Below are positions 1 to 64,000 of a stretch of DNA of 64,000 nt, piece after piece. Position 1 is the first letter of the stretch. Every line of letters begins with the position of its first letter. Source of the stretch: Actinomycetota bacterium (GTDB taxonomy: Bacteria > Actinomycetota > Thermoleophilia > Solirubrobacterales > 70-9); NCBI GenBank assembly GCA_018268575.1, contig JAFDWF010000066.1, positions 1 to 64,000 of the forward strand. Reading direction: 5' to 3'. Position numbers and translations under genes: made by a program. Below the pieces are notes generated by a model, which had not been told where the DNA came from, made no database searches, and saw only the letters and a list, made by a program, of their open reading frames with translations.

Positions 1-1901
1 ATCCTCCCCGCCGGCCGCGCCTCGCCGGCGTCCCGACGCGAGGGTTGCCTCTGCCCGTCCCCCGCAGAGGTCTCCTGGTCCGGACGACGGCGCTGCCTGT
101 CCATAGCGCGGTCGCCGGGCCTCCGCTCGGGCGGCCAGCGATGGTCTCGGCGCCCGGCCGGCTCCGCCGACGAGGCCGGGCGATCCCGGCCGCCGAGATC
201 TACATGGACCCTCTTGCCTCCGGACGGGACGCCCGCCACGCCGATCGGGGCGACCGGATCCCGTTTCCTGCCGCGGTCGCGCCCGAGGAAGGTGCCGCCC
301 ACCCAGGCGATACCGCGCCCCGCACCGCGGCCGGCACGCGCCGCCGGGCGGACGACGGCACGGCTCCCGACCCGGGCGCCCGCGTAGAGCGCGAGCAGGC
401 TCAGCGCCCGGTCGCGCCCGGGCGCACCGGGGCCGGTGACGGTGCCGACCAGACCGTCGGTCAGCGAGCGCCGCTGCAGGAAGACCGCCCAGAAGAAGGC
501 GCACTGGAGACCGAAGGAGAAGAGCCAGCCGAGCTGGGAGGTGGCCGAGGAGATCGCCGCGCAGACCGCGAGCAGGATCGCCAGGATCAACGAGTAGGCG
601 GCCTTCCGCAGCAGGTATCCGGCGAGCTTCGAGAGCCACGCCTTGAAGAACTGGTGGCCACGCCCGGGGACCGCCGCCGCCACCAGGGCGACGGGGCTGA
701 AGGCGAGCAGCAGGAGCAGCAGGACCTGGGCGACGACGATCCCGATCGAGAGCGCGCCGAGCAGGCAGAAGGCGCCGAGCTCGCAGGCGAAGACCACAAC
801 CGAGACGAGCAGGCGCTGGTACTGGCCGCCCTTTTCCATCGAGGCCGCCGCCGGGGTGTCGACCGGCCCGAGTTCGTAGGAGCCGTTCTTCTTGCCGGGA
901 TCGGAGTCGGGCAGCTTCGAGCTGTCACCGGCCGCGAGGGCTTCCTCCTCTTCTTCGCGTTCCTTGGAGCCCGGCGGCATCCGCAGGAAGTGGGGCCCGT
1001 ACTTCTTCAGGTTGTCGACGCAGGTCTTGCCGCCGGCGGTGACGGTCTGCCCCGATTCGAGGCTCCGCGCGGCCGACGGCGCGATCGGCTCGACCGACAC
1101 CGATTCGGGTTCCCCGCCTTCGGCGGTGCCGGTCTTCACGCAGTGCTCGAGGCCGCCGAACTCGAGCACCGCCCAGGGCTGGGAGACCAGGAGCCCGAAG
1201 AGCTGGTCCGCCCCCGCTTCCTTGGCTTCGGACTGGGTCGAGGGCTCGCCGTCCTTCGCGATCGAGAGGAAGGCCCCCGACATCTCGTTCGTCCAGTGCG
1301 AGGCGGTGCCGATCGTCTGCCCCGGCTCCAGCACGAAGAGGAAGGCGACGCAGACATATATGAGCGAGAGGGCGAGCTGGGAGGCGGTCTCCGCGTAGCG
1401 CCGCTGCACCAGCGCCTTCCACATCGCCCAGCCGGACGCGATCGAGACCGCGAGCACCATCCAGGGGCCGCCGAAGGTCGTGGTGTAGATCGTCTGGATC
1501 GCCCGCGAGACCGGGCCGAGCGCCCCGGCGCCGTTGGTCGCCGCCGAGCCGTTGACCAGATCGAGCGAGAAGGCGAAGCCGAAGAGTTCGATCAGCAGGT
1601 TGGCGAGCCAGGCGGTGAACTGCCAGATCAGGTTCGCGAAGAAGAAGGCGATCATCGGCAGCAGGCCGGAGACGTCGATGCCGCTGAAGACGCCGGCCGA
1701 GATCGCGGTGAAGTGCTCGTCCAGTTCGTAGCTGCCGAGCGACCAGCTGCCCTTCAGCCCGGCGAGCGAAGGCCCCGGGCCCACGTTCGCCCAGACGTCG
1801 GCGTGGGCGAGCGGCGCTGCCAGGCCGAGCAGCACCACGGCCAGCCCCAGGCAGCCGAACACGGCCCGTCTGCGCCGCCGGATCGCGGCGAGCGCGATCA
1901 T
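1..1901 (-). CDS. TcpH/VirB6-like conjugation membrane protein, C-terminus cut by window edge
   Basis: The frame is open from an ATG at 1901 to the left edge of the window (over 630 codons), so the C-terminus is missing. Residues 14-35 form a signal-like hydrophobic segment ending in AHADVW. Several membrane helices follow, two around residues 75-105 and others further on, separated by a soluble stretch rich in charged residues. The visible C-terminal part is arginine-rich. Its ATG overlaps the TGA of the ATPase gene (ATGA), and it is last in a tcpC-tcpD-tcpE-tcpF-like order. That position is occupied by TcpH/Orf15 in pCW3 and Tn916, the polytopic VirB6-like core of the transfer apparatus. 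The family call rests on topology and synteny, not on a motif. Confidence 0.72.
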   Translation of the reverse strand, partial: MIALAAIRRRRRAVFGCLGLAVVLLGLAAPLAHADVWANVGPGPSLAGLKGSWSLGSYELDEHFTAISAGVFSGIDVSGLLPMIAFFFANLIWQFTAWLANLLIELFGFAFSLDLVNGSAATNGAGALGPVSRAIQTIYTTTFGGPWMVLAVSIASGWAMWKALVQRRYAETASQLALSLIYVCVAFLFVLEPGQTIGTASHWTNEMSGAFLSIAKDGEPSTQSEAKEAGADQLFGLLVSQPWAVLEFGGLEHCVKTGTAEGGEPESVSVEPIAPSAARSLESGQTVTAGGKTCVDNLKKYGPHFLRMPPGSKEREEEEEALAAGDSSKLPDSDPGKKNGSYELGPVDTPAAASMEKGGQYQRLLVSVVVFACELGAFCLLGALSIGIVVAQVLLLLLLAFSPVALVAAAVPGRGHQFFKAWLSKLAGYLLRKAAYSLILAILLAVCAAISSATSQLGWLFSFGLQCAFFWAVFLQRRSLTDGLVGTVTGPGAPGRDRALSLLALYAGARVGSRAVVRPAARAGRGAGRGIAWVGGTFLGRDRGRKRDPVAPIGVAGVPSGGKRVHVDLGGRDRPASSAEPAGRRDHRWPPERRPGDRAMDRQRRRPDQETSAGDGQRQPSRRDAGEARPAGR

Positions 1902-4498
1902 GCGTCGACCCCCGAGGCCCGACCCTGGTGGCCGTGGCCGCTGTGCGGGGCGCCCGACACCGAGGAGCCGGCTCTCCCGTGCCCGCGTCGCCGTCCGGCA
2001 GGGCGCCGTCCGCCCTCGGCGTGGTCGCCCCGGGCGCGGGAGGCCGGGTCGCCCCCGACGTGGCGGCGCGGGGACGTCCTCCCCGGGGTGGTGTCGAGCT
2101 CGGCGAGGAGATCGGGGTCGGGGTCGACCTGGACCTCGCCCCAGCGGCCGTCGAGATCGCGCTGGAGGCCGCGCCCGCGGCGATATTCGGTCAGCCGCGA
2201 TGCGAGGCCGCCCTCCTCGGGGTCGAGGCCGAACTCCTCCAGGCCGCGCGCCGCGGCGCGCGGGGAGTCCTGGCCGAAGAGGAAGACGGTGCCAACGAGT
2301 TGCGCCAGCTCGCCGAGATCCTCGACCTGCTGGGTCGCCAGCAGGACGGTCGCGTTGAACGCGCGCCCCAGGCGGATCAACCGGTTCAGCAGCGCCCGCC
2401 CCTGCGAGGAGGCGAAAAACACCCAACCCTCGTCGAGGAGGACGATCTTGTGGCGCCGACGTTCGCGCGAGATCAGCTTCAGGGTGAACGCGGCGACCAG
2501 CGCCAGCGTCGCCACCGAGACCCGCTCGTTGCGCGTGTACGCCGCCCGCTCGGTTCCCGGCTCGGGCAGGTTCAGCCCCGGCATCCGGATGGTGATCAGG
2601 CTCGGCTCGTGCTCGCCGCCGCCCGGCAGCTTCGCGTCTGCCTCGTCCGGGTCGGAGAACCCGAGCCGGGCGAGGCCGAAATCGGCCACGACCTCGAGCG
2701 CCTCCGCGGTGTCGCGGGCCCCCGGCGCCTCGGACTCCCGGAGGCGATCGACGACGCCGAGCAGGCTGTGCTCGTCGTCGCGCACGGCGTCGCGGACCGC
2801 GCGGTCGATCGCCACCTCCCAGGAGGAGTGCGGGTCGCGGAGCAGCTCGAGCAGGTAGGAGGACGCCAGTTCCTCGCGCAGCTCGGGTAGCCCGATCCGC
2901 AGCGGATCGAGTTTGCCCCGGTGAACGGGGTCGGCCGAGAGCTCCAGCACCTCGACCTCGTCGTCGCCGAGGCCGTGGAGCTCGGCGAGCCGGTGGTCGG
3001 GCTTCGGGTCGAAGTCGATCACCAGGCTGCCGCGGAGGAGACCGGCATGGGCGATCGCCTGGGCGGCGATCGTCTTCCCCGAGCCTGGGGTGCCCGAGAA
3101 GAGGACGGCGGAAGGCCGCGAATCGCGCGGCGCCTCGGTCGGGTCGAAGCGCACCGGCCGCCCGGCGACCGGGTCGTAGCCGAGGTAGACGCCCCCTGGC
3201 GAGCCGACCGCCGCGGTCGCCACCGGGACGCTCGCCGCCACCTGCTCGGTGGTCATCTGGCGGCGGTAGTCGGCGACGGCACCTCCGTCGGGGCGCGGCA
3301 GGTGGTCGAGGAAGAGTGCGTGCTGGAGGCCGCGGGGGCGGTGGAGCGCCACCTCGCCGTACCGCTCGCGCAGGGTCGTGACCCGCGCCTCCAGGGTCTC
3401 GGCGTCGGCGGCGGCGGCCGCCAGTGAGATCGAGGCGCGGAGCATCGGCGGCCTCGCGACCGAGGAGAGGATCGCCTCGTACTCGCGGGCCAGCTCGCGG
3501 TCCTCCTCGGCGAGGGCGCCGGGGCCGGTCGGCGAGCCCGCCAGTTGCTCTCTATAAGAGTGCTCGACGTCCAGCACCCGGCGGCGCACCTGGGCGAGCG
3601 CGTCGCGGTTGCCGATCAGGTCGGCGTGGAGGACCGCGTCGACCGGCCCGGCACCTTCGAGCGGCGCGAAGAGGATCTCGGCGCCGCCGGGGAACTCCGC
3701 CTCCTCGGCGAGCGATCCGAGACAGAGGAATGCCTGGTGGGAGTCCCCGCGCTCGGACTCGACCACCAGGGACGGCGGCCCGCCGGTCTCCTCGCGCATC
3801 GGTGCGTTCGCCGGCTCCCAGAGGTCGGATTCGAGCGGCTCGTAGAGGGGCTCCTCGCCCTCGCCGCCGAGGATCAGCGCGTCGGGCCGCCAGTGGCGCT
3901 CGAGCTCGGGCTCCCCGAGCCCGCGGCAGGCGGCCCGGCGGAGCAGCCACTGCAGCTCCTCAGTCCCGACCCGACGCAGCTCGACCACCGACGCCGCCCG
4001 GCCGAAGGCCCGGCGCTCGGCCTCGGCGAGGGAGCGGAGCTCGGCCGCGGAGATCGGGCTCGCCTCGCCTACACCGGCGACCTCCTCGAGCCGGCGCCGT
4101 GCCCGACCGAACGATCGAAGGGGACCGCCGACTCCGCGCCCCTCGACCAGCGAGATCGCGAGGTAGACCTCGGGGACGTGGGAGTCGAGGGATGCGAGCC
4201 GCTCCTGCTGGGCATCGAGGTAGCGGTGCCAGCGGCCCCGGTCGGCATGGTCGGGGTCCGCCATCCACGCCAGCTCGCCCGTGTAGTCGGCGGCGGGGTA
4301 GGGCCGGGCGACACGGTAGATCGACAGGTCCGCCCCGATCGCCGCGACCAGGCGCTCGATCCGGTGCAGCAGTCCCCACTTCTCGGCGACCGACAGGAAC
4401 GGATAGGAGCGCGGCTCGATCCGGTAGAGCCCGGCGGCCTCGCCACCCGGCCCGATCAGGACGTTCGAGCGCGCGTAGCGCAGCGGGAACCGGATCAC
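1898..4498 (-). CDS. VirB4/TcpF-like conjugation ATPase
   Basis: This 866-residue protein is a type IV secretion motor ATPase expected to energise a conjugative apparatus at the inner membrane face. The Walker A loop GTPGSGKT lies at residues 469-476. A Walker B-type strand KIVLLDEGW and a downstream LLATQQ motif follow, as in VirB4/TraC/TcpF ATPases. The N-terminal half is the family's membrane-associating domain. I chose the GTG at 4498, which overlaps the TGA of the upstream tcpE-like gene (GTGA). The longer open frame to 4792 only reads through tcpE out of frame. The last 50 residues are Arg/Gly/His-rich and look like a lineage-specific tail. The next gene overlaps by 4 nt. Confidence 0.88.
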   Translation of the reverse strand: MIRFPLRYARSNVLIGPGGEAAGLYRIEPRSYPFLSVAEKWGLLHRIERLVAAIGADLSIYRVARPYPAADYTGELAWMADPDHADRGRWHRYLDAQQERLASLDSHVPEVYLAISLVEGRGVGGPLRSFGRARRRLEEVAGVGEASPISAAELRSLAEAERRAFGRAASVVELRRVGTEELQWLLRRAACRGLGEPELERHWRPDALILGGEGEEPLYEPLESDLWEPANAPMREETGGPPSLVVESERGDSHQAFLCLGSLAEEAEFPGGAEILFAPLEGAGPVDAVLHADLIGNRDALAQVRRRVLDVEHSYREQLAGSPTGPGALAEEDRELAREYEAILSSVARPPMLRASISLAAAAADAETLEARVTTLRERYGEVALHRPRGLQHALFLDHLPRPDGGAVADYRRQMTTEQVAASVPVATAAVGSPGGVYLGYDPVAGRPVRFDPTEAPRDSRPSAVLFSGTPGSGKTIAAQAIAHAGLLRGSLVIDFDPKPDHRLAELHGLGDDEVEVLELSADPVHRGKLDPLRIGLPELREELASSYLLELLRDPHSSWEVAIDRAVRDAVRDDEHSLLGVVDRLRESEAPGARDTAEALEVVADFGLARLGFSDPDEADAKLPGGGEHEPSLITIRMPGLNLPEPGTERAAYTRNERVSVATLALVAAFTLKLISRERRRHKIVLLDEGWVFFASSQGRALLNRLIRLGRAFNATVLLATQQVEDLGELAQLVGTVFLFGQDSPRAAARGLEEFGLDPEEGGLASRLTEYRRGRGLQRDLDGRWGEVQVDPDPDLLAELDTTPGRTSPRRHVGGDPASRARGDHAEGGRRPAGRRRGHGRAGSSVSGAPHSGHGHQGRASGVDA

Positions 4499-5199
4499 GG
4501 CCGGACCTCGAGGGTCTGGCCGGCGCGGAGCGCCACCCGGTTGCTCAGCTTCCTGCGACGGGGGAATCGCCCCGGTTCGCGGACGACCAGCCCGCCGCCG
4601 AGCCGCCGCCTCACCGCGACCGGCGAGGTGAAGTGGACGGCGCCAGGCCCGGTGACGCGGGCGTGGCGGAGGCGCAGCCCGCTCGCGTCGTGGGCGATCC
4701 AGAGGCGGGTGTCGAGGGCACGGCGGGTGCCGGCCGACGGCAGCCCGCGGCCGAGGGAGCGCCTCGTCGGCGCCAGCCGCAGGCCGAGCCACGACAGTGC
4801 GAAGCGCTCCGGGCGACGGCCGTCCGGGGTCGCCTGGGTCGCCGCCGTCGCCACCGCGATCGGCAGCACGACCAGCCTGATCGGCCAGTCGAGCGCGCCC
4901 AGGATGACCCCCGCGACCAACGTCCCTGCGGTCGCCGCGGCGGCGGCGAGGAGCCCGGCGGTCCTGTCTGCGATGGCGAGGCCGCCTGCTCCGGCCGCCG
5001 CCGCGGCGACCGCAGGGACGATCAGTGAGCCCGAGCCGAGGGCGAGCACCGCGACCAGCGAGCCGGCGAACCAGCCCAGCCAGCGCAGCGGCACCCCGCC
5101 CGGGACCGGCAGCGGCCGGCCCTCCACCTGGTGGATGCGACGCTCGGGGGAGAAGATCCGCTGGTAGGAGCGGACCCCGTCGGGCCTGCCGTCGGTCAC
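4495..5199 (-). CDS. TcpE-family conjugation membrane protein
   Basis: This protein has 234 residues. The N-terminus (SYQRIFSPERRIHQVEGRPL, residues 11-30) followed by PVPGG matches the TcpE pattern, in which a Tyr/Arg-rich amphipathic segment precedes LP.P.GV.L. Two or three hydrophobic segments between residues 40 and 135 are membrane helices. The C-terminal 90 residues are basic and probably cytoplasmic or DNA-proximal. The GTG start at 5199 overlaps the TGA of the tcpD-like gene, and its own stop overlaps the ATPase start, so translation is coupled. TcpE is an essential inner-membrane part of the pCW3 transfer machine. That role here is inferred from sequence and gene order. Confidence 0.75.
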   Translation of the reverse strand: MTDGRPDGVRSYQRIFSPERRIHQVEGRPLPVPGGVPLRWLGWFAGSLVAVLALGSGSLIVPAVAAAAAGAGGLAIADRTAGLLAAAAATAGTLVAGVILGALDWPIRLVVLPIAVATAATQATPDGRRPERFALSWLGLRLAPTRRSLGRGLPSAGTRRALDTRLWIAHDASGLRLRHARVTGPGAVHFTSPVAVRRRLGGGLVVREPGRFPRRRKLSNRVALRAGQTLEVRP

Positions 5200-5504
5200 G
5201 GCAGCACCTGGTGGGCGATCGCTTTCGCCGCGTCGGCGACCTGGCCGGGTGCGAAGACGAACCAGCCGACGACGATCGCCGCGACGAAGAACATCATCAA
5301 CTCGGTGAAGCGCCGGTTGACGAGGAAGAACAGCGCGAAGATCGCGACCGCGCCGGTGTAGAGCTCGCCCGCGTATTCGCGCAGGAGCCCGGCCAGGTTT
5401 CCGCCGATCGAGTTGCCGCTCGCCAGTGCCGCCGCGGGCGCGACCAGCGCGACGATCGCGGCCGCGAGCAGCACCGCCAGGATGGACCGCATCAGGCGCC
5501 TCAC
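5196..5504 (-). CDS. Small TcpD/TrbC-like membrane protein
   Basis: This 102-residue protein has a cleavable-looking signal (residues 1-28, ending APAAALA|SG), then two hydrophobic helices at about 50-63 and 70-90 joined by a short charged turn (NRRFTE). That layout is shared by TrbC/VirB2 pilin-like and TcpD-like subunits. The GTG start at 5504 overlaps the tcpC stop, and its stop overlaps tcpE. No catalytic motif is present. Function is assigned from size, topology and position between tcpC and tcpE. A pilin and a small structural subunit cannot be told apart from the sequence. Confidence 0.6.
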   Translation of the reverse strand: MRRLMRSILAVLLAAAIVALVAPAAALASGNSIGGNLAGLLREYAGELYTGAVAIFALFFLVNRRFTELMMFFVAAIVVGWFVFAPGQVADAAKAIAHQVLP

Positions 5505-6361
5505 GCGACCGCCCCCTCGACCGCGGCGACGTACCAGCGCCGTGCCCGCTCCACCACCCGGAGGCGGTAGGTCAGCGGGTAGACCGCGCCGCTCGCCGGG
5601 TACCGAAGGCTGACCCCGACGGTCAGTTCTCGCTCGGCGGCTTCACCGCCGCCGAGTTGCCGCGGATGGCCGACCGAGGCCATCTTGAGCGCGCCGCCGA
5701 GGGGCACCACCGTCGCCCCGGGCGCGAGCAGGTACGAGAGCTCGGAGGTCTTCCCCGCCGAGACATAGGCCGGCATGAACTTCGAGATCAGTTCGCCGAT
5801 CGCACCGGAGCCGGATCCGGCGATCGGCCGGGGTCGCTCAGGGTCGACCCCGGCCGGCGCCGGGACCGCGACGATGGAGGGCGCGCCCAGGGCCGCCGCC
5901 TCGCCCGCCTCCTGACGGACGATCGGGACGACCAGATCGAGGGTGCGCGCGTCGCGGAGATCACAGGAGACGGTGAGGACCCAGCGGCCCGCGCCGATCC
6001 GAGTGCTCTTCACCACCTCCGCCTGGGCAACCCCGCCGCCGACACCTGGTCGGTGCCCGGCGCCGATATGGGCGCCTTCGGCGAGGTAGCCCCGAAGATC
6101 GCTGGGTGAGGGAGCTTCGAGGTAGGCACGGGCGAAGCCGACCGCGAGCGCTTCGGCCGGTTGTCCGGGTCCTTCGGGCCGCGCCGCGTCGACCCCGGCG
6201 GGGCTTCGTTCCGGGGATTCGAGGAGCGCTGCCCCGCCCCGGATCAACAGGATCGCGAGGACCGCCCAGAGGGCGATCCGACCTACCGGACGTAGCGTCG
6301 CGCCCAGCGGCCGGGACCCGACCTCCTTTCCTGCCTCCCGTGAAAACAGTCCATTTGACAC
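5501..6361 (-). CDS. TcpC-family conjugation protein
   Basis: This 286-residue protein has one N-terminal membrane helix (IALWAVLAILLIRGGAALL, about residues 29-47) and a large extracytoplasmic part. TcpC/Orf13 proteins have this plan: two NTF2-like domains that multimerise and contact other transfer proteins. The segment AVGFARAYLEAPSPSDLRGY at about 92-111 and the C-terminal YRLRVVERARRWYVAAVEGA resemble the two NTF2-like modules. The GTG at 6361 is chosen because GGAGG lies about 10 nt upstream. It is the first gene of the five-gene Tcp operon, with roughly 190 nt and a strong hairpin separating it from the upstream regulator. Confidence 0.75.
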   Translation of the reverse strand: MSNGLFSREAGKEVGSRPLGATLRPVGRIALWAVLAILLIRGGAALLESPERSPAGVDAARPEGPGQPAEALAVGFARAYLEAPSPSDLRGYLAEGAHIGAGHRPGVGGGVAQAEVVKSTRIGAGRWVLTVSCDLRDARTLDLVVPIVRQEAGEAAALGAPSIVAVPAPAGVDPERPRPIAGSGSGAIGELISKFMPAYVSAGKTSELSYLLAPGATVVPLGGALKMASVGHPRQLGGGEAAERELTVGVSLRYPASGAVYPLTYRLRVVERARRWYVAAVEGAVA

Positions 6362-6439
6362 CTGGCCCGCACCTCCGTCCTCTGTTCTTGCGCCCGGCTC
6401 GTCTGCCGGCTCACAAGGACGGTGTGGTCAGGTGGCGAA

Positions 6440-6483
6440 GTGGTCACAAGGATGAAAGGCACTCCTTTCATCCTTGTGACCAC
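6440..6483. repeat. Perfect inverted repeat, 20-bp arms with a 4-nt loop
   Basis: Bases 6440-6459 (GTGGTCACAAGGATGAAAGG) are exactly complementary to 6464-6483, with CACT between them. It lies between the end of the ArsR gene (6554) and the start of tcpC (6361), both on the minus strand. No T-run follows on either strand, so it is not a textbook intrinsic terminator. It could be a Rho-independent-like stop, a transcript-end protector, a large operator, or a dispersed palindromic element. The arms read the same peptide-like phrase on both strands, which explains spurious short reading frames here. Confidence 0.9.
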
Positions 6484-6553
6484 ACGCAGGTGCGGATTGC
6501 GGTCACCGTCACGGTTCGGTGGGCGCCAGCTCGGGTCAGGTCGGCCCGGAAGT

Positions 6554-6913
6554 TCAGTCCCGGGCATCGCCGAGCTCGCCGGCGAGCTGCTCGATCAGCC
6601 ACCACCCGGTCCAGTCGGCAAGCTCGTAGGAGACCGACATCCCTTCGCGCCGCCGGTTGACCAAGCCTGCCCGATGGAGGATCCCCAGCTGCCTGGAGAC
6701 GCCCTGGCGGGTCACCGGCAGGTAGGTTGCGAGCACCCCGACGCTGGCCCCGCCATGAGTGTTGAGCATCTCGATCAGGCGTATCCTGGTCGGGTCGGAG
6801 AGGATCCGCAGCATCTCCGCCAGCGACTCGACGGTCGCCTCGGCGAGGCGTTCGTCGAGTCGAGTCGACCTCACCGCACCACCGCCATCCTCGTATCCGA
6901 AGGTGTCACTCAT
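6554..6913 (-). CDS. ArsR/SmtB-family HTH transcriptional regulator
   Basis: This 119-residue winged-helix regulator has the ArsR core LRILSDPTRIRLIEML at about residues 36-51. The recognition helix region is VTRQGVSRQLGILHRAGLV (67-85), followed by a wing ending in YEL. There is no CxC or other obvious metal-binding cysteine, so it belongs with the non-arsenic-sensing ArsR proteins that often regulate a neighbouring START/AHSA1 or transporter gene. It stands alone: its own gene is followed by the hairpin at 6440-6483, and vapC lies upstream. Whether it controls the tcp operon is not shown by the sequence. Confidence 0.88.
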   Translation of the reverse strand: MSDTFGYEDGGGAVRSTRLDERLAEATVESLAEMLRILSDPTRIRLIEMLNTHGGASVGVLATYLPVTRQGVSRQLGILHRAGLVNRRREGMSVSYELADWTGWWLIEQLAGELGDARD

Positions 6914-7042
6914 AGGCCTCTATGCCTACGGTGCGGGAGAGGGTGAAAGTGGTCCCCTGACCGAGGCGTGGAGCCGCCACCGCGGGGAAGAGGGAGTCCG
7001 GTCCGTGGCGCCGCCGCCGACCCGACCGCCCCGGTCGGGTCT

Positions 7043-7435
7043 TCAGCCGACGGCGAAGACCCGCAATGCGGTGCAGCTCGCGAGGCGGTCGAAGTCGGCG
7101 TCCGCGTGGAGGATCGCGACCCCCTCGCGGATCGCGTGGGCGGCGATCAGGCAGTCGATCAGCCTGCGCACGGTCTCCCCGCGACGTCGGCAGGTGCGAT
7201 AGAGCGCCGCCGCGGTCTCGTAGTCGGCCGGCGACGTCTCGAGGACGGAGGCCCGGGCGAGGAGCCCACGAAGGCTCTCGAGGTGCTGCTCGTCGCGGGC
7301 GCCGGCAAGCACCTCCATGCGGATCGGGTGGCAGGTCGCGATCTCCTCGGCGAGGAGCTCGTCGACGCGCAGGCAGACCGGGCTGCCGGTGTCACGGAGG
7401 AACTCGACCCAGGCCGAGGTGTCGATCAGGATCAT
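7043..7435 (-). CDS. vapC: VapC-type PIN-domain ribonuclease toxin
   Basis: This 130-residue PIN domain carries the acidic residues of the Mg-dependent nuclease site. They are Asp in LIDTSAWVEFL near residue 5, the Glu in RMEVLAGARD, Asp in RRLIDCLIAAHA, and the Asp pair in ILHADADFDRLA. It would cleave RNA (initiator tRNA or rRNA in studied VapCs) when freed from its antitoxin. The start ATG at 7435 overlaps the antitoxin stop (ATGA); an in-frame upstream extension lies inside vapB and is rejected. All four acidic positions are present, so it looks functional. Confidence 0.9.
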   Translation of the reverse strand: MILIDTSAWVEFLRDTGSPVCLRVDELLAEEIATCHPIRMEVLAGARDEQHLESLRGLLARASVLETSPADYETAAALYRTCRRRGETVRRLIDCLIAAHAIREGVAILHADADFDRLASCTALRVFAVG

Positions 7436-7635
7436 CCGACCCGGCCGGCGCGCATCTCCTCCAGGTCGCCGTCCCACCCCGATCCGCGCAGCCCTCGGGC
7501 GCGATCGATGTCCAGGACCTCGCCGGCGACGGTGCGCAGGGCGAAGTTGACCGCCTCGCGCTTGCTCGCGAGCCGGTAGCGACGCATCACCGCGTCACAC
7601 GCCTTCTCGTCGATGTCGATGTTGGTGCGTGCCAT
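7432..7635 (-). CDS. vapB: VapB-type antitoxin
   Basis: This 67-residue antitoxin starts at the ATG at 7635 (MARTNIDIDEKACDAVMRRY). The N-terminal beta strand with NIDID, then a helix-turn-helix reading RLASKREAVNFALRTV, is the ribbon-helix-helix DNA-binding fold of the VapB/DUF2191 type. The C-terminal tail, with a GWDGDLEEM-like motif, is the part that typically enters the VapC active site. The pair overlaps by 4 nt with the antitoxin first, which is the usual order and allows autoregulation of a shared promoter. Confidence 0.88.
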   Translation of the reverse strand: MARTNIDIDEKACDAVMRRYRLASKREAVNFALRTVAGEVLDIDRARGLRGSGWDGDLEEMRAGRVG

Positions 7636-7681
7636 ACACCAAGGATACACAGTCGGATGAGCCCGTCACCGACGGCGGCGT

Positions 7682-8539
7682 TCAATGCAGTCGCAGCTCC
7701 GTCCCGACGAGGATCAGGTTCGGGTCGCCGGTCCCGATGCGATCGGCGTTCAGCCGCCAGAGGCGCCGGACCTCCCTTGCGATGTCCGCATTCCCGGCCC
7801 CGGGGGGCAGGAGCGCGGTCGCGATCGACCACAGCGACTCGCCCGGCCGCACCGTGTGGGAGCGGTGGCCCTGTAGGGCGCCGGGCGCCTCGACGACCGC
7901 CGGCTGCTGCACGGCGGGCGGGCTCGGCGCGGGTTCGGGCGCTTCGACCGGCGACGTGGCGGGCGGAGGCGCTTCGACGACCGGGGCGACCTCCGGGACA
8001 CCCTGGACCGGCGGAGGTGACCCGGCATGAGCCGGCCGCTGCGGTTCGGCAGGGGCGACGATGGCTTCCCCGTGGACGACGGCCGGGGTCGCCGCTTCGG
8101 TTTCGTACGTCGGCGGCGGCTCGGCTTCGTAGGTCGGCGTCGCAGATGGCGCCGGGGCCGGTGGCGGCACGGCTTCCGGGATGACCACCACTTCCGGCTG
8201 CGGTTCTTCCACCGGCGCCGGTGAGGCGGGTGCGGCTTCCGGCGATTCCGGCTCAACCGGGACCACCACTTCTTCTTCGACTTCTTCGCCGGCGAGGGGC
8301 GCTTCTTCCCCGAGCACCGTTTCTCCCCCTTCCAGTTCGGGGCCGGCTTCGAGTCCCGGCAGCGTGCCCGGCGCCGCGCTCCCTTCGCCTTCGGCTTCGG
8401 CCCCGATCTCGAGCGCCCAGGCCGGACTGACACTCGTCAGGATGAAGGCGACGGCGAGCACCAGCGCGAGCGTTCGCCTCACAGGGGTGCCACCTACCTG
8501 TCTGGCGGCGATCGTTCCCATCGATCGGAGCTTCGCCAT
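7682..8539 (-). CDS. Secreted LysM-domain protein with long Pro/Glu/Ala linker
   Basis: This protein has 285 residues. A basic N-terminus and hydrophobic stretch (TLALVLAVAFILTSVSPAWA, about 23-42) form a signal peptide. Residues 45-215 are a low-complexity region of Pro, Glu, Val and Ala, typical of a wall-spanning linker. The C-terminal LysM module (HTVRPGESLWSIATALL to GTELRLH, about 231-285) should bind peptidoglycan. It is the last gene of the sigma-factor/Ig-like/envelope operon (12836 to 7682), which suggests a role in cell-wall organisation. The ATG at 8539 is preceded on the minus strand by AAGGAGGCAAGCG. Confidence 0.8.
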   Translation of the reverse strand: MAKLRSMGTIAARQVGGTPVRRTLALVLAVAFILTSVSPAWALEIGAEAEGEGSAAPGTLPGLEAGPELEGGETVLGEEAPLAGEEVEEEVVVPVEPESPEAAPASPAPVEEPQPEVVVIPEAVPPPAPAPSATPTYEAEPPPTYETEAATPAVVHGEAIVAPAEPQRPAHAGSPPPVQGVPEVAPVVEAPPPATSPVEAPEPAPSPPAVQQPAVVEAPGALQGHRSHTVRPGESLWSIATALLPPGAGNADIAREVRRLWRLNADRIGTGDPNLILVGTELRLH

Positions 8540-8570
8540 CGCTTGCCTCCTTATGTTCTCGTTGGCTGTT

Positions 8571-9167
8571 TCAATTCAGCGGGTCCGCGACGCAGCGATA
8601 GGCCCTCGCTCCAGCGGCATTGTCTGGGGTCAGGCCCCAGCCACCGAGCGGGTCGGTTACGTAGATAACGTTCAGCGGCTGGCCGGCCGAACTCGGCTCT
8701 ACTTCACTGGTCAGCTCGCCGCCAGGGGACAGGGTGATTTCCTGATGGGTCAGCGCCATCGTCAGCTCCTGGTAGGTCGGAAGCCGTCGCCCAGGGGTCT
8801 TGATGTCTTCCGTCTCCCCGCATTGGAGCAGGGCGCTGTGAAAGTAGGTCGGTGGATGCGCCTGGGTTTCGATGCAGGTGTCGTCGACGGGGACCATGCC
8901 GGTCGGGCACTTGACCTGGAGGTCTTCGGCGGTGCGCCCGTCGAGGAGGCCGGCTTCACGGGCGCCCGGCACGATCCCGAGGCTCCTCTCCTTGATCTGG
9001 CGTCCACCGAGGGAGTTCGGCCTGACGTTGCGCGCGGTGATCGTGTGGGCCTTGATCTGGCGACCGGAAATCTTCACGGCCGCCCAGGAGGTGCCGCCGA
9101 TCGCGATGAAGACGGCCAGCGTCGCCATCACGTTGGCGTAGGTGAGTCGGTCGCGCAGTGCTCTCAT
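8571..9167 (-). CDS. Membrane-anchored surface protein with NS..I..I repeats
   Basis: This protein has 198 residues. The short basic N-terminus followed by YANVMATLAVFIAIGG and TSWAAVKIS is an N-in membrane anchor or signal that I associate with many Thermoleophilia surface proteins. Residues 25-60 contain the ISGRQIKAHTI / NSLGGRQIKERSL repeat type (beta-helix-like hexapeptides). The rest has four cysteines (in VKCPTG, DDTCIE, LQCGE, YRCVAD), probably two extracytoplasmic disulfides. The ATG at 9167 is chosen for the GGGAGGG ribosome-binding site 5 nt upstream; a longer frame has no such site. No enzymatic motif is seen. Confidence 0.72.
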   Translation of the reverse strand: MRALRDRLTYANVMATLAVFIAIGGTSWAAVKISGRQIKAHTITARNVRPNSLGGRQIKERSLGIVPGAREAGLLDGRTAEDLQVKCPTGMVPVDDTCIETQAHPPTYFHSALLQCGETEDIKTPGRRLPTYQELTMALTHQEITLSPGGELTSEVEPSSAGQPLNVIYVTDPLGGWGLTPDNAAGARAYRCVADPLN

Positions 9168-9198
9168 CCCGGTCCCTCCCCGGATTCGCGTTGCAGGA

Positions 9199-11469
9199 CT
9201 ATCCCGTCGAGCATGGCCGCCCCCGCACGTGGACCGCAACCCTCGGCCCATTTCCTGAAAGGAGAGGCCAGTTTGCCTCTCCGGGCACGTGTGGCCTGAA
9301 CTCGAAGAGCTCCCTGCCGCAGCTCCGCTTGAACGGATAGCGGATGCTCCACCTGCCGTCGGGACCGGTGCGGGTCGTCTCGAAGGTCGACCATTCTTCG
9401 GCCAGCAGCACCTGCAGCTCGACCAGCTTCCCCGCCGACGGCAGCGGCCTGCCCTCGACCCTGCCGCTGAACACCACCGACTGGCCGTTCAGCACATGCG
9501 CCTTGTCGACCTTCAGCGTCGAGCCGCCGTGGACCAGCACTTCGGCATGCGCTTCGGTCGGCAGGCTGGTCGCCGTGCCCTGGTAGACGACGCGCAGGCT
9601 GCTCGACTGCTCCGCCTTCTCGGTCCAGGCGAAGCCGCCTTCGGCCCCGGTGGTCAGGCTCGCGACCTGCGTTTCTTCCTCTTCGGGCGGTTGTGAGAAG
9701 ACCAGCACCGTCGCTCCCGCCACGGGTCCGCCCGCGCGGTCGGTCAGGCTGCCCTCGATACGGACCCCGGTGCCGAAGTCGACGGTGCGCGCCGGGACCA
9801 GAGCCGAGACCTTGTGCGTGACCTTGCGGCTCTTACCGTGGCGTCTGACGGTCTTGTGGATCTCGTGGCGCTCGAGGACGCCGACGCCGAGCGAGGTCGC
9901 CGTCCGCAACGGCAGGGTCAGACGCTCCGCCTGCCCGTCGGTGCGCTCGGTGGTGGTCGCCAGGTTCCCCGCCCTGTCGGAGGCGTCGGCCCGCAGTTCG
10001 TATTCGCCCGCGGGCAATGCCGCGTCGTCGATCCGGGCGACGAGGTGGCTTTCTGCTTCGAGGGTGGTCGGCAACGCCTGCCAGATCCCCGACCCTGCGC
10101 GGCTCAGTTCGATCCCGCCGCCGGCGACGCCGGACACCGGGTCGCTGACCGCGACCGAGACGCGGGTGGGGTCGCCCGCGTTCTGTTCTTCGAAGCCGAG
10201 CTTCGGCGGTTCGGGGTCGTAGCGCAGGCGCACCGGCAGCGAGGCGTTTTCGGGCTGCACGTTCCCGGCCGCGTCGGTCCTCCACATCCGCACTTCCCAT
10301 TCGCCCGGCGCGGGCACCGTCAGGTCGGGGATCGCCGAGACGCCTTCGCCGCCCACCGTTCCGGTGCTGCATTCCGGTCCACCCACGCGGCAGAGCCGAT
10401 AGGTCGCGGTGGTGATCGGCGCCCGGTCGGGTTCCGGCGGGTTCGCCCAGACGAGATCGAAGCCGTCGCGGCTCCGCCAGGCTTCTCCGCCTTCGACCGC
10501 GATCGGCACGGCAGCCGGGGCGGTGTTGTCGATCTTCACCGTGACCGGGGATGATTCGCCGCTGTTGCCGGAGGCGTCCTGCGCCGTCAGGTGTAGCTGC
10601 TGGGTGCCTTCGGGGAGCTTCGTGGTTTCGATCGCGATCTGACCCGAAGGATCGGGGCAGGGGACGCGCTGGCTGTAGTCGCAGGTCTCCAGGACGTTCC
10701 CCGGCTCGGCGCCCCCCACCCAGGCTTCCACGTCTCTTATTCCAGTGTTGTCGGAGGCTTCGTAGCCGACCGACTGCGCGCCACGCACCCATTCTCCTCG
10801 CGCCAGTGGCCCGTCCGCGACCATCGATACCGACGGCGGCGTCGGGTCGCTGACGGTCGCTTCGGCGACGAAGGTCTGCAGGTAGTTCTGGCCCTTCCCC
10901 GAACAGAATTCGGCCTGCGGCGCCCCGGCGCAGATCACCCGCTGGACGATCCTGGTCGCCCCGCCGAGTTCATAGGTGCTCGGCCGCGGCCAGCTCGATG
11001 CCTGGGCCTCCTTGGCGTTGCTCGGACAGCCGTGATCTGCCCGGACGTTTCGGATCGCCACCGTCGCTCCTTCCGGTTTCACCGCGTAGAGCTGCAGGGC
11101 GTAGCGGCAGTCGCGGCGGTGCGCGTATCCCGACCAGCGAAGGCTCTGGAAGGTGGTTTCCGGCGGTGCTTCGAGGACGAAGCCCGACTCCGCGCCCACG
11201 GGGACGTGACCGCCTTTCGCCACATTGGCCGTCACCAGCCCCCGCAGGCCGGGGCCGAGCGGGTTGCAGGCGCGCCTCCACTTCATCCCCCGGGTGGCGA
11301 AGACTTCGAAGGCGCCCGATTCGAAGGCGCCGCTGGCCTGGCAGGTTGAGATCGTGTAGTCGCCCGCCTCGGCACGGGCCGGGCCGAGCAGCGCCAGGAG
11401 CAGCCCGGCGAGGACGAGGCACGGCACGAGCCGGCGGGCGAGGACGATGTCGGGTCTCGTCCCGGTCAT
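9199..11469 (-). CDS. Large secreted protein with Ig-like/fibronectin-like repeats
   Basis: This protein has 756 residues. A signal peptide covers about residues 12-34 (LVPCLVLAGLLLALLGPARAEA). The N-terminal 220 residues form a cysteine-containing domain with GFVLEAPPETTFQSLRW-like beta strands. Several Ig-like modules follow, marked by YEASDNTGIRDVEAWVGG, LHLTAQDASGNSGESSPVTV, MWRTDAAGNVQPE and LRADASDRAGNLATTT, the usual A-x-D-x-A/S-G-N calcium-type loops. Two later modules around residues 545-740 resemble carboxypeptidase-regulatory-like or Big domains. The start codon overlaps the stop of the sigma-factor gene by 4 nt, so surface protein and sigma factor are coupled. Likely adhesive or structural; no catalytic site is recognised. 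Confidence 0.75.
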   Translation of the reverse strand: MTGTRPDIVLARRLVPCLVLAGLLLALLGPARAEAGDYTISTCQASGAFESGAFEVFATRGMKWRRACNPLGPGLRGLVTANVAKGGHVPVGAESGFVLEAPPETTFQSLRWSGYAHRRDCRYALQLYAVKPEGATVAIRNVRADHGCPSNAKEAQASSWPRPSTYELGGATRIVQRVICAGAPQAEFCSGKGQNYLQTFVAEATVSDPTPPSVSMVADGPLARGEWVRGAQSVGYEASDNTGIRDVEAWVGGAEPGNVLETCDYSQRVPCPDPSGQIAIETTKLPEGTQQLHLTAQDASGNSGESSPVTVKIDNTAPAAVPIAVEGGEAWRSRDGFDLVWANPPEPDRAPITTATYRLCRVGGPECSTGTVGGEGVSAIPDLTVPAPGEWEVRMWRTDAAGNVQPENASLPVRLRYDPEPPKLGFEEQNAGDPTRVSVAVSDPVSGVAGGGIELSRAGSGIWQALPTTLEAESHLVARIDDAALPAGEYELRADASDRAGNLATTTERTDGQAERLTLPLRTATSLGVGVLERHEIHKTVRRHGKSRKVTHKVSALVPARTVDFGTGVRIEGSLTDRAGGPVAGATVLVFSQPPEEEETQVASLTTGAEGGFAWTEKAEQSSSLRVVYQGTATSLPTEAHAEVLVHGGSTLKVDKAHVLNGQSVVFSGRVEGRPLPSAGKLVELQVLLAEEWSTFETTRTGPDGRWSIRYPFKRSCGRELFEFRPHVPGEANWPLLSGNGPRVAVHVRGRPCSTG

Positions 11470-12836
11470 GGTCCTCCGAACTGCGGCGCGTCGCCGCTCG
11501 GGGCCGCGGTCGGCTTCGCCTTGACCGCCGGGGCCGATTCCGTGGCGGGTTCGGCGACGACTTCTTCGCCGGCCGTGGCGGTGACCGGTGCCGAGGGTTC
11601 GAAGCTCGCTTCCGGTTCGGGTTCCGGTTCCGGTGCGGGTTCAGGTTCAGGCTTCGGTTCGGGCGCATAGGTCGTTTCAGGCTGGGTGGATCCGCTCGGC
11701 TGACTCACGGCTTCTTCGGTGACAGGCGTCGGCGGAGGCACGACCGGCGCCGGTTCGGTCGCTTCGGTCGCTTCCGGGGCCGGCGGCGGTTCACTTTCTT
11801 CCGTGCCCGCGATCAGGTTTCCGACGGCGCCGAGCGGATCGACGCCGTTCTGGGCGCAGTAGGTCGCCCCACCACCCGCAACCGCGATGCACCCGACGAC
11901 GACGGCGACCACGGGACCAGGCCGTATCCCGACGAGGGGGGTCGGATCGAGCGTCCGCCCGTAGGTGCCGGTCGCCGCCTGCTGCCTCAGCCCGGCGCCG
12001 CCACCGAGGATCTGCTGCTTGACCGAGGAGATCCCGTCCGCGACACGGTGGCCGATCCGAGCGAGTAGGCCGGGACTCGCCTGTTCGACGGCCGCCGGCG
12101 CGGCGGGAGCCGGGAGCAGCGCCCCGGCCTTCTGGCGCCACGCATCGAGTCGCTCACTGAACTCCGCGCACCGGTGGCAGCGGGAGAGGTGCAGCCGGGC
12201 CTGCTCGGCCTCCTCCGCGGCGGCCAGCCCGTAGGCGGCGCGGAGCACGAGCGGCTCGCCGAGCTCGCAGCCGCTCCCGGCGTGTCCGGCGAGTACTACA
12301 CGCGCCTCCTCCATCACCGCGAGCAGGTCACGCTTGACCGCGCGCTCGCTGAGGCCGAGGCGCGAGGCGATTTCGGGGCGCTTAAGACCGCCGCCCCAGA
12401 GCGCGAGGATCTCTCGGCGCCGACCCGACAGCGAGTCCGCCACCTCGCGGACCAACAACTCGAGGTCCAGGTCGTCCTCGAGGGCGATCAGCTCCTCCTC
12501 GGGACCCGGCTCCTCGGAGGCGGCCCGCTCGAACGTACCCTCGGTCGGGTCCACCGGCAGCTCGTGCCGGCCGTGCGCGTCCTCGCGGGCCAGCTTGCGG
12601 TAGGCCACGGTGCGGACCCAGGCGTAGAGAGCGCCGGGCTCGGAGATGGTCTCCCCCTGGGTGATGAAGTCCTCGCAGGCGGCCTGCACGGCCTCCTCGA
12701 TCTGCTCGGCGGATTGGCGGGGGTGGCTGGAGGCGAGTTGGGCGCGGAGGGCCCTCGCCCGATCGCCCTGGATCACGTCGCCGAGAAGGAGCTCGACACT
12801 GCCATCCTGGATCGGTGAGCCGGCGTAAGGGTCCAT
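11466..12836 (-). CDS. ECF-like sigma factor fused to zinc-finger, membrane helix and extracellular tail
   Basis: This protein has 456 residues. The N-terminal half has sigma-70 region 2-like helices (EDFITQGETISEPGALYAWV, YRKLARED) and a region 4 HTH (REILALWGGGLKRPEIASRL to RAVKRDLLAVMEEARVVL, about 130-175). It is followed by HLSRCHRCAEF, an H-x3-C-x2-C zinc-finger as in anti-sigma (ZAS) domains. One membrane helix, VVAVVVGCIAVAGGGATYC, lies near residue 310, and the rest is a Pro/Glu/Thr-rich extracellular tail. Sigma factor and anti-sigma-like elements are therefore one chain. It heads the envelope operon and overlaps the next gene by 4 nt. The ATG at 12836 lacks an obvious ribosome-binding site, so the exact start is less sure than the function. 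Confidence 0.78.
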   Translation of the reverse strand: MDPYAGSPIQDGSVELLLGDVIQGDRARALRAQLASSHPRQSAEQIEEAVQAACEDFITQGETISEPGALYAWVRTVAYRKLAREDAHGRHELPVDPTEGTFERAASEEPGPEEELIALEDDLDLELLVREVADSLSGRRREILALWGGGLKRPEIASRLGLSERAVKRDLLAVMEEARVVLAGHAGSGCELGEPLVLRAAYGLAAAEEAEQARLHLSRCHRCAEFSERLDAWRQKAGALLPAPAAPAAVEQASPGLLARIGHRVADGISSVKQQILGGGAGLRQQAATGTYGRTLDPTPLVGIRPGPVVAVVVGCIAVAGGGATYCAQNGVDPLGAVGNLIAGTEESEPPPAPEATEATEPAPVVPPPTPVTEEAVSQPSGSTQPETTYAPEPKPEPEPAPEPEPEPEASFEPSAPVTATAGEEVVAEPATESAPAVKAKPTAAPSGDAPQFGGP

Positions 12837-13462
12837 CACCAGATCAGTGCGCTCAGCGGAGAAAGTGGTCCCCCTGTCGACTGAAACTGCGTCCCTCAAC
12901 TCGTCCGACCTCCGTGACCCGCGGGCCCGGTTTTGGCCGGCCGGACCCTGACTACTCGAAGCGCTGACTACTCGAAGCGCGAACCTCCTACCCACTTTTA
13001 TCAATATCGACACTCCGGTGGAGCCATTCGAAGTGAACGTCCATCCGCTGATCATTCGCGGCCCTACGGAGGACCTGCGTTGCGGCCCCCCAGGACTCAT
13101 GCGGCCGCTCCATCCAAGGCTTTGGGGCCGCCCAGGACGGCTCGGGGCGCCGGCCCGGCCGAACGCATGCCCGGCCGGAACCACCGCCCGTAGCTCCGCC
13201 ACCGCCAGCTTGCGGGCACGGCGACAGACGGTGACCTCGTCGCAGTCATCGGCATGGTCCCGCTCGGCTCGATCCGCGTCACCTCCGGGGAGGCTGCGGG
13301 ATTTCGGGCAACTAGGCGGCGACGCCCGCCGTAGAGCCTCGCGGGGCTCGCCGATACGGCAGTCGGCCGGTGACGGCTGCCGACGTGGGGCACGGGCCAC
13401 CCACCTCTCGTCCGTCCGATCCCGGCGATCTCCGCCGGGATCGGCGAACCCTAGGAGCGGCC
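12837..13462. other. 626-nt intergenic region, no gene recognised
   Basis: This is the spacer between two minus-strand sigma-factor genes. Open frames on either strand here have arginine/proline-rich shadow composition and no family similarity I can see. It contains an AT-richer patch (12960-13030), a perfect 16-bp tandem repeat (12949-12980), and presumably the promoter of the gene starting at 12836. Confidence 0.5.
12949..12980. repeat. 16-bp perfect tandem duplication (2 copies)
   Basis: TGACTACTCGAAGCGC occurs at 12949-12964 and again, with no gap, at 12965-12980. It lies about 115-145 nt upstream of the sigma-factor start at 12836 and may be an operator pair or a replication-slippage product. 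Confidence 0.85.
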
Positions 13463-14437
13463 CTACTCGCCGGCCGCCGCCGCCAGCTTGCGGAGCGCCC
13501 GCTCCTCGATCTGGCGCACCCGCTCGGCGCTCACCCCCAGGCGCTCGGCCAGCTGCCTGCGCGACTCCTCCGGGGTCCCTTCGAGACCGAAGCGGGCACG
13601 AAGGATCGAGCGCTCGCGCTCGGATAGACCGGCCAGCAGCGAGAGCAGTTCCTTCACCTCCATCGCCTCCAGCACCAGCTCGAACTCGCCCTCGGCGAGC
13701 GGGTCGGCGATCAGGTCGCCGAGCGTGCCGATCCGGCCTTCCTCGCCGGAGCCGAGCGTGGCCTCGAGCGAACGCGAGCCGGCATCGACCGCCAGCAGGT
13801 CGTCGACCTGCTGGCGGCTGATCCCCGCGGAGGCGGCGAGCTCGTCGCGGCCGGGCTCGCGACCGCTCGAGCGGAGGCCCTCCTCGTATGCCTCTCGGAC
13901 GCGCGAGAGGCGCCGCAGGGCACGGTCGGAGAGGACCGTCGGCCGGGTCAGCTCGGCGACCAACTGCTGCATCGCCTGGCGCACCCACCACGAGGCGTAG
14001 GCCCAGAACGGGGTCCCGACCTTTGGGTCGAAGCGCTCCAACGCGCGGAGCAGGCCGACCACACCCTCCTGCAGGAGCTCGATCCGCTCGACCCGGACCG
14101 TCTGGCGGTAGTTTCGGGCGACGGACGCGATCAGCGGCATGAAGGCCTCGACCAGCCGCGCCCGCGCGTCACGGTCGCCGTCCTGAGCGGCGAGGACCAG
14201 GTTCCGCTCCGAGTCGGTGGTGAGCCTGCCGCGGCGCCCGAGCTCATCGAGGTAGGCGGAGCTCGTGACCGCACTGTGCGGAGGCGTGCGCCCGAGCGCC
14301 CCCGCGAGCCCCTCATCGGCTGCGCGGGCCGCTCCCGCCGCCTCGGCGAGCGCGGCGCCGGCGACACCCTGTAGGAGCTCGCCGCCGCGCTCGTGGGACT
14401 CGCTTACGGGGTCGGTCCTCTCTTCGCCCGAGGACAT
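13463..14437 (-). CDS. RpoD-related (group 1/2) sigma-70 factor
   Basis: This protein has 324 residues. Region 1.2/2 is present as YLDELGRRGRLTTDSERNLV and EAFMPLIASVARNYRQTVRV, with region 2.3-2.4 FWAYASWWVRQAMQQLVAEL. Region 3 is RPTVLSDRALRRLSRVREAY. Region 4 is SERERSILRARFGLEG...RRQLAERLGVSAERVRQIEERALRKL, the hallmark of RpoD/HrdB-type factors. There is no long acidic region 1.1, so it is more likely an accessory group 2 factor than the housekeeping sigma. The ATG at 14437 is chosen because AGGAGGAGGACAGG lies directly upstream. It sits beside Hsp20 in a stress-gene patch. Confidence 0.9.
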   Translation of the reverse strand: MSSGEERTDPVSESHERGGELLQGVAGAALAEAAGAARAADEGLAGALGRTPPHSAVTSSAYLDELGRRGRLTTDSERNLVLAAQDGDRDARARLVEAFMPLIASVARNYRQTVRVERIELLQEGVVGLLRALERFDPKVGTPFWAYASWWVRQAMQQLVAELTRPTVLSDRALRRLSRVREAYEEGLRSSGREPGRDELAASAGISRQQVDDLLAVDAGSRSLEATLGSGEEGRIGTLGDLIADPLAEGEFELVLEAMEVKELLSLLAGLSERERSILRARFGLEGTPEESRRQLAERLGVSAERVRQIEERALRKLAAAAGE

Positions 14438-14645
14438 CCTGTCCTCCTCCTCGCTCGACCGACAGGGCCGCCCCAAGTCAGGAGCGGCCCTGTCTCCATG
14501 ATTCCTCTGATCTTTCCGATGTCGAGGGCGGTCGACGGAGATCGCCCCTTCCCGGGGCCTTGCCGGTCCTCACCCGGATCTCGGCTCACGGCTCCCGCCG
14601 CCCTTTCGCGTCATTCCTGGGTTGCCTATGTCGGTCAGCTTCTGC

Positions 14646-15164
14646 TCAGGCGCCCGCCTCCACCAGGCGACCCGTCCCGTCGGAGGACCCGTCCGGGTCG
14701 GCGGTGGCGTCGCCGTCCCCGTCACCCACCTCTAGCGTCTCACGACGCTCCCCCGCGCGCACCTCCACCCGGTGTGGCTTCCGTGAGTCGGGCATCGGGA
14801 TCGCGAGCGTCAGGACCCCGTCGTCCATCGTCGCCTCGATCGAGGAGGCGTCGAGGTCCCGCGGCACCCTGAGGATCCGCTCGAAGGTCCCGAAGCCGCG
14901 CTCGAGACGGTTCAGGGCATGGGGGCCGGGATCATCGCGATAGGGGTAGCGACGCTGGCCGCGGATCGCGAGAGCCCCGTCGGCCACCTCGATCTCGAGG
15001 TCGTCGGCCCGCACGCCAGGAAGATCCATAACCACCCTTACCTCGTCCTCGCCGCTCAAGACGTCGGTCGGCGCCGCGAAGACGGGTGGTGCCCCGCGCG
15101 CGACCCCGGCGCGCCTGCCGGGATCGAGCCAGGAAGCGAGGGGATCCAACAGCATCGTCGTCAT
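14646..15164 (-). CDS. Hsp20/alpha-crystallin small heat-shock chaperone
   Basis: This protein has 172 residues. The alpha-crystallin domain spans about residues 38-135: DEVRVVMDLPGVRADDLEIE, then a GxLxIxG strand (GALAIRGQRRYP), FERILRVPRDLDASSIEATM and GVLTLAIPMPD (the conserved G-V-L-T). The short N-terminal arm MTTMLLDPLASWLD is typical of actinobacterial Hsp18-like proteins. It would hold unfolding proteins in oligomeric complexes. Start at 15164, with GGAGGTGATTGAG immediately upstream, an unusually strong ribosome-binding site. The C-terminal tail is Asp/Gly-rich and lacks a clear IxI motif, unlike most oligomer-forming homologues. Confidence 0.93.
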   Translation of the reverse strand: MTTMLLDPLASWLDPGRRAGVARGAPPVFAAPTDVLSGEDEVRVVMDLPGVRADDLEIEVADGALAIRGQRRYPYRDDPGPHALNRLERGFGTFERILRVPRDLDASSIEATMDDGVLTLAIPMPDSRKPHRVEVRAGERRETLEVGDGDGDATADPDGSSDGTGRLVEAGA

Positions 15165-15250
15165 CTCAATCACCTCCGTCGGTGTCGTGAATCTGCTCGT
15201 ACTCTTCCTTAGGCCGCCAAGGCTTTTCCGCAAGCCCGGCCTCCCCGGCC

Positions 15251-15388
15251 TCAGGCCGCCACCGCCTTCCCGCGGCCGTCGTCGAGGCGTCTGCGGGCCT
15301 CGCAAACCGCCTGTGCCAGGGCCGCCTCGCGCGCGCGCCGGATGCGGCTGCGTCGACGATCTCTCATCTCACCTACCCGGGTCCTCAT
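15251..15388 (-). CDS. Small arginine-rich protein (45 aa)
   Basis: The ATG at 15388 is preceded by GGAGGAAAGGAGGAACCAG, a doubled strong ribosome-binding site, and lies just upstream of hsp20 on the same strand. The product (MRTRVGEMRDRRRSRIRRAR...) is an amphipathic, strongly basic helix with a single Cys, of a size and charge that could bind nucleic acid. No family is recognised. The translation signal is the main evidence. Confidence 0.45.
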   Translation of the reverse strand: MRTRVGEMRDRRRSRIRRAREAALAQAVCEARRRLDDGRGKAVAA

Positions 15389-15534
15389 CTGGTTCCTCCT
15401 TTCCTCCCGGTGTCGTCTCCGATCGCCCTCCTTGGAATAGGCCACTCAGGCGTCGGCGCAACCCCCGGCGCCAGGATCCCAGAGCGGTGGGCGTGACCTC
15501 GCCTCAGGCTTCGTTGACGCTGCGGCGGGTGCGC

Positions 15535-15807
15535 TCACTCAGGGCCGTCAACCCTTGACGGGCGATCCCGGGGCGCACCGTCGACAACTTCAAGGTCTGC
15601 CCCGATCCGGTCAATGTGCTCCAAGGCTTCGGAGATATCACGAGCGATGACGAAGGCGACGAACTCCTCACCAAGTGTCCATTCCCCCGCAGGGGTCTTG
15701 GAGAATCCGGCCACCCCCGGTGCGATCGTCGGGATCTCCGCCTTATGCAGGGCAAGCGAAGCCGCCAGCGGGGAATTACTTCGGAGTCTGATCGCAAAGC
15801 TCGGCAA
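15535..15807 (-). CDS. Hypothetical 90-aa protein with a SigB-type promoter
   Basis: A TTG at 15807 opens a 90-residue protein (PSFAIRLRSNSPLAASLALH... then GEEFVAFVIARDISEALEHI). Its composition is balanced and normal for a real soluble protein, unlike the Arg/Pro shadows around it. A GGGTACCC element lies 13 nt upstream (15821-15826 on this strand), with GTTG 14 nt before it. Both facts support a real, stress-expressed gene. The fold is unknown. There is no membrane segment or cysteine. Confidence 0.5.
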   Translation of the reverse strand: MPSFAIRLRSNSPLAASLALHKAEIPTIAPGVAGFSKTPAGEWTLGEEFVAFVIARDISEALEHIDRIGADLEVVDGAPRDRPSRVDGPE

Positions 15808-15820
15808 GGCGTCGCCTTGG

Positions 15821-15844
15821 GTACCCCATCAAGCATCACTCAAC
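15821..15844 (-). promoter_or_regulatory. SigB/SigF-type promoter for the gene at 15807
   Basis: On the minus strand GTTG (15844-15841), 14 nt, then GGGTAC (15826-15821), within the palindrome GGGTACCC. The TTG start lies 13 nt downstream. Confidence 0.5.
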
Positions 15845-15895
15845 TCTCCCGGCGAGGGAATCGAAACTACCGGGCCGGCCAAGGGGAGCGGAGAT

Positions 15896-16255
15896 CTACC
15901 TCTCGAGTACGAAGATCTCGCTGGCCAGTCCATCCGAGCTGACCTGACCGAGAAACGAGCGGACCGACCGGCCGCAGATACGCTCGACCGCCTCACACAT
16001 GAGCGGCTCGACGGTGTCCAGGAAGACGATCCGGTTGGCCCGCACCTCCGCAAACCGGCCAGCCTCGATCAGCATTCTCTCCGAGGGCGTGAAGATCCCG
16101 CCGAGTACGGCAAAGACCGCGTCGTCGCTGACATAGGTCTTTGCGCTGGTCGGACCGCGCCCGTAGTAGTGAGCATGGATGCGGACAATCTCTCGCGAGA
16201 TGTCTGCGTCGATCCGGTGTTGACCCTTGGGTCGGTCGCTCGTCAGGCCCGACAT
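15896..16255 (-). CDS. MpsC/DUF2294-family protein, copy 1
   Basis: This 119-residue protein carries the family signature DADISREIVRIHAHYYGRGP at about residues 16-35, continuing with T.AKT. Next comes an acidic pair and GGIFTPSERMLIEAG, then VEPLMCEAVERICGRSVRSF and a C-terminal LASEIFVLE. The domain (PF10057) takes its name from MpsC of the MpsABC sodium/bicarbonate system, but no mpsA or mpsB is present here and its own biochemistry is unknown. It is closest to the copy at 52195-52575. The start at 16255 is chosen for alignment with the other copies; no strong ribosome-binding site is visible. Confidence 0.85.
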   Translation of the reverse strand: MSGLTSDRPKGQHRIDADISREIVRIHAHYYGRGPTSAKTYVSDDAVFAVLGGIFTPSERMLIEAGRFAEVRANRIVFLDTVEPLMCEAVERICGRSVRSFLGQVSSDGLASEIFVLER

Positions 16256-16397
16256 GCTGAGATCATCTCGTCGCCGGCGGGAATCCTCGGCCTTCCCTGC
16301 AACCGGATGAGCTGCACCGCCAACACTCGGGGCCGGTCCAGCCCATGGCAAACGCCAGACGGAGTCCCCTCCAGGAAGCAGATTCGGACAGCGCCGG

Positions 16398-16813
16398 TCA
16401 TCCCGCCGGGACCTCAGACCTGGCCGCGGACTGTGCCGCCAGAGCCTCCGCGGTGGTGGGGTACACCAGGCCCTCAAGATTCAGGCCGGTGATCTCGAGT
16501 ATCCGGGACACCCTGTCGGAGGGACTGCAGATCGCCAGACGCCGGCCATTCCTCGCCAGCTCTTGATATGCCATGACGATCACCGCGATGCCGGTGGAAT
16601 CGATGAACTCGCAACGTTGAGGCAGACGAGGATCTCTACTCCGTCCTCGCAAGCAGCATCGAGCGCCGTCCCCAGCTGATCGGCGACGGCCAGGTCGAGC
16701 TCGCCCTCCACCTGGATCTCGCGATGGCCGGAGTCGAGCTCGGCTGCGATGACCTTGAACGGCCGTAACCGGGCCGTCGCGATCGAAGCGTCGGGACGAT
16801 GATAGGTAGACAA
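16398..16813 (-). pseudogene. STAS-domain anti-sigma-factor antagonist, frameshifted
   Basis: A TTG at 16813 with GGAGG 7 nt upstream opens a SpoIIAA/RsbV-like protein (REIQVEGELDLAVADQLGTA, then ACEDGVEILVCLN). At about 16613-16620 the frame breaks. The remainder of the domain continues in another frame as CEFIDSTGIAVIVMAYQELA and later ICSPSDRVSRILEITGL. CEFIDSTGIAV contains the Ser that the cognate kinase phosphorylates in this family. Restoring one base gives a 138-residue protein of normal STAS length. Such antagonists free SigB-type factors from their anti-sigma kinases. It is either a real single-base deletion or a sequencing error. Confidence 0.82.
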
Positions 16814-17118
16814 GGCGAAACCTCCGGATCGAATGACTACGACGATGGAGGCCCGTGGACTGGACCGCGTTGGCCAGATCACTTGTCTCGGGTGAGTTCC
16901 GGGAGCTTCGGCGTATGTCCGCTGCTTCCCTGTTGACCACACTAGCGCAACCCGGCGCCGTCAGGGCATCTCAAGGCCAGGACCCCGAAGAGGGCCGAGG
17001 ATCGTCGCCCGCACCCTCGTATAAGAAGCCGACTTCCGGTCCTCGACTCGGCCTCCCGTCCGTCGTCCGGTCGACCGTGAATCGAGGATAACGCGAGGTC
17101 AGCCCGATGTGTCGCCGC
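16814..17118. other. 305-nt intergenic region
   Basis: Between the STAS pseudogene and MpsC copy 2. I see no gene, GGGTAC motif or strong hairpin here. Confidence 0.4.
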
Positions 17119-17487
17119 TTAATCCTCCAGCAGCGGAGAGCTCTCGAGCACGAAGATGAAGGAGATCAGGTCGGGGTCCTGCTGGCTGCTCGAAAGGAAG
17201 CCGACCACCTTGCGCTCGGTCTGCCGTTCGACCACCTCGCTCAGCGGCCCGCGGATGGTCTCGGACATGTCGACGCGGGCCTGCGCCACGGTCCGGCCGG
17301 CGCCGGAGTCGAACATCGTCTCCTCGCTCCTCGTGTGACCCTCGCGTAGCAGCACGACGACGCAGTCCTCATGGATGTAGGTCTTCGATTTCGTGGGCCC
17401 GCGACCGACGAGGTCTTTCAGCAGGACGACGATCTCGCGCGAGATGTCCGCCAGCCGCCCGTGATTTCGCTCAAGCTCCGATTCCAC
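17119..17487 (-). CDS. MpsC/DUF2294-family protein, copy 2 (divergent)
   Basis: This 122-residue protein keeps the family core LADISREIVVLLKDLVGRGP, followed by TKSKTYIHEDCVVV and an amphipathic LSEVVERQTERKVVGFLSSS segment. It has lost the HAHYYG tyrosines (here LLKDLVG), and its second half is more charged than in copies 1, 4 and 5. The ATG at 17487 is the natural start. It is monocistronic by position. As with the other copies, its function is not established; it may be a specialised paralogue. Confidence 0.8.
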   Translation of the reverse strand: MESELERNHGRLADISREIVVLLKDLVGRGPTKSKTYIHEDCVVVLLREGHTRSEETMFDSGAGRTVAQARVDMSETIRGPLSEVVERQTERKVVGFLSSSQQDPDLISFIFVLESSPLLED

Positions 17488-17618
17488 CGCCGGATTGTCT
17501 CAGATCGCCTGGGGACTGGATCGGGGTGGGGAACCGCAGATCGGCGCCTCGTCAAAGACCGGAGCCGCCTGGGACACCGCAGTTCGCTCTCCGATCCCCG
17601 CGTCGGGGAAGGAGCCTC

Positions 17619-17927
17619 TCAGCCCCGAGACACCGGGTCACGTGGACGCCCGATAAGGACCCTATGTAGAGCGGCGCTCCTGCTCGGGTCGGTGCCATTC
17701 CCGCACGTTCGGGACGGCGATCCGTTGGCGGCGTTTCGACACCTCCCCCGTGGAGACCGGATGGATCCGTTGGATGCCTGGTTGGACCGGCGGTCGTCGA
17801 TCTCGCGATGCCGGGGAACGGCCGAGCGCCTCCCCGACGGGCCGATCCAACGGGTGTGATTGCCACCCTCGTCGAGCTTGCGAGCCCCTTCCGCGATCAG
17901 ATGCTGCTCCAGTTGGCGACGCTTCAC
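17619..17927 (-). pseudogene. hicA: HicA-like mRNA-interferase toxin with degenerate C-terminus
   Basis: The GTG at 17927 overlaps the hicB stop (GTGA). The first ~43 residues are a good HicA: KRRQLEQHLIAEGARKLDEG, then GNHTRW with the catalytic His, GPSGRRSAVPRHREID. Intact HicA proteins end shortly after with an alpha helix (typically LVRKICKDLGI). Here the frame instead runs about 60 residues of Ser/Arg/Pro-rich sequence to 17619. The second helix needed for the dsRBD-like fold is therefore missing in this frame, and no clean continuation is seen in the others. Most likely an inactivated toxin, though a divergent tail cannot be excluded. Confidence 0.62.
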
Positions 17928-18139
17928 GACACGGTGAGATGCAACAGCTCGCGCTCGCGCTCGTCACCGACCTCGACGGGCTCAGGAGAGAGCATCAGAG
18001 CCAGCGCGTCGAGGACGTTCGCACGGGCCTCGGCGCGATCCCGGCCCTGGCTCAAGACACCCGGTACGGCGGGGATCGAGGCGACGATCCAGCCGTCGTC
18101 GCCGTCTTCGTAGAGGATCGCCAGGTCCAGCGCTTGCAT
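17924..18139 (-). CDS. hicB: HicB-family antitoxin
   Basis: This 71-residue protein has the HicB partial RNase H-like fold: LAILYEDGDDGWIVASIPAV, then PGVLSQGRDRAEARANVLDALALML. This is the usual strand-strand-helix layout with the conserved GW.A..P..PG motif. No C-terminal HTH is present, so it is the short form. The ATG at 18139 starts the pair, and its stop overlaps the hicA start, giving antitoxin-first order. It looks intact although its partner does not. Confidence 0.85.
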   Translation of the reverse strand: MQALDLAILYEDGDDGWIVASIPAVPGVLSQGRDRAEARANVLDALALMLSPEPVEVGDERERELLHLTVS

Positions 18140-18197
18140 GGACCAGACGATAGCGCTGCCGCATCGGTCCCTCGACGACGCCGAGCACCGGAATGTC

Positions 18198-18578
18198 TCA
18201 GCCCGACCCCGATGGCTGGAGTCGGAAGATCTCGGCCGACCAGGGCGTCTGGGTCGAGACCACGGTACGACTCGCGAAGCTGTCGACCCGACGACCCGTG
18301 GCCCGCTCGACGATGGCGACGAAGACCTCTTCGATCGCCTCTTGATACGCCTCGCGGGCGGATCGGACGGCATCTGCTTTCCCGACACCCAGTAGCGCCT
18401 GCTCGGCCGGTGAGAGCTCGACGTCCATCATCACCGCGACCATCTGCTCATCGAGCGCGACCTTGAGATTCGTCGTCCGCTCGCCGTACGTTTCAAGGTG
18501 GACCCGGGAGATCTCCTTCGCGATCTCTTTTTTCACTTTCTCCGCCTCGGGGCGCTGCATCGGGTTCTCGGCGTCCAC
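18198..18578 (-). CDS. MpsC/DUF2294-family protein, copy 3 (divergent)
   Basis: This protein has up to 126 residues. The core is EIAKEISRVHLETYGERTTN, continuing LKVALDEQMVAVMMDVELSP; the GRGPTKSKT element has become GERTTNLKV. The C-terminal AIVERATGRRVDSFAS agrees with the family. The GTG at 18578 lies 9 nt after a GGGTAC -10 (18588-18593), the same spacing as other genes in this window, which favours it over the in-frame ATG at 18560. The transcript would be leaderless. Its neighbour upstream on the same strand is copy 4. Confidence 0.82.
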   Translation of the reverse strand: MDAENPMQRPEAEKVKKEIAKEISRVHLETYGERTTNLKVALDEQMVAVMMDVELSPAEQALLGVGKADAVRSAREAYQEAIEEVFVAIVERATGRRVDSFASRTVVSTQTPWSAEIFRLQPSGSG

Positions 18579-18587
18579 ACATGTCGG

Positions 18588-18612
18588 GTACCCGATCAGG
18601 GATCGGTGGAAC
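18588..18612 (-). promoter_or_regulatory. SigB/SigF-type promoter for MpsC copy 3
   Basis: GTTC (18612-18609), exactly 15 nt, GGGTAC (18593-18588) on the minus strand, with the GTG start 9 nt further. This is one of the best matches to GNNT-N14-16-GGGTAY. It overlaps the last codons of MpsC copy 4. Confidence 0.75.
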
Positions 18613-18964
18613 GATCGAGGAGAAAAACCTCCGTCGCGACGCCGTCTCCGTTGACCTGACTGAGGAACGAGCGCACCACCTCACCCGTCGCCTGCTCGAC
18701 GATCTGGCGCAGCAGAGGCTGGACGGCGTCCTGGAACGCCTGGCGGTTGGACCTCACCTGGTCGAAGTTCCCGCTGTCGACCAGCACCTGCTCCGAGCGG
18801 GTGAAGATGTCCTCGAGCACGCAGACCACTAGGTCTTCGCGCCAGACGGTCTTGGCCTTCGTCGGACCGCGCCCGAAGTGATGGGCATACACACGGACGA
18901 TCTCGCGCGAGATGTCGGCGACGACCGGCAATGGGCGGCCTTGGATGTCCTGCGGAGTTTCCAC
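18596..18964 (-). CDS. MpsC/DUF2294-family protein, copy 4
   Basis: This 122-residue protein has VADISREIVRVYAHHFGRGP near residues 15-34, TKAKTVWREDLVVCVLEDIF, FDQVRSNRQAFQDAV and GEVVRSFLSQVNGDGVATEV. These are the complete set of family blocks, and it aligns over its length with copies 1 and 5. The ATG at 18964 is used. It is followed within 20 nt by copy 3. The protein is soluble with no membrane segment. A regulatory or membrane-partner role is inferred only from the family name. Confidence 0.85.
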   Translation of the reverse strand: METPQDIQGRPLPVVADISREIVRVYAHHFGRGPTKAKTVWREDLVVCVLEDIFTRSEQVLVDSGNFDQVRSNRQAFQDAVQPLLRQIVEQATGEVVRSFLSQVNGDGVATEVFLLDRSTDP

Positions 18965-19098
18965 CGTGAATCGGGGTCGACCTGGTCGTCAAGGATCGCA
19001 CCTCGCCGAACTCGGGTCGTTCGAATGAGTGCCGACCCTCGTTCGCAGCCACATCCGGCAGGGGCCGCCCCTCCCGGCGCCACCCGAGGCCGCCGTTC

Positions 19099-19437
19099 TC
19101 AGCCGGCGCCGGCGACGGCGTGCTGCAGTTCCTTCTTGCTCATATTCGAGCGCCCCTCGATGCCGAGACGCTTCGCGTCGTCGTAGAGCTGCTGCCGGGT
19201 CCGACCTCCAGGCCCTTTCCCTGACTGTTTTCCTCCTCGGCTGCTCGCCGAGCGGCCGGAGGTCGAGGTCTTCGATTTCGAGCTCGACTCCCCGGAGCGC
19301 GCTTTTTCCTTGTTCACCGTGCGCGCCGCGATCTCTTTGGCGCGTTTGGTCGAGCGGCCCTCTTTTTTCTCGCTTTTGACGATCTCTTTGTATTGCCGGT
19401 CCCGTTTGCTTCCTTTTTTCACTCCGCGTGGCGGCAT
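19099..19437 (-). CDS. Lys/Arg/Ser-rich protein with Rho-N-like C-terminal module
   Basis: This 112-residue protein has an N-terminal block KRDRQYKEIVKSEKKEGRST, then AKEIAARTVNKEKARSGES, which I recognise from proteins labelled plasmid stabilisation protein in actinobacteria. A Ser/Lys/Gly-rich linker follows, and then GGRTRQQLYDDAKRLGIEGR SNMSKKELQHAV, a Rho termination factor N-terminal (SAP-like) helix pair. It is probably a small nucleic-acid-binding stress protein. The ATG at 19437 has AGGAGGAGGCC directly upstream. The plasmid-stabilisation label is historical; no partner toxin is present. Confidence 0.72.
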   Translation of the reverse strand: MPPRGVKKGSKRDRQYKEIVKSEKKEGRSTKRAKEIAARTVNKEKARSGESSSKSKTSTSGRSASSRGGKQSGKGPGGRTRQQLYDDAKRLGIEGRSNMSKKELQHAVAGAG

Positions 19438-19465
19438 GGCCTCCTCCTGACTGGTCGTTTGGCTC

Positions 19466-20440
19466 CTACAACTCGCGTAGGGCCGGGAGCAACTCGTGCT
19501 CGGCCCAGGGGATGAAGTTCTTCTGGTGCTCGCCTCCGATCTGGACGAGACCGATCTCGGTGAAACCGGCGTCGACGAAGCGCTTGATCTTGGCGACGTG
19601 CTCCTCGACGTCCGGACCGCAGGGGATCGAGTCGGTGACGTCCTCGTCACCGACGAACTGCGAGGCGGCGTCGAAGGAGTCGGGATTCGGCAGGTCGGCC
19701 ATCACCTTCCAGCCGAGCCCGAACCAACGGAACTGTTCGTGGGCGCGCCCGACGGCGGCATCGCGATCCTCGTCGTAAGAAACGGCGATCTGGCCGACGC
19801 GACCCTTGCCGATGCCGCCCGCCGCATCGAACATCTCCCCGAGTTCTGCCTCGGGTTGGACAGCGACCATGAAGTCGGCCTTGCGGCCCGCGAGCCTGCA
19901 GGACTCCTCGCCGGAGACGGCGACGCCGATCTCGACCCGGCTCTCGGGCCGGTCCCAGAGGCGTGCGGTCTCGAGGTCGAAGTAGTCGCCATGCCAGCTC
20001 ACGGCCTCGCCCTCGGGAGCGTCGAAGAGGGCGTCGATCACGTCGATCGCCTCCGAGAGCATCGAGTGGCGCGCGCCTACGGCGGGCCAGCCTTCGCCGA
20101 CCACATGCTCGTTCAGGTTCTCCCCCGCCCCTAGCCCGAGGCGGAAGCGCCCGCCGGAGAGGATCCCGACCGTCGCCGCCTTCTGGGCGACGACCGCGGG
20201 GTGGTAGCGGATCGTCGGGCAGGTCACGTAGGTCATCAGACCGATCCGCTCGGTCACCGCGGCGGCGGCGCCGAGGACCGACCAGGCGTACGGCGAATGG
20301 CCCTGCTCGGCGAGCCAGGGCTGGAAGTGGTCCGAGATCTGTGAGAAGTCGAAGCCCGCCGCCTCGGCCCGCCGGATGTCGTGGACCAGCGCGTCGGGCG
20401 CGGACTGCTCGCACATCATCGTGTAGCCGAATTCAGTCAT
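19466..20440 (-). CDS. F420-dependent LLM-class oxidoreductase (G6PDH-like family)
   Basis: This 324-residue TIM-barrel protein of the luciferase-like monooxygenase superfamily has AAGFDFSQISDHFQPWLAEQ, IGLMTYVTCPTIRYHPAVVA, GGRFRLGLGAGENLNEHVVG and FTEIGLVQIGG. These fit the subgroup related to F420-dependent glucose-6-phosphate dehydrogenase (TIGR03557-like). It should transfer hydride between a sugar or alcohol substrate and F420; the true substrate is unknown. The ATG at 20440 overlaps the HAD gene by 8 nt and lies 8 nt after a GGGTAC element, so it may be read both from the upstream operon and from its own promoter. Confidence 0.85.
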   Translation of the reverse strand: MTEFGYTMMCEQSAPDALVHDIRRAEAAGFDFSQISDHFQPWLAEQGHSPYAWSVLGAAAAVTERIGLMTYVTCPTIRYHPAVVAQKAATVGILSGGRFRLGLGAGENLNEHVVGEGWPAVGARHSMLSEAIDVIDALFDAPEGEAVSWHGDYFDLETARLWDRPESRVEIGVAVSGEESCRLAGRKADFMVAVQPEAELGEMFDAAGGIGKGRVGQIAVSYDEDRDAAVGRAHEQFRWFGLGWKVMADLPNPDSFDAASQFVGDEDVTDSIPCGPDVEEHVAKIKRFVDAGFTEIGLVQIGGEHQKNFIPWAEHELLPALREL

Positions 20441-21113
20441 GTGCAGGGGTACCCGCGAGGTCGAGCGCCCACCTGATGCCGCGCTCGCGGATACTCGCCA
20501 CCGAGTGCTCGACCTCGGCCGCGCCCGCCTCGCGCAGCTCCGCCTCCGAGAAGCCGCCGGTGAGGAGGGCCAGGGTCGGCACACCGGCCGCCTCCGCCGC
20601 CTTCACGTCCCAGGTGGAGTCTCCGACCATCAGCGCCGGGCCGCCCGAGCCGTACTTGTCCAGAGCGGTCTGGACCAGTTCCGGATGCGGCTTGGTGCGC
20701 TCGGCGTCGGCGGCGGTCGTCGCGCCGGCGATCCGCTCTCCCGCGCCGAGCAGCTCGACGTAGCGGTTGACCTCGTCGCCAGCCGCCGAGGAGGCCAGGA
20801 TCACCGTCACTCCCGCCTCGTCGAGCTCGGCGATCAGCTCGCTCGCGCACTCCATCGCCTCGACTTCGCCGATCAGCTTGCCGTAGGCCTCCGCCTGCGC
20901 GTCGCGGAGCTCGTCGCCGTCGGCGTCCTCGGCCTCCTCGCCGAGCAGCGAACCGACCAGCTGGTCGCCGCCCATGCCGATGTGGCGATGGATCTCCCAG
21001 ATCGCCACCCGGTAGCCGTGCTCGCGGAAGGCCCGGTGCCAGGCGATCGCGTGCTGGTAGTTGGTGTCGACGAGGGTGCCGTCGACGTCGAGGACGACGG
21101 TCGGCGCGCTCAC
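20433..21113 (-). CDS. HAD-superfamily sugar-phosphatase-like hydrolase
   Basis: This protein has 226 residues with HAD motif I DVDGTLVDTN (residues 9-18), motif II in VILASSAAGDEV, the motif III Lys in ERTKPHPEL and motif IV MVGDSTWDVKAA. The helical cap after motif I (HRAFREHGYRVAIWEIHRHI) places it with beta-phosphoglucomutase/phosphoglycolate-phosphatase-like enzymes. It overlaps the sugar porter gene by 4 nt upstream and the LLM gene by 8 nt downstream, suggesting handling of an imported sugar or a phosphate ester. Substrate not deducible. Confidence 0.88.
   Translation of the reverse strand: MSAPTVVLDVDGTLVDTNYQHAIAWHRAFREHGYRVAIWEIHRHIGMGGDQLVGSLLGEEAEDADGDELRDAQAEAYGKLIGEVEAMECASELIAELDEAGVTVILASSAAGDEVNRYVELLGAGERIAGATTAADAERTKPHPELVQTALDKYGSGGPALMVGDSTWDVKAAEAAGVPTLALLTGGFSEAELREAGAAEVEHSVASIRERGIRWALDLAGTPAHD
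20449..20473 (-). promoter_or_regulatory. Candidate SigB-type promoter inside the HAD gene end
   Basis: GGGTAC (20454-20449, minus strand) is followed by CCCTGCAC and the LLM start 8 nt later. The tetramer 15 nt upstream is GGTG, a weak -35. The same GGGTACCCCTGCAC string recurs before the sugar porter gene. Confidence 0.45.
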
Positions 21114-22480
21114 GTCGTCCCCACCGCCTCGTCGGTGACCTCCTCGGATATCTCCTCCAGCGAGCGGTTCTTCGTCTCGGGCAATTTCAGAACGAAGAAG
21201 ATGACCGCGGCGACCCCGAAGCCGGCGTACAGCCAGAAGGTGCCCTCGACGGAGATCGCGCCGGTGAGCGTGAGGAAGAAGGTGGAGACGAGGAAGTTGG
21301 TCGCCCAGTTCGCCACCGTCGACAGCGACATCGCCGCGCTCCTCACATGCAGCGGGAAGATCTCGGAGATCATCAGCCAGAAGACCGGCCCGAGGCCGAC
21401 CGCGAAGGCGGCGATGTAGACGATCAGGCAGACCAGGGCGAGGCCGGAGAAGTCCTGCTTCAGCGTCGAGGAGGCGAAGAAGATCCCCAGCACGACGAGG
21501 GCGATGACGCAGCCGATCGTGCCGACGATCAGGAGCGGGCGTCGGCCGACCTTGTCGAGGATCAGGATCGCGACGACGGTGAAGATCACGTTGGTGATCC
21601 CGACCGAGAGCGCCTGGGTGATCGCGCTGGTGGTGCTGAGGCCGGTCAGCTTGAGGATCGTCGGCGCGTAGTAGATGACGGTGTTGACGCCGATCAGTTG
21701 CTGCGCGATCGCCATCACCAGGCCGATCACGACCATCGCCCGCACGCCGGGTGCGAAGAGATCGCGCCAGGTGCTGTCGATCTGCGCCTCTTCGTCGATC
21801 TCACTCAGCTCCTCCTCTACTTCGTCCTCGTCGCGGACCATGCCGAGCACCTCGCGCGCCTCCTCCTCGCGCCCCTTCGACGCCAGCCAGCGCGGCGAGA
21901 AGGGCTGGAAGTACATGCCGATCGCCAGGGCGGCGCCGGGGATCGCCGCCAGCCCAAGCATCCAGCGCCAGTTGCCGGCAGCGCCGCCGAAGGCCCAGTT
22001 GACGATGTAGGAGGCGAAGATGCCCGAGACGATCATCAGCTGGTTGAACGAGGTGACGCCGCCGCGGATCCGTTTCGGCGCCAGCTCGGAGATGTACATC
22101 GGCGCGACGAACGACGCGGCGCCGACGGCGAACCCGAGGACGAAGCGCGCCCAGATCAGCTCCCACGGCGACTGGGAGGCGGCCGAGGCGAGCGCGCCGA
22201 CGACGTAGATCGCACCCGCGATGATCATCGTGCGTCGGCGCGACAGCGCATCCGCCGACCAGCCCGACATCGCCGCGCCGATCACCGCCCCGACCAGGAG
22301 CGCCCCGACGAAGGCCTGCGCCTCGAATCCCGACGGATGGAGGTCGGGTTCGATGTAGAGGAGGGCGCCGGAGATGACGCCGGTGTCGTATCCGAACAGG
22401 AGGCCGCCGAGCGCGGCGATCAATGCCAGCCGCAGGATGAAGCGGTTCGAGCCTTTGAACACCTCGCGCAGGAAGTCCAT
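21110..22480 (-). CDS. MFS sugar porter (sugar/proton symporter)
   Basis: This 456-residue transporter has 12 predicted helices and complete sugar-porter signatures. These are ALGGLLFGYDTGVISGALLY near the N-terminus, SRRRTMIIAG, RFVLGFAVGAASFVAPMYIS (R-x-x-x-G-x-x-x-G with PxYxSE-like end), the central Q-L-x-G-x-N (QQLIGVNTVIYYAPTI) and the second-half RRPLL. The C-terminal PETKNRSLEEI motif is the classic one. It should import a hexose or pentose with H+. The start at 22480 (MDFLREVFKG) is supported by homologous starts and by a GGGTAC element 12 nt upstream. It is the first gene of a porter-HAD-LLM run. Confidence 0.92.
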   Translation of the reverse strand: MDFLREVFKGSNRFILRLALIAALGGLLFGYDTGVISGALLYIEPDLHPSGFEAQAFVGALLVGAVIGAAMSGWSADALSRRRTMIIAGAIYVVGALASAASQSPWELIWARFVLGFAVGAASFVAPMYISELAPKRIRGGVTSFNQLMIVSGIFASYIVNWAFGGAAGNWRWMLGLAAIPGAALAIGMYFQPFSPRWLASKGREEEAREVLGMVRDEDEVEEELSEIDEEAQIDSTWRDLFAPGVRAMVVIGLVMAIAQQLIGVNTVIYYAPTILKLTGLSTTSAITQALSVGITNVIFTVVAILILDKVGRRPLLIVGTIGCVIALVVLGIFFASSTLKQDFSGLALVCLIVYIAAFAVGLGPVFWLMISEIFPLHVRSAAMSLSTVANWATNFLVSTFFLTLTGAISVEGTFWLYAGFGVAAVIFFVLKLPETKNRSLEEISEEVTDEAVGTT

Positions 22481-22492
22481 CGCGGTGCAGGG

Positions 22493-22517
22493 GTACCCCG
22501 ACGCGGGCCCACCTATC
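22493..22517 (-). promoter_or_regulatory. SigB/SigF-type promoter for the sugar porter
   Basis: On the minus strand GATA (22517-22514), 15 nt, GGGTAC (22498-22493), then CCCTGCACCGCG and the ATG at 22480. Confidence 0.55.
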
Positions 22518-23133
22518 GATCTGCGACCCCGACGGCGACCATCCGCAGATCCTCGACCAGCGCCGCCATCGCTCCCTCCCGCTCGTTGTGGTCGTGGAGG
22601 CGCAGCACCGCCGAGGGATGCAGCGTCAGGGCGGCGAGCGGTGCCAGCGGCGATTCGAGCAGCCTGCCTCGGTCCTGCCCCACCCGAACCCCGGGTCCGA
22701 AGAGCGCCCGCCCGGCGGTGGCGCCGAGGGCGACAAGCCCGACCGGCTTGATCGCCTCGAGCTCGGCCTCCAGCCACGGCCTGCAGGCCTCGATTTCTCC
22801 GGCGCGCGGCGTCTGATGGAGGCGGCGCCTGCCCCGGGCACGCCATTTGAAGTGCTTCACCGCGTTGGTCAGGTAGACCTCGCCGCGGGAGATCCCCGCC
22901 GCACGGAGCGCGTCGTCGAGCACCCGGCCGGCGGGACCGACGAACGGCTCACCCTCGAGGTCCTCCTCGTCGCCCGGCTGCTCGCCGACCAGCATCAGCC
23001 TCGCCTTGCGCGGCCCCTCACCGAAGACGGTCTGCGTCGCGTCCTCCCAGAGCGGGCAGCCGCGGCAGTCGCGAGCGGCCTGGCGCAAGGTCCGCAGCGA
23101 CCGGGTGTCGGGAACGAAGTCCGCAGAGGTCAT
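22513..23133 (-). CDS. udgX: UdgX-type uracil-DNA glycosylase
   Basis: This 206-residue family 4-like uracil-DNA glycosylase has N-terminal cysteines (DCRGCPL) for a 4Fe-4S cluster, motif A GEQPGDEEDLEGEPFVGPAG and VYLTNAVKHFKW. It also has the inserted loop RRRLHQTP, which corresponds to the KRRIH loop whose His makes UdgX bind covalently to uracil-containing DNA after excision. The C-terminal motif is TLHPSAVLR. It is the last gene of the seven-gene operon and overlaps the DUF72 gene by 4 nt; a DNA-repair gene there is unexpected, but fits a stress regulon. Confidence 0.9.
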   Translation of the reverse strand: MTSADFVPDTRSLRTLRQAARDCRGCPLWEDATQTVFGEGPRKARLMLVGEQPGDEEDLEGEPFVGPAGRVLDDALRAAGISRGEVYLTNAVKHFKWRARGRRRLHQTPRAGEIEACRPWLEAELEAIKPVGLVALGATAGRALFGPGVRVGQDRGRLLESPLAPLAALTLHPSAVLRLHDHNEREGAMAALVEDLRMVAVGVADR

Positions 23134-23861
23134 GCCGACAGCCCGTCGCGCAGGTACCGGGCGTTCGCCGGTGCGAACCCATTCCAGTCGTTGTTCAGGT
23201 AGACGAAGACCGGGCGGCGGGAACGCCAGGCGACGAGGCGGCGGCGCCAGTCGTCGAGCTCGGCCTCCGAGTAGTTGCCGTCACGGCCGCGGTGTCCGTA
23301 GTGGAGGCGCAGGTAGGCGAGCGGGCCGACCGGGGTCGCCTCGGGGAGAGGCCGGCGCTTGTCGTCGCCGATCGCCAGCGAGGCGCCGTGCTCGGCGAGC
23401 AGCTCGCGGACCGGCCTCGCGAACCAACTCGGGTGGCGGAACTCGAAGCAGTGCCGGGCGCGCGGCAGCCGATCCAGCGCGGCGGCGAGGCGGTCGTCGT
23501 CGCGCTCGAAGTTCTCCGGCAGCTGCCAGAGCACCGGGCCGAGGCGGCGGGACCGGCGCAACGGCTCGAGCGGCTCCCAGAACCGGACCACTGCATCGGC
23601 GATGTCATGAAATCGCTTCATATGGGTCAGGTAGCGACTCACCTTGACCGCAAAGCGGAAGTCGCCCGGGACTTGTTCGGTCCAGTCGCGCACCGTGGAC
23701 TCCTTCGGAAGTCGGTAGAACGTCGCGTTCACCTCGACCGTGTCGAAGACCTCGGCGTAGCGCTCCAGCCGCCGCCGCGCCGGCAGTCCCTCCGGGTAGA
23801 GGCCGCCGCGCCATTCGTCGTAGCTCCAGCCGGAACAGCCGATCCGCACCCGCTCCGTCAT
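23130..23861 (-). CDS. DUF72 (YecE-like) TIM-barrel protein
   Basis: This 243-residue protein has the DUF72 hallmarks: IGCSGWSYDEWRGGLYPEGL at the N-terminus, YAEVFDTVEVNATFYRLP, FRFAVKVSRYLTHMKR, the FEFRHPSW motif, YLRLHYGHRG and a C-terminal VFVYLNNDWNGFAP. The fold resembles a UV-endonuclease/TIM barrel, but the biochemical activity is not established. Both ends overlap neighbours by 4 nt (GT2-GpgS upstream, UdgX downstream). DUF72 and UdgX adjacency hints at a shared DNA- or RNA-repair role; that is inference. Confidence 0.9.
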   Translation of the reverse strand: MTERVRIGCSGWSYDEWRGGLYPEGLPARRRLERYAEVFDTVEVNATFYRLPKESTVRDWTEQVPGDFRFAVKVSRYLTHMKRFHDIADAVVRFWEPLEPLRRSRRLGPVLWQLPENFERDDDRLAAALDRLPRARHCFEFRHPSWFARPVRELLAEHGASLAIGDDKRRPLPEATPVGPLAYLRLHYGHRGRDGNYSEAELDDWRRRLVAWRSRRPVFVYLNNDWNGFAPANARYLRDGLSA

Positions 23862-25531
23862 CTCTGCGAACGCACTTCGGCGTTCAACGGCGGGCGCTCT
23901 TCGCAGCGAAGGCGCCAGAGCTCGGTCGTGCCTCCTTCAGGGCGCGGCCGGAAGGCCGGGTAGGCGGGCCGTGGAGGAGCCCCGGTCCGCCGCTCGACCG
24001 CGACCTGCACCTCCCCCGCCATCGCGCTCAGCGCCCGCAGGCTCTGGTGGCGGTTCTGGCGGACGCCGAGATCGACCTCGGCCAGCCCGTCGAAGCCGGC
24101 GAGGCCGAAGGCATCGATCAGCATCGCGATCTCGACCCCATAGCCGACCGGGACTGATAGCCGCTCGAAGAGGTCGCGGCGGACCGCGATCTCCCCCGCC
24201 AGCGGCTGGGCGAAGCCGGCCAGCGAGGGGAAGTGGAGGTTCAGGAGCGGCCGGGCGACCAGCTCGGTCACCCTCCCCCCTTCGCCATCGTGGATCGCCT
24301 CGCCGAGCATGAAGGGGCGGCGGAACGTGCCCTTGACCAAGGCGAGAGTCGGGTCGACGAGGGCCGGGCCAAGCAGGCCGGTGAGGAAGCCCGGGTAGAA
24401 GCCGGTGGTGTCGGCGTCGAGGAAGACGATCAGCTCGGAAGCGGTCGCCCCGACCGCCCGCCACATCGCGTCGCCCTTGCCGCGGGCGGGCCCGAGGTCG
24501 GGCCGCAGCGCTGACTCTGAGAGCACGGTGGCCCCGTGCTCGCGGGCGATGGCGGCGGTGCCGTCGGCCGAGTCGGCGTCCACAACCACCAACTCATCGA
24601 GGAGCCCGGCGGCGCGCAGCGGGGCGATCGCGCCGAGGATCGGGGCGATCGTGGCCGCGCATTCGCGGGTCGGCAGAATCGCCGCGACTGAGGTCGCCTT
24701 CGCCGCCAGCAGCCGCTCGACGGTGAAGTCAGCACCGTCGTACCGGCGCTCCGCCAGCCAGCGGGCCAGCTCGAGGTCACGCGCGAGGCCGCGCTCGGCG
24801 CGCCCCTCGGTGCGGGCGGCGGTGACGACGGAGACCGGGCGCAGGCGGTGAATCGCGATCCCGGCGGCAGCGAGCCGGTCCTCCAGCTCCTGGTCCTCGA
24901 GCGCCGCCATCCAGGCCATCCCGCCGGCCCGGCGGTAGGCGCGCGGGGTGACCCCGAGGCTGGCACCGGAGAAGTGGGCGTGCTCGGCCGGACCCCTCGA
25001 GGCCGCCTCCCGGGTGCGTGATTCGAGATCAGCCTCGCGGCGAGCGAGGACCCCATCGGGGAGCGCCGCCGCCTCGGTCGGGTCGAGGTGGACCTCGCCG
25101 CCGATCGCCTCGGCTCCCGCCGCGATCGCCTCCAACTGGCGGGCGATCCAGTCGCGGGCGACGACCGAGTCGGCGTCGGTACTGGCGAGGAGGCCGTCGC
25201 AGCGGCCGAGGTTTTCGAGGCGGGCACAGCCGATGTCCATCCCGGTCGCGCGAGCGGGCCCGGCGCCCTGCGCGGGCCCGGGGACGAAGTGGATCGCCGG
25301 GCCGCGGGCGCGCTCGCGGAAGGCCTCGACCACGCCGGCGGTGTCGTCCTCGCAGGCGTCGAGTACGACGATGATCTCGTATTCCTCTAACCCGACCTCG
25401 ACCTGGTCCGCCAGCGCCTCCAGGCAGGCGCCGATCCGCAGCTCCTCGTCGCGGGCGGGGACCACGACCACCGCGCGCACGGTGTCGGCCGGCGCCGGCA
25501 GCGCCGTCGTGGCGGCGGCGCTCAGCGCCAC
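23858..25531 (-). CDS. Two-domain glycosyltransferase: GT2 fused to glucosyl-3-phosphoglycerate synthase-like domain
   Basis: This protein has 557 residues. Domain 1 (about 15-260) is a GT2 transferase: VRAVVVVPARDEELRIGACL, EIIVVLDACEDDTAG, a DxD-like STDADS motif and GGMAWMAALEDQELEDRLAA. Domain 2 (about 280-530) resembles GpgS: VAAILPTRECAATIAPIL, LVVDADSADGTAAIA, PARGKGDAMWRAV, FLDADT, FPSLAGFAQPLAGEIAVRRD and PVGYGVEIAMLIDAFG. GpgS makes glucosyl-3-phosphoglycerate from NDP-glucose for glucosylglycerate or methylglucose lipopolysaccharide synthesis. The GTG at 25531 overlaps the flavoprotein gene by 10 nt. The fusion implies two sequential sugar transfers or donor coupling. Confidence 0.82.
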   Translation of the reverse strand: MALSAAATTALPAPADTVRAVVVVPARDEELRIGACLEALADQVEVGLEEYEIIVVLDACEDDTAGVVEAFRERARGPAIHFVPGPAQGAGPARATGMDIGCARLENLGRCDGLLASTDADSVVARDWIARQLEAIAAGAEAIGGEVHLDPTEAAALPDGVLARREADLESRTREAASRGPAEHAHFSGASLGVTPRAYRRAGGMAWMAALEDQELEDRLAAAGIAIHRLRPVSVVTAARTEGRAERGLARDLELARWLAERRYDGADFTVERLLAAKATSVAAILPTRECAATIAPILGAIAPLRAAGLLDELVVVDADSADGTAAIAREHGATVLSESALRPDLGPARGKGDAMWRAVGATASELIVFLDADTTGFYPGFLTGLLGPALVDPTLALVKGTFRRPFMLGEAIHDGEGGRVTELVARPLLNLHFPSLAGFAQPLAGEIAVRRDLFERLSVPVGYGVEIAMLIDAFGLAGFDGLAEVDLGVRQNRHQSLRALSAMAGEVQVAVERRTGAPPRPAYPAFRPRPEGGTTELWRLRCEERPPLNAEVRSQR

Positions 25532-26697
25532 GCCGCCCGTTCCTCGATGAGCCCGCGGCCGCGTTGGTAGGCGGCGTCGTCGAGGTGCGAGGCGACCCCG
25601 ACCAGCTCGCCGTCGCGCCCGTACCAACAGGCGAAGGCTCCATCGTCGCCGGGCTCGAAGCGCAGCTCGTCCCAACCGTCGCCCCAGCCGACGTATTTGA
25701 TCGTCCGCTCGCCGATCGTCGACCAGAAGCCCGGGGCGACGTCCCAGCGGGATGCGGCGCCGGCCAGCGCCTTGCCCGCGACCTCGCCCATATTCAGCGC
25801 CTCACCCCAATGTTCGACCCGCAGCCGCCGTCCGGCGCTCGCGTTGAAGGCGAAGGCGACGTCGCCGGCGGCGAGCACGCGGGGGTCGGCGGTGGCCATC
25901 GCGGCGTTCACCTCGATCCCGTCCTCGGCGGTCAGCCCGGCGGCCGCAGCGAGCCCGTCGTTGCGCTCCACCCCGAGCGCCAGCAGGATCCGGTCGAAGA
26001 CCTCCCGGTGGCCGTCGTCGAAGCGGGCGCGGGCGGCGCGATCTCCGGCCGGGTCGATCTGGGCCAGTTCGGCTTCGGGCAGGATCTCGACCCCGAGGAC
26101 GCCGAGCCACTCCGCGAACCGTTCCGCCACCTCGCGGCCGAGGCGGTCGATCTGAGGCAGCTCCTCCAGCATCGCCATCGTCACGGCGACGCCGCGCAGC
26201 GCCAGCGAGGCAGCCGCCTCGCAACCGATGAAGCCGGAGCCCGCGACCAGCACCCGGTCGGAGGAACCGAGCTCGCGCAGGCGCTCCGAGTCGCCGATCC
26301 GGCGCACGGTCTGGACCGCGGCGCGGTCCGCGCCGGGGATCGGCGGGACCAGCGGGTCGGCGCCCGTGGCCAGCACGAGGCGGTCGAAGCCGACCTCCTC
26401 GCCGTCGGCCAGGCGCGCCGCCGGAACGCCCAGGTCGAGCTCCGCCACCTCGGCCCCGTTGCGGAGCTCGATCGCGCATTCCTTGTACCAGGAGGCGTCG
26501 GCGAGCGGCAGGTCCTTGCGGCCCGCGTCGCCGCGGAGGAAGTCCTTGGTCAGCGGCGGGCGTTCGTAGGGCGGGTCGGGCTCGCGGGCGAGGATCGTCA
26601 CCGTGCCCGCACCACCCGCCTCGCGGTAGGCGCCCGCCGCGGCCTGTGCCGCTGGGCCGCCGCCGACGATCACGATCCGCTCCCCGGCGCCGCTCAT
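25522..26697 (-). CDS. NAD(P)H-dependent flavoprotein reductase (ferredoxin/rubredoxin reductase-like)
   Basis: This 391-residue FAD protein has GxGxxG motif 1 at VIVGGGPAAQAAAGAYREAG (about 9-28), the RPPLTK segment typical of ferredoxin reductases, ATG in LVLATGADPLVPP, and the NAD-binding VLVAGSGFIGCEAAASLALR. The second FAD motif is VLAAGDVAFAFN. The C-terminal VEHWGEALNMG is the BphA4-like dimer/reductase domain. It would deliver electrons to an oxygenase or dehydrogenase, plausibly the acyl-CoA dehydrogenase-like protein of this operon. The ATG at 26697 overlaps the methyltransferase stop. Confidence 0.87.
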   Translation of the reverse strand: MSGAGERIVIVGGGPAAQAAAGAYREAGGAGTVTILAREPDPPYERPPLTKDFLRGDAGRKDLPLADASWYKECAIELRNGAEVAELDLGVPAARLADGEEVGFDRLVLATGADPLVPPIPGADRAAVQTVRRIGDSERLRELGSSDRVLVAGSGFIGCEAAASLALRGVAVTMAMLEELPQIDRLGREVAERFAEWLGVLGVEILPEAELAQIDPAGDRAARARFDDGHREVFDRILLALGVERNDGLAAAAGLTAEDGIEVNAAMATADPRVLAAGDVAFAFNASAGRRLRVEHWGEALNMGEVAGKALAGAASRWDVAPGFWSTIGERTIKYVGWGDGWDELRFEPGDDGAFACWYGRDGELVGVASHLDDAAYQRGRGLIEERAAWR

Positions 26698-27281
26698 CGC
26701 CGCGCCACCCACCGGTCGAGCAGGTAGTCGGGCGTCGTGCGGCTGGCGTCGAGCAACAACCTCGTTGTGTCGTCGACGAGCGCGTGGACGTCGTCCCCGT
26801 TCAGCTCGCGGCGCGGGTCGCCATGCCGCCAACTGACGACCAGAAGGGCTCCACCCGGAGCGAGCACCGCCTCCATCCGCCGGACGCCCTCGCGGACCAG
26901 GTCCGCGCTCCAGTAGTAGAGGATCTCGCCGCAGACGATCGTGTCGAAAGGGCCCTCCGGCATCTCCTCTGGCAGGCGGCGCCGCTCGAACACGACCTGC
27001 GGGGTGCCGCGTAACCGCTCGCGCGCCCGCGCCAGGGCGGTCGGGCTGAAGTCGACGGCGAGCAGCGTGTGGCAGCGGGCCGCCAGCATCTTGGTGAAGA
27101 CACCGATCGAGCAGCCGAGCTCGAGGGTGCGGCCGGGATGCGCGGGCAGGTAATCGAGCGTGTGCCGGTACTTCGCCTGCTCGTACTCACTGGTCGCGTA
27201 GCTCCAGGGGTCGTCGGATTCGCGGGCGAGCCGCTCAAAGTGCTCGACCGGGGCGCGGTCGTCGTCGAGACGAGGGCTCAT
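26694..27281 (-). CDS. NodS-like SAM-dependent methyltransferase
   Basis: This 195-residue class I methyltransferase has motif I TLELGCSIGVFTKMLAARCH (SAM-binding loop), the acidic end of strand 2 in LAVDFSPTALARAR, motif IV FDTIVCGEILYYW and post-motif LAPGGALLVVSW. The N-terminal FERLARESDDPWSYATSEYE and LYYW are characteristic of the NodS family, which N-methylates de-N-acetylated chitooligosaccharides. Its operon contains a NodB-like deacetylase and glycosyltransferases, so methylation of an amino sugar is a fair hypothesis. Starts and stops overlap neighbours by 4 nt. Confidence 0.85.
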   Translation of the reverse strand: MSPRLDDDRAPVEHFERLARESDDPWSYATSEYEQAKYRHTLDYLPAHPGRTLELGCSIGVFTKMLAARCHTLLAVDFSPTALARARERLRGTPQVVFERRRLPEEMPEGPFDTIVCGEILYYWSADLVREGVRRMEAVLAPGGALLVVSWRHGDPRRELNGDDVHALVDDTTRLLLDASRTTPDYLLDRWVARR

Positions 27282-28384
27282 CGCCGGCTCAGCCCCTCGG
27301 CGCCGAGCTTGGTCAGCAGCGGGTCGAGGCGGTGCTGGAGGAGGAACGTCTCGAGGTCGCGACGAGCGCGGTCGAGCCGGCCCCGGGTGACGAAGGGATG
27401 CGAGCCGCAGGCAGCCGCAGCGACCTCGAGCACCCCTTTGGCGGACCGATCGATCTCCGCCCGCATTGCGATGCTGGTCGCGCGCACCTCGGTATCCGGG
27501 GCTGCCGCGGCACGGTCGAGCCACGCATCGACGGTGCCTCGCATCGCCTCGATCCGGCCAGCCGCGAGCCGGGCAAGCGGCTCGTCGGCGCGGTGAGCGG
27601 CAAGCTCGTCGAGCGCGGCGGCGGCGGCGGCGTCCACCATCCCCGCCCAGCTCGCCGCGGTGCGCATGGCGTCGCGCGAGAACCAGGGGTCCCGGGCGAG
27701 CTCCCCCGGGCCGCCGAGCACGGCTGTGACGGACGCGTCGTGGAAGACGACGCGGTGGCTCTCCGACGCGCGCAGTCCGGCCGCCCGGTACCAGGAGCGA
27801 TCGACCTCGACCTCCTCGCCGCAGTCGAGCAGAACCAGAGCCGGCGGCGTGCCGTCGTCGGTGCCGACCATCACCAGCGCCGCCTCGACCCCGCCGGCGC
27901 CCGAGCAGAAGGTCTTCGCGCCCCGTAGGACGAGGCCGTCGCCGGTTTCCCCGAGGCGAGCCGGGTCGCCCTCCCCCGGTGCGGGGTCGGCGCCCCAGAC
28001 TCCGAATAGCCTCTCGCCCGTGCCGATCGCCGCCAGCTCGCGCTCGCGCACCTCCGGCCCGGCGGCGACTCCAAGGCGCTCGACCGCGTTCAGGTGACCG
28101 TCGAGGATGCGGCCGACCGAGGCGTCCGCGGCGGCCACCCGGCGCACCAGATCCCACTCGAGGCGGACCGCGGAGCGTTCGCGGGCGGCGCCGATCGTCG
28201 CCGTCAGGGCACCGGCTTCGGCGAGATGGAAAAAGGCCTTGCGGGGGAAGCGCGGCGCCCGGTCGAGCTCCGACGCCTCGGCCGCGATCGCCGCCAAAGC
28301 CCGGTCGAGGCGCGCGGCCTGGCCGACGCCGCCGTCCCCATCTGTATCTGTAGCCGTCGCCGACGGTAGGTCCAGCCCGGTCAC
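27278..28384 (-). CDS. Acyl-CoA dehydrogenase-family protein
   Basis: This 368-residue protein has the ACAD layout. The helical N-terminal domain includes FHLAEAGALTATIG and WDLVRRVAAADASVGRIL. The middle beta domain has LRGAKTFCSGAGGVEAALVM, VVFHDASVTAVLGGPGEL and a Ser/Thr FAD-contact region. The C-terminal helical bundle has IEAMRGTVDAWLDRAA and VLEVAAAACGSHPFVTRGRL DRARRDLETFLLQHRLDPLL. I cannot identify a catalytic Glu with certainty, so it may be an oxygenase-like or non-CoA member. The GTG at 28384 overlaps the deacetylase stop (GTGA). Homologues occur in actinobacterial sugar-lipid clusters with GT2 and NodS-like genes, which is the context here too. Confidence 0.78.
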   Translation of the reverse strand: MTGLDLPSATATDTDGDGGVGQAARLDRALAAIAAEASELDRAPRFPRKAFFHLAEAGALTATIGAARERSAVRLEWDLVRRVAAADASVGRILDGHLNAVERLGVAAGPEVRERELAAIGTGERLFGVWGADPAPGEGDPARLGETGDGLVLRGAKTFCSGAGGVEAALVMVGTDDGTPPALVLLDCGEEVEVDRSWYRAAGLRASESHRVVFHDASVTAVLGGPGELARDPWFSRDAMRTAASWAGMVDAAAAAALDELAAHRADEPLARLAAGRIEAMRGTVDAWLDRAAAAPDTEVRATSIAMRAEIDRSAKGVLEVAAAACGSHPFVTRGRLDRARRDLETFLLQHRLDPLLTKLGAEGLSRR

Positions 28385-28983
28385 GCCAGCACCCCCTCGC
28401 AGCCGGACACCCCCGCAGGAGTCAGCGCCGAGCCCTCGGCGATCCCCAGCAACAGCTCGGTGAGGGCGACGGTCTCGGCGCAGCCGCCACGACGGGCACC
28501 TGGCCCGAGGGCGTCGTGCATGAGGATCACGTCTCCCCCGCGCAGGCCACCCTGGGCGTCGAGGGCTTTGAGCATCCGGCGCGCACCGTCGCCCCGCCAG
28601 TCGTGGGTATCGAGATTCCATCCCCAGAGGCGCAGATCGTGGCTGGAGGCGAGGGCGCGGGTGGCGTCGGTCTCGACCCCCCAGGGGGCCCTCCAGGCGC
28701 GCGGCCGCACCCCGACCTCGTCGAGCAGCTCGAGGCCCGTCTCGAGATCGGCGACAACGGCCTCGCGGGGACGCTCGGAATGGCGGACGTGGTCGACGCA
28801 ATGGAATCCGACCTCGCTGCCGGCCGCGAGGATCGACTCGATCAGGTCTGGGTTCTCGATCGCGCGCCGCGCCTGCACGAAGAAGGTGGCGCGGGCGCCG
28901 CGGCGGGCGAGGGCCGCGAGGATCCTCGGCGTCCACAGCGGATCAGGTCCGTCGTCGTAGGTGAGGGCGATCGTCTCCTTCAT
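28381..28983 (-). CDS. NodB-type polysaccharide deacetylase
   Basis: This protein has 200 residues. The metal-dependent deacetylase motifs are all present: motif 1 TYDDGP (residues 9-14), motif 2 FHCVDHVRHSE with two His ligands, motif 3 RAPWG, motif 4 DTHDWRGDG and motif 5 ILMHDA. There is no signal peptide, so it probably acts on a cytoplasmic or lipid-linked precursor. The ATG at 28983 lies 9 nt after GGGTAC; the upstream-extended frame to 29055 runs through the promoter and is rejected. It is the first gene of the seven-gene operon ending at 22513. Confidence 0.88.
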   Translation of the reverse strand: MKETIALTYDDGPDPLWTPRILAALARRGARATFFVQARRAIENPDLIESILAAGSEVGFHCVDHVRHSERPREAVVADLETGLELLDEVGVRPRAWRAPWGVETDATRALASSHDLRLWGWNLDTHDWRGDGARRMLKALDAQGGLRGGDVILMHDALGPGARRGGCAETVALTELLLGIAEGSALTPAGVSGCEGVLA

Positions 28984-28992
28984 GGCCAGGAG

Positions 28993-29016
28993 GTACCCGC
29001 CCTCGCCTGGAGATCC
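28993..29016 (-). promoter_or_regulatory. SigB/SigF-type promoter of the NodB/NodS/GpgS operon
   Basis: GGAT (29016-29013), 14 nt, GGGTAC (28998-28993) on the minus strand, and the ATG 9 nt downstream. It would drive seven genes to 22513. Confidence 0.65.
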
Positions 29017-29131
29017 CACGCCGTGGTCCGTCCGGCACACCCCTGGCTGCTCCACAATGGCCCGCCGCCGCTAGGGGGCGCCGATCACGGGTAACAGATT
29101 GTGGTGGGCGTCCCACCGACACAAGTGAACG

Positions 29132-29689
29132 ATGAATGACACCTCGACCAAGGAGGTCCCGCCGAAGGATCTCCCCGCCGAAATCGACCTCGGCCGCCAT
29201 CGAGACTACGAAGGTCGGTGGAAAGCCAAATGGCTGCGGCGGGGCCTCCTCATCCTGCTCTTCGTCTTCGTCGTCGCCGCCCTCGCCAATGCCTTCGGCC
29301 AGGCGGCGTGGACCGACACGGCGAGCGGCGCGGGCGGCTCGCTGAGCGTCAAGGCGCCGAGCCGCATCCGCGGTGGGCTCACCTACCAGGCCGAATTCCA
29401 GATCCACGCGACGCGCGACCTCGGTGCGCCGACCTTGGTCCTCGACCGTGGCTAGGTCGACCAGACCACGGTCAACACCGTGCAGCCCGAACCGGCGGGC
29501 TCCACCACCGACGCTGAAGGGAACCTGAAATTCCGCTTCCCGCCGATGCCGGCAGGGCGGACGTTCGTCGTCTACATCGAGTTCCAGGCGAACCCGATCA
29601 ACGTCGGCTCCCACGAGGCCGACGTCTCGCTCTATGACGCCGGCGAACAGATCGTCTCGATCCCTCGCACCCAGATCGATTTCCCATAG
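29132..29689 (+). pseudogene. Membrane-anchored protein interrupted by an amber codon
   Basis: The ATG at 29132 opens a protein with a cytoplasmic N-terminus (DLGRHRDYEGRWKAKWLRRG), one membrane helix (LLILLFVFVVAALANAFGQA, about 39-58) and an extracytoplasmic beta-rich domain. A TAG at 29453-29455, after LVLDRG, breaks it at residue 108. The same frame then continues for 78 codons with normal sequence (VDQTTVNTVQPEPAG... FRFPPMPAGRTFVVYIEFQA) to 29689. A single G-to-A change of a TGG Trp codon would explain it. DUF421 follows 9 nt later, so the two probably formed an operon. Confidence 0.75.
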
Positions 29690-29698
29690 GGAGCTGCC

Positions 29699-30142
29699 AT
29701 GGACATCGTCATCCGCGCCGCGGTGATCTTTCTCTTCATCTTCATCCTCACCAGGATGCTGGGCCGGCGCGAGCTGAACTCGCTCGAGCCTTTCGACCTG
29801 ATCCTGTTGGTCGTCACCGGCGACCTCGTCCAGCAGGGCGTCACCCAGAACGACATGTCGGTGACCGGGGCGCTCCTGGCGATCTCGACGATCGGCCTGC
29901 TCACCGTGCTCCTCTCCTGGCTCAGCTTCCGCTTCAAACGGATGCGCCCGGTGCTAAACGGCGAGCCGATCGTGCTGGTAGAGGACGGCGAGCTGATCGA
30001 GCCGAACCTGCGCCGACAGCGGCTGACCCGGGAGGAGATCGGCGCCGAGGCGCGCCTCGAGGGGATCTCCTCGATCGAGGAAGTTCGCTGGGGGATCCTC
30101 GAGACGAACGGCCGGATCAGCTTCGTGCAGAAATCGGACTGA
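29699..30142 (+). CDS. DUF421 (YetF-like) membrane protein
   Basis: This 147-residue protein has two or three N-terminal helices (RAAVIFLFIFILTRMLGRRE; LLAISTIGLLTVLLSWLSF) followed by the cytoplasmic DUF421 domain: KRMRPVLNGEPIVLVEDGEL, LRRQRLTREEIGAEARLEGI, EEVRWGILETNGRISFV. The conserved G-R-R-E/L-x-x-L-x-P-F-D-x-x segment (GRRELNSLEPFDLIL) is intact. The family is linked to spore and stress physiology in Bacillus, but its activity is unknown. It lies 9 nt after the amber-interrupted gene, and a GGAG-type site overlaps that gene's end. Confidence 0.9.
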   Translation: MDIVIRAAVIFLFIFILTRMLGRRELNSLEPFDLILLVVTGDLVQQGVTQNDMSVTGALLAISTIGLLTVLLSWLSFRFKRMRPVLNGEPIVLVEDGELIEPNLRRQRLTREEIGAEARLEGISSIEEVRWGILETNGRISFVQKSD

Positions 30143-30361
30143 GGCCGAGCCACGATCGGCGTCAGGCCTGTGGCGGGCCTTGACGACGAAGGACCGCTGC
30201 GACCGGCAGCACCGGCTCGACCAGCTCCGGGCGGGGCCCGACCATCGCCTGGCGGGCCAACTCCTCCGAGGAGGAGTTCCAGTCGCCGTAGTTGTCGTTG
30301 ACGAGCGCGGTCGTCCCGCCCTCCTCGCCGTGTCGCGCATGCCTGGTGTTGCGGCCCTCCG

Positions 30362-30850
30362 CTACTCCCCGTAGGGGTCCTCGGCGGCCGCCAGTTTCAG
30401 CGAGCCCTCGCGGACCTCCGCTAGGTGGCGTTCCTGGATCGGCAGAGCCCACTCGACCAGCTCGCGGATCGGCGTCTCGCCGGCGTTCTCGTTGACCTTG
30501 CCGAGGATCGCCCAGTGGCCGGCCTCGCCCGCCTCGGTCATGGTCAGGAACTCGAAGCCGTCGAGCCCGTCGGAGTCCTCGCCGAGGTAGATCTCCATGA
30601 ACCGTTTCGCCTCGGACTTCGTCTCCTGGGCCTTGTCGAGGATCGCCGTCTTCCTGCCGTCCCGCTCACCCGCGAGCTCGGTGCAACGGCGCTCGGTCTC
30701 CTCCGCCTCCGCGCGCATCTTCTGCAGCGCCGGCAGCAGCTCGGAGTCGTCGTCGAGCATGCCTTCGACCTTCTTCGTCGCCTCCCGGGCCGCGGCGGCC
30801 AGTCCGGTCACCTCCGCCAGCTTCTCCTCCAGCGTCGTCAGGTCGGCCAT
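30362..30850 (-). CDS. Helical protein following the bc1/oxidase operon
   Basis: This 162-residue protein is almost entirely helical and charged, with coiled-coil-like heptads (LTTLEEKLAEVTGLAAAARE, ATKKVEGMLDDDSELLPALQ, RAEAEETERRCTELAG) and a C-terminal half containing GHWAILGKVNEN and ELVEWALPIQERHLAEV. The last part recalls ferritin-like or DUF892 helical bundles, but I cannot show the metal ligands. The ATG at 30850 has AAGGAGGA 7-8 nt upstream; the ATG at 30856 is too close to that site. It begins 2 nt after the qcrB stop, so it is co-transcribed with the respiratory genes. Confidence 0.68.
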   Translation of the reverse strand: MADLTTLEEKLAEVTGLAAAAREATKKVEGMLDDDSELLPALQKMRAEAEETERRCTELAGERDGRKTAILDKAQETKSEAKRFMEIYLGEDSDGLDGFEFLTMTEAGEAGHWAILGKVNENAGETPIRELVEWALPIQERHLAEVREGSLKLAAAEDPYGE

Positions 30851-30852
30851 GG

Positions 30853-32313
30853 TCATTCCTCCTTGGTCGTGCCCGTGGGACGTGCGTCCCCCTCGGGGGC
30901 GGTTTCGGTGCCGCGGGGTTCGTACCCGCGTGCCGGGCGGGATAACGGGCGAGACGCCTCGCGAGGGCGCTCGACCAGGCGGGCGCCGGAGTCGCGGGCC
31001 GGATGGCCACCGCGGTCGCGCAGGTGGCGGCAGGTCGCCCGGGTGGCGAAGAAGACGACGACCGGCAGGAGCATCGCCAGCGCCCGGTACATCCAGAGCT
31101 GGAATTCGTAGGAGACGCCGAACTGGACGAAGGCGCGGTCCGCGGCGCCGGCGAAGAAGACGGTGACGACGAGGGTGAAGACGGCGGCCCCGATCGCGGT
31201 GCGGGTCGGGTTGTCGCGCGGGCGGTCGAGCAGGTTGTGGGGGCGGCGGTCGCCGCTCCAGCGGCGCTCGATCGTCGGCCAGAGGTAGAGGAAGCCGAAG
31301 ACCGCGCCGGGGAAGAGCACACCGCCCCAGAACGGGTTCGGGATCAGCGTGTAGTCGCCGATCACGATGTCGAAGTGGGGCATCAGACGGAGCGCGCCGA
31401 TCAGCCAGCCGAGGTACCAGTCGGGCTGCGCGCCGTTCGTCCCCAGCCAGGGCTCGTACGGGCCCCACTGCCAGATCGGGTTGATCTGGACGAGGCCGCC
31501 GAGCAGGAAGAGGACCGCCGCGGTGGCGAAGAAGAGGCCGAGGCTGCGCAGCGCGTAGGCGGGCCACATCGGCGTGCCGATCACGTTCCCCTCCTTCTGC
31601 CGGCGGCCGCGGAACTGGCTGTGGTGGGGGCGCGCGACAAGCGCCAGGTGGATTGCCATCAGCGTCGCGATCAGGATCGGGAGGACGAAGACGTGGACGA
31701 AGAAGAGGCGGGAGAGGAAGTCGGGCGTGCCGGGGAAGCGGCCGCCCCAGAGGAGAACGCCGAACTGGCCGCCGACGAGCGGGACAGAGAGCGCCACTGC
31801 GTTGCCGATCGCCAGGCCCATGCCGGAGAGCAGGTCGTCGAGCAGCGAGTAGCCGACGTAGCCCTCGACCACCGCCAGCACCAGCATCGTCAGCCCGACG
31901 TAGTAGTTGATGTCGCGCGGCCTGCGGAAGGCGCCGGTGAAGAAGATCCGCAGCAGGTGGACGGTGATCGCGGCGAGGAAGACGTCGGCGGCCCAGTGGT
32001 GGACCTGGCGGATGAGGAGGCCCGCCTGGACTTCGAAGCTGAGGTTCAGCGCCGAGGCATAGGCCTTCGTCATTTCCGTGCCGCGCAGCGGCGCATAGGT
32101 GCCGTGGTAGACGACGTGGGCGGTGCTCGGTTCGAAGAAGAGCGCCAGGTAGGTCCCGGTCGCGACCAGGATCAGGAACGAATACATCGCAACCTCGCCG
32201 AAGAGGAAGGTCCAGTGGTCGGGGAAGACGTAGCGGAGCGCTTTCGTCAGCGCGCCGCTGCCGCCGGTGCGGCTCTCGACCGTGCGCAGGACACGGCGGG
32301 TCGTCATCGGCAT
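30853..32313 (-). CDS. qcrB: Cytochrome b subunit of the bc1/menaquinol:cytochrome c reductase
   Basis: This 486-residue cytochrome b has about nine membrane helices. Haem-ligand histidines are in IRQVHHWAADVFLAAITVHL and in the FFVHVFVLPILIATLMAIHL helix. The Qo-site PEWY motif of mitochondria appears as QPDWYLGW (PDWY), as in actinobacteria. FPDHWTFLFGEVAMYSFLIL marks the N-terminus. The last 75 residues are a Pro/Arg-rich soluble tail absent from most homologues. It is the last respiratory gene of the operon, 4 nt after qcrA. Confidence 0.93.
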   Translation of the reverse strand: MPMTTRRVLRTVESRTGGSGALTKALRYVFPDHWTFLFGEVAMYSFLILVATGTYLALFFEPSTAHVVYHGTYAPLRGTEMTKAYASALNLSFEVQAGLLIRQVHHWAADVFLAAITVHLLRIFFTGAFRRPRDINYYVGLTMLVLAVVEGYVGYSLLDDLLSGMGLAIGNAVALSVPLVGGQFGVLLWGGRFPGTPDFLSRLFFVHVFVLPILIATLMAIHLALVARPHHSQFRGRRQKEGNVIGTPMWPAYALRSLGLFFATAAVLFLLGGLVQINPIWQWGPYEPWLGTNGAQPDWYLGWLIGALRLMPHFDIVIGDYTLIPNPFWGGVLFPGAVFGFLYLWPTIERRWSGDRRPHNLLDRPRDNPTRTAIGAAVFTLVVTVFFAGAADRAFVQFGVSYEFQLWMYRALAMLLPVVVFFATRATCRHLRDRGGHPARDSGARLVERPREASRPLSRPARGYEPRGTETAPEGDARPTGTTKEE

Positions 32314-32317
32314 CGGC

Positions 32318-33307
32318 TCAGCCCTCTTCCCTGACCCTGCCCCAGGAGGCTCCGACCGCCCCGGACAGAGGCCCGGCGGCGACCAGGGCGCCGTCTTCGA
32401 TCCGCAGCGGCAGCTGCGGCAACGGGCGCACGGCGGGGCCGAAGATCCGTTCGCCGCCGTCGAGCACGTTGAAGGTCGAGTAGTGGCAGGGGCAGACGAG
32501 CGCCGGGCCGGGCGAGCGTTCGGCGAAGAGCGGGTAGCGGAAGAGGCTGACCGCGCACTGGGCGTGGGTGCAGATCTTCGAGAAGGCGAGGATCCCTTCC
32601 GGCGCCCAATCGGCGCGTTCCTCGGGCAGTTCGAGTTCCTCGGGCCGCACCCGGACGACGGCGAGCGAGGTGGCGAGCCCTTCTTTGTCGGCGCCCTCGG
32701 CGAAGGCGGTGAGAAACGAGCCGACGGCGAGGTCGTCGGCCTTCACCGGCATCCCGTTCTCCTCGACCAGGCGCACCCCGTCCTTCCAGGGCGAGGCGGC
32801 AAGGCGGTTCCCCACCGCCGGACCCAGCGAGGCGAGCGGGACGAGGGCGGCGGCGCCGAGCCCGACACCCGCCGCGGCGCCCGCCGCCCCGAGCAGACGC
32901 CGTCGCGTCACGCCGTCGATCCCTTCGCGCAGGGCGAAGGCGGAATCCTCGACCGGGGCTTCCTCCTGCTCGGGATCGGCGAAGCGCGGCCGCTCCTCTT
33001 CCAGGGTTTCCTGCGGGACGACCGCGGCGGCGGCGAGGATCAGCGCCGCGGCGATCAGGCCGAGGGCAACGGCGATGGAGAGGCCGAGGAGCTGGGTGTT
33101 CGCGTCGTCGAAGGCGTAGATCGCCACGAAGGCGAGTCCCGCCAGGCAGGCGGCGAAGAGGAGGGCTGCCGTCAGCGTCTCGGCGCGGGGAGAGGCGGGG
33201 AGCTCGCGCTCGCGGTATCCGGTCCGTCTCCTCGAGGCGCGCAGGACGAGGGCGGCGACGGCGTAGCGCCAGAGCCATGCAAGGGCGGCGGCGAGCCGGC
33301 GCCTCAT
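32318..33307 (-). CDS. qcrA: Rieske iron-sulfur subunit of the bc complex
   Basis: This 329-residue protein binds a 2Fe-2S cluster with CTHAQC at 246-251 and CPCHYS at 272-277. Three membrane helices (about 45-65, 71-97 and 139-161) precede the Rieske domain, the actinobacterial QcrA plan rather than the one-helix mitochondrial form. TRRRLLGAAGAAAG before the third helix resembles a twin-arginine signal. The overlap with qcrC is 4 nt. It passes electrons from menaquinol to the dihaem cytochrome c. Confidence 0.93.
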   Translation of the reverse strand: MRRRLAAALAWLWRYAVAALVLRASRRRTGYRERELPASPRAETLTAALLFAACLAGLAFVAIYAFDDANTQLLGLSIAVALGLIAAALILAAAAVVPQETLEEERPRFADPEQEEAPVEDSAFALREGIDGVTRRRLLGAAGAAAGVGLGAAALVPLASLGPAVGNRLAASPWKDGVRLVEENGMPVKADDLAVGSFLTAFAEGADKEGLATSLAVVRVRPEELELPEERADWAPEGILAFSKICTHAQCAVSLFRYPLFAERSPGPALVCPCHYSTFNVLDGGERIFGPAVRPLPQLPLRIEDGALVAAGPLSGAVGASWGRVREEG

Positions 33308-34128
33308 CGCGGCTCCTCCGCCTCGTCGTCGGCCCGGCTGCCGCCGAGGCGCTCGCCGATCAGGCGGGCGACGAGCAGCACGGCGGCCACGGCGGCGAAC
33401 CAGGCGACCAGGCCCTCGGGGACCGGGCCGATGTGACCGATCCCGAACCCGCCCGCGTCTTCGGGGTTCTGGGTCAGTTCGACATAGCGGGCGATCGAGT
33501 TCACCTCCGCCGGGGAGATCGTCCCTTCGGAGAACCTCGGCATCAGGTAGGGGCCGACCCGGATCGCCTCTCCCACCTCGGCCGGCGTCGCTTCGCCGAG
33601 CGGTGGCGCGTAACCCCCGATTGCGACACCGCCCTTGCCGCCGATCCCGTGGCAGCCCGCACAGGATTCGGTGAACAACCTCATCCCTTCGCTCACCGAG
33701 CCCTGCGACGGTTCCACCTTCGGGATCGCCGGGCCTTCGCCGAGCGAGCCGACGTAGGCATCGAGCGCTTCGATTTCCTTGTCGCCGAAGCGAGGTTCGC
33801 CGCGCAGCGGCTCGTCCCCGACCTGCCCGAGCGGCATCCGACCCGTCCGCAGGTAGAAGTCGGCGGCGGCTTCGCCGGCGTGCTTCAGCGAGGGCGCCTG
33901 CCCTTCGACGCCTTCGCCTTCGAAGCCGTGACAGCTCGAACAGGACTGTTCGAACAGTTCGGGTCCTTCGTCGAGTCTCGACACCTGCGACTCCAGTGCC
34001 GCGATCTCCGGACGAACTTCCACGGCGGCGGAGGAGCGGGTCACAGGGGGTTGCGCCAATGCGACGACGGCGAACGCACCGAGGAGAAGGGCCAGGGCGG
34101 CCATCGCGATCTGCCTAGCCCGCCGCAT
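33304..34128 (-). CDS. qcrC: Dihaem cytochrome c subunit of the bc complex
   Basis: This 274-residue protein has a signal or anchor helix at residues 8-25, two c-type haem sites CSSCH (63-67) and CAGCH (156-160), and a C-terminal membrane helix near 240-258. The two-haem, tail-anchored form is the QcrC of actinobacterial bcc-aa3 supercomplexes, which lack a free cytochrome c. Met ligands may lie in GRMPLGQ and YLMPRFSEG. The start overlaps the ctaG gene by 14 nt and the end overlaps qcrA by 4 nt. Confidence 0.92.
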   Translation of the reverse strand: MRRARQIAMAALALLLGAFAVVALAQPPVTRSSAAVEVRPEIAALESQVSRLDEGPELFEQSCSSCHGFEGEGVEGQAPSLKHAGEAAADFYLRTGRMPLGQVGDEPLRGEPRFGDKEIEALDAYVGSLGEGPAIPKVEPSQGSVSEGMRLFTESCAGCHGIGGKGGVAIGGYAPPLGEATPAEVGEAIRVGPYLMPRFSEGTISPAEVNSIARYVELTQNPEDAGGFGIGHIGPVPEGLVAWFAAVAAVLLVARLIGERLGGSRADDEAEEPR

Positions 34129-34825
34129 GAGCCACCTCCCGCGCCCGGGCCTTGCGCTCTTCGCGCAGGATCGCGACCCAGGCGACCGCGGCCGCGCCGA
34201 TGCCGAGCGGCAGCATCGAGGCGAGCATCGCGACGCCCGCCGCCTGGTAGCCGTCGAGCATCAATTTCACCGCGCCGATGTCGCTCGCCGACATCGCCGC
34301 CATCAGGAGGCCGGCGCGGGCCCAGGGGGACCAGCGGCCCGGCAGCGGCTCGACCGCGAGGCAGACGGCCCAGAGCCAGAGGGCGGTGAGGAGGAAGAGC
34401 AGGTGCTCGGCGACATGCAGGCTTTCGACGCGGAGGGAATCCCAGAAAAGCGGCGTCAGGTGGAAGGCGAGCTGGACGCCGACGAAGGCGGTGAAGGCGA
34501 GCGGCGGCCGGCAGAGGCGGCGAACCCAAGGCGAGCGGAGGAGCGCCGCCAGATCACGGGCCGCCGGACGAGGCAGCGCCCGCAGCATCAACGTGACCGG
34601 CCGTCCGAGCACGAGCAGTGGCGCGCCGACCGCGACGATCGCGCCGTGGCCCGCCATGTGGACGGCGAGCGAGACGTCGTCGAACCAGACGCCGGCACCG
34701 ACCACCGCCAGTCCGGCGGCGAAGCAGGCGATGCGCGTCCGCGGCCAGTCGGTCCAGCCCGCCAGCCACATGTAGCCGCCCATCAGGACCAACGACGGGA
34801 AGACGATCTGGAGGAGGTCGCTCAT
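34115..34825 (-). CDS. CtaG/COG3336-type cytochrome oxidase assembly membrane protein
   Basis: This 236-residue protein has six or seven helices. Conserved histidines occur in LAVHMAGHGAIVA, GVQLAFHLTPLFWDSLRVES and LHVAEHLLFLLTALWLW, the pattern of CtaG_Bacillus-type copper-delivery/assembly factors (not the Cox11 CtaG). It probably inserts CuB or matures the oxidase. The ATG at 34825 overlaps the small membrane subunit stop (ATGA), and it lies between oxidase and bc genes. Confidence 0.85.
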   Translation of the reverse strand: MSDLLQIVFPSLVLMGGYMWLAGWTDWPRTRIACFAAGLAVVGAGVWFDDVSLAVHMAGHGAIVAVGAPLLVLGRPVTLMLRALPRPAARDLAALLRSPWVRRLCRPPLAFTAFVGVQLAFHLTPLFWDSLRVESLHVAEHLLFLLTALWLWAVCLAVEPLPGRWSPWARAGLLMAAMSASDIGAVKLMLDGYQAAGVAMLASMLPLGIGAAAVAWVAILREERKARAREVAHAAG

Positions 34826-35184
34826 CGGCCGGCCCTCCGGCGCTCGCCCGTGATCTCGACGATCAGCCACACCAGGCCGAAGGCGCCGACCTCTGCGCCG
34901 ATCAGGACCAGCCAGAGGCCGCCGGTCAGGCCGATCGCGGCGAGTGCCCCGCCGATCGCGATCACCAGCACCGGCACGCTCACGCGGGCGAGGAGGCGCG
35001 GACCGCCGGGCGCCGGGCACAGACGGCTGAACGCCGCAAGCGGGATCAGCGAGACAGGGCCGACGAGGAAGAGAAGGGCGCTGGCGCTGCCGGCGCTCCA
35101 GATCGCCAGCATCGCGCCCAGCGCGACCATGATCGCCGACCACGCCAGCAGCGGGCCGCCGCCCCCTTTCGGCCCGCCGTTCAT
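34822..35184 (-). CDS. Small four-helix membrane protein of the oxidase operon
   Basis: This 120-residue protein has helices near residues 12-30, 36-50, 66-84 and 86-106 and a basic C-terminus (ERRRAGR). The position directly after ctaD, with ATGA overlaps on both sides, suggests an oxidase accessory subunit (subunit III/IV or CtaF-like), but it is shorter than CtaE and no conserved motif confirms this. No separate ctaE (subunit III) is visible in the operon. Confidence 0.65.
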   Translation of the reverse strand: MNGGPKGGGGPLLAWSAIMVALGAMLAIWSAGSASALLFLVGPVSLIPLAAFSRLCPAPGGPRLLARVSVPVLVIAIGGALAAIGLTGGLWLVLIGAEVGAFGLVWLIVEITGERRRAGR

Positions 35185-36833
35185 GCCGGTATCTCCGCCC
35201 CGCGCCCGCGGCGGCCGCGCTCCTCGTCCTCCCGTTCGCGCAGGTCGAGCAGCGGCGCGTGCGAGGTGATCTCCGGCAGCGAGGTGAAGTTGTCGCGCGG
35301 CGGCGGCGAGGTCGTCCACCACTCGAGCGTCTGGGCGCCCCAGGGGTCGTCCCCGGCCGGCTCCTTGCGATGCAGGGACACCACCAGGTTCGCCAACACC
35401 ATCACGACCCCGATCGCGATCACCCCGGCGCCGATCGAGGAGAGCAGGTTCAGGTCGCCGAGCCGCGGTTCGTAGTCGGCCACCCGCCGCGGCATCCCGT
35501 CGTAGCCGAGGATGAACATCGGGAAGAAGGTCAGGTTCGCGCCCAGCACGAGCACCCAGAAGCTGGCCTTCGCCAGGCGTTCGCGCAGCATCGCCCCGGT
35601 CGCCTTCGGGAACCAGTAGTGGACCCCGGCGAGGAGGCCGAAGAGGCTGCCCGCGAACAGCGTGTAGTGGAAGTGGGCGACGACGAAGTAGCTGCCGTTG
35701 ACGTGGTAGTCGAGCGGCGGCGAGGCGAGGATGATCCCGGTCAGCCCGCCGATCAGGAACTGGGCGATGAAACCGAGCGCGAACAGCATCGGGGCGCGGA
35801 GGAGGATCGTCCCGCCGATCATCGTGCCGATCAGGTCGAGGTACTCGATCCCGGCGGGCACCGCGAGGATGCTCGAGGTGAGCGAGTAGTACTGGTTCTT
35901 CACCGCCCCGGTGATGAACATGTGGTGCCCCCACACCGCCATCGAGAGTGCGGTGAAGAAGAGCAACGAGACGACCAGCGCGCGGTAGCCAAAGAACCGT
36001 TTGCGGGAGAAGGTGGCGACCGCTTCGCCGACCGCGCCGACGAAGGGGAAGAACATCACGTAGACGACCGGGTGGCCGTAGAACCAGAAGAGCTGTTGGT
36101 AGGCGACCGAGCCGGTCGAGCCGGTGAAGACCCCGCCGAGGTGGCGTTCGGCGAGCAGCAGCCCCATTGCCACCACCAACACCGGGAACGAGGCGACGAC
36201 CATGAAGGTGGTCGCCAGCATCGTCCAGCTGAACACCGGCAGCCGCAGCATCGTCATCCCCGGCGCCCGGTGTCGCAGGATCGTCAGCAGGATCGTGATC
36301 GCGATCAGGAGCGAGCCGAGCACCGCCAGTGCAACCCCGATCACCCACAGGTCCATTCCCACCCCGGGCGAGCCGGTGCTGTTGGAGAGCGGGATCGTCG
36401 CCGTCCAGGTGGCGTCCCCGGACCCGTTGTCGGTGAGGAATCCGGAGTACATCGTCAGGCCACCGCAGAGGTAGATCCAGAAGCCGAAGAGGGCGAGCCG
36501 TGGCGCCGCGATCTCCGAGGCGCCGACCTGCAGCGGCACCAGGTAGAGCCCCAGCCCGAGCGCCGCCGGGGTCATGAACAGGTAGATCATCCCCGACCCG
36601 TGCATGGTGAAGAGCTCGTCGTAGGTGTGGTCGGAGACGAACTGGAGGCCGGGCTGGGCGAGCTCGGCACGCATCGTCAACGCCAGCAGACCGCTGAGCC
36701 CGAAGAAGAAGATCGAGGCGAGCGCGATCTTCGCCGCCGTCTTCTTGTGGTCGGTGGCGGCGAGCCAGGCGAGGCCCCGTTCGAGCGCCGCGCCGCGGTC
36801 GGTGTCGAGGGCTACCGGTGCGTCGCCAGCCAT
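35181..36833 (-). CDS. ctaD: Haem-copper oxidase subunit I
   Basis: This 550-residue protein has 12 or more helices. The haem/copper ligands are present: His78 (TMHGS), His254 and Tyr258 in YGHPVVYV, His303-His304 in WGHHMF, and His387/His389 in VVAHFHYTLF. Two proton-path positions are unusual: the D-channel Glu of GHPEVY is Val256, and the K-channel Lys of VPTGIK is Glu330 (AVPAGIEY). The A2-type oxidases also lack the Glu but keep a YS pair, here YG. It overlaps ctaC by 22 nt and the next gene by 4 nt. Confidence 0.93.
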   Translation of the reverse strand: MAGDAPVALDTDRGAALERGLAWLAATDHKKTAAKIALASIFFFGLSGLLALTMRAELAQPGLQFVSDHTYDELFTMHGSGMIYLFMTPAALGLGLYLVPLQVGASEIAAPRLALFGFWIYLCGGLTMYSGFLTDNGSGDATWTATIPLSNSTGSPGVGMDLWVIGVALAVLGSLLIAITILLTILRHRAPGMTMLRLPVFSWTMLATTFMVVASFPVLVVAMGLLLAERHLGGVFTGSTGSVAYQQLFWFYGHPVVYVMFFPFVGAVGEAVATFSRKRFFGYRALVVSLLFFTALSMAVWGHHMFITGAVKNQYYSLTSSILAVPAGIEYLDLIGTMIGGTILLRAPMLFALGFIAQFLIGGLTGIILASPPLDYHVNGSYFVVAHFHYTLFAGSLFGLLAGVHYWFPKATGAMLRERLAKASFWVLVLGANLTFFPMFILGYDGMPRRVADYEPRLGDLNLLSSIGAGVIAIGVVMVLANLVVSLHRKEPAGDDPWGAQTLEWWTTSPPPRDNFTSLPEITSHAPLLDLREREDEERGRRGRGAEIPA

Positions 36834-37435
36834 CGGCCGTATCCCTTGTCGGACATCACGAGCACCCCGAAGCGCATGCCGCTGTGGCGGAAGCCGCAGA
36901 ATTCGGAGCAGAGGCCCTGCTCGCGGCCGAGTTCTTCGAATTCCATGTCGAAGTGGTTGACGCGGTGGGGGATCGCGTCTTTCTTGAAGCGCTGTTCAGG
37001 GATCCACATCGCGTGGATCACGTCGCTGGAGGTGAGCGCGAAGGACACCCTGCGTCCGGCGGGGACGGCGAAATTCGGTTCTCGATCGTTGTTTCCGATC
37101 ACCGTCACCCCCTGGCCCGGGTAGGTGAACTTCCAGCCCCACTGGAAGGCATCGACTTCGATCCGCACCGCGTCGGTCGCCGAGGAGTTGTCCTCCTCGG
37201 CCTCGGTGTGGAAGGTGCGGAAGACCAGCAGCGCGACGATCGCGAGGATCACCACCGCGGCACCGATCTCGACCGCGGTCCGTTCGTCAGGCCCCGAGGC
37301 CACCCGCCCCGGACGGTCCCGGTAGCGGACGACGGCGAAGAGGATCGCAGCGAGGACGAGGACGGCTACGCCGATCCCGATCCACAGGTAGAGCGACCAG
37401 ACGCTGGCGAAATCGCTGCGGGTGCTGCCCGACAC
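36812..37435 (-). CDS. ctaC: Cytochrome c oxidase subunit II with CuA site
   Basis: This 207-residue protein has two N-terminal helices (about 15-37 and 56-73) and a cupredoxin domain containing AFQWGWKF and the full CuA ligand set His141, Cys176, Glu178, Cys180, His184, Met187 (CSEFCGFRHSGM). No cytochrome c domain is attached. There is no lipobox. The GTG at 37435 lies 9 nt after GGGTAC, so the whole oxidase/bc operon (ctaC to 30362) appears to be driven by a stress-type promoter. Confidence 0.94.
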   Translation of the reverse strand: MSGSTRSDFASVWSLYLWIGIGVAVLVLAAILFAVVRYRDRPGRVASGPDERTAVEIGAAVVILAIVALLVFRTFHTEAEEDNSSATDAVRIEVDAFQWGWKFTYPGQGVTVIGNNDREPNFAVPAGRRVSFALTSSDVIHAMWIPEQRFKKDAIPHRVNHFDMEFEELGREQGLCSEFCGFRHSGMRFGVLVMSDKGYGRWLATHR

Positions 37436-37444
37436 GGCCAGAGG

Positions 37445-37469
37445 TACCCCAAGGCGGTTAGGCCTATCG
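37445..37469 (-). promoter_or_regulatory. SigB-type promoter of the oxidase/bc operon
   Basis: GATA (37469-37466), 15 nt, GGGTAC (37450-37445) on the minus strand, then CTCTGGCC and the ctaC GTG at 37435. The -35 equals that of the sugar porter promoter. Confidence 0.55.
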
Positions 37470-37489
37470 TCCCCCGTACCCCTGGGCGC

Positions 37490-37984
37490 TCACTGGTCGA
37501 GGCCCTTGTTCTCCGCGGCCTTATAGGCGATCTGGAAGAAGTCGGCGATGGTCAGCGCCGCGAAGACGGCGGCGAGGAAGCGGGTCAGCCGCGGCGCGAG
37601 AAGCAATCCGATCGAGAAGGCCGCGACCACCCAGAGGCCGAGGCAGTAGGGGCAGACCAACAGCTCGCCGATGGCCTTGCGGGCGCCGGTCCCGCGCGAG
37701 CGCTCGTCCAGCTCACCCGGCCCACCGCTCCCTTCGAGCTCGGCGAACGGCGCCCGCAGCGGGCTCGTCACCTTGTCCTTGGCGATCAACCGGCTCAACT
37801 TGTGCGAGGCGACGCCGATCAGCAGGACGTCGGCAGGCGCCGGACGCACGGGCAGCTGACGTCCCCGCCGACGGGCGATCAGGAGACCGGCCGCGAAGAG
37901 GCCGTTGAAGATCGCCATCGCGACGGAGTAGGCGAGGAGCGGAGGACGCTCCTCGGGGCGTGCGTACCGGTCGGTCACCGGCAT
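37490..37984 (-). CDS. DUF1360 membrane protein
   Basis: This 164-residue protein has a helix at about 17-37, the DUF1360 core PADVLLIGVASHKLSRLIAK DKVTSPLRAPF, and LLVCPYCLGLWVVAAFSIGL with the conserved C-P-Y-C. A C-terminal helix follows. Known members include Bacillus YvsC-like sporulation or stress proteins of unknown activity. The ATG at 37984 lies only 4 nt after GGGTAC, which makes the transcript leaderless; the upstream extension to 38038 is excluded because it would contain the promoter. Confidence 0.85.
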   Translation of the reverse strand: MPVTDRYARPEERPPLLAYSVAMAIFNGLFAAGLLIARRRGRQLPVRPAPADVLLIGVASHKLSRLIAKDKVTSPLRAPFAELEGSGGPGELDERSRGTGARKAIGELLVCPYCLGLWVVAAFSIGLLLAPRLTRFLAAVFAALTIADFFQIAYKAAENKGLDQ

Positions 37985-37988
37985 TGGC

Positions 37989-38013
37989 GTACCCGCCGTG
38001 GGGCGGGGGTAAC
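37989..38013 (-). promoter_or_regulatory. SigB/SigF-type promoter for the DUF1360 gene
   Basis: GTTA (38013-38010), exactly 15 nt, GGGTAC (37994-37989) on the minus strand; the ATG is 4 nt downstream. Very good match. Confidence 0.75.
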
Positions 38014-38039
38014 GGGCCACACACACGGTGGCGGTCATC

Positions 38040-38064
38040 GTTATCGCCGCCGGTCGGCGGGTAC
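38040..38064 (+). promoter_or_regulatory. SigB/SigF-type promoter for the YihY gene
   Basis: GTTA (38040-38043), exactly 15 nt, GGGTAC (38059-38064), CCC, then GTG at 38077. It lies back to back with the DUF1360 promoter about 27 nt away. Confidence 0.75.
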
Positions 38065-38076
38065 CCCATCGGGCTC

Positions 38077-39084
38077 GTGACCGATCGCCCTGACAGCACC
38101 GACTCCGACGCCGCGTTCCGCGATCGGGCGGCGGCCCCGCGGGCGGACTACGCGCCTCGGGGCGCCGAGCGTGGCACCGACTGGAAGGCGACGCTTAAGC
38201 GCACCGCCAAGGAGTTCATGGAGGACAACATGAGCGACTGGGCGGCGTCGCTGACCTACTACAGCCTGCTGTCCTTCTTCCCGGCCGTGATCGCGATGGT
38301 GTCGCTGATCGGGATCTTCGGCGACCCTCGCGCGACCACGCGGAGCCTGACGGAAATCGTCACCCAGATCGGCCCCGAATCGGCGGCGCAGACGTTCAAG
38401 GGCCCGATCGAATCGCTCACCGAAAACCGCACCACCGCGGGGTTCGCGCTGGTCTTCGGCATCCTCGCCGCGATCTGGTCGGCGTCCGCCTACACCGGCG
38501 CCTTCATGCGCGCGTCCAACGTGATCTACGAGACGCCCGAGGGACGCCCGTTCTGGAAGCTGCGCCCGCTGCAGCTCCTGGTCACCCTGGCGATGATCGT
38601 CCTGGTGACGCTGCTCGCGGTATCGCTGGTCCTCACCGGCCCGATCGTCGCCGCCGTCGCCGGTCCGCTCGGGATCGGCCCGACCGCGGTCGACATCTGG
38701 GACTTCGCGAAGTGGCCGGTCATGGCGCTGGTCTTCCTGCTCTTGCTGGCGATCCTCTACTACGCCTCGCCGAACGTGAAGCTGCGCGGCTTCAGCTGGG
38801 TCTCGGCGGGCAGCCTGGTCGCGTTCGTAGTCTGGATCGTCGCCTCCGCCCTCTTCGGCCTCTACGTCTCCCAGTTCGGGTCCTACGACAAGACCTACGG
38901 CACGCTCGCGGGCCTCGTCGCCCTCCTGGTCTGGTTCTGGATCACGAACCTGGCGATCCTCTTCGGACACGAGCTGAACGCGGAGCGCGAGCGCAGCCTC
39001 GAGCTCGCCGAAGGTCGCCCGCGCGCCGACCGGGAGATCCAACTCGAGCCGCGCGACGAGCCCAAGGACAAGCAGACGACCTGA
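38077..39084 (+). CDS. YihY/BrkB (UPF0761) membrane protein
   Basis: This protein has 335 residues. A charged 60-residue N-terminus is followed by DNMSDWAASLTYYSLLSFFP AVIAMVSLIG and five further helices. The family blocks ASNVIYETPEGRPFWKLRPL, KWPVMALVFLLLLAILYYASPN, GAELA/V-like GSLVAFVVWIVASALFGLYV and GTLAGLVALLVWFWITNLAI LFGHELNAE are complete. These proteins are often mis-called ribonuclease BN; they are integral membrane proteins of unclear transport role. The GTG start at 38077 is 12 nt after GGGTAC, which rules out the earlier in-frame starts. Confidence 0.9.
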   Translation: MTDRPDSTDSDAAFRDRAAAPRADYAPRGAERGTDWKATLKRTAKEFMEDNMSDWAASLTYYSLLSFFPAVIAMVSLIGIFGDPRATTRSLTEIVTQIGPESAAQTFKGPIESLTENRTTAGFALVFGILAAIWSASAYTGAFMRASNVIYETPEGRPFWKLRPLQLLVTLAMIVLVTLLAVSLVLTGPIVAAVAGPLGIGPTAVDIWDFAKWPVMALVFLLLLAILYYASPNVKLRGFSWVSAGSLVAFVVWIVASALFGLYVSQFGSYDKTYGTLAGLVALLVWFWITNLAILFGHELNAERERSLELAEGRPRADREIQLEPRDEPKDKQTT

Positions 39085-39108
39085 GCAGACGAGCGACGCC
39101 CGGGCCGA

Positions 39109-39891
39109 TCAGCCGGTCGAGGCATCCGCCGGCTCACCGTCAGCCGCCTCGCGCATGCGCTGCAGGGTCGCCCGCAGGAGCCGCGAGACGTGCATCTGCG
39201 AGCAACCGATCCGGGCGGCGATCTTCGTCTGCGGCATGTCCTCGATGAACCTAAGGCACAGAACCTCGCGCTCACGCTCGTCGAGGCCCGGCAACACCGA
39301 CTCGACGGTCAACCGATCATCGACCAGCTCATAGCCCTCGTCGACCTCCCCCAGCCATTCGGCTGCCGACGGAGTCTCGCCTTCGTCCGCGTGCAGAGGT
39401 GCGTCGATCCCCAACGGGCGGCGGTTCTCCGTCGCGGCCAGGGTCTCCAGCACCTCGTCGACCTCGAGTCGCGCCCGGGCGGCGATCTCGGCCGGGGTCG
39501 GTGGACGCGAGTGCTCCTCCGTCAACTCCTCGGTGACGGCCTCGACGGCGGCCATCCGGTCGTGCAGCCCGCGTGGGACCCGGATCGCCCACACCTTGTC
39601 GCGGAAGTACCGTTTGAGTTCACCCATGATCGTCGGCTTGGCGAAACCGATGAAAGGCGTGCCGCGCTCGACCTCATAGCGGTCGATCGCGTTCAGGAGG
39701 CCGAGGCTGGCGACCTGGACGAGGTCGTCGTAGGGCTCGACGACTCCGGCATAACGGCCTGCCATGCGTCGCGCGACCGGCAGGTACATGGCCACCAGCT
39801 CCTCGCGTGCCGCCTGGTCTCGCTGGCCGTTCAGACGTCGCCATAGCTGCTTCTCGTGCAGGTCGTCAACAGGCGTCAGAGTCGCGTTCAT
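39109..39891 (-). CDS. SigB/SigF/SigG-type stress sigma factor
   Basis: This 260-residue group 3 sigma factor has region 2 as LVAMYLPVARRMAGRYAG, YDDLVQVASLGLLNAIDRYE and GTPFIGFAKPTIMGELKRYF RDK. Region 3 is VPRGLHDRMAAVEAVTEELT with RPPTPAEIAARARLEVDEVL. Region 4 is LDEREREVLCLRFIEDMPQTKIAARIGCSQMHVSRLLR; the I-G-x-S-Q-M-x-V-S-R-x-L-R end is diagnostic of SigB/SigF. Such factors in actinobacteria read GNNT...GGGTAY promoters, exactly the motif repeated in this window. The ATG at 39891 has GGAGGTCCCG upstream. No anti-sigma kinase gene lies beside it. Confidence 0.94.
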   Translation of the reverse strand: MNATLTPVDDLHEKQLWRRLNGQRDQAAREELVAMYLPVARRMAGRYAGVVEPYDDLVQVASLGLLNAIDRYEVERGTPFIGFAKPTIMGELKRYFRDKVWAIRVPRGLHDRMAAVEAVTEELTEEHSRPPTPAEIAARARLEVDEVLETLAATENRRPLGIDAPLHADEGETPSAAEWLGEVDEGYELVDDRLTVESVLPGLDEREREVLCLRFIEDMPQTKIAARIGCSQMHVSRLLRATLQRMREAADGEPADASTG

Positions 39892-40045
39892 CGGGACCTC
39901 CGTGATGGTGGGTTTCCCCGACTCAGCCGCCCTGGGCCTCTTGGCGTGCGGATGCGTACGGTTATGTGGGTGCGCCCTGTGGACGTTGCGGGTACAACCG
40001 CCGCCGCCTTTGGGCTGCCCTCGTGCTACCCGGCCGGACCGGCTT

Positions 40046-41812
40046 CTAACCGCATCCGGCCGACAGCCGCGCCGCGCTCTCCAGCAGGAGCGCGTGGACG
40101 AACGCCTGGGGAAGGTTGCCGCGTAGCTGGCGCTGCTCGACGTCGAACTCCTCGGCGAAGAGCCCGGGCGTCCCACACGACGCCCGGGCCCGCTCGAAGA
40201 GGCCGAGGGCCAGGTCACGCTCGCCCTGCTGGGCGTGTGCCATCGCGAGCCAGAAGCCACAGACGAGGAAAGCCCCCTCCGCCTCACCGAGCGGCCCGCC
40301 TTCGGCCCTGAAGCGGTAGGCGTAGCCGTCCTCTACCAGATCCTCCTCGACCGCGGCGAGCGTGGCGAGCGAGCGCGGGTCGTCGGCGGGGACGGCGCCA
40401 CGGAGGGCGGCGAGGAGGAGCGCGGCGTCGACCCGATCGTCGTCGGAGGCGCGGCGCCAGCGGCCCTCGCGGGAGACGCCCCATTCGCCCGCCGCGGCGA
40501 CCAGCCGGTCGGCGAGGGCGAGCAAGCGCGGGCCGCGCTCGCGACCGGGCGCGTGGGCGGCGATCGCCCGCAGCCCCGCCGCGCAGAGGAGGCGGCTATG
40601 GGTCCAGCGGCGCGGCTCGAGCTCCCAGATCCCGGCGTCGGGATCCTCGTGGCGGGCCTCGATCGCGGCGGCCGCCGCCTCGGCGGCGCGCCAGGCGTCG
40701 GCGTCGAGGCGATCGTGACCGGCTCCGGCGGCGAGGAGGAGGAGCGCCTCGCCGAAGGCGTCGAGCTGGAACTGTCCCCGCACCCGGTTGCCGACGATGT
40801 CGACGCCGCCAGGGTAGCCAGGCAGATCGAGGTGGTCTTCGTCCGGGACCGGGTCGCCGGCGACGGTGTAGGCGGGCATCAGATCGGGGCCGTCGGCGAG
40901 CAGGCGTCCGGTGACGAAGTGGATCGCGTCGTCGAGCAGCGGATATGGCCCGGCAGCGCCGACCGCCTGCCCGGCGTAGGCCTGGTCGCGGATCCAGGCG
41001 TAGCGGTAGTCGTAGTTGCGCGCACGGTCGGCGCGCTCGGGCAGCGAGGTCGTCGCCGCGGCCACCATCGCCCCGGTGGCGCTGGTCAGGCCGCTCATCA
41101 CCGCGTAGGCGTGGCGGGCGTCGCGGCGGGCGAGGTCGATCTCCCCAAGCTCGGGGACGCTCTCCGCCCAGGCCGCCTCGGTCGCCTCCCAGAGGCGCTC
41201 CGGCGGGTGCGGACCGGAGTCGTCGCCGCCGTCGTCGAGCACGAGGACGAAGTCGCGCCTCTCCCCCTCGGCGAGGCGCAGATCGAGGGCCAGCGAGGCG
41301 CCATGGACACCGTCCTCGGCGGGTTCGGCGTCGGCGGCGCCGAGCCAGCGCATGCGCTCCTCGCCGAGCGACGCCGTCCAGACGCCGTCGTCGCTGCGCC
41401 GCAACCGCGCCATCCCGTGACGGTCGAAACCGGCCCCGGCGGCCAGCGAGACTTCCAGACGAGCGCCGCCACGGACCGCGCTCACCTGGCGCAGGAGCAC
41501 CGCGCGGTCGGGCCGGGCGGGCAGCGCCAGCGCCTCGCGGCACTCGACGATGCCGCCCCCGGTGACCCAGCGGCTGCGCCAGATCAACCCGCCATCCTCG
41601 TAGTGGCCACCCCAGACGAAGCGGCCGACCGGGGTGATCGTCCAGCAGGCCTGCCCGCCGATCAGGGCACTGAAGACGGCGTCGTCGTGCCAGCGCGGGA
41701 AGCACATCCATGCGAAGTCCCCCCGCGGCCCGACCAGCACCCCGCGCTCCCCGTCGGCAAGCAGCGCGTAGTCCCGCAACGCGTGCGGAGCCGGCACTGA
41801 ACCAGCAGTCAT
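40046..41812 (-). CDS. Glycoside hydrolase family 15 protein (glucoamylase/trehalase-like)
   Basis: This 588-residue protein has the N-terminal beta-sandwich DYALLADGERGVLVGPRGDF AWMCFPRWHDDAVFSALIGG and the GH15 (alpha/alpha)6 barrel: NYDYRYAWIRDQAYAGQAVG, IWELEPRRWTHSRLL (first catalytic acid region) and GLFAEEFDVEQRQLRGNLPQ AF near the C-terminus (second catalytic Glu). Actinobacterial GH15 proteins of this length include trehalases and glucoamylases acting on alpha-glucans. No signal peptide, so intracellular turnover of a compatible solute or storage glucan is likely. The ATG at 41812 overlaps the SDR stop. Confidence 0.88.
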   Translation of the reverse strand: MTAGSVPAPHALRDYALLADGERGVLVGPRGDFAWMCFPRWHDDAVFSALIGGQACWTITPVGRFVWGGHYEDGGLIWRSRWVTGGGIVECREALALPARPDRAVLLRQVSAVRGGARLEVSLAAGAGFDRHGMARLRRSDDGVWTASLGEERMRWLGAADAEPAEDGVHGASLALDLRLAEGERRDFVLVLDDGGDDSGPHPPERLWEATEAAWAESVPELGEIDLARRDARHAYAVMSGLTSATGAMVAAATTSLPERADRARNYDYRYAWIRDQAYAGQAVGAAGPYPLLDDAIHFVTGRLLADGPDLMPAYTVAGDPVPDEDHLDLPGYPGGVDIVGNRVRGQFQLDAFGEALLLLAAGAGHDRLDADAWRAAEAAAAAIEARHEDPDAGIWELEPRRWTHSRLLCAAGLRAIAAHAPGRERGPRLLALADRLVAAAGEWGVSREGRWRRASDDDRVDAALLLAALRGAVPADDPRSLATLAAVEEDLVEDGYAYRFRAEGGPLGEAEGAFLVCGFWLAMAHAQQGERDLALGLFERARASCGTPGLFAEEFDVEQRQLRGNLPQAFVHALLLESAARLSAGCG

Positions 41813-42810
41813 CTTCGGGCGAGGCACGCGGCGGTGAGCGCGGCGGCCCCGGCCAGGGCACCCGCGCCGAGCGCCCGGCGGTGGCGGGTCGCCGACCAGG
41901 CGAGGCTGCGGCCGTGCGCCTGCTCGTCGAAGGGGCCGTGCGCGCCGGGGTCGCCGGGCGGCGGCGCCATCAGGTTGCCCTCGCGGTTCTCCGGGTCGGG
42001 CGGTGCTTCGGTCTGCTGACCGGAGACGGCGGTCCTCGCCAGGTAGCGCTCGGCGATCCAGGGCGCCAGCTTGCTGCCCAGCACCGTGTAGTAGGTGGAG
42101 ATGCCGACGTAGATCTGGCGGCGGCGGTGGCCGGCGGCGAAGTGGATCGCCTCGGCTGCGACCTCGGGCTGGTAGACCGGTGCCACCGGCTGCGGATGGC
42201 CGGGCAGCTTGGCGCGGCCGTGGTCGAACTGAGGCGTGTTGAGGCCGGGGAGCTGCACCATCGTCACCTGGACCCGCGAGCCTTTGTTGCGCAGCTCGGC
42301 GCGGACCGAGTCGAAGAATCCCTTGATCGCATGCTTGGCGCCGCAGTAGGGCGACTGCAGCGGGATCCCCTGGTAGGCGAGGGCCGAGCCGACCAGGACG
42401 ATCGTGCCGCGGTCGCGTGGCGTCATCCGCCGCAGCGCCGCGCGCGTCGACCAGACCGCGCCGTGGTAGGTGACATCGGTCGCGCGACGGAACTCCTCCG
42501 GCTCGATGTCCTCGAAGAAGGCGAAGACGGTGGTCATCGCATTGGACACCCAGACGTCGATCGGCCCGAGCTCGCGCTCGACCCGCTCCGCGGCAGCCTC
42601 GACCGCGTGAGGGTCGGCGACGTCGGTGGGGACGATCAGCGCCGTGCCGCCCCGCGCTTCGATCTCGATCGCGGCGCCCTCGAGCTCTTCCTCGCCACGC
42701 GCGAGGAGCGCGACCTTGTCGCCGTCGGCGCCGAAGCGGCGCGCGGTCGCCCGACCGATCCCGGCGCCGGCACCGGTGATCACGACCACGCGCCGGTGCT
42801 CACGGCTCAT
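41809..42810 (-). CDS. SDR-family oxidoreductase with C-terminal membrane anchor
   Basis: This 333-residue protein has the Rossmann motif TGAGAGIGRATARRFG (TGxxxGxG), an N-A-G-equivalent altered to NAMTT, and the catalytic set Ser (VGSALAYQG), Tyr and Lys in YCGAKHAIKG. After the catalytic domain, residues 245-335 form an extension with HRRRQIYVG and a C-terminal hydrophobic helix (LGAGALAGAAALTAACLARR) that may tether it to the membrane. It is the middle gene of the USP-SDR-GH15 operon, with 4-nt overlaps on both sides. Substrate unknown. Confidence 0.87.
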   Translation of the reverse strand: MSREHRRVVVITGAGAGIGRATARRFGADGDKVALLARGEEELEGAAIEIEARGGTALIVPTDVADPHAVEAAAERVERELGPIDVWVSNAMTTVFAFFEDIEPEEFRRATDVTYHGAVWSTRAALRRMTPRDRGTIVLVGSALAYQGIPLQSPYCGAKHAIKGFFDSVRAELRNKGSRVQVTMVQLPGLNTPQFDHGRAKLPGHPQPVAPVYQPEVAAEAIHFAAGHRRRQIYVGISTYYTVLGSKLAPWIAERYLARTAVSGQQTEAPPDPENREGNLMAPPPGDPGAHGPFDEQAHGRSLAWSATRHRRALGAGALAGAAALTAACLARR

Positions 42811-43439
42811 CGTCGGTACCTCGCCGGACCAGCGACGACGTGCTCGAAGCGAATCGGCAGGCGCTCGGCGAGGTCCCGGGCGGCAGCCGCTCCTTCCGGA
42901 TCGTCCTCCTGCGAACCGGTCGCCAGGACGACCTCGTCGGCGGGAAACTCGCGCAGCGCATCCTCGATCGCGAGCACGACATCTGAGTCGCCGACCTCGG
43001 ACCGCGCATCGAGGTGCTCCCGGCGCAGGTTTGCGACGGTGACATCGAGCTGGCGCCGGGCCTCCGCCTGAGCCTCACCCACATCGCTCGCCCACCGGTC
43101 GAGGAAGTGGGGCCGCGTCGGCGCCAGGGCAAGGATCTGGGTCGGCCGGTGCCCGCGCGCCTCCGCCGCCCGCACCACCTCCTCGGCACTCGCCGCGTCC
43201 TCGACCGGCGCCGTCAGCGCCAGCAGCACCCGATGGGTACCGTCAGGCTGTTGCGCCGTTTCGATCGGCTCTTTCGGCCTGCTTCGCGCCGCCAGCGCGA
43301 CGACCGCGATCAGCAGCACGAGAGCCACGATGATCGCCAACCCCGGCCCACCGAAGACCGCCGCGACCACCGTCGGCACGACGATGATCGCCACGATCAA
43401 CGGCAACCAGATCGGCTTGATGATTCCGCCTTTATCCAT
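42807..43439 (-). CDS. Membrane-anchored protein with universal-stress-protein-like domain
   Basis: This 210-residue protein has two helices (IWLPLIVAIIVVPTVVAAVF; LAIIVALVLLIAVVALAARS) followed by a cytoplasmic alpha/beta domain. The latter reads HRVLLALTAPVEDAASAEEV, ILALAPTRPHFLDRWASDV, SEVGDSDVVLAIEDALREF PADEVVLATGS. The order of strands and helices resembles a USP fold, but the ATP-binding G-x2-G-x9-G-S/T is not clearly present. It starts 9 nt after a GGGTAC motif and heads the operon, consistent with stress induction. Confidence 0.68.
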   Translation of the reverse strand: MDKGGIIKPIWLPLIVAIIVVPTVVAAVFGGPGLAIIVALVLLIAVVALAARSRPKEPIETAQQPDGTHRVLLALTAPVEDAASAEEVVRAAEARGHRPTQILALAPTRPHFLDRWASDVGEAQAEARRQLDVTVANLRREHLDARSEVGDSDVVLAIEDALREFPADEVVLATGSQEDDPEGAAAARDLAERLPIRFEHVVAGPARYRR

Positions 43440-43448
43440 GCCCCACGG

Positions 43449-43473
43449 GTACCCGCCTGGCGGTCACCAAAAG
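43449..43473 (-). promoter_or_regulatory. Candidate SigB-type promoter for the USP-SDR-GH15 operon
   Basis: GGGTAC (43454-43449, minus strand) with the ATG 9 nt downstream. The tetramer 15 nt upstream is CTTT, so the -35 departs from the G-led form; the -10 and spacing to the start are as in the others. Confidence 0.5.
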
Positions 43474-43482
43474 AAATCGCAT

Positions 43483-45165
43483 CTACGCGACCGCGACTCG
43501 GCGCCTACCGTCCGCCCCCACCCGCTTGTCTCCGAGCCGTTCCGCCAGCCGCGACGCCAGCGCCATGATCGTCAGCGCCGGGTTGGCGGAGCCCTGGGTC
43601 GGCATCACGCTGCCGTCAGCGACGAAGAGGTTCGGCACCTCCCAGGTGCGGTGGTCCGAATCGACGACGCCGGTCTCCTGCGACCCCGACATCGCGCAGC
43701 CGCCGACCAGGTGCGCGTAGCGGTCGATCGTCAGCACGTCCTGCGCCCCGGCCGCCTCGAGGATGTCGTGCAGCGTCTGTTTGGCGAAGGCGATGTTGGC
43801 ACGGTCGTTGTCGCACTGGCCGTAGTCCATGCGGGCGACCGGCATCCCGTTGACGTCCTTCCCGTCGGCCAGCGTCACCCGGTTCTCCGACAGCGGCAGC
43901 AGCTCCGACAGCGCCCCGAGCGTGTACCAGTGGTTGTAGTCGCGCATGTACTCGCGCAGCGCCTGGCCCCAGTGGCCGTCGGCGAGCACGTGCTCGGCCC
44001 AGGCGATCGGCAGCGGCCCGACCGTCTGCAGCGCGAACCCGCGGGCGAAGCCGCGCGCCCGGTCGGTCTCGTAGAACTGCTCAGAGCAGATCTCCGGCGG
44101 CGGCGCCTTGTACATCCGCATCTCTTCCGGGAAACGCCCGGCCACCTGCGGCGCCCCCTGCACCATCACCCCGCGGCCGACCAGGTCGTTGCCGTTGGCG
44201 AGCCCGTCGGGGAAGCGGGGGCTGGTCGAGTGGAGGAGGAGGCGCGGCGTCTCGATCGAGTAGCCCGCGACGACGACGGTCGCGGCTCGCTGGTGGTGCC
44301 CCAGGCCGTCGACCACGTAGGTGACGCCGCTCGCGCGGCCCGCCTCGTCGATCTCGATCCGGGTTGCCATCGCCCCGTCGCGGACCTCGACCCCGTGGGC
44401 GAGGGCATCGGGCACGTGGGTGACGAGCGGTGAGCCCTTCGCGTTCACCTTGCAGCCCTGCAGGCAGAGGCCGCGGTAGATGCAATGGGGGCGGTTGCCG
44501 AAGGAGCCGTTGGCGATCGCCACCGGGCCGACCTTGAACTCGATCCCGAGCTTCCGCGCCCCGTCCATCGCCCGCAGCGCCCCGCCCGCAACGGGATGCG
44601 GCGAGTGGGGGTAGCCATGCGGATTGCCCCAGGGCCAGTGCTCGCCCGCCGCGGGCAACTCCCGCTCGACCAACTCGTAGTGGGGCTTCAGGTCCGCATA
44701 GGAGATCGGCCAGTCGGCGGCGACGCCGTCGCGCGTCCGTACCTCGAAATCGCTCGGGTGGAAGCGCGGCACGAAGCCCGCGAAATGGACCATCGAGCCG
44801 CCGACTCCGCGCCCGGAGTTGTTCTTGCCCAGCTCCACGGGGTCCGTGCCGCCGATCACCCGCGGCTCGTTCCAGAAGAGGTCGTGGGAGCCGGCCTCGT
44901 CGGAGACCCAGTCCTCGTCGGGATCCCAGAACGGCCCCGCCTCGAGCACGACGATCCGCCAGCCGCGCCGCGCCAGCCGCTGCGCCAGAGTCGCCCCGCC
45001 CGCGCCGCAGCCGACGATCAGCATGTCGACCTCCTCGTCCTCGCGGTGGCGGGCCATCGTCTCGCGACCGGGGACGGCCCGGCGGTGGCGGTCGAGCAGG
45101 AAGGCCGAGTCATTGTCGGGCGGCCGACGGGCGCCGCGCAGCAAGGTCGCGGACCTGGTGCTCAC
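43483..45165 (-). CDS. GMC-family FAD oxidoreductase
   Basis: This 560-residue protein has the FAD motif VDMLIVGCGAGGATLAQRLA near residues 46-65 with the acidic VVLEAGPFW, GMC signature 1 region GKNNSGRGVGGSMVHFAGFV, CIYRGLCLQGCKVNAKGS with three Cys, and the C-terminal HLVGGCAMSG / DGSVMPTQGSANPALTIMAL. The C-terminal H-N pair of GMC oxidases is His in HLVGG and Asn in SANPALT. With the adjacent gluconate-dehydrogenase subunit 3 it probably forms a membrane-linked dehydrogenase feeding the respiratory chain. The GTG at 45165 overlaps that gene's stop. Confidence 0.9.
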   Translation of the reverse strand: MSTRSATLLRGARRPPDNDSAFLLDRHRRAVPGRETMARHREDEEVDMLIVGCGAGGATLAQRLARRGWRIVVLEAGPFWDPDEDWVSDEAGSHDLFWNEPRVIGGTDPVELGKNNSGRGVGGSMVHFAGFVPRFHPSDFEVRTRDGVAADWPISYADLKPHYELVERELPAAGEHWPWGNPHGYPHSPHPVAGGALRAMDGARKLGIEFKVGPVAIANGSFGNRPHCIYRGLCLQGCKVNAKGSPLVTHVPDALAHGVEVRDGAMATRIEIDEAGRASGVTYVVDGLGHHQRAATVVVAGYSIETPRLLLHSTSPRFPDGLANGNDLVGRGVMVQGAPQVAGRFPEEMRMYKAPPPEICSEQFYETDRARGFARGFALQTVGPLPIAWAEHVLADGHWGQALREYMRDYNHWYTLGALSELLPLSENRVTLADGKDVNGMPVARMDYGQCDNDRANIAFAKQTLHDILEAAGAQDVLTIDRYAHLVGGCAMSGSQETGVVDSDHRTWEVPNLFVADGSVMPTQGSANPALTIMALASRLAERLGDKRVGADGRRRVAVA

Positions 45166-45881
45166 TCGACCCCGCGCTCCTTCACGTCCTTCACCGGGTC
45201 GACCTCGAACTCCGGCGGGCGCTCCCAGTGCTCGCGTTCGCCGGCGCCGAGCCGGGCGTAGCCGCGCGGGTAGGCGGGCCCACCGAAGCCGATCTCGTTC
45301 CAGGCCCAGGGATGCGAGTAGAACGCCGAGAGCACCATCCGCATCACCACCGACCAGGCCTTCTCCACCGACATCCCGTCGCCGTCCAGTTCGCCTTCGG
45401 CAAACCGCCCGACGAGCGTGTCGCGGATGCCCTGCGAGGCCGACGCGAAGTCGTCGGCCCGCAGGCTGCGCGCCTCCGCATCGAGCAGCCGCGCCACCCG
45501 CCGCCAGACCTCGCCGTCGTCGGGCATCCCGGCGTGGCGGTAGCCGTCGCCTTCGTGTGCGTGGAGCTTCTTGTCGACCATCGCCAGCACCGGTATCCGT
45601 GGCTCGCGATCCTGGGCCAGCACCGTGTCGCAGAAGGCGCCGAGCGTCGCCGCCTCGGATTCGTCGAAGAAGCGGATCGGCGGCACCACGTCGATCCGGG
45701 CCATCACGACGCGGCGGGTCACCTCGTCCCAGTGCCCGACCTGCTCGAGCACGTCGAAATCCGGGTAACGGCCGAAACCTTGCGGCGTCGTGCCGCGGCG
45801 CTGGCGCGGCAGACCCGGGCGCGGATCTTCATGCGGCGCCGGCCCGCCGTGGTGGGGCAGGTGGCCGACCGACTCCGACAT
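45162..45881 (-). CDS. Gluconate 2-dehydrogenase subunit 3-family protein
   Basis: This 239-residue protein has the family core PPIRFFDESEAATLGAFCDT VLAQDREPRIPVLAMVDKKL, then GIRDTLVGRFAEGELDG and SAFYSHPWAWNEIGFGGPAY PRGYARLG. The YSHPxxWxExGxxGP motif is typical. In characterised systems this small subunit partners the flavoprotein subunit and carries a Tat signal; no Tat signal is seen here, so the complex may be cytoplasmic-facing. It overlaps both neighbours (1 nt and 4 nt). Confidence 0.85.
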   Translation of the reverse strand: MSESVGHLPHHGGPAPHEDPRPGLPRQRRGTTPQGFGRYPDFDVLEQVGHWDEVTRRVVMARIDVVPPIRFFDESEAATLGAFCDTVLAQDREPRIPVLAMVDKKLHAHEGDGYRHAGMPDDGEVWRRVARLLDAEARSLRADDFASASQGIRDTLVGRFAEGELDGDGMSVEKAWSVVMRMVLSAFYSHPWAWNEIGFGGPAYPRGYARLGAGEREHWERPPEFEVDPVKDVKERGVE

Positions 45882-46327
45882 CAGCGCTCGCGCCGCGCCA
45901 GCGCCGCGACCAGGCCCATCCCACCGACCAGCGCCAGCGAGCCCGGCGCCAGGAGCGGCGGTCCCATGACGATGTTGTAGAGCGGCTCCGAGAACCCGCC
46001 CGGTCGCTTGCGCACACCCTGGACGTGGGTGTAGACGCCGATCGCCCCATCGAGGCAGTAGAGCGCCGAGACCGCCGGCAGGACCGTGGTGGCCGCCCGC
46101 TCGGAGCGCACGCCGGCGACGCCCGCGGCGGCAAGCGCCGGCGACAACACCACCGGCGTCCACATCCACTTGTCGCCGAAGGATCCGCGGAAGTGCTCGA
46201 ACCAGATCTCCAACCCGAGCGGTAGGGCGCTCGCCGCCGTCGCCGCGGCGAGGGCCCGCTGCACCCGACCCCGGCGCAGGTTGCGCAGGCCCCTTCGGCC
46301 GACCTTGCGGAGGGCCTTGACGGTCAT
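45881..46327 (-). CDS. Small membrane protein between TPP enzyme and GMC dehydrogenase genes
   Basis: This 148-residue protein has a basic N-terminus (KALRKVGRRGLRNLRRGRVQ) and about four helices, including ALAAATAASALPLGLEIWFE, WMWTPVVLSPALAAAGVAGV and a C-terminal PLLAPGSLALVGGMGLVAAL. YCLDGAIGVYTHVQGVRKRP GG lies in a loop. I recognise no named family. Position (ATGA overlap upstream, TGATG downstream) suggests it anchors or connects the GMC/subunit 3 dehydrogenase to the membrane. Confidence 0.7.
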   Translation of the reverse strand: MTVKALRKVGRRGLRNLRRGRVQRALAAATAASALPLGLEIWFEHFRGSFGDKWMWTPVVLSPALAAAGVAGVRSERAATTVLPAVSALYCLDGAIGVYTHVQGVRKRPGGFSEPLYNIVMGPPLLAPGSLALVGGMGLVAALARRER

Positions 46328-48114
46328 TTCCCCGGGAGGGCCTCGGCGACCTTCTGGCGCAGGGACTGCGCGATCAGCCGCCCCGAGGACGGATCGCCAC
46401 CGAGCACGGCTGAGGCGAACGATTTGGCCTGTTCGAGCGTGATGTGGGGCGGCAGGGGTGGCACCTCGGGATCGACGACGATGTCGAGCACCGTCGGCCG
46501 GTCGGCGGCGAGAGCCTGGTCCCAGGCCAGGCCGACGTCGGCCGGGTGCTCGACCCGGATCCCCTTCAGCCCGATCAGCTCGGCGAACTGTGCGTAATGG
46601 ACGTCCGGCAGCGACTGCGAACCCTCGAATTTCGGATCCCCGTTCATCGCCCGCTGCTCCCACGTCACCTGGTTGAGGTCCCGGTTGTTCAGCACCATGA
46701 CGACCAGACGCGGATCGGTCCACCGGTCGCGGTATTTGGCGATCGTGATCAGCTCGGCCATGCCGTTCATCTGCATCGCACCGTCGCCGACCAGGGCGAT
46801 AACCGGTGCCCCCGGATGGGCGAACTTGGCACCGATCGCATAAGGGACTCCGGCGCCCATCGTCGCCAGCGTGCCCGAGAGCGAGGCTCGCATCCCCTGT
46901 CGCAGTTTGACGTCGCGGGCATACCAGTTGGCCGCGGAACCCGAGTCGGAGCTGAGGATCGCGCCGTCCGGAAGGCGCGCCGAGAGCTCCGAGAAGACCA
47001 GCTGAGGGTTGATCGGCTCGGCGGGCTGATGGGCGCGCGCCTCGATCACCTTCCACCACTCGACCACGTTGTCTTCGACCTTCTCGCGCCATGAGCGGTC
47101 GCCCTTGTAGTCGAGCAGTGGCAGCAACCCGCGCAGCGTCGCCTTCGCGTCGCCGACCAGGTTCAGCTCCATCGGGTAGCGGATGCCGAGCACGCGACCG
47201 TCGATGTCGATCTGGACTCCGCGCGCCTGGCCCTCTTCGGGCAGGAACTCCGAGTAGGGGAAGCTCGAGCCGACCATCAGCAGCGTGTCGCATCCCTGCA
47301 TCAGGTCCCAGCTCGGCTTCGTGCCGAGGAGGCCGATCGAGCCGGTCACCCAGGGCAGGTCGTCGGGCAGCGCCGCCTTGCCGAGGAGCGCCTTGGCGAC
47401 CCCGGCGCCGAGCGCGTCGGCCACGTCGATCACCTCCTCGTGGGCACCGATCGTGCCGGCCCCGATCAGCATCGCGACCCGCTCGCCGGCGTTCAGGATC
47501 GCGGCCGCCCGGGCGAGCTGTTCGCGCGAGGGGGTGATCTCGGGCCGCTCCCAGCCGGGCGAGGAGTGGACCGTTCCGTGTTTGTGCGGCGGCGTCTCGA
47601 CCGCTTCTTCCTCCTGCAGATCGTTGGGGAGGATTACGCAGGTGGGGCTCGAGGTCGACTGGGCGATCCGCATCGCACGATCGATCAGGTGTCGGACCTG
47701 CTCGGGCTCGGTCGCCATCTCGACGTACTCGTGGGCGACGTCCTTGAAGAGGCTGACCAGGTCGACCTCCTGCTGGTAGTTGCCGCCGAGGGATGCGCGC
47801 GCCTGCTGGCCGACGATCGCGACCACCGGCTGGTGATCGAGTTTGGCGTCGTAGAGGCCGTTCAGGAGGTGAATCGCGCCGGGGCCGGAGGTCGCCATGC
47901 AGACACCTGCCTCGCCGGTGAACTTGGCGTGCGCGCAGGCCATGAAGGCGGCCATCTCCTCATGGCGGACCTGGACGAACTCGGGCCGCGGGCCCTCGCG
48001 TTCGAAGGCACCCATGATCCCGTTGATCCCGTCGCCGGGGTAGCCGTAGATCCGCTTCACGCCCCACTCGCCGGCAAGGCGGGCGAGCAACTGGTCACCG
48101 ACCTTTTCGCTCAT
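46324..48114 (-). CDS. Thiamine-diphosphate enzyme, pyruvate oxidase-like
   Basis: This 596-residue protein has the N-terminal Pyr domain with the catalytic Glu in FVQVRHEEMAAFMACAHAKF, the central Rossmann domain (VAMLIGAGTIGAHEEVIDVA) and the C-terminal PP domain with the ThDP motif GDGAMQMNGMAELITIAKYR...VMVLNN. Among family members it is nearest to pyruvate oxidase/PoxB-type and acetolactate-synthase-like stress enzymes. Likely reaction: oxidative decarboxylation of pyruvate with electrons to quinone. The ATG at 48114 has AAGGAGCGGCG upstream and overlaps the enolase-superfamily gene by 20 nt. Confidence 0.87.
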   Translation of the reverse strand: MSEKVGDQLLARLAGEWGVKRIYGYPGDGINGIMGAFEREGPRPEFVQVRHEEMAAFMACAHAKFTGEAGVCMATSGPGAIHLLNGLYDAKLDHQPVVAIVGQQARASLGGNYQQEVDLVSLFKDVAHEYVEMATEPEQVRHLIDRAMRIAQSTSSPTCVILPNDLQEEEAVETPPHKHGTVHSSPGWERPEITPSREQLARAAAILNAGERVAMLIGAGTIGAHEEVIDVADALGAGVAKALLGKAALPDDLPWVTGSIGLLGTKPSWDLMQGCDTLLMVGSSFPYSEFLPEEGQARGVQIDIDGRVLGIRYPMELNLVGDAKATLRGLLPLLDYKGDRSWREKVEDNVVEWWKVIEARAHQPAEPINPQLVFSELSARLPDGAILSSDSGSAANWYARDVKLRQGMRASLSGTLATMGAGVPYAIGAKFAHPGAPVIALVGDGAMQMNGMAELITIAKYRDRWTDPRLVVMVLNNRDLNQVTWEQRAMNGDPKFEGSQSLPDVHYAQFAELIGLKGIRVEHPADVGLAWDQALAADRPTVLDIVVDPEVPPLPPHITLEQAKSFASAVLGGDPSSGRLIAQSLRQKVAEALPGK

Positions 48115-49231
48115 CGCCGCTCCTTTCGGGTTCGGTTCGAAGAGGGGTACCCCGGTTGGAGCCGACGCACCAACGCTCGGAGTCCTCGCGCAGGCAGAGT
48201 CCGAGCCCTGGGTGTCCCGGGTCGGGACGGAGGCGGCCCCCGATCGGCTCGATCGCGCCGTCGAAGAGGAGTCGCTCGATGCGGGCATGGTCATGGAAGT
48301 ACTCGAGGTGGACGGCCCGATCGAGTGCGCAGAGGAGATGGGCCGAGACCTGAGGGGCGCAGTGGGCCGAGAGCAGCAGCCCCTGGGCGGCGCAGACGCC
48401 GTCGAGGAGGCGGGCGCCGCTGATCCCGAGGCAGCGGGTCGGGTCGACCTGGAGGACATCGACGCAGGGCGCCATCCGGCCCGCTTCGGCGACGTCCCAG
48501 AGGTACTCGCCCGCTGCGATCGTCATCCCGGCCGGGACGCGGTCCCGCAGCCAGGCGAGGCCGTCGAGGTCCTCCGAGGACACCGGCTCCTCCAGCCAGC
48601 GGACATCGAAGGCCGCGTACAGCTCGGCCTGGCGGAGCGCCTCGCGGCGCTCGAAGGCGCCGTTGGCATCGACCATCAGGGTGACGTCGGGGCCGATCGC
48701 CTCGCGCGCGGTGGCGAGTCGCTCACGGTCGCGGTCCGGATCGCGACCGACCTTCATCTTCACCGCGGCGAAGCCTTCGTCTGCCCAGCCCGCGAGCTGG
48801 GCGGCGAGCGCATCGCCCTCCAGCGAGGTGAACCCGCCGCTGCCGTAGGCGGCGATCCTCTCGCGTCGGCGGCCGAGACTGTCTGCGAGCGAACAGCCGA
48901 GCAGCTTCGCCCGCAGGTCCCAGATCGCGATGTCGACGGCGGCGATCGCCATCGCCGCGATCCCCTGGCCGCCGAGATTGCGGACCGCGCGCCGCATCCG
49001 CTCCCAGGTCTCAGGCGCCGCGAAGGGGTCGGTGCCCTCGACCAGCGGCGCCAGCACCGAGTCGACGACCCGTGCCGCGGCTGCATCGCAATAGGTGTAG
49101 CCGAGCCCACGGGTCTCACCCGCGCCGAGCTCGACGACGACGATCGTCGTCGCGTCCCACTCGAGCGTGCCGTCGGACTCGCGCGCCTCGGTCGGCACGG
49201 TGTAGGCGCGGGTGGTGAGGTCTTCGATCAC
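48095..49231 (-). CDS. Enolase-superfamily mandelate racemase/muconate lactonising-like enzyme
   Basis: This 378-residue protein has an N-terminal capping domain and a barrel with the catalytic Lys motif FAAVKMKVGRDPDRDRE (K-x-K) and metal-binding acids in VTLMVDANGAFERREALRQA, VRWLEEPVSSEDLDGLAW and MTIAAGEYL. A His-containing end, LLLSAHCAPQVSAHL, fits a mandelate racemase/galactarate dehydratase-type enzyme. The substrate is probably an acid sugar or cyclic carboxylate. The GTG at 49231 lies 9 nt after the palindromic GGGTACCC shared with the divergent CDF gene. The last 40 residues span an internal GGGTAC promoter. Confidence 0.85.
   Translation of the reverse strand: MIEDLTTRAYTVPTEARESDGTLEWDATTIVVVELGAGETRGLGYTYCDAAAARVVDSVLAPLVEGTDPFAAPETWERMRRAVRNLGGQGIAAMAIAAVDIAIWDLRAKLLGCSLADSLGRRRERIAAYGSGGFTSLEGDALAAQLAGWADEGFAAVKMKVGRDPDRDRERLATAREAIGPDVTLMVDANGAFERREALRQAELYAAFDVRWLEEPVSSEDLDGLAWLRDRVPAGMTIAAGEYLWDVAEAGRMAPCVDVLQVDPTRCLGISGARLLDGVCAAQGLLLSAHCAPQVSAHLLCALDRAVHLEYFHDHARIERLLFDGAIEPIGGRLRPDPGHPGLGLCLREDSERWCVGSNRGTPLRTEPERSGDERKGR
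48147..48171 (-). promoter_or_regulatory. Candidate SigB-type promoter for the TPP enzyme, inside the upstream gene
   Basis: GGGTAC (48152-48147, minus strand) with GGTG 15 nt upstream. It is 33 nt before the ATG, leaving room for the ribosome-binding site AAGGAGCGGCG, so this transcript would have a short leader. Confidence 0.5.
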
Positions 49232-49246
49232 GCCCCGGGGGTACCC
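49220..49246. promoter_or_regulatory. Bidirectional SigB-type promoter on a shared palindromic -10
   Basis: Plus strand: GTCT (49220-49223), exactly 15 nt, GGGTAC (49239-49244), ATG 49252. Minus strand: the same palindrome gives GGGTAC at 49246-49241 with the GTG at 49231, 9 nt on; its -35 is weak (GCTT at 17 nt). Confidence 0.65.
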
Positions 49247-49251
49247 GGGTA

Positions 49252-50235
49252 ATGGTGGGTATGAAGCGGACCGCTCCCCATCCCGTCGCCCGGACCAGCG
49301 ACCGCAGCCTGCGCCCGGGCCGCAGCGCCGAAAGCTGGCGCACGGCGGCGATCGCGCTCGCCTCCAACGCGACGATCGCGGTGGCGAAGCTGGCCGCCGG
49401 GGCGGCGAGCGGCTCGGCGGCGATGCTGGCGGAGGCGGCCCACTCGATCGCCGACACCACCAACCAGACCTTCCTGCTGATCTCGATCGGCCTCGCCGAG
49501 CGGCCGCCCGACGAGGCCCACCCGTTCGGCTCCGGCCGCGAGCGTTACCTCTGGACCTTCGTCGCCGCGGTCTGCACCTTCCTCGCCGGGGCCGTCTTCG
49601 CGATCGGCTGGGGCGTCTACGAGCTGATCAGACCGCCGCGACAGGAGACCGAGTTCCTCCTCCCCTTCGCCGTGCTGGGGCTGTCGCTGCTGACCGAGGG
49701 TTTCTCCTGGCTGCGGGCGCTGCGACAGACGCGGCGCGAGGCGCGCGAAGCCCGGCTCGACTACGCCGACTACGTACGGATGAGCCGCGATCCGAACGTG
49801 AAGATGGTGCTCTTCGAGGATTCGGCGGCGCTGATCGGGATCGCGCTGGCGGCGCTCGGCATCGGCCTGCAGGCGGTCACCAGGGTCGAGTTATGGGACC
49901 CAGCGGCCTCGATCGCCATCGGCGTCCTCCTGATCTTCGTCGCCCTGTGGATGGCCCGCGACGCCCGCTACATGCTGGTTGGCGCAGCGGCTCGGCCGGA
50001 CGAGCGCCATGCCCTCGAAGGGGCGCTTGCGAGCTTCCCCGAGGTGCAGGAGGTGCGCGAGCTGCTCACCCTCACCCTGGGACCGAACGCCATCCTGGTC
50101 GGCGCCCGCATAGATCTCGCCGACGGCCTCGACGCCGACCGTGTCGAGTGCGTCTCGGATGAGATCGATGCCCGGCTGCGCGAGGTCGTGCCCGACGTCG
50201 CCGAGGTCTTCATCGACGCGACGCCGCCCGGCTGA
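49252..50235 (+). CDS. Cation diffusion facilitator (FieF/CzcD-type) transporter
   Basis: This 327-residue protein has six helices. The metal-site residues His and Asp lie in EAAHSIADTTNQTFLLISIG (HxxxD) and in FEDSAALIGIALAALGIGLQ (ExxxD). LAERPPDEAHPFGSGRERYL carries the HP-x-G motif. The C-terminal cytoplasmic ferredoxin-like domain (residues 225-325) has EVQEVRELLTLTLGPNAILV. It should export Zn2+, Fe2+ or Mn2+ for H+. The ATG at 49252 is 7 nt after GGGTAC; an alternative ATG at 49261 also fits. Confidence 0.9.
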   Translation: MVGMKRTAPHPVARTSDRSLRPGRSAESWRTAAIALASNATIAVAKLAAGAASGSAAMLAEAAHSIADTTNQTFLLISIGLAERPPDEAHPFGSGRERYLWTFVAAVCTFLAGAVFAIGWGVYELIRPPRQETEFLLPFAVLGLSLLTEGFSWLRALRQTRREAREARLDYADYVRMSRDPNVKMVLFEDSAALIGIALAALGIGLQAVTRVELWDPAASIAIGVLLIFVALWMARDARYMLVGAAARPDERHALEGALASFPEVQEVRELLTLTLGPNAILVGARIDLADGLDADRVECVSDEIDARLREVVPDVAEVFIDATPPG

Positions 50236-50244
50236 GAGGTCACC

Positions 50245-50823
50245 TCATGCGGTCGCGCCCGCCTCGGCGACCTCGTGGGGGCCCTCGGCGAACTCCTCCA
50301 CGATCTTGGCGCAGAAGCCGTCCAGGTCTTTCGGACTGCGGCTCGAGACCAGACCCTGATCGGTGACGACTTCCTCGTCGACGACCTCGCCGCCGGCATT
50401 GCGGATGTCGGTACGGATGCTCGGGTAGGAGGTCAGGGTCCGGCCGCGGACCAGGTCGGCCTCGACCAGCGTCCACGGTCCGTGGCAGATCACGCCGACC
50501 GGCTTACCGGCCCTGAAGAACGCCTGGACGAAGTCGATCACCGAGTCCTCTTTGCGCAGTTTGTCGGGATTGCCGACGCCGCCGGGCAGGATCAAGCCGT
50601 CGTAGTCCTCGACGGAGGCGTCACCGACGGCCTTGTCGACCGGAATCCTCTCGGTCGGTTCGATGTCGTGTTCGACGGCCTGGATCTCGCCGGCCTCGAT
50701 CGACAGCAGCACGGTCTCGGCGCCGGCCTGCTCGACCGCCGACCGCGGCCGGTCCAACTCGACCTGCTCGACCCCGTCTGCCGCCAGGATCGCGATCTTC
50801 TTGCCCTTCAGCTCGTCAGCCAT
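50245..50823 (-). CDS. DJ-1/PfpI-family general stress protein
   Basis: This 192-residue flavodoxin-like protein has IAILAADGVEQVELDRP, then DYDGLILPGGVGNPDKLRKE and the nucleophile elbow GVICHGPWTL with Cys followed by His, plus an acidic partner residue near the N-terminus. It belongs to the PfpI/YhbO type, linked to glyoxalase III-like or protein-repair activity. The C-terminus is Glu/Ala-rich. The ATG at 50823 has AAAAGGAGCGTTGCG upstream and a GGGTACCC element 40 nt away. It converges on the CDF gene, separated by 9 nt. Confidence 0.92.
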   Translation of the reverse strand: MADELKGKKIAILAADGVEQVELDRPRSAVEQAGAETVLLSIEAGEIQAVEHDIEPTERIPVDKAVGDASVEDYDGLILPGGVGNPDKLRKEDSVIDFVQAFFRAGKPVGVICHGPWTLVEADLVRGRTLTSYPSIRTDIRNAGGEVVDEEVVTDQGLVSSRSPKDLDGFCAKIVEEFAEGPHEVAEAGATA

Positions 50824-50861
50824 CGCAACGCTCCTTTTCTCGCCTTTTCCTCGTCGTGCCG

Positions 50862-50888
50862 GGGTACCCGCGATCGGGGCGGCCTCTC
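50862..50888. promoter_or_regulatory. Palindromic GGGTACCC between PfpI and a small zinc-ribbon gene
   Basis: Minus strand: GAGA (50888-50885), 15 nt, GGGTAC (50869-50864), then a 40-nt leader to the PfpI ATG. Plus strand: GGGTAC at 50862-50867, 69 nt before the small gene at 50937. The -35 elements are weak on both sides. Confidence 0.45.
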
Positions 50889-50936
50889 AGGAGCACTACG
50901 CGCGGTTCCGTCTGGAGCGCCGGCGACGATCCATTC

Positions 50937-51098
50937 ATGTTCCAGGTCGAATTGGTCTGCTCGGACCCGCGTTGCGACGCGGAGGTGACCCAGTGGATCG
51001 AGCAGCTCGACGAGGTCGCCGCGGTTGCCTGTGAGTGCGGTCACGGCCTGGTGACGGTGCGGATCGAGGGTTTCGAGCCCGTCCTCGCCCCCGTTTGA
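50937..51098 (+). CDS. 53-aa putative zinc-ribbon protein
   Basis: MFQVELVCSDPRCDAEVTQW is followed by VAAVACECGHGLVTVRIEGF. Two cysteine pairs (C-x4-C and C-x-C) are spaced like a treble-clef or zinc ribbon. The protein is short and acidic, with no HTH. It lies between the palindromic promoter region and topoisomerase IB, on the same strand as the latter. Similar tiny proteins are common beside general stress genes in actinobacteria; the role is unknown. Confidence 0.7.
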   Translation: MFQVELVCSDPRCDAEVTQWIEQLDEVAAVACECGHGLVTVRIEGFEPVLAPV

Positions 51099-51119
51099 CC
51101 GCCCTCGGGGCCCGGGTAC
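51093..51119 (+). promoter_or_regulatory. SigB/SigF-type promoter for topoisomerase IB
   Basis: GTTT (51093-51096), 17 nt, GGGTAC (51114-51119), GTG start 9 nt later at 51129. The -35 is the consensus GTTT; the spacer is 2 nt longer than in most others. Confidence 0.6.
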
Positions 51120-51128
51120 CCAGACCTG

Positions 51129-52142
51129 GTGAAAGGGTCCGGTCGCCTGCGCCGCGCCGACTGCTCGGCGCCCGGCATCCACCGTCGTAGGCGTGGGCGC
51201 GGATTCTCCTTCGAGGACGCCGACGGCGTGGCGATCACCGACGAGGAGACGTTGGAGCGGATCCGCGACCTGGCCGTCCCACCCGCCTGGAAGGACGTCT
51301 GGATCTGCCGCGATCCGCTCGGCCACATCCAGGCGACCGGGGTCGACGAAGCCGGTCGCAAGCAGTACCGCTACCACGACCGCTGGGACCGCCGACGGGC
51401 CACCCGCAAGTACGCGGCGATGCGTAGGTTTGCCGCCGCCCTGCCGGAGCTGCGCCGCGCCGTCCGCCACGACATCGAGCTCGACGGGATGCCGCGCGAG
51501 CGCGCCCTCGCCACCGCGGTCCGCCTGCTCGATCTCGGCTTCTTTCGCATCGGCGGCGAGGAGTACGCGGAGACCAACGAGAGCTACGGCCTGGCGACGC
51601 TCCGCCGCGAGCATGTCCACCGTGAGGGCGAGGAGCTCGTCTTCGACTTCCCGGCGAAGAGCGGGCAGCGGCGCGTCCAGGCGATCGGCGACGAGGCGAC
51701 GATCGCGGCGCTGGAGACGATGCGGCATCGCCGCGGCGGCCCCGAGGACCTCCTCATCTGGAAAGAGGGGCGCCGCTGGCGCGACGTCCGTTCCGAGGAC
51801 GTCAACGACTACATCCAGGAGGCGATCGGCACGGAGTTCTCGGCCAAGGACTTCCGCACCTGGAGCGGCACGGTGCTCGCCGCGGCGGCGCTGGCGGGCG
51901 AGGAGAAGCCCGCCTCCGACGCGATCGCCAGGCGCACCGCGAACCGAGCGGTGGAGACGGTCGCCGCGGCCCTGGGCAACACCCCCGCCGTCTGCCGGCG
52001 CTCCTACATCGACCCGCGCGTCTTCGACCGCTACCGCGACGGCGAGACGATCGACGTCGGCCGTCGCGCCGCAAGCGAGGGGCGGATGTCGGAACGGACC
52101 CGGCAGAAGGTCGAGCGCGAGGTCCTGAAGCTGATCGGGTGA
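51129..52142 (+). CDS. Bacterial type IB DNA topoisomerase
   Basis: This 337-residue poxvirus-like topoisomerase has the N-terminal domain IRDLAVPPAWKDVWICRDPL GHIQATGVDEAGRKQYRYH and the catalytic domain RALATAVRLLDLGFFRIGGE EYAETNESYGLATL. It has the Arg/Lys set (KSGQRR), FRTWSGTVLAAAAL and the nucleophilic Tyr in VCRRSYIDPRVFDRYRDG. It relaxes supercoils through a 3'-phosphotyrosine. The GTG at 51129 is 9 nt after GGGTAC. Stress-linked expression of this enzyme is common in actinobacteria with Ku/LigD-like repair, which is not seen in this window. Confidence 0.93.
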   Translation: MKGSGRLRRADCSAPGIHRRRRGRGFSFEDADGVAITDEETLERIRDLAVPPAWKDVWICRDPLGHIQATGVDEAGRKQYRYHDRWDRRRATRKYAAMRRFAAALPELRRAVRHDIELDGMPRERALATAVRLLDLGFFRIGGEEYAETNESYGLATLRREHVHREGEELVFDFPAKSGQRRVQAIGDEATIAALETMRHRRGGPEDLLIWKEGRRWRDVRSEDVNDYIQEAIGTEFSAKDFRTWSGTVLAAAALAGEEKPASDAIARRTANRAVETVAAALGNTPAVCRRSYIDPRVFDRYRDGETIDVGRRAASEGRMSERTRQKVEREVLKLIG

Positions 52143-52194
52143 TCGGTCACGAATCGACCGGCGACACCGGGCACCACCACCGGCCCGCGGCCAA

Positions 52195-52575
52195 TCAAAC
52201 GGAAGTGCCCGCCTCGTCCTTCCCAAGAACGAAGACCTCGCTCGCGAACCCCTCTTCGCTGATCTGACTGAGGAAGGAGTGGACCGCTCGCCCGGTTATC
52301 CGTTCGACCGCTTCCCGGAGCATGCCTTCGACAGCGTCCTGGAAGGCGATGCGATTCGAGCGGACCTCCTCGAAGCGGCCGCCCTCGACCAGGATTTCCT
52401 CCGCGGGCGTGAAGATCTCGCCGAGCAGGCACAGGACTGCCTGGTCCTCCACGAACGTCTTCGATTTCGTCGGCCCTCGCCCGTAGTAATGGGCATGGAT
52501 CCGGACGATCTCACGCGAGATGTCCGCCTCGATCTGATGGTCCGTAGTGGCCGTCTCTCGATCGTGCTCAGCCAT
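52195..52575 (-). CDS. MpsC/DUF2294-family protein, copy 5
   Basis: This 126-residue protein has IEADISREIVRIHAHYYGRG P-TKSKTFVEDQAVLCLLGEIF, RFEEVRSNRIAFQDAVEGML and ITGRAVHSFLSQISEEGFASEV. It is the closest relative of copy 1 at 15896, 36 kb away. The ATG at 52575 is preceded by GAGGAACACCTGC; the frame extends to 52611 but without a better site. No GGGTAC motif is visible upstream, unlike copy 3. Confidence 0.86.
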   Translation of the reverse strand: MAEHDRETATTDHQIEADISREIVRIHAHYYGRGPTKSKTFVEDQAVLCLLGEIFTPAEEILVEGGRFEEVRSNRIAFQDAVEGMLREAVERITGRAVHSFLSQISEEGFASEVFVLGKDEAGTSV

Positions 52576-52750
52576 GCAGGTGTTCCTCTTCTCCAGACGC
52601 AGGTTGGTCAACTCAGATGCTCGGACCCGGTGCCTCTCGCGTCAAGGCCCCGCCCGGTAGGTCGCGCGCACCTCGGTACGTGTCGGGAGGAGACCCTTCG
52701 GCGGGACGAAGGGACTGTGGAGGCGGCGGGCCTGTCGTATGGTCGGGATC

Positions 52751-53118
52751 ATGCCCGATCGCGAAGGTGGCCAAACCGACCGCGACCCCGAGCACCGATC
52801 ATCCGGTAGAGAGGAGACCGAAGGCTGCTCCTGACCGCGCTCTCGGCGGCGCTCTTCATCGCCCCCTCGGCCTACCATCGGCTGACCTTCCGCTACCAGC
52901 ACAAGGCGCAGCTGGTCTTGATCGCCAACCGGCTGACGATCGCCGGCCTCGCGACGTTGGCGCTGGCGATGACCTGCGCGATCATGCTCGTGACCAACTT
53001 CCTTTTCGGCGCCGTCGCGACGACCGTGGTCACCACGACCCTGGTCCTCGCGATGTTCGCGGTCCTCTGGGGATTGCCGCCGGTGCGGCGCCTGATCAGG
53101 CACCAGGCTGCGGCCTAG
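52751..53118 (+). pseudogene. DUF6328 membrane protein with internal deletion/frameshift
   Basis: The ATG at 52751 gives a normal-looking charged start (PDREGGQTDRDPEHRSSGRE) that reaches a TGA after about 27 codons. Directly after, in another frame, the C-terminal half of a DUF6328 protein appears without a start: LLTALSAALFIAPSAYHRLT, HKAQLVLIANRLTIAGLATL, VVTTTLVLAMFAVLWGLPP to the TAG at 53116-53118. The central segment that normally holds the first helices is missing. An internal deletion that also shifted the frame explains this better than a one-base error. Confidence 0.75.
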
Positions 53119-53189
53119 AGAACGCGCCTGGCGAGGCCGATGGCGAGCAGGATCAGGATGATCACGATGATTATCCAGACGATGGTCAC
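53115..53189 (-). CDS. Possible 24-aa membrane peptide
   Basis: GTG at 53189 opens a single transmembrane helix ending in basic residues (TIVWIIIVIILILLAIGLAR, then RVL). AGAGAG lies 4-9 nt upstream. Such one-helix peptides occur beside stress genes in actinobacteria, but the length makes chance occurrence possible. Its end overlaps the end of the converging DUF6328 pseudogene by 3 nt. Confidence 0.35.
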   Translation of the reverse strand: MTIVWIIIVIILILLAIGLARRVL

Positions 53190-53351
53190 GGGTTTCTCTC
53201 TTTCTGGAGGTGGCGCCTGTGAGGCGCCTTCTTTGCCGTTCGTGGTGGACCGACATCTGCAACACCTTCAACGGCTCGAAAGGCGATTTGTCAGATCGGG
53301 ACGATCGTGACCGCCATCTGACAACGGGACCCGATCGGCCGTTATAGACAG

Positions 53352-53510
53352 GTGAACCCGGAAGCCGTCGATCAGGTGGTCGAGGCGATGGTCGGACTTC
53401 TGATCCTCATCGCGATGGCGCTCATGCTGCTGGAGGTAGCAGTCGCCGCCGGGATCCTCGGGCTGGTCGCGATCATCCTGCTCATCCTCCCGCTGCTCGG
53501 ACGGATCTAG
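53352..53510 (+). CDS. Small hydrophobic membrane protein (52 aa)
   Basis: GTG at 53352 opens NPEAVDQVVEAMVGLLILIA, then MALMLLEVAVAAGILGLVAI and ILLILPLLGRI: one short acidic segment and two close hydrophobic helices. The codon use and sharp end at GRI* look genuine. No ribosome-binding site is obvious; a leaderless transcript is possible, though no GGGTAC is seen. Function unknown. Confidence 0.45.
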   Translation: MNPEAVDQVVEAMVGLLILIAMALMLLEVAVAAGILGLVAIILLILPLLGRI

Positions 53511-53531
53511 CGCAGGCAAACCGGACCACCC

Positions 53532-53705
53532 TCAGTACGTGCGTTTCATCCCCTTCTTCACTTTCGAGGTGGCCTTGTCCAGGCCGCGCTTCGCCTTGCC
53601 CTTGGCCTCGTCGGTGCGGCCGCGGTCCTTGAGGCTCTGATCGCCTGCCAGGTCACCGGCGGCCTTCTTGGCCCGGCCTTTCGCCTTGTCGATCTTTCCG
53701 CTCAT
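53532..53705 (-). CDS. CsbD-like general stress protein (57 aa)
   Basis: ATG at 53705 gives SGKIDKAKGRAKKAAGDLAG, DQSLKDRGRTDEAKGKAKRG and a basic end (KKGMKRTY). The pattern of K-x-K-G-x-A/x-x-x-A-G-x-L-x-G-D-x-x-L-K-x-x-G-x-x-x-x-x-x-G-K is the CsbD family, named for a SigB-controlled gene of Bacillus subtilis. GGAGAGAGCAC precedes the start. It lies among other small stress proteins and 14 nt from the next gene's stop. Confidence 0.85.
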   Translation of the reverse strand: MSGKIDKAKGRAKKAAGDLAGDQSLKDRGRTDEAKGKAKRGLDKATSKVKKGMKRTY

Positions 53706-53719
53706 GTGCTCTCTCCTTA

Positions 53720-54241
53720 CTACTTCTTCGAGCTTGCCTGTTCGATCAGCTTCGCCATCCGACCGAGCTCTTCGCCGAAGGAGCCCGCGCGGCGGGCAGC
53801 CGCGACGATTCGGTCGGCATCGAGCGTTCCTTGGGAGGGACGGCCATCTCGGCGCCTCAACACCGCGAGGCCGCCCGCGACACCGACGATCACCCCGCCG
53901 CCGGCCACGACCGGCACCTTTGCCTTCGAGGCCGCGGCGCCTAAGGCGCGGCCCGCGGCCTCGGTCCCGGCGAGCGCGGCACGCCCGGCCAGGGCGGCGT
54001 TCGCGGCGGGCCCGATCGGGGCCGCTTTGGCCGCCTCGACCGCTTTCGCGCCAGCTTCGTCAGCTTTCCCTTTCGCTTTCGCGGCTTTGGCGCCGTTTGA
54101 TTTCGTCGCTTTCGCCGACGCCCGTCTGCTCGCGGACGCCGAGTTGCCCGGTTTCGTTTTCGCCCGGGTTTTGCCGCCCGACCCCGATTTCGTCTTCCCG
54201 GAGCTCGGCGACTTCTTCGGTTTTTTCTTCGTCTCAGCCAT
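53720..54241 (-). CDS. Lys/Ala-rich protein with central hydrophobic segment
   Basis: This protein has 173 residues. Residues 1-70 are a Lys/Ser/Ala-rich, histone-H1-like tail (MAETKKKPKKSPSSGKTKSG...). Residues 75-130 are Ala/Gly-rich with a hydrophobic core (VPVVAGGGVIVGVAGGLAVL) that could span a membrane. The C-terminus is helical (ADRIVAAARRAGSFGEELGR). It resembles the protein at 60660-61160 at the head of the gas-vesicle operon: same MAETK start, same tail-helix plan. It may condense DNA or coat vesicles. No named family. Confidence 0.62.
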   Translation of the reverse strand: MAETKKKPKKSPSSGKTKSGSGGKTRAKTKPGNSASASRRASAKATKSNGAKAAKAKGKADEAGAKAVEAAKAAPIGPAANAALAGRAALAGTEAAGRALGAAASKAKVPVVAGGGVIVGVAGGLAVLRRRDGRPSQGTLDADRIVAAARRAGSFGEELGRMAKLIEQASSKK

Positions 54242-54279
54242 CCACCGCTCGTCTTTCTCCCTGCCACTGGGGTTGGATC

Positions 54280-54304
54280 GCTTGTCCTTCGCAATGACGG
54301 GTAC
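54280..54304 (+). promoter_or_regulatory. SigB/SigF-type promoter for the basic helical protein
   Basis: GCTT (54280-54283), exactly 15 nt, GGGTAC (54299-54304), GTG start 9 nt later at 54314. The palindrome also faces the divergent gene at 54241, 59 nt away. Confidence 0.72.
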
Positions 54305-54313
54305 CCGGATCGG

Positions 54314-54598
54314 GTGATGAGTACGACCGATCGCCATTCCGCCTGGCAACGCGCCGCCGAGCGCAACCTGCGCAATCGCCTGCACGGCGTGCTGGTTCGT
54401 CGGCGCGCCATGCGCTCGCAAACGCTGCAGAAGGCGCGTGCGCAACACAAGATGCGGGCGGCGCGGGCGCGACTGCACGATCAGGTCGAAGCGTCGAAAT
54501 CCCTTGCTCGCGCAGCCAGGGACAAGGCCCGGCAGGTCGCGAGGCGCGCCCGCGAACGGGCGGCCGACGCACGTCGCCGCGCACCGTTCCCGCACTGA
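54314..54598 (+). CDS. Small, very basic helical protein (94 aa)
   Basis: One long amphipathic helix rich in Arg, Ala, Gln and His (SAWQRAAERNLRNRLHGVLV, QTLQKARAQHKMRAARARLH, ARDKARQVARRARERAADAR). Likely binds nucleic acid or acts as a coiled coil; no family recognised. I take the GTG at 54314 because it is exactly 9 nt after the -10, the commonest spacing here; the next codon is also a start (ATG 54317). Confidence 0.62.
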   Translation: MMSTTDRHSAWQRAAERNLRNRLHGVLVRRRAMRSQTLQKARAQHKMRAARARLHDQVEASKSLARAARDKARQVARRARERAADARRRAPFPH

Positions 54599-54626
54599 GA
54601 CAAATCCCTGACGGAAGGTGAGGAAG

Positions 54627-54779
54627 ATGCCACTGAAGAGCCTCTACATCGCGACCGCCGAGCGGCTCGGCGGTCATCGCCCCTCGGCACTGCGCGCCGC
54701 CGCCGCGAGCACCGCGGCGGGGACGGCGACCGGCGTCGTCGTCTACCGACTGCTCCGGCACGAGCGCAAGCACGAATAG
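54627..54779 (+). CDS. Small protein with one hydrophobic helix (50 aa)
   Basis: ATG at 54627 with GGAAGGTGAGGAAG directly upstream. The product reads PLKSLYIATAERLGGHRPSA, then an Ala/Thr-rich possible helix (AAAASTAAGTATGVVVYRLL) and RHERKHE. It follows the basic helical protein by 28 nt on the same strand and converges with the gas-vesicle operon end. Function unknown. Confidence 0.6.
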   Translation: MPLKSLYIATAERLGGHRPSALRAAAASTAAGTATGVVVYRLLRHERKHE

Positions 54780-54784
54780 CCCCA

Positions 54785-55039
54785 CTAAAGGCTCTGCTTG
54801 TAGGGGCGCCCCGGATAGAGGAAGAGGATCCGCTCGATCCGATCCATGATCTGGTGGCTCGGGTACTGGACGTTGTCCACCGTCGAGATCAGGTAGCGGA
54901 GCAACCGTTCGGCCTGCTCGCGCTTGTAGACGATGTTTTCCGCCCGGGCGATCATCTCGTGGCTCGGGTAGCGGACGCTGCTGATCCGGTCCAGCAGCGC
55001 TTCGACGTACTCATCGCGCAGGTCTTCGCCGTTCATCAT
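54785..55039 (-). CDS. Gas-vesicle-cluster protein with duplicated YPSH module
   Basis: This 84-residue protein is made of two similar halves: DRISSVRYPSHEMIARAENI V (about 17-37) and STVDNVQYPSHQIMDRIERI L (about 52-72). Each is a short helix, the invariant YPSH, then an amphipathic helix. It lies 20 nt after gvpK as the last gene of the operon, so a role in vesicle assembly or in anchoring is likely. I do not recognise a named Gvp family. Confidence 0.75.
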   Translation of the reverse strand: MMNGEDLRDEYVEALLDRISSVRYPSHEMIARAENIVYKREQAERLLRYLISTVDNVQYPSHQIMDRIERILFLYPGRPYKQSL

Positions 55040-55058
55040 CGACTCCTCTGGTCGTTTC

Positions 55059-55409
55059 TCAGATCAACTTCCCCAACGGGCCGAGGTCGAGGTTCAGGTC
55101 CTCGTCCTCGAGCCCGAAGGCGTCCTTCAGCTCCTGCATCCGCGCCTCCAGCAACATGAAGGTCTCCCCCAACTGCTCGACCTTCTCGGGGTCCAGCGAG
55201 CCGCCATCGATACGACGCAGCGCCTGGCGCTCCATCAACTGACGAAGCAGCTCGACCAGCGTAAGGACGAGCTGGGCGAGGCCCTTCTCGAGCCCCTCCC
55301 GGTCGGCGTTGACCCGTTGCCCGAGGACCCGGTCGAGGCCCGCGAGCTCGTCGTCGAGGAATTGCGGCCCCGGTTCGCCGACGAGCAGCTTCTGTCGACG
55401 ATCGGTCAT
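55059..55409 (-). CDS. gvpK: GvpK gas vesicle protein
   Basis: This 116-residue protein has the GvpK core LVLTLVELLRQLMERQALRR (residues ~49-68), IDGGSLDPEKVEQLGETFML and RMQELKDAFGLEDEDLNLDL GPLG, matching the typical C-terminal D-L-N-L-D-L-G-P-L-G-x-L. GvpK is one of the universally required assembly proteins of gas vesicles. The ATG at 55409 overlaps the GvpF-type gene by 4 nt. Confidence 0.94.
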   Translation of the reverse strand: MTDRRQKLLVGEPGPQFLDDELAGLDRVLGQRVNADREGLEKGLAQLVLTLVELLRQLMERQALRRIDGGSLDPEKVEQLGETFMLLEARMQELKDAFGLEDEDLNLDLGPLGKLI

Positions 55410-56047
55410 CCCTCGCTCCCCGAGACGAAGTTGTAGGGAGGCCAGGGACCCGTGCAACTGACCACCAGATCGAGGTCTCGGGAGAGGACCCGGACCCGCT
55501 CGGCGAAGGCGTCGACGCGATCCCCGTCGACCAGGTAGGCGCCTTTGAAGCCGGCACCCGGGCCCGCGAGGACCGAACGCCGCGACAGGTCGTCGAGAGG
55601 TCGGTGGAGTTGCTCCCTGATCAGCTCCTGGGATCGGAGCGAGCGCCCCCGCTCGCGCATGTATTCCGTGCCGTTCCCTACGGGCCTCGACTCAGGCACC
55701 GGCAGCTCACCGCGGACGCTCAGCTCGACCGCGCCGCGGACCTCGTCGAGCAGCTTCCCGAGTTGCTCCTCTCGCCCACGCAGGAGAGTCTCAAGCTCCC
55801 CCTGATCGGCCACCGTCGTGCCGAACCGGAAGGGCAGGACGGCGACCTCCTCCATCAGGCGCTCGACCACCGCCTCGTGCTGCCAGAGCTTGTCCTCGTC
55901 GGCCCCGGGCGCCGTCTCGTGCGCGCTGAAGACGGCCGCCAGGGGATCGGCTTCGATCGCCCGCAGCGGCGCGCCCTCCAGCCCGAGCCCGAGGTCGGCC
56001 GGCACCGTGTCGACGACGCCGTACGCATAGAGCAGGCCGTCACTCAG
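55406..56047 (-). CDS. GvpF/GvpL-family gas vesicle protein (third copy), possible CTG start
   Basis: The family's first strand, LLYAYGVVDT, is encoded, but the only upstream in-frame starts before a TGA (56056-56054) are CTG codons. The CTG at 56047, overlapping the upstream gene's TGA and with GGGAG 9 nt before, gives 213 residues. The first standard start (GTG 56005) would delete that strand. Other blocks are HEAVVERLMEEVAVLPFRFG, GKLLDEVRGAVELSVRGELP, KGAYLVDGDRVDAFAERVRV and TGPWPPYNFV, the hallmark end. It is shorter than the other two copies. Confidence 0.85.
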   Translation of the reverse strand: MSDGLLYAYGVVDTVPADLGLGLEGAPLRAIEADPLAAVFSAHETAPGADEDKLWQHEAVVERLMEEVAVLPFRFGTTVADQGELETLLRGREEQLGKLLDEVRGAVELSVRGELPVPESRPVGNGTEYMRERGRSLRSQELIREQLHRPLDDLSRRSVLAGPGAGFKGAYLVDGDRVDAFAERVRVLSRDLDLVVSCTGPWPPYNFVSGSEG

Positions 56048-56301
56048 AGCGCATCACTCCCGAGGGCATCGCGTTCCAGCACCGGCCCCGAGGCGGAGAG
56101 AGCGACGCCGAGATCGCGTTCGATCGTCTCGACCGAGCCGATCAGTGCCCGCAGCCCGACGTAGACGAGGTCGACGTCGGCGACCGCGAGCGTGATGTCA
56201 CCGCCGATCACGACACCCCCGTCGAGCAGCCGGTCGACGAGGTCGAGCAGCGAGACGTCGTGGGTCCGCGGGCCGATTCTTGGCACGGGGCGCCCGTTCA
56301 T
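56044..56301 (-). CDS. GvpA-family minor protein (GvpJ/M/S type)
   Basis: This 85-residue protein has the GvpA-fold core SLLDLVDRLLDGGVVIGGDI TLAVADVDLVYVGLRALIGS VET, with the beta-turn-beta VVIGGDITLAVADVDLVYV in place of the [16 protein letters not shown] of the main protein. The G-G-D-I variant matches minor (GvpS/GvpM-like) subunits that shape the conical tips. Flanked by two GvpF/L genes with ATGA and TGA overlaps. Confidence 0.87.
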   Translation of the reverse strand: MNGRPVPRIGPRTHDVSLLDLVDRLLDGGVVIGGDITLAVADVDLVYVGLRALIGSVETIERDLGVALSASGPVLERDALGSDAL

Positions 56302-57332
56302 CGGGCGGCCTCGATCGAGCTCTTGACGAAGTTGTAGGCGGGCCACGGGCCGGTCAGGTCGAGTGCTACCCCGCGGCGGTCGAAGTCCTCGGCCAGGGTG
56401 GCGACGGCGGCGCGGAATGCGGCGGCCTCGACATCGTCGATCAGGTAGACCCCGTTCAGGAACATCTCGCCGTCGCGCCCGCTCAGCTCAGGGCGCTGCA
56501 ACGGGTTCAGCAGCGCCTCGACCGCGATCGCGGCGAGGCCTCCGTGGATCGCGCGGGCCCACTCGTCGGCGATCTCCTCGACCTGCTCGCGGGCGCGTGC
56601 CTCCCGGCGGCGGCGGTTCATGTAGGCGGTTCCGGCCGTGACTTCGTCGTCCGCGCCGTCGGGACGGTCGACGCGCGCAAGCGCCTCGCTTTCTACCGCG
56701 CCGCGATCGGCGTAGGCCTTGACACCCCACTCGGCCCGGCCGTCGAGACGCCCGAGCGCATCGAACAGCACTGCGCGCTCGCGCGCCAACATCCCGCGGA
56801 CCTGCTCCTCCGTGGTGAAGACCGTGCAGAGGCGCAGCGGAACCACCGCGGAACCCGCAAGCGCGACGTCGAGGACGTGCTCGTGGGCGCGGGCCTTCTC
56901 CTCCAGCCAGGCGACGTCGTTCAGGTTCTCCCGCAGGGACCCCTCGTCGAACTCGGCGAGCGGGACCTCGCTGACCAGGGCCGCCAGGCCCGCCTCCTCG
57001 ATGAGTTCGACCGGTGCGGTCGGGTCGGCCCCAACCAGGTCCCGCGGTAGCGGCACCTCCGCCCGGACGACGCCGTAGACGTAGTGTCCGATCGCCTCGC
57101 GGCGCGCGTGCTCGGCGAGCGGGTGCGGACCCGGGTGGTCGGCGGGACCGTCCGACCCGCCGACGACCGGCTCCTCCGGCTCGGCAACCTGCTCCGCCTC
57201 GTCCGGGAACATCGCCTCCTCGCCGACCTCCCGCAGTTCCTCGCGACAGCGTCGCAGCAGGGCCGCGGTCAGGCGCGGCGCCAGCTCGCCGGCGAGGGCC
57301 TCGATCGCAGGGTCGAGATCATTTCCGGCCAC
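56298..57332 (-). CDS. gvpL: GvpL/GvpF gas vesicle protein with 80-residue N-terminal extension
   Basis: This protein has 344 residues. GvpF/L domain from about residue 82: GHYVYGVVRAEVPLPRD, LVSEVPLAEFDEGSLRENLN, AHEHVLDVALAGSAVVPLRL CTVF, YMNRRRREARAREQVEEIAD and TGPWPAYNFV. The preceding 80 residues are acidic and include LTAALLRRCREELREVGEEA, not part of the usual domain; a GvpH-like or interaction module is possible. The GTG at 57332 overlaps gvpJ by 14 nt. If translation began near the YVYGVV strand, the extension would be an artefact, but its composition looks coding. Confidence 0.88.
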   Translation of the reverse strand: MAGNDLDPAIEALAGELAPRLTAALLRRCREELREVGEEAMFPDEAEQVAEPEEPVVGGSDGPADHPGPHPLAEHARREAIGHYVYGVVRAEVPLPRDLVGADPTAPVELIEEAGLAALVSEVPLAEFDEGSLRENLNDVAWLEEKARAHEHVLDVALAGSAVVPLRLCTVFTTEEQVRGMLARERAVLFDALGRLDGRAEWGVKAYADRGAVESEALARVDRPDGADDEVTAGTAYMNRRRREARAREQVEEIADEWARAIHGGLAAIAVEALLNPLQRPELSGRDGEMFLNGVYLIDDVEAAAFRAAVATLAEDFDRRGVALDLTGPWPAYNFVKSSIEAAR

Positions 57333-57825
57333 GACGGCCCCCTTTGTCGACCTCCTCCTTCTCGACCTCCTTGTGGCGCACGTCGCGCTCGGCCACCTTC
57401 TCGCCGTCCTCTTCGATCACCTCGCGACGGCGGGTCTGCACTTCGACCTCCTCGCCCGCCCGCGGCGCGGGCAGCCCGGCGACCTCCTCGAGGCGCTCCA
57501 GGCGGCTGCGCAGTTCGTCGTTCTCCTCCTCCAGCTCCTTTGCCCGGCTGGTCAGCTTCGGATCGTTCTCCCACCAGTTGATCCCCATCTCCTGTGCCCG
57601 CTCGACCGAGGCGATCAGCAGTCGGATCTTGATCGTCAGCAGCTCGATGTCGAGCAGGTTGATCTGGATGTCTCCGGCGATCACGATCCCCTTGTCGAGG
57701 ACGCGCTCGAGGATGTCGGCGAGGCTCGCCGGGGCCGGGCCGCGGCTCCCGGTCAGCGGCGGCGCGGGCTGCGCGGTGCGCCGGTCGTAGAGCGCGCGCG
57801 CCGAGGTGTCGGGGTCGCCAGCCAT
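57319..57825 (-). CDS. gvpJ: GvpJ-type gas vesicle protein with coiled-coil tail
   Basis: This protein has 168 residues. GvpA-family core at about 33-80: SLADILERVLDKGIVIAGDI QINLLDIELLTIKIRLLIAS VERAQEMGINWW, with G-I-V-I-A-G-D-I marking the J type. The following 85 residues are a charged coiled coil (TSRAKELEEENDELRSRLER) and a basic end. The tail is much longer than in most GvpJ proteins and could bridge vesicles or bind the cell body. The start overlaps gvpO by 1 nt. Confidence 0.92.
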   Translation of the reverse strand: MAGDPDTSARALYDRRTAQPAPPLTGSRGPAPASLADILERVLDKGIVIAGDIQINLLDIELLTIKIRLLIASVERAQEMGINWWENDPKLTSRAKELEEENDELRSRLERLEEVAGLPAPRAGEEVEVQTRRREVIEEDGEKVAERDVRHKEVEKEEVDKGGRRGRK

Positions 57826-58103
57826 CAGCCTTCACCCGCCTCGCCGCGGGCGTAGCGACGGGTCCGCTGGGCACCGGTCAGTTCGCCGTCCTTGTCGAGC
57901 GTGACCTCGTAGCTGCCGAGCACGTCGGTGGTGGTCGGGACGCGTTCCAACTCGAGGACCTCGAGCGTCACCTTCCAGTCGTCGCCATCCTTCTCCAGGC
58001 CGGTCACGCCCTCGACCTGCCGGCCGAGCAGTTCCTGCATCTGCTCCGCGGCGCGCTCGGCGATCTCCTTCGGCTTCACCTTGCCGTTCCTGGACTCAGC
58101 CAT
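57825..58103 (-). CDS. gvpO: GvpO gas vesicle protein
   Basis: This 92-residue protein has IAERAAEQMQELLGRQVEGV, a tryptophan-containing strand DDWKVTLEVLELERVPTTTD VLGSYEVTLDKDGEL and YRRY-like TRRYARGEA. The V-x-E-x-x-R-x-P-x-x-x-D-x-L-x-x-Y-E-V segment is the GvpO signature. It is an accessory, often regulatory, protein of actinobacterial and haloarchaeal vesicles. Overlaps gvpG by 8 nt. Confidence 0.92.
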   Translation of the reverse strand: MAESRNGKVKPKEIAERAAEQMQELLGRQVEGVTGLEKDGDDWKVTLEVLELERVPTTTDVLGSYEVTLDKDGELTGAQRTRRYARGEAGEG

Positions 58104-58386
58104 GGCTCGGCCCCTCCTCGGAGTAGGGCTCCGCGAGCTGCATCTCCTCGGTGCGGCGACGCCGGGCGACGGCGAGGCGCTCCATCAGCTGCTCCTCGAG
58201 GTGCGCCCGCTCGACCTCGCCGACCCGGCCCTCTTCGGCGTCGAGTTCGAGCTGGATCAGCTCGCGTTTGATGTTCTCCTCGTCGTAGAGGCGCCGGTCG
58301 GCCTCCTCGGCGAGGACTTCGGCGACCTTGACCGTGCCGCGCAGGGGCGCGACCGGCAGCAGTGCCAGCTCCTTGAAGAGGCCCAT
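58096..58386 (-). CDS. gvpG: GvpG gas vesicle protein
   Basis: This 96-residue protein begins MGLFKELALLPVAPLRGTVK, with the GvpG family start (G-L-x-x-x-x-L-x-L-P-x-A-P-x-R). It continues AEEADRRLYDEENIKRELIQ LELDAEEGRVGE, the charged helix with D/E-x-E-x-G-x-I/V-x-x-x-E. Assembly protein of unknown biochemical role. The start overlaps the gvpF stop by 1 nt (TGATG). Confidence 0.93.
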   Translation of the reverse strand: MGLFKELALLPVAPLRGTVKVAEVLAEEADRRLYDEENIKRELIQLELDAEEGRVGEVERAHLEEQLMERLAVARRRRTEEMQLAEPYSEEGPSHG

Positions 58387-59135
58387 CAGGCGGCCACTCC
58401 CAGTTCGACGAAGCTGTGCGGCGGGAGCGGGCCCGTGACGCGGAAGCGGATCAATTTCGCCTTGCGCTCGCCGATCGCATCGAGGGCGCGGTCGAACTCG
58501 TCGAGCTTCGCGCGCTCGACCAGGAACGACGCGTTGACGGCCATCCGCTCATGGATCGGCTCGCCGACCGCGACCGCGACCGCATGGAGGCGGAGGTCCT
58601 CGACCGCCGCCTCCGAGTCCAGTTCCTGGCGCTCCACGAAGGCCGCCGCGACCAGCTCACCGAGGCGGATCCGCTCGTAGTAGGTCGCCGCCTCCGGCTT
58701 CCCCTCAAGTTCGCCTCGTAGCTGCGCGATGCCGGGATGTTCGGCAACGATCTCGCGCAGCACCGCCTCCTCGTCGTATACACCCTTCAGCGTCATCTCG
58801 ACCTTGCCGTCCATCTCGGTGAGCTGGACGGCGAGCTCGTCGTGGTGGGCGTCGAGTAGGTCGGAGCGCAGCGTCTCCTCGTCGGAGAGGACCACGCCGA
58901 AACGCATCGGCAGCACCGTGCCTTTGTCGAGCGCCGCCTCGAGCACGCGGGAATGGGTGAGCAGCTCCTCGCGGCCGACCTCCAGGTACTGGTCCGGCGC
59001 GATGCTGGTCAGAGCCGCGACGTCGCCGTCGGCGATCAGCTCGAGCGGCGCCGCGGCGATCCCGTCGACCGCAGGCGCCGCCGTGTCGGCCCGGACGACG
59101 CCGTAGACGTAGCGCGGCTCTGCCTTGTCGGTCAC
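58386..59135 (-). CDS. gvpF: GvpF gas vesicle protein
   Basis: This 249-residue protein begins PRYVYGVVRADTAAPAVDGI and contains HSRVLEAALDKGTVLPMRFG VVLSDEETLRSDLL, LTEMDGKVEMTLKGVYDEEA and AVNASFLVERAKLDEFDRAL, ending TGPLPPHSFV. It is the standard-length GvpF with all blocks. GvpF contacts GvpA and helps nucleate assembly. It is 11 nt after gvpA and lacks the N-terminal extension seen in the 56298 copy. Confidence 0.93.
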   Translation of the reverse strand: MTDKAEPRYVYGVVRADTAAPAVDGIAAAPLELIADGDVAALTSIAPDQYLEVGREELLTHSRVLEAALDKGTVLPMRFGVVLSDEETLRSDLLDAHHDELAVQLTEMDGKVEMTLKGVYDEEAVLREIVAEHPGIAQLRGELEGKPEAATYYERIRLGELVAAAFVERQELDSEAAVEDLRLHAVAVAVGEPIHERMAVNASFLVERAKLDEFDRALDAIGERKAKLIRFRVTGPLPPHSFVELGVAA

Positions 59136-59146
59136 GGTTGCTCAGC

Positions 59147-59641
59147 TCAGCTTTTGCTTTTCGACCGGCCGCGTTTCGACCCCGAGCCCGTGGCTTCACG
59201 GCGGCGCCGGCGTTTGGTGGTCGTCGAACTTGAGGTCCGGCGTCGGGTCGAGCCTTCGTCGCCTTCGTCTTCGGCTTCTTCCTCTTCGTCGTCGCCGAAG
59301 AGCGCCTCCTTGGCTCCCTGCAGCATGCCTTTGGTTTTGCTCGAGGCGCCGCCTTCGGTGATTCCCTCCATCAGCTCGGGCAGGCCCTGGGTCTCGGTCG
59401 CCATCAGGTCGAGTCGGTTCACCGCCTCGGCGAAGCGCAGGTAGGTGTCGACGCTTGCGATCACGATCCGCGCGTCGATCGTCAGGATCTCGATGCCGAT
59501 CAGCGACACCCGCACGAAGACGTCGATCACGAGCCCCTTGTCGAGGATCAGCTCCAGCACGTCGTAAAGCCCGCTCGACGAGCTCCGCGCCACGTACCCG
59601 CTTCCGCCCCGGTAGGGCTGCTGCTGCATTGCGGTTGCCAT
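59147..59641 (-). CDS. gvpA: GvpA-family major structural protein with long basic tail
   Basis: This protein has 164 residues. The core at about 23-80 is [55 protein letters not shown], the GvpA/B shell subunit with its amphipathic beta-hairpin. After the core come about 80 residues: a linker ([20 protein letters not shown]), an acidic run ([14 protein letters not shown]) and a Ser/Thr/Arg/Lys-rich end. Classic GvpA ends soon after the core, so this tail, presumably exposed, is a notable extension. It is the third gene of the operon. Confidence 0.92.
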
Positions 59642-59671
59642 CTGGCTTCCTTTCTTGGTCTGCGAGGTCGG

Positions 59672-60652
59672 TCAGCCTTTGGCGGCCGACTCGGCCTCCT
59701 CGTCCTCGAGAGGCTCCCGAGCCTCCTCTTCCTCTTCCTCCTCGTCCGCGTGGTCGGCCGGCGCGGACGCCGGGTCCTTGAAATCGGCGGACTTGTAGTC
59801 GTTGGCCTCGTCCCAGAGCTCGGCATAGGCCTTGAAGCGGCGGAGTTCCTGGCGGACCGTTCGTTCCGGCCAACCGACCCGGCGCAGCAGGCGCTCCCGT
59901 AGTCCCTCCGCCTGCTGCTCGATCGTCAGCTCGACGCGGGTGAGGCGCGGTGCCAGCGGGTGGAAGGTGACGACGCCGGAGTGCTCGATCCCCTCGATGC
60001 CCTCCCAGTCGAGCCGCTCTTCGGGTTCCTCGCCGACGATCTCCACCGCCAGCGTCTGCTGGTGGCCGCCGATCCTCGCCGCGACGGCGAGGTGGTTGTC
60101 GTCCTCGACCTCGATCGCCTCGATCCGCTCGCTGAAGCGGGGCAGATCCTCGAAGCGGGTGCAGAGGTCGAAGACGGCGGCGACGGGGACCGCGACGTCG
60201 ATCGACTCCTGGATCGGGATCGGGGTGCGGGCTTCGAAGAGGTGATCGTCGTCGGCCTCCGGCGCGGCGTCGTCTTCGGGCGTCTCGGGTTCACCGCCGC
60301 CCTGATCCTGATCCGGGGCCAACCGGTCGACGACGCGGTCGACCACGCGGTGGCCGACGCCTGCTTTCGCCGCGAGCTTGCCTTTCTTGCCCATTTTCGC
60401 CAGGGCGCTGTCGGCCAGTTCACCGAGCTCGGTGCGGGCGCCGCCGGTGAGGGGCAGGTGTTCTTTCAGGGATGACGCGCCTTTCAGGGAGGACGCGCCC
60501 TTCTCCCTCAGACTCGAGCTGCCTTCGGTCGCGCCCTTGGTCGCCTTGCGTTCGGCCAACGCGAGGGCTCCGTAGCGGGCCGCATCGCGAAATTGCGTCA
60601 GCGCTTCCCGCCCGTAGTCGCCGGCGGTCTTCTCTTGAGTCCCGGGGGTCAT
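59672..60652 (-). CDS. SRPBCC (polyketide cyclase/START-like) protein of the gas-vesicle operon
   Basis: This protein has 326 residues. An N-terminal Ala/Lys-rich helical region (about 1-120, with repeats ATKGATEGSSSLREKGASSL KGASSLKEHL) leads to an SRPBCC domain (about 145-275): IPIQESIDVAVPVAAVFDLC TRFEDLPRFSERIEAIEVED, HSGVVTFHPLAPRLTRVELT. A glutamate-rich tail follows (DEEEEEEEAREPLEDEE). Hydrophobic-ligand-binding domains of this COG5637-like group are frequently encoded with gvp genes in actinobacteria. Start ATG 60652, 7 nt after the upstream stop. Ligand unknown. Confidence 0.82.
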   Translation of the reverse strand: MTPGTQEKTAGDYGREALTQFRDAARYGALALAERKATKGATEGSSSLREKGASSLKGASSLKEHLPLTGGARTELGELADSALAKMGKKGKLAAKAGVGHRVVDRVVDRLAPDQDQGGGEPETPEDDAAPEADDDHLFEARTPIPIQESIDVAVPVAAVFDLCTRFEDLPRFSERIEAIEVEDDNHLAVAARIGGHQQTLAVEIVGEEPEERLDWEGIEGIEHSGVVTFHPLAPRLTRVELTIEQQAEGLRERLLRRVGWPERTVRQELRRFKAYAELWDEANDYKSADFKDPASAPADHADEEEEEEEAREPLEDEEAESAAKG

Positions 60653-60659
60653 CCCGGAG

Positions 60660-61160
60660 TCAGCTCTTCTTCGCGGCCTTGTCGGTCGCCTCGCCGACCG
60701 CATGGACGGAGCTGGCGACGCGACTGATCCGCTGGCCGATCTCGTCCGCCTTCTCCGCGGCATCGGTCACGGCGCCGGCGGCCTTGCGCACATCTCCCTT
60801 CAACCCCTTCCCCTTCGGCAGGCCGACCTTCGGCATATGGACCTTCGGCATGTGCGACTTCGAGCGCTTCGGCACCGGTACTCCGAGCACCTTGCGCTGC
60901 TTGTGCCCGTTTTTGCCGAGGATCACCGCGGCGGCGCCGGCCACCGCGGCGCCGGTCGCAAGCAGCGGCAGCGCAGCTTTCTGGGCGATGGGGGCGACCG
61001 CGTGAGTGCCGTTCTTCACCGTCTCCTTGACGGAGCTCGTGGCGTCGTGGCCGTTCGAGCTCGCCGCCGATTTCGCGCTCGCGCCAGCTCTTTTGGTTTT
61101 CGCGGCGCCTTTGGATTTCGTTTTGGGTCTTTTGGTTTTGGTGGTTTTCGTCTCGGCCAT
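60660..61160 (-). CDS. Lys/Ala-rich protein heading the gas-vesicle operon
   Basis: This protein has 166 residues. A Lys/Thr/Ser-rich N-terminal tail (MAETKTTKTKRPKTKSKGAA), an Ala-rich hydrophobic segment (LPLLATGAAVAGAAAVILG), a VPKRSKSHMPKVHMPKVGLP KGKG repeat (HMPKV twice) and a C-terminal helix AAGAVTDAAEKADEIGQRIS. Same plan as the protein at 53720-54241. In Streptomyces gvp clusters small Lys-rich GvpY/GvpZ-like proteins occupy similar positions, so a vesicle-associated role is plausible. The ATG at 61160 is preceded by GAGGAGAAGAGGACGACCGA. Confidence 0.65.
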   Translation of the reverse strand: MAETKTTKTKRPKTKSKGAAKTKRAGASAKSAASSNGHDATSSVKETVKNGTHAVAPIAQKAALPLLATGAAVAGAAAVILGKNGHKQRKVLGVPVPKRSKSHMPKVHMPKVGLPKGKGLKGDVRKAAGAVTDAAEKADEIGQRISRVASSVHAVGEATDKAAKKS

Positions 61161-61322
61161 TTCGGTCGTCCTCTTCTCCTCTGTCGTCCGCGTCTCCCCC
61201 GCCCGAATCGACGGTCGTGTTGCAACGGGAACTCGAACGAATGTGGTTGTTGAAACGGGCTTGGTCCCGGGTTTGTCAGAACGAGTTCCGAGGTCAGGGC
61301 GGATGTCGCGACGGGGTCATGC

Positions 61323-63074
61323 CTATTCGCCAGCTTCCTTTTCGTGCCCTTTGGCTTTGCCGTTGGGCGGAGATCCGACTTCAGGGGAAGACGTCATCAC
61401 CGAGGAGACTTCGACCGGTTCGGTCACTTCGACGATGGCGGATTCTTCATCGGACTTTTCAGGGTGCGACGGGTGTTCCGGATGGGCCGGAGATTCCGGA
61501 GAGGTCGGTTCCGAGGGAGTCGTGCCGGCGGCCTCGACGCTCGCGCCGTACGAGGACTTCGCCTTTTCAGGGTGTTCGGGATGCGCCGGGTGTTCGGGAT
61601 GTCCGGGGCTTCCCGCGGACTTGACCGGGCTCGTTTCGCCGGTGCCGGATTCCTGTGGGCGAGTTCCGCTCTCCGTCCCGAGGCCGTTCTCCTGAGGTTG
61701 CTGTTCGGGACGCGTGGACTTTTCGGCCTGCCCCGCTTCGTCGGCCTTGCCCGGGACGATCACCTGACCTTCGTCCTTTGCCGCGACCGGGATGCCGCCG
61801 GTGCCGGAGGCTGGTCCGACATCCGTGGCCTCGCCGGGACCCGGTCCCGGCGAGGCCACACTGCGGTTGACGTGCGCCGGGATGCCTTCCGCCGGGTGGG
61901 CGACGACAGTCGCGGTCCCCTTTCCGATCGACACCCGCGTTGCGCCCGCAGACGCTTCGACCACGGTTCTCTCGGTTCCCGGGTCGCGACGGTGCGTCAT
62001 CGGATCGCCTTCCCGCGGGTCGACCTGCCGGCGCTCGGGCGTTAGGGGGACGACACCGCCGTGACCGACGAAGGCGCCGTGATCCACGGCCGCCGTCCCG
62101 ACCGCCAGGGCTGCGAGCACCACGACCCCCGCCTTGACCAGACCCGGGATACCCGCAGAGCCCGCCGCCGCGAGTCCCGCGCTCGTCCCGGCGCCGACTC
62201 CCGCCGCGGCACCACCGCCGCCCACGGCCGCCGATGATCCGCCGATGATCCCCTTCAACATGCCGACCGCGGCGATCGCGGGCACCGGGGCGATCGAGGC
62301 GAACGCCTTCCTACGCTCCCGGATCTCGGTCTGGAATCGTCGGCACCGGACACAGTCACGAAGGTGGGCACGGATTTCTCGTCGCCCAGGTCGTCCGCTT
62401 TCGGTGTCGGAGACCTGGCGCATCACCGCGTCGCAAGCCATCTGGCGTCCCAGCTCCATCTGGCTGAGCCCGCACCGTGCCTCATAGAGCGCCTGGCGGA
62501 CTGCGCCCGGCGAGCTGCCGAGGGCGGCGCCGATCTCGCCGAACTCGAGACCGCTCACCTCACGCATCACCAGCGTGGCGCGCAGACGCTCGGGGAGGTC
62601 GGCGATGTCGGCGAGCAACGTCTCCAGCCGATCGTCCTGCTCGGCCTGTTCCTCGGGACCCGCGGCTCTCTCGTCGACGATCAGGTCCAGTGTCTCGACG
62701 GGGCGTTCGCGGCGCCGCAATTCGACCGCCTCGTTATGGGCGATGCGGTAGAGCCACGGCTTCAGTTGCATATCGCGCCTCTCGCCGGGTAAGGCGCGCA
62801 TCGCCCGGACCATCGTGTTCTGCACGGCGTCCTGGGCGTCCTGTGGTTCGCGAAGGATGCCGACGCAGAAGCGGTAGAGATCCCGCTCATACCGACGGAA
62901 GATCGCCGCGAACGCCTCGGGGTCGCCGCACGCCGCGCGTTTGGCGAGGCGCGCGTCCGAGGCGACCGACAGTCCTACACCGCCCAGCGCACGACGCCGG
63001 CGTTTGGTGCCGACCGCGGCGTCTGAATCCTTCCCGGCGATGGCCGGATCGGCTCCTCCGAGAGCTCGTGGCAT
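61323..63074 (-). CDS. ECF sigma factor fused to zinc-finger, membrane helix and His/Pro-repeat extracellular tail
   Basis: This protein has 583 residues. Sigma region 2 is AFAAIFRRYERDLYRFCVGI LREPQDAQDAVQNTMVRAMR; region 4 is LPERLRATLVMREVSGLEFG EIGAALGSSPGAVRQALYEA R. Next is HLRDCVRCRRFQTEI (H-x3-C-x2-C zinc-finger-like) and hydrophobic segments including IPGLVKAGVVVLAALAVG. The last 220 residues form a low-complexity tail with HPEHPAHPEHPEK-type repeats that could bind metal. The ATG at 63074 lies 10 nt after GGGTAC. It is a self-contained sensor-sigma architecture, parallel to 11466-12836. Confidence 0.82.
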   Translation of the reverse strand: MPRALGGADPAIAGKDSDAAVGTKRRRRALGGVGLSVASDARLAKRAACGDPEAFAAIFRRYERDLYRFCVGILREPQDAQDAVQNTMVRAMRALPGERRDMQLKPWLYRIAHNEAVELRRRERPVETLDLIVDERAAGPEEQAEQDDRLETLLADIADLPERLRATLVMREVSGLEFGEIGAALGSSPGAVRQALYEARCGLSQMELGRQMACDAVMRQVSDTESGRPGRREIRAHLRDCVRCRRFQTEIRERRKAFASIAPVPAIAAVGMLKGIIGGSSAAVGGGGAAAGVGAGTSAGLAAAGSAGIPGLVKAGVVVLAALAVGTAAVDHGAFVGHGGVVPLTPERRQVDPREGDPMTHRRDPGTERTVVEASAGATRVSIGKGTATVVAHPAEGIPAHVNRSVASPGPGPGEATDVGPASGTGGIPVAAKDEGQVIVPGKADEAGQAEKSTRPEQQPQENGLGTESGTRPQESGTGETSPVKSAGSPGHPEHPAHPEHPEKAKSSYGASVEAAGTTPSEPTSPESPAHPEHPSHPEKSDEESAIVEVTEPVEVSSVMTSSPEVGSPPNGKAKGHEKEAGE

Positions 63075-63084
63075 GGCGGGTCGG

Positions 63085-63109
63085 GTACCCCGGACAACCA
63101 TCTCTACCC
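63085..63109 (-). promoter_or_regulatory. SigB/SigF-type promoter for the membrane-extended ECF sigma factor
   Basis: GGGT (63109-63106), exactly 15 nt, GGGTAC (63090-63085) on the minus strand; ATG at 63074. Confidence 0.65.
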
Positions 63110-63178
63110 AATCCGCGCCATCCGGGGGGACCGGAAAGGTTCTGACAAATCACCGGCCTGCGCCGTTGCAGTCCCGAC

Positions 63179-63427
63179 ATGACTTTCGCAGGCAGCATCT
63201 TCCTGATCGCCATCGGTGCGATCCTTCGCTACGCCACCCATTTCCACGTCAGCGGCGTCGATCTGCGGACGGTCGGCCTCATCCTGATGATCGCCGGCGC
63301 CGTCGGATTGCTGATCGCCATCTGGCAGTGGGCGGTCTGGTCGCGCAGGTCGCGTCGCGACGAAGTCCTGGTCGACGAAGGACCGGCCCGCGTCTATCGG
63401 CGCGACCGCCCACCTGACGGACGCTGA
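63179..63427 (+). CDS. DUF6458-type small membrane protein
   Basis: This 82-residue protein has two helices (IFLIAIGAILRYATHF; VGLILMIAGAVGLLIAIWQW) joined by HVSGVDLRTVG, then a basic cytoplasmic tail (RRSRRDEVLVDEGPARVYRR). The G-x-I-L-x-x-A-x-x-x-x-V-x-G-V-D-L-x-x-V-G-x-I-L-M pattern is common in small actinobacterial proteins of unknown function. ATG at 63179; no clear ribosome-binding site. Confidence 0.75.
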   Translation: MTFAGSIFLIAIGAILRYATHFHVSGVDLRTVGLILMIAGAVGLLIAIWQWAVWSRRSRRDEVLVDEGPARVYRRDRPPDGR

Positions 63428-63462
63428 CCGGGTCGCCCTGGCACCTGACGCACAGGCCCCAC

Positions 63463-63487
63463 GAGTAGGTCGCGCCTCGGAGGGTAC
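63463..63487 (+). promoter_or_regulatory. SigB/SigF-type promoter for the MMPL transporter
   Basis: GAGT (63463-63466), exactly 15 nt, GGGTAC (63482-63487), ATG 11 nt later at 63499. Confidence 0.65.
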
Positions 63488-63498
63488 GCATCGATCCG

Positions 63499-64000
63499 AT
63501 GTCGGAAAGAGATCCCGATCCGATGGCGGAGGAGAAGCACCGGGGCACCTGGCGCCTCGGCCGCGCGATCGTCTGGGCGCGATTGCTGATCATCGCCGCC
63601 TGGATCGCCGGCGCCGCGCTGGCCACCGCGCAACTGCCCTCAGGTCTCGGCTCCGAAGAAGCCGAGCTCGGCAGCCTCCTGCCCCGCTCCTCGCAGGCCC
63701 TCGCAGTCGAACAGCGCTCGCTGCAGACCTTCGGCTTCCCGCTGATCAGCCGCTCGATGGTGGTGGCGCAGAAGCGAGGCGGGTTCGACGCCGCCGAGGG
63801 CGCCGCCGCCCTCCGCTACATCGCGAGGACCGACAAGGGCCACTCCGAACTGAAGGCGGTGCCGTTCGCCGCCGAAGGCAGGCCGCTCGCAGGCGGGCAG
63901 ATCGGCGACACGCTGCTGGTCTACCTGTATGTGGCGCCGTCGGCCGAAGACGCGGTCGGCATGAGCGAAGAATTCGCCGCCGGCCTGCGACGGGCCACCG
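63499..64000 (+). CDS. MMPL/RND-family transporter, N-terminal part
   Basis: The frame is open from the ATG at 63499 to the window edge (167 codons). After a charged start, helix 1 (AIVWARLLIIAAWIAGAALA) is followed by the extracytoplasmic segment LGSLLPRSSQALAVEQRSLQ TFGFPLISRSMVVAQ typical of MMPL proteins, in which a paired substrate chunk before helix 2 begins this way. Such transporters export lipids or hydrophobic compounds across the membrane. The C-terminal two thirds lie outside the window, so subfamily and substrate are open. Confidence 0.82.
   Translation, partial: MSERDPDPMAEEKHRGTWRLGRAIVWARLLIIAAWIAGAALATAQLPSGLGSEEAELGSLLPRSSQALAVEQRSLQTFGFPLISRSMVVAQKRGGFDAAEGAAALRYIARTDKGHSELKAVPFAAEGRPLAGGQIGDTLLVYLYVAPSAEDAVGMSEEFAAGLRRAT

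What the first reader, a model, noticed from the sequence alone, without database searches (positions are those of the whole stretch)
22513..29016. Seven-gene overlapping operon joining NodB-, NodS- and GpgS-like enzymes with DNA-repair genes
From a single GGGTAC promoter: NodB-type deacetylase, acyl-CoA dehydrogenase-like protein, NodS-like methyltransferase, ferredoxin-reductase-like flavoprotein, GT2-GpgS fusion, DUF72 and UdgX, nearly all with 4-nt overlaps. Deacetylation, N-methylation, two glycosyl transfers and an acyl-chain or amine oxidation suggest synthesis of a modified amino-sugar or glycolipid. This is analogous in logic to Nod factor chemistry but without nodA or nodC. The coupling to a uracil-DNA-processing enzyme is unexplained. 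This is my best candidate for an undescribed pathway.
Basis: partly seen in the sequence, partly recalled or inferred. Interest (0 to 1): 0.68.

Follow-up and report, generated by a model that had tools for sequence, protein, structure and literature searches.

The report
Widespread uncharacterised amino-sugar glycoside gene cassette
The operon is one lineage's version of a four-gene enzyme set found in at least six bacterial phyla and apparently never studied, which probably builds a small soluble sugar compound whose amino group is freed, methylated and possibly oxidised; the two DNA-repair genes at its end are recent, local neighbours and not part of the pathway.

Summary
In detail: seven genes on the - strand (22513-28983), overlapping by 4 nt at five junctions and 10 nt at one. 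(1) A core of deacetylase, "acyl-CoA dehydrogenase"-like protein (ACAD), NodS-like methyltransferase (MT) and GT2 glycosyltransferase is conserved as a cassette. About 47 Thermoleophilia/Rubrobacteria loci have the NodB-type deacetylase; about 45 loci in Actinomycetes, Alphaproteobacteria, Bacteroidota, Cyanobacteria, Verrucomicrobiota and Deinococcus have a PIG-L de-N-acetylase instead. On the ACAD tree the NodB form is one clade, so NodB most likely replaced PIG-L once. Deacetylase and MT are fused in two Bacteroidota lineages. (2) The ACAD is misnamed: it lacks the catalytic Glu, and its nearest solved relatives are flavin monooxygenases (DszC, MsuC, sugar nitrososynthases). (3) GpgS (GT81) is fused or adjacent in about half of NodB-type loci, decayed or absent in Rubrobacter, and absent beside PIG-L cassettes. 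(4) DUF72-UdgX follow the cassette only in the window and two close relatives; UdgX orthologues elsewhere stand apart. No protein of the operon has a membrane segment. Most likely product: a soluble amino-sugar glycoside, de-N-acetylated, N-methylated and perhaps N-oxygenated; the chemistry is inferred. I found no description in the open papers searched.

The parts
28993..28998 (-). GGGTAC motif 9 nt upstream of the NodB start codon (candidate -10 element, SigB/SigF-like by recalled consensus)
   Evidence: at about the same spacing before NodB in L054, L056, L068 and, as GGGTAT, L086; not shown to be a promoter
28381..28983 (-). NodB-type (CE4) de-N-acetylase, 200 aa, no membrane segment; motifs TYDDGP, HCVDH, RAPWG, DTHDW, LMHD
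   Evidence: takes the place of PIG-L in other phyla
27278..28384 (-). ACAD-fold flavin monooxygenase-like protein, 368 aa (annotated acyl-CoA dehydrogenase in relatives); catalytic Glu of ACADs absent
26694..27281 (-). NodS-like SAM methyltransferase, 195 aa
   Evidence: fused to PIG-L in L093, L102, L109, L110
25522..26697 (-). Ferredoxin/putidaredoxin-reductase-like FAD protein, 391 aa; possible electron supplier of the monooxygenase; in 34 of 47 NodB-type loci, in no PIG-L-type locus
24662..25531 (-). GT2 (GT-A fold) glycosyltransferase domain, N-terminal half of the fusion, no membrane segment; core member of the cassette
23858..24772 (-). GpgS/MpgS (GT81) domain, C-terminal half of the fusion; nearest solved structure is Rubrobacter xylanophilus mannosyl-3-phosphoglycerate synthase; the only GpgS found in the genome
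23130..23861 (-). DUF72 protein; recent local addition, not part of the conserved cassette
22513..23133 (-). UdgX-family uracil-DNA cross-linking protein (RRRLH where M. smegmatis UdgX has KRRIH); recent local addition

Best explanation
The first five genes are the Thermoleophilia/Rubrobacteria version of a widespread cassette for a small, soluble amino-sugar glycoside. Proposed order: (1) the GT2 enzyme transfers an N-acetyl-hexosamine, probably from a UDP-sugar, to a soluble acceptor; in this lineage the fused GpgS/MpgS domain makes a glucosyl- or mannosyl-3-phosphoglycerate that could be that acceptor, or extends the product. (2) The NodB-type deacetylase (PIG-L elsewhere) frees the amine. 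(3) The NodS-like enzyme methylates it. (4) The ACAD-fold protein, working as a flavin monooxygenase rather than an acyl-CoA dehydrogenase, oxygenates the product, most likely at nitrogen, with electrons perhaps from the neighbouring FAD reductase. DUF72 and UdgX are later additions. Shown: gene anatomy, cassette conservation, a single NodB clade on the ACAD tree, deacetylase-MT fusion, loss of the ACAD Glu, nearest structural kin, no membrane segments in the window's proteins. Inferred: substrates, step order, N- rather than O-methylation, N-oxygenation, a stress role.
For: Cassette in about 47 NodB-type and 45 PIG-L-type loci, MT and GT2 present almost wherever the contig reaches. NodB-type ACADs form one clade (SH-aLRT 100) beside actinobacterial PIG-L types, fitting one swap of two unrelated de-N-acetylases and hence an N-acetyl substrate. 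PIG-L-MT fusions in Sphingobacteriaceae and Pricia. ACAD profile: DszC 4e-30, MsuC 8e-28, KijD3/ORF36/DnmZ sugar N-oxygenases 1e-17 to 1e-20; fold search led by DszC, TdsC, MsuC, DnmZ. The EGT motif with the catalytic Glu appears in 0 of 110 cassette-like ACAD ORFs but in most acyl-CoA dehydrogenases of the same class. NodB motifs in 52 of 53, PIG-L HPDD in 40 of 45. NodS is the nearest named solved kin of the MT. No membrane segments in the window's seven proteins. GpgS over cut-off. Group D monooxygenases share the ACAD fold and include N-hydroxylases (PMC6165268); flavin N-hydroxylases accept amino sugars (PMC7347517).
Against: No substrate or product is known. NodB and NodS models score far below their equivalog cut-offs. 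The GT2 fold matches transferases of many donors (fucose, GlcNAc, GalNAc, GlcA, mannose), so HexNAc is a guess from the deacetylase. Real ACADs follow closely in the fold search. GpgS is absent beside PIG-L cassettes and decayed or lost in Rubrobacter, so it is not part of the core. FDR is absent from PIG-L types. No recurrent flanking gene points to a physiology. GpgS co-occurs with the cassette in Actinomycetota (27 of 32 against 120 of 264, p = 2e-5), but Rubrobacteraceae dominate the count and kinship is not controlled.
Confidence: 0.5

Rival explanations
1. Glycolipid/Nod-factor-like lipid pathway, as first read: the ACAD-like enzyme desaturates or oxidises an acyl chain carried on an amino-sugar.
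For: Annotation as acyl-CoA dehydrogenase in relatives; Nod-like deacetylase and methyltransferase.
Against: The catalytic Glu motif of ACADs is missing in all cassette ACADs examined; nearest solved kin are monooxygenases; no acyltransferase or acyl carrier recurs; no membrane segments.
Confidence: 0.08
2. Branch of polymethylated polysaccharide (MGLP-like) or glucosylglycerate compatible-solute synthesis: GpgS is the key enzyme and the other genes decorate glucosylglycerate.
For: Full GpgS fused or adjacent in 25 of 47 NodB-type loci; it is the only GpgS of this genome; a HAD phosphatase gene lies near in some loci.
Against: GpgS is absent from every PIG-L-type locus and decayed in Rubrobacter while the core stays intact, so GpgS is an add-on. 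MGLP methylation is O-methylation of glucose, which needs no deacetylase (general knowledge).
Confidence: 0.15
3. Modification of a cell-surface polysaccharide or peptidoglycan by deacetylation and methylation.
For: NodB/CE4 deacetylases commonly act on peptidoglycan and chitin, and solved kin are such enzymes.
Against: No signal peptide or membrane segment in the NodB, GT2 or MT; SAM and reduced flavin are cytosolic; elsewhere NodB is replaced by PIG-L, a family known from small glycosides such as mycothiol and bacillithiol precursors (general knowledge).
Confidence: 0.08
4. Functional link to DNA repair: the metabolite pathway and UdgX/DUF72 form one DNA-damage response unit.
For: 4-nt overlaps in the window; the same arrangement in L055 and the same-genus G303; DUF72, Ku and LigD near PIG-L cassettes in Bradyrhizobium, Novosphingobium and Paraburkholderia plasmids.
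Against: Two of about 47 NodB-type loci plus one same-genus genome; the closest relative L054 (81% ACAD identity) lacks both genes; 13 UdgX orthologues in relatives have no DUF72 beside them.
Confidence: 0.05

Closest known systems
Nod-factor tailoring enzymes NodB + NodS
   Same: De-N-acetylation followed by SAM-dependent methylation of an amino-sugar is the same proposed logic; the MT keeps NodS motifs (DPW, YE.., E-G-C.. A..D) and NodS is its nearest named solved relative.
   Different: Scores far below the NodB and NodS equivalog cut-offs; no nodA or nodC in the cassette; extra monooxygenase-like, GT2 and GpgS enzymes; PIG-L replaces NodB in most phyla.
Group D (ACAD-fold) flavin monooxygenases: DszC/TdsC, MsuC, nitrososynthases KijD3, ORF36, DnmZ
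   Same: Best sequence and fold matches of the ACAD-like protein; conserved GH and FCSGA positions as in DszC; catalytic Glu of ACADs absent.
   Different: About 20% identity; forms a clade of its own with DGHxN/EGHxN and LxQ[HP] signatures; activity and partner reductase unknown.
Mycothiol (MshA/MshB) and bacillithiol (BshA/BshB) early steps
   Same: Glycosyltransferase plus de-N-acetylase making a small soluble glucosaminide; PIG-L family enzyme in the sister cassettes.
   Different: GT-A (GT2) instead of a GT-B transferase; methyltransferase and monooxygenase-like protein added; no cysteine ligase seen.
GpgS/MpgS (GT81) glucosyl-/mannosyl-3-phosphoglycerate synthases
   Same: C-terminal domain passes the curated GpgS cut-off; nearest solved structure R. 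xylanophilus MpgS (3f1y).
   Different: Fused behind a GT2 domain within a five-gene operon; PLAGE instead of the PLSGE motif tied to glucose specificity in M. tuberculosis GpgS, so the donor is uncertain.
UdgX (Mycobacterium smegmatis)
   Same: Passes the UdgX model; RRRLH at the KRRIH position with the cross-linking His kept.
   Different: Only the genomic place is unusual.

Membership tests
Nod-factor biosynthesis (NodABC + NodS) | NodB and NodS equivalog scores | tested here: not met
   98.2 vs cut-off 240 (TIGR04243); 79.9 vs 300 (NF041650)
Nod-factor biosynthesis (NodABC + NodS) | NodA acyltransferase and NodC chitin synthase in the cluster | tested here: not met
   None in the operon or recurrent in relatives; the rest of the genome was not searched for them
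Acyl-CoA dehydrogenase | Catalytic Glu near the C terminus ([YG]EGT motif) | tested here: not met
   RDLxxFLLQHRLxP or RDLxxYLRQPxxD instead; EGT motif in 0 of 110 cassette-like ORFs, present in most ACADs of the same class aligned here
Group D flavin monooxygenase | ACAD fold and closest sequence kinship to known members | tested here: met
Group D flavin monooxygenase | Partner flavin reductase | tested here: inconclusive
   FDR in 34 of 47 NodB-type loci, none in PIG-L-type loci; it is ferredoxin-reductase-like, not HpaC-like
Group D flavin monooxygenase | O2- and reduced-flavin-dependent oxygenation | not testable with these tools
   needs enzyme assay
CE4/NodB-type deacetylase | DDG, HxxxH, RxPW, DxxDW motifs | tested here: met
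   window and 52 of 53 ORFs in all
NodS-like SAM methyltransferase | NodS Pfam domain and NodS motifs | tested here: met
   PF05401 68.6 bits vs 24; profile hit to NodS 3ofj 2e-29
GpgS/MpgS (GT81) | Curated model score and metal-binding DxD | tested here: met
   333 vs 262 bits; FLDADT and RQNRHQ kept as in 3f1y
GpgS/MpgS (GT81) | Donor and 3-phosphoglycerate acceptor use | not testable with these tools
   PLAGE where M. tuberculosis GpgS has PLSGE
UdgX | UdgX model and KRRIH-type loop with His | tested here: met
   TIGR03914 269.6 vs 189.95; RRRLH
MGLP pathway | GpgP, OctT and the other MGLP genes | not tested
   only GpgS was searched

The most novel reading that the evidence does not exclude
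The cassette makes a previously unknown, phylum-spanning class of bacterial metabolite: an N-methyl, N-oxygenated (hydroxylamine or nitrone) amino-sugar glycoside, perhaps a radical-scavenging stress protectant. The evidence does not exclude this; the occasional nearness of catalase and Ku/LigD genes and a SigB/SigF-like GGGTAC motif would fit it.
Probability: 0.22. Interest if true: 0.82.

Novelty: new variant of a known kind. Interest (0 to 1): 0.56.

Why it matters
A four-enzyme set kept together in at least six phyla, with two unrelated de-N-acetylases filling one slot and a fusion of two steps, is strong genomic evidence for a real metabolite that seems to have no name. The ACAD-like protein is annotated as an acyl-CoA dehydrogenase in many of the public records read here, so correcting it to a monooxygenase-like enzyme would change how these operons are read. 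The set occurs in easily grown bacteria (Spirosoma, Sulfitobacter, Novosphingobium, Rubrobacter), which makes the question testable by deletion and metabolomics.

Tried and rejected
Unity of all seven genes: rejected, DUF72-UdgX follow the cassette only in the window, L055 and G303. Acyl-CoA dehydrogenase function: rejected on the missing Glu. GpgS as an obligatory member: rejected. GpgS co-occurrence across Actinomycetota: significant but confounded by kinship. Shared flanking genes: 100 neighbour proteins from 30 loci gave no recurrent partner; no family hit more than 4 of 100. GT2 donor by structure: inconclusive. Literature: ten full-text searches of open papers found no description of this gene set. 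My first NodB motif patterns were too strict and were relaxed.

Full report
Observation. The seven genes are real and placed as described. Starts chosen from overlaps and homology give NodB 28381-28983, ACAD-like 27278-28384, MT 26694-27281, FDR 25522-26697, GT2-GpgS 23858-25531, DUF72 23130-23861 and UdgX 22513-23133, all on the - strand. Five junctions overlap by 4 nt; FDR/GT2 by 10 nt. Pfam and NCBIfam support every family label.

Conservation. A search of 299 genomes of the class with the ACAD-like protein found a dozen true orthologues; in those with enough sequence NodB, ACAD, MT and GT2 sit together in the same order, mostly with a GpgS half on GT2 and often with FDR. Named genome contigs widened this to Solirubrobacterales, Conexibacter, Patulibacter and Rubrobacteraceae. 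In plasmids of Alphaproteobacteria, Kitasatospora and Deinococcus, and in Spirosoma, Dyadobacter, Mucilaginibacter, Pedobacter, Nodosilinea and a verrucomicrobial MAG, the same ACAD-like and NodS-like genes flank a PIG-L deacetylase, with a GT2 close by. Unnamed Actinomycetota genomes show the same. Tally with obvious duplicates removed (a few may remain): 47 NodB-type loci, MT missing only in two truncated contigs and GT2 only in four truncated contigs; 45 PIG-L-type loci, 44 with MT and 41 with a GT2 nearby.

One clade. On a tree of 79 ACAD proteins, all 37 NodB-type rows form one group (SH-aLRT 100) whose nearest kin are two actinobacterial PIG-L types. NodB most likely replaced PIG-L once. 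Two unrelated enzymes sharing one slot argue that the slot is de-N-acetylation. In Sphingobacteriaceae (L093, L110) and Pricia (L102, L109) PIG-L and the NodS-like domain are one protein, which argues that they act in succession.

The ACAD-like protein. A profile of 57 sequences matches DszC (4e-30), methanesulfinate monooxygenase (8e-28) and the sugar nitrososynthases KijD3, ORF36 and DnmZ before most acyl-CoA dehydrogenases. The model is confident (pLDDT 93) and its fold search is led by DszC, TdsC, MsuC and DnmZ. Most acyl-CoA dehydrogenases of the same class aligned here carry [YG]EGT at the catalytic Glu; the cassette proteins have LLQHRLxP or LRQPxxD there, and none of 110 cassette-like ORFs has the EGT motif. 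Reviews place ACAD-fold monooxygenases in group D, with N-hydroxylation among their reactions (PMC6165268; PMC7347517). Oxygenation at nitrogen is an inference from the preceding deacetylase and methyltransferase.

GT2 and GpgS. The GT2 domain is a GT-A fold without a membrane anchor; its matches span many donors. The GpgS half is a good GT81 domain close to R. xylanophilus MpgS and the only one in the genome. A full GpgS is fused in 23 NodB-type loci and adjacent in 2; it is decayed in 5 and missing in 17, most of these Rubrobacteraceae and four of them truncated contigs. In L058, L079 and L084 the DxD and RQNRHQ motifs are gone. Most cassette-bearing Rubrobacteraceae examined have a stand-alone GpgS/MpgS elsewhere, so supply of the sugar-phosphoglycerate may have moved out of the operon, or GpgS may be unrelated to the core.

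DNA-repair genes. DUF72 and UdgX follow the cassette only in the window, L055 and the same-genus genome G303. The closest relative L054 lacks them, and 13 UdgX orthologues in relatives have no DUF72 within 1.5 kb. DUF72, Ku or LigD do lie near some PIG-L-type cassettes or cassette-like GT2 genes on plasmids, which may reflect shared stress regions.

Regulation. GGGTAC is 3.7-fold enriched in the window (37 against 10) and lies 7-12 nt before several start codons. It, or GGGTAT, sits at about the same place before NodB in L054, L056, L068 and L086. It resembles the -10 element of SigB/SigF-type sigma factors (own knowledge); no -35 element was established.

Cellular place. None of the seven proteins has a membrane-like segment while the neighbouring transporter does. 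Together with SAM and flavin chemistry this points to a cytosolic small molecule. Conclusion: a real, widespread and apparently undescribed pathway whose conserved core is four genes, not seven.

Noticed in passing
window, 37 sites e.g. 28993-28998, 22493-22498, 20449-20454, 49239-49244: GGGTAC, often as GGGTACCC, is strongly enriched (37 vs 10 expected) and lies 7-12 nt before several start codons: a candidate leaderless or SigB/SigF-like promoter element of this genome.
   Followed up: partly
19466-22480, - strand: Sugar-porter MFS (21110-22480), HAD phosphatase (20433-21113) and an LLM-type oxidoreductase (from 19466) follow UdgX closely, two of them overlapping, each of MFS and LLM with its own GGGTAC; HAD homologues also lie near the cassette in L031, L037, L046, L055, L074 and L082.
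   Followed up: partly
L058, L079, L084, L208, L209: Fused GpgS domains in Rubrobacteraceae-type loci are degenerate; in the three aligned (L058, L079, L084) the DxD and RQNRHQ motifs are lost, and other Rubrobacter GT2 proteins lack the domain altogether.
   Followed up: partly
L055:9003-9965: The NodB gene of Solirubrobacterales 70-9 lacks the later catalytic motifs in the matched frame; possible frameshift or decay.
   Followed up: no
L047:6681-9020 and L138:6531-9044: In Deinococcus the cassette ACAD carries an N-terminal region of about 400 aa without any Pfam match.
   Followed up: partly
L077:10883-12628: In Solirubrobacter a gene on the opposite strand that looks like a secreted peptidase has been inserted between ACAD and MT.
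   Followed up: no
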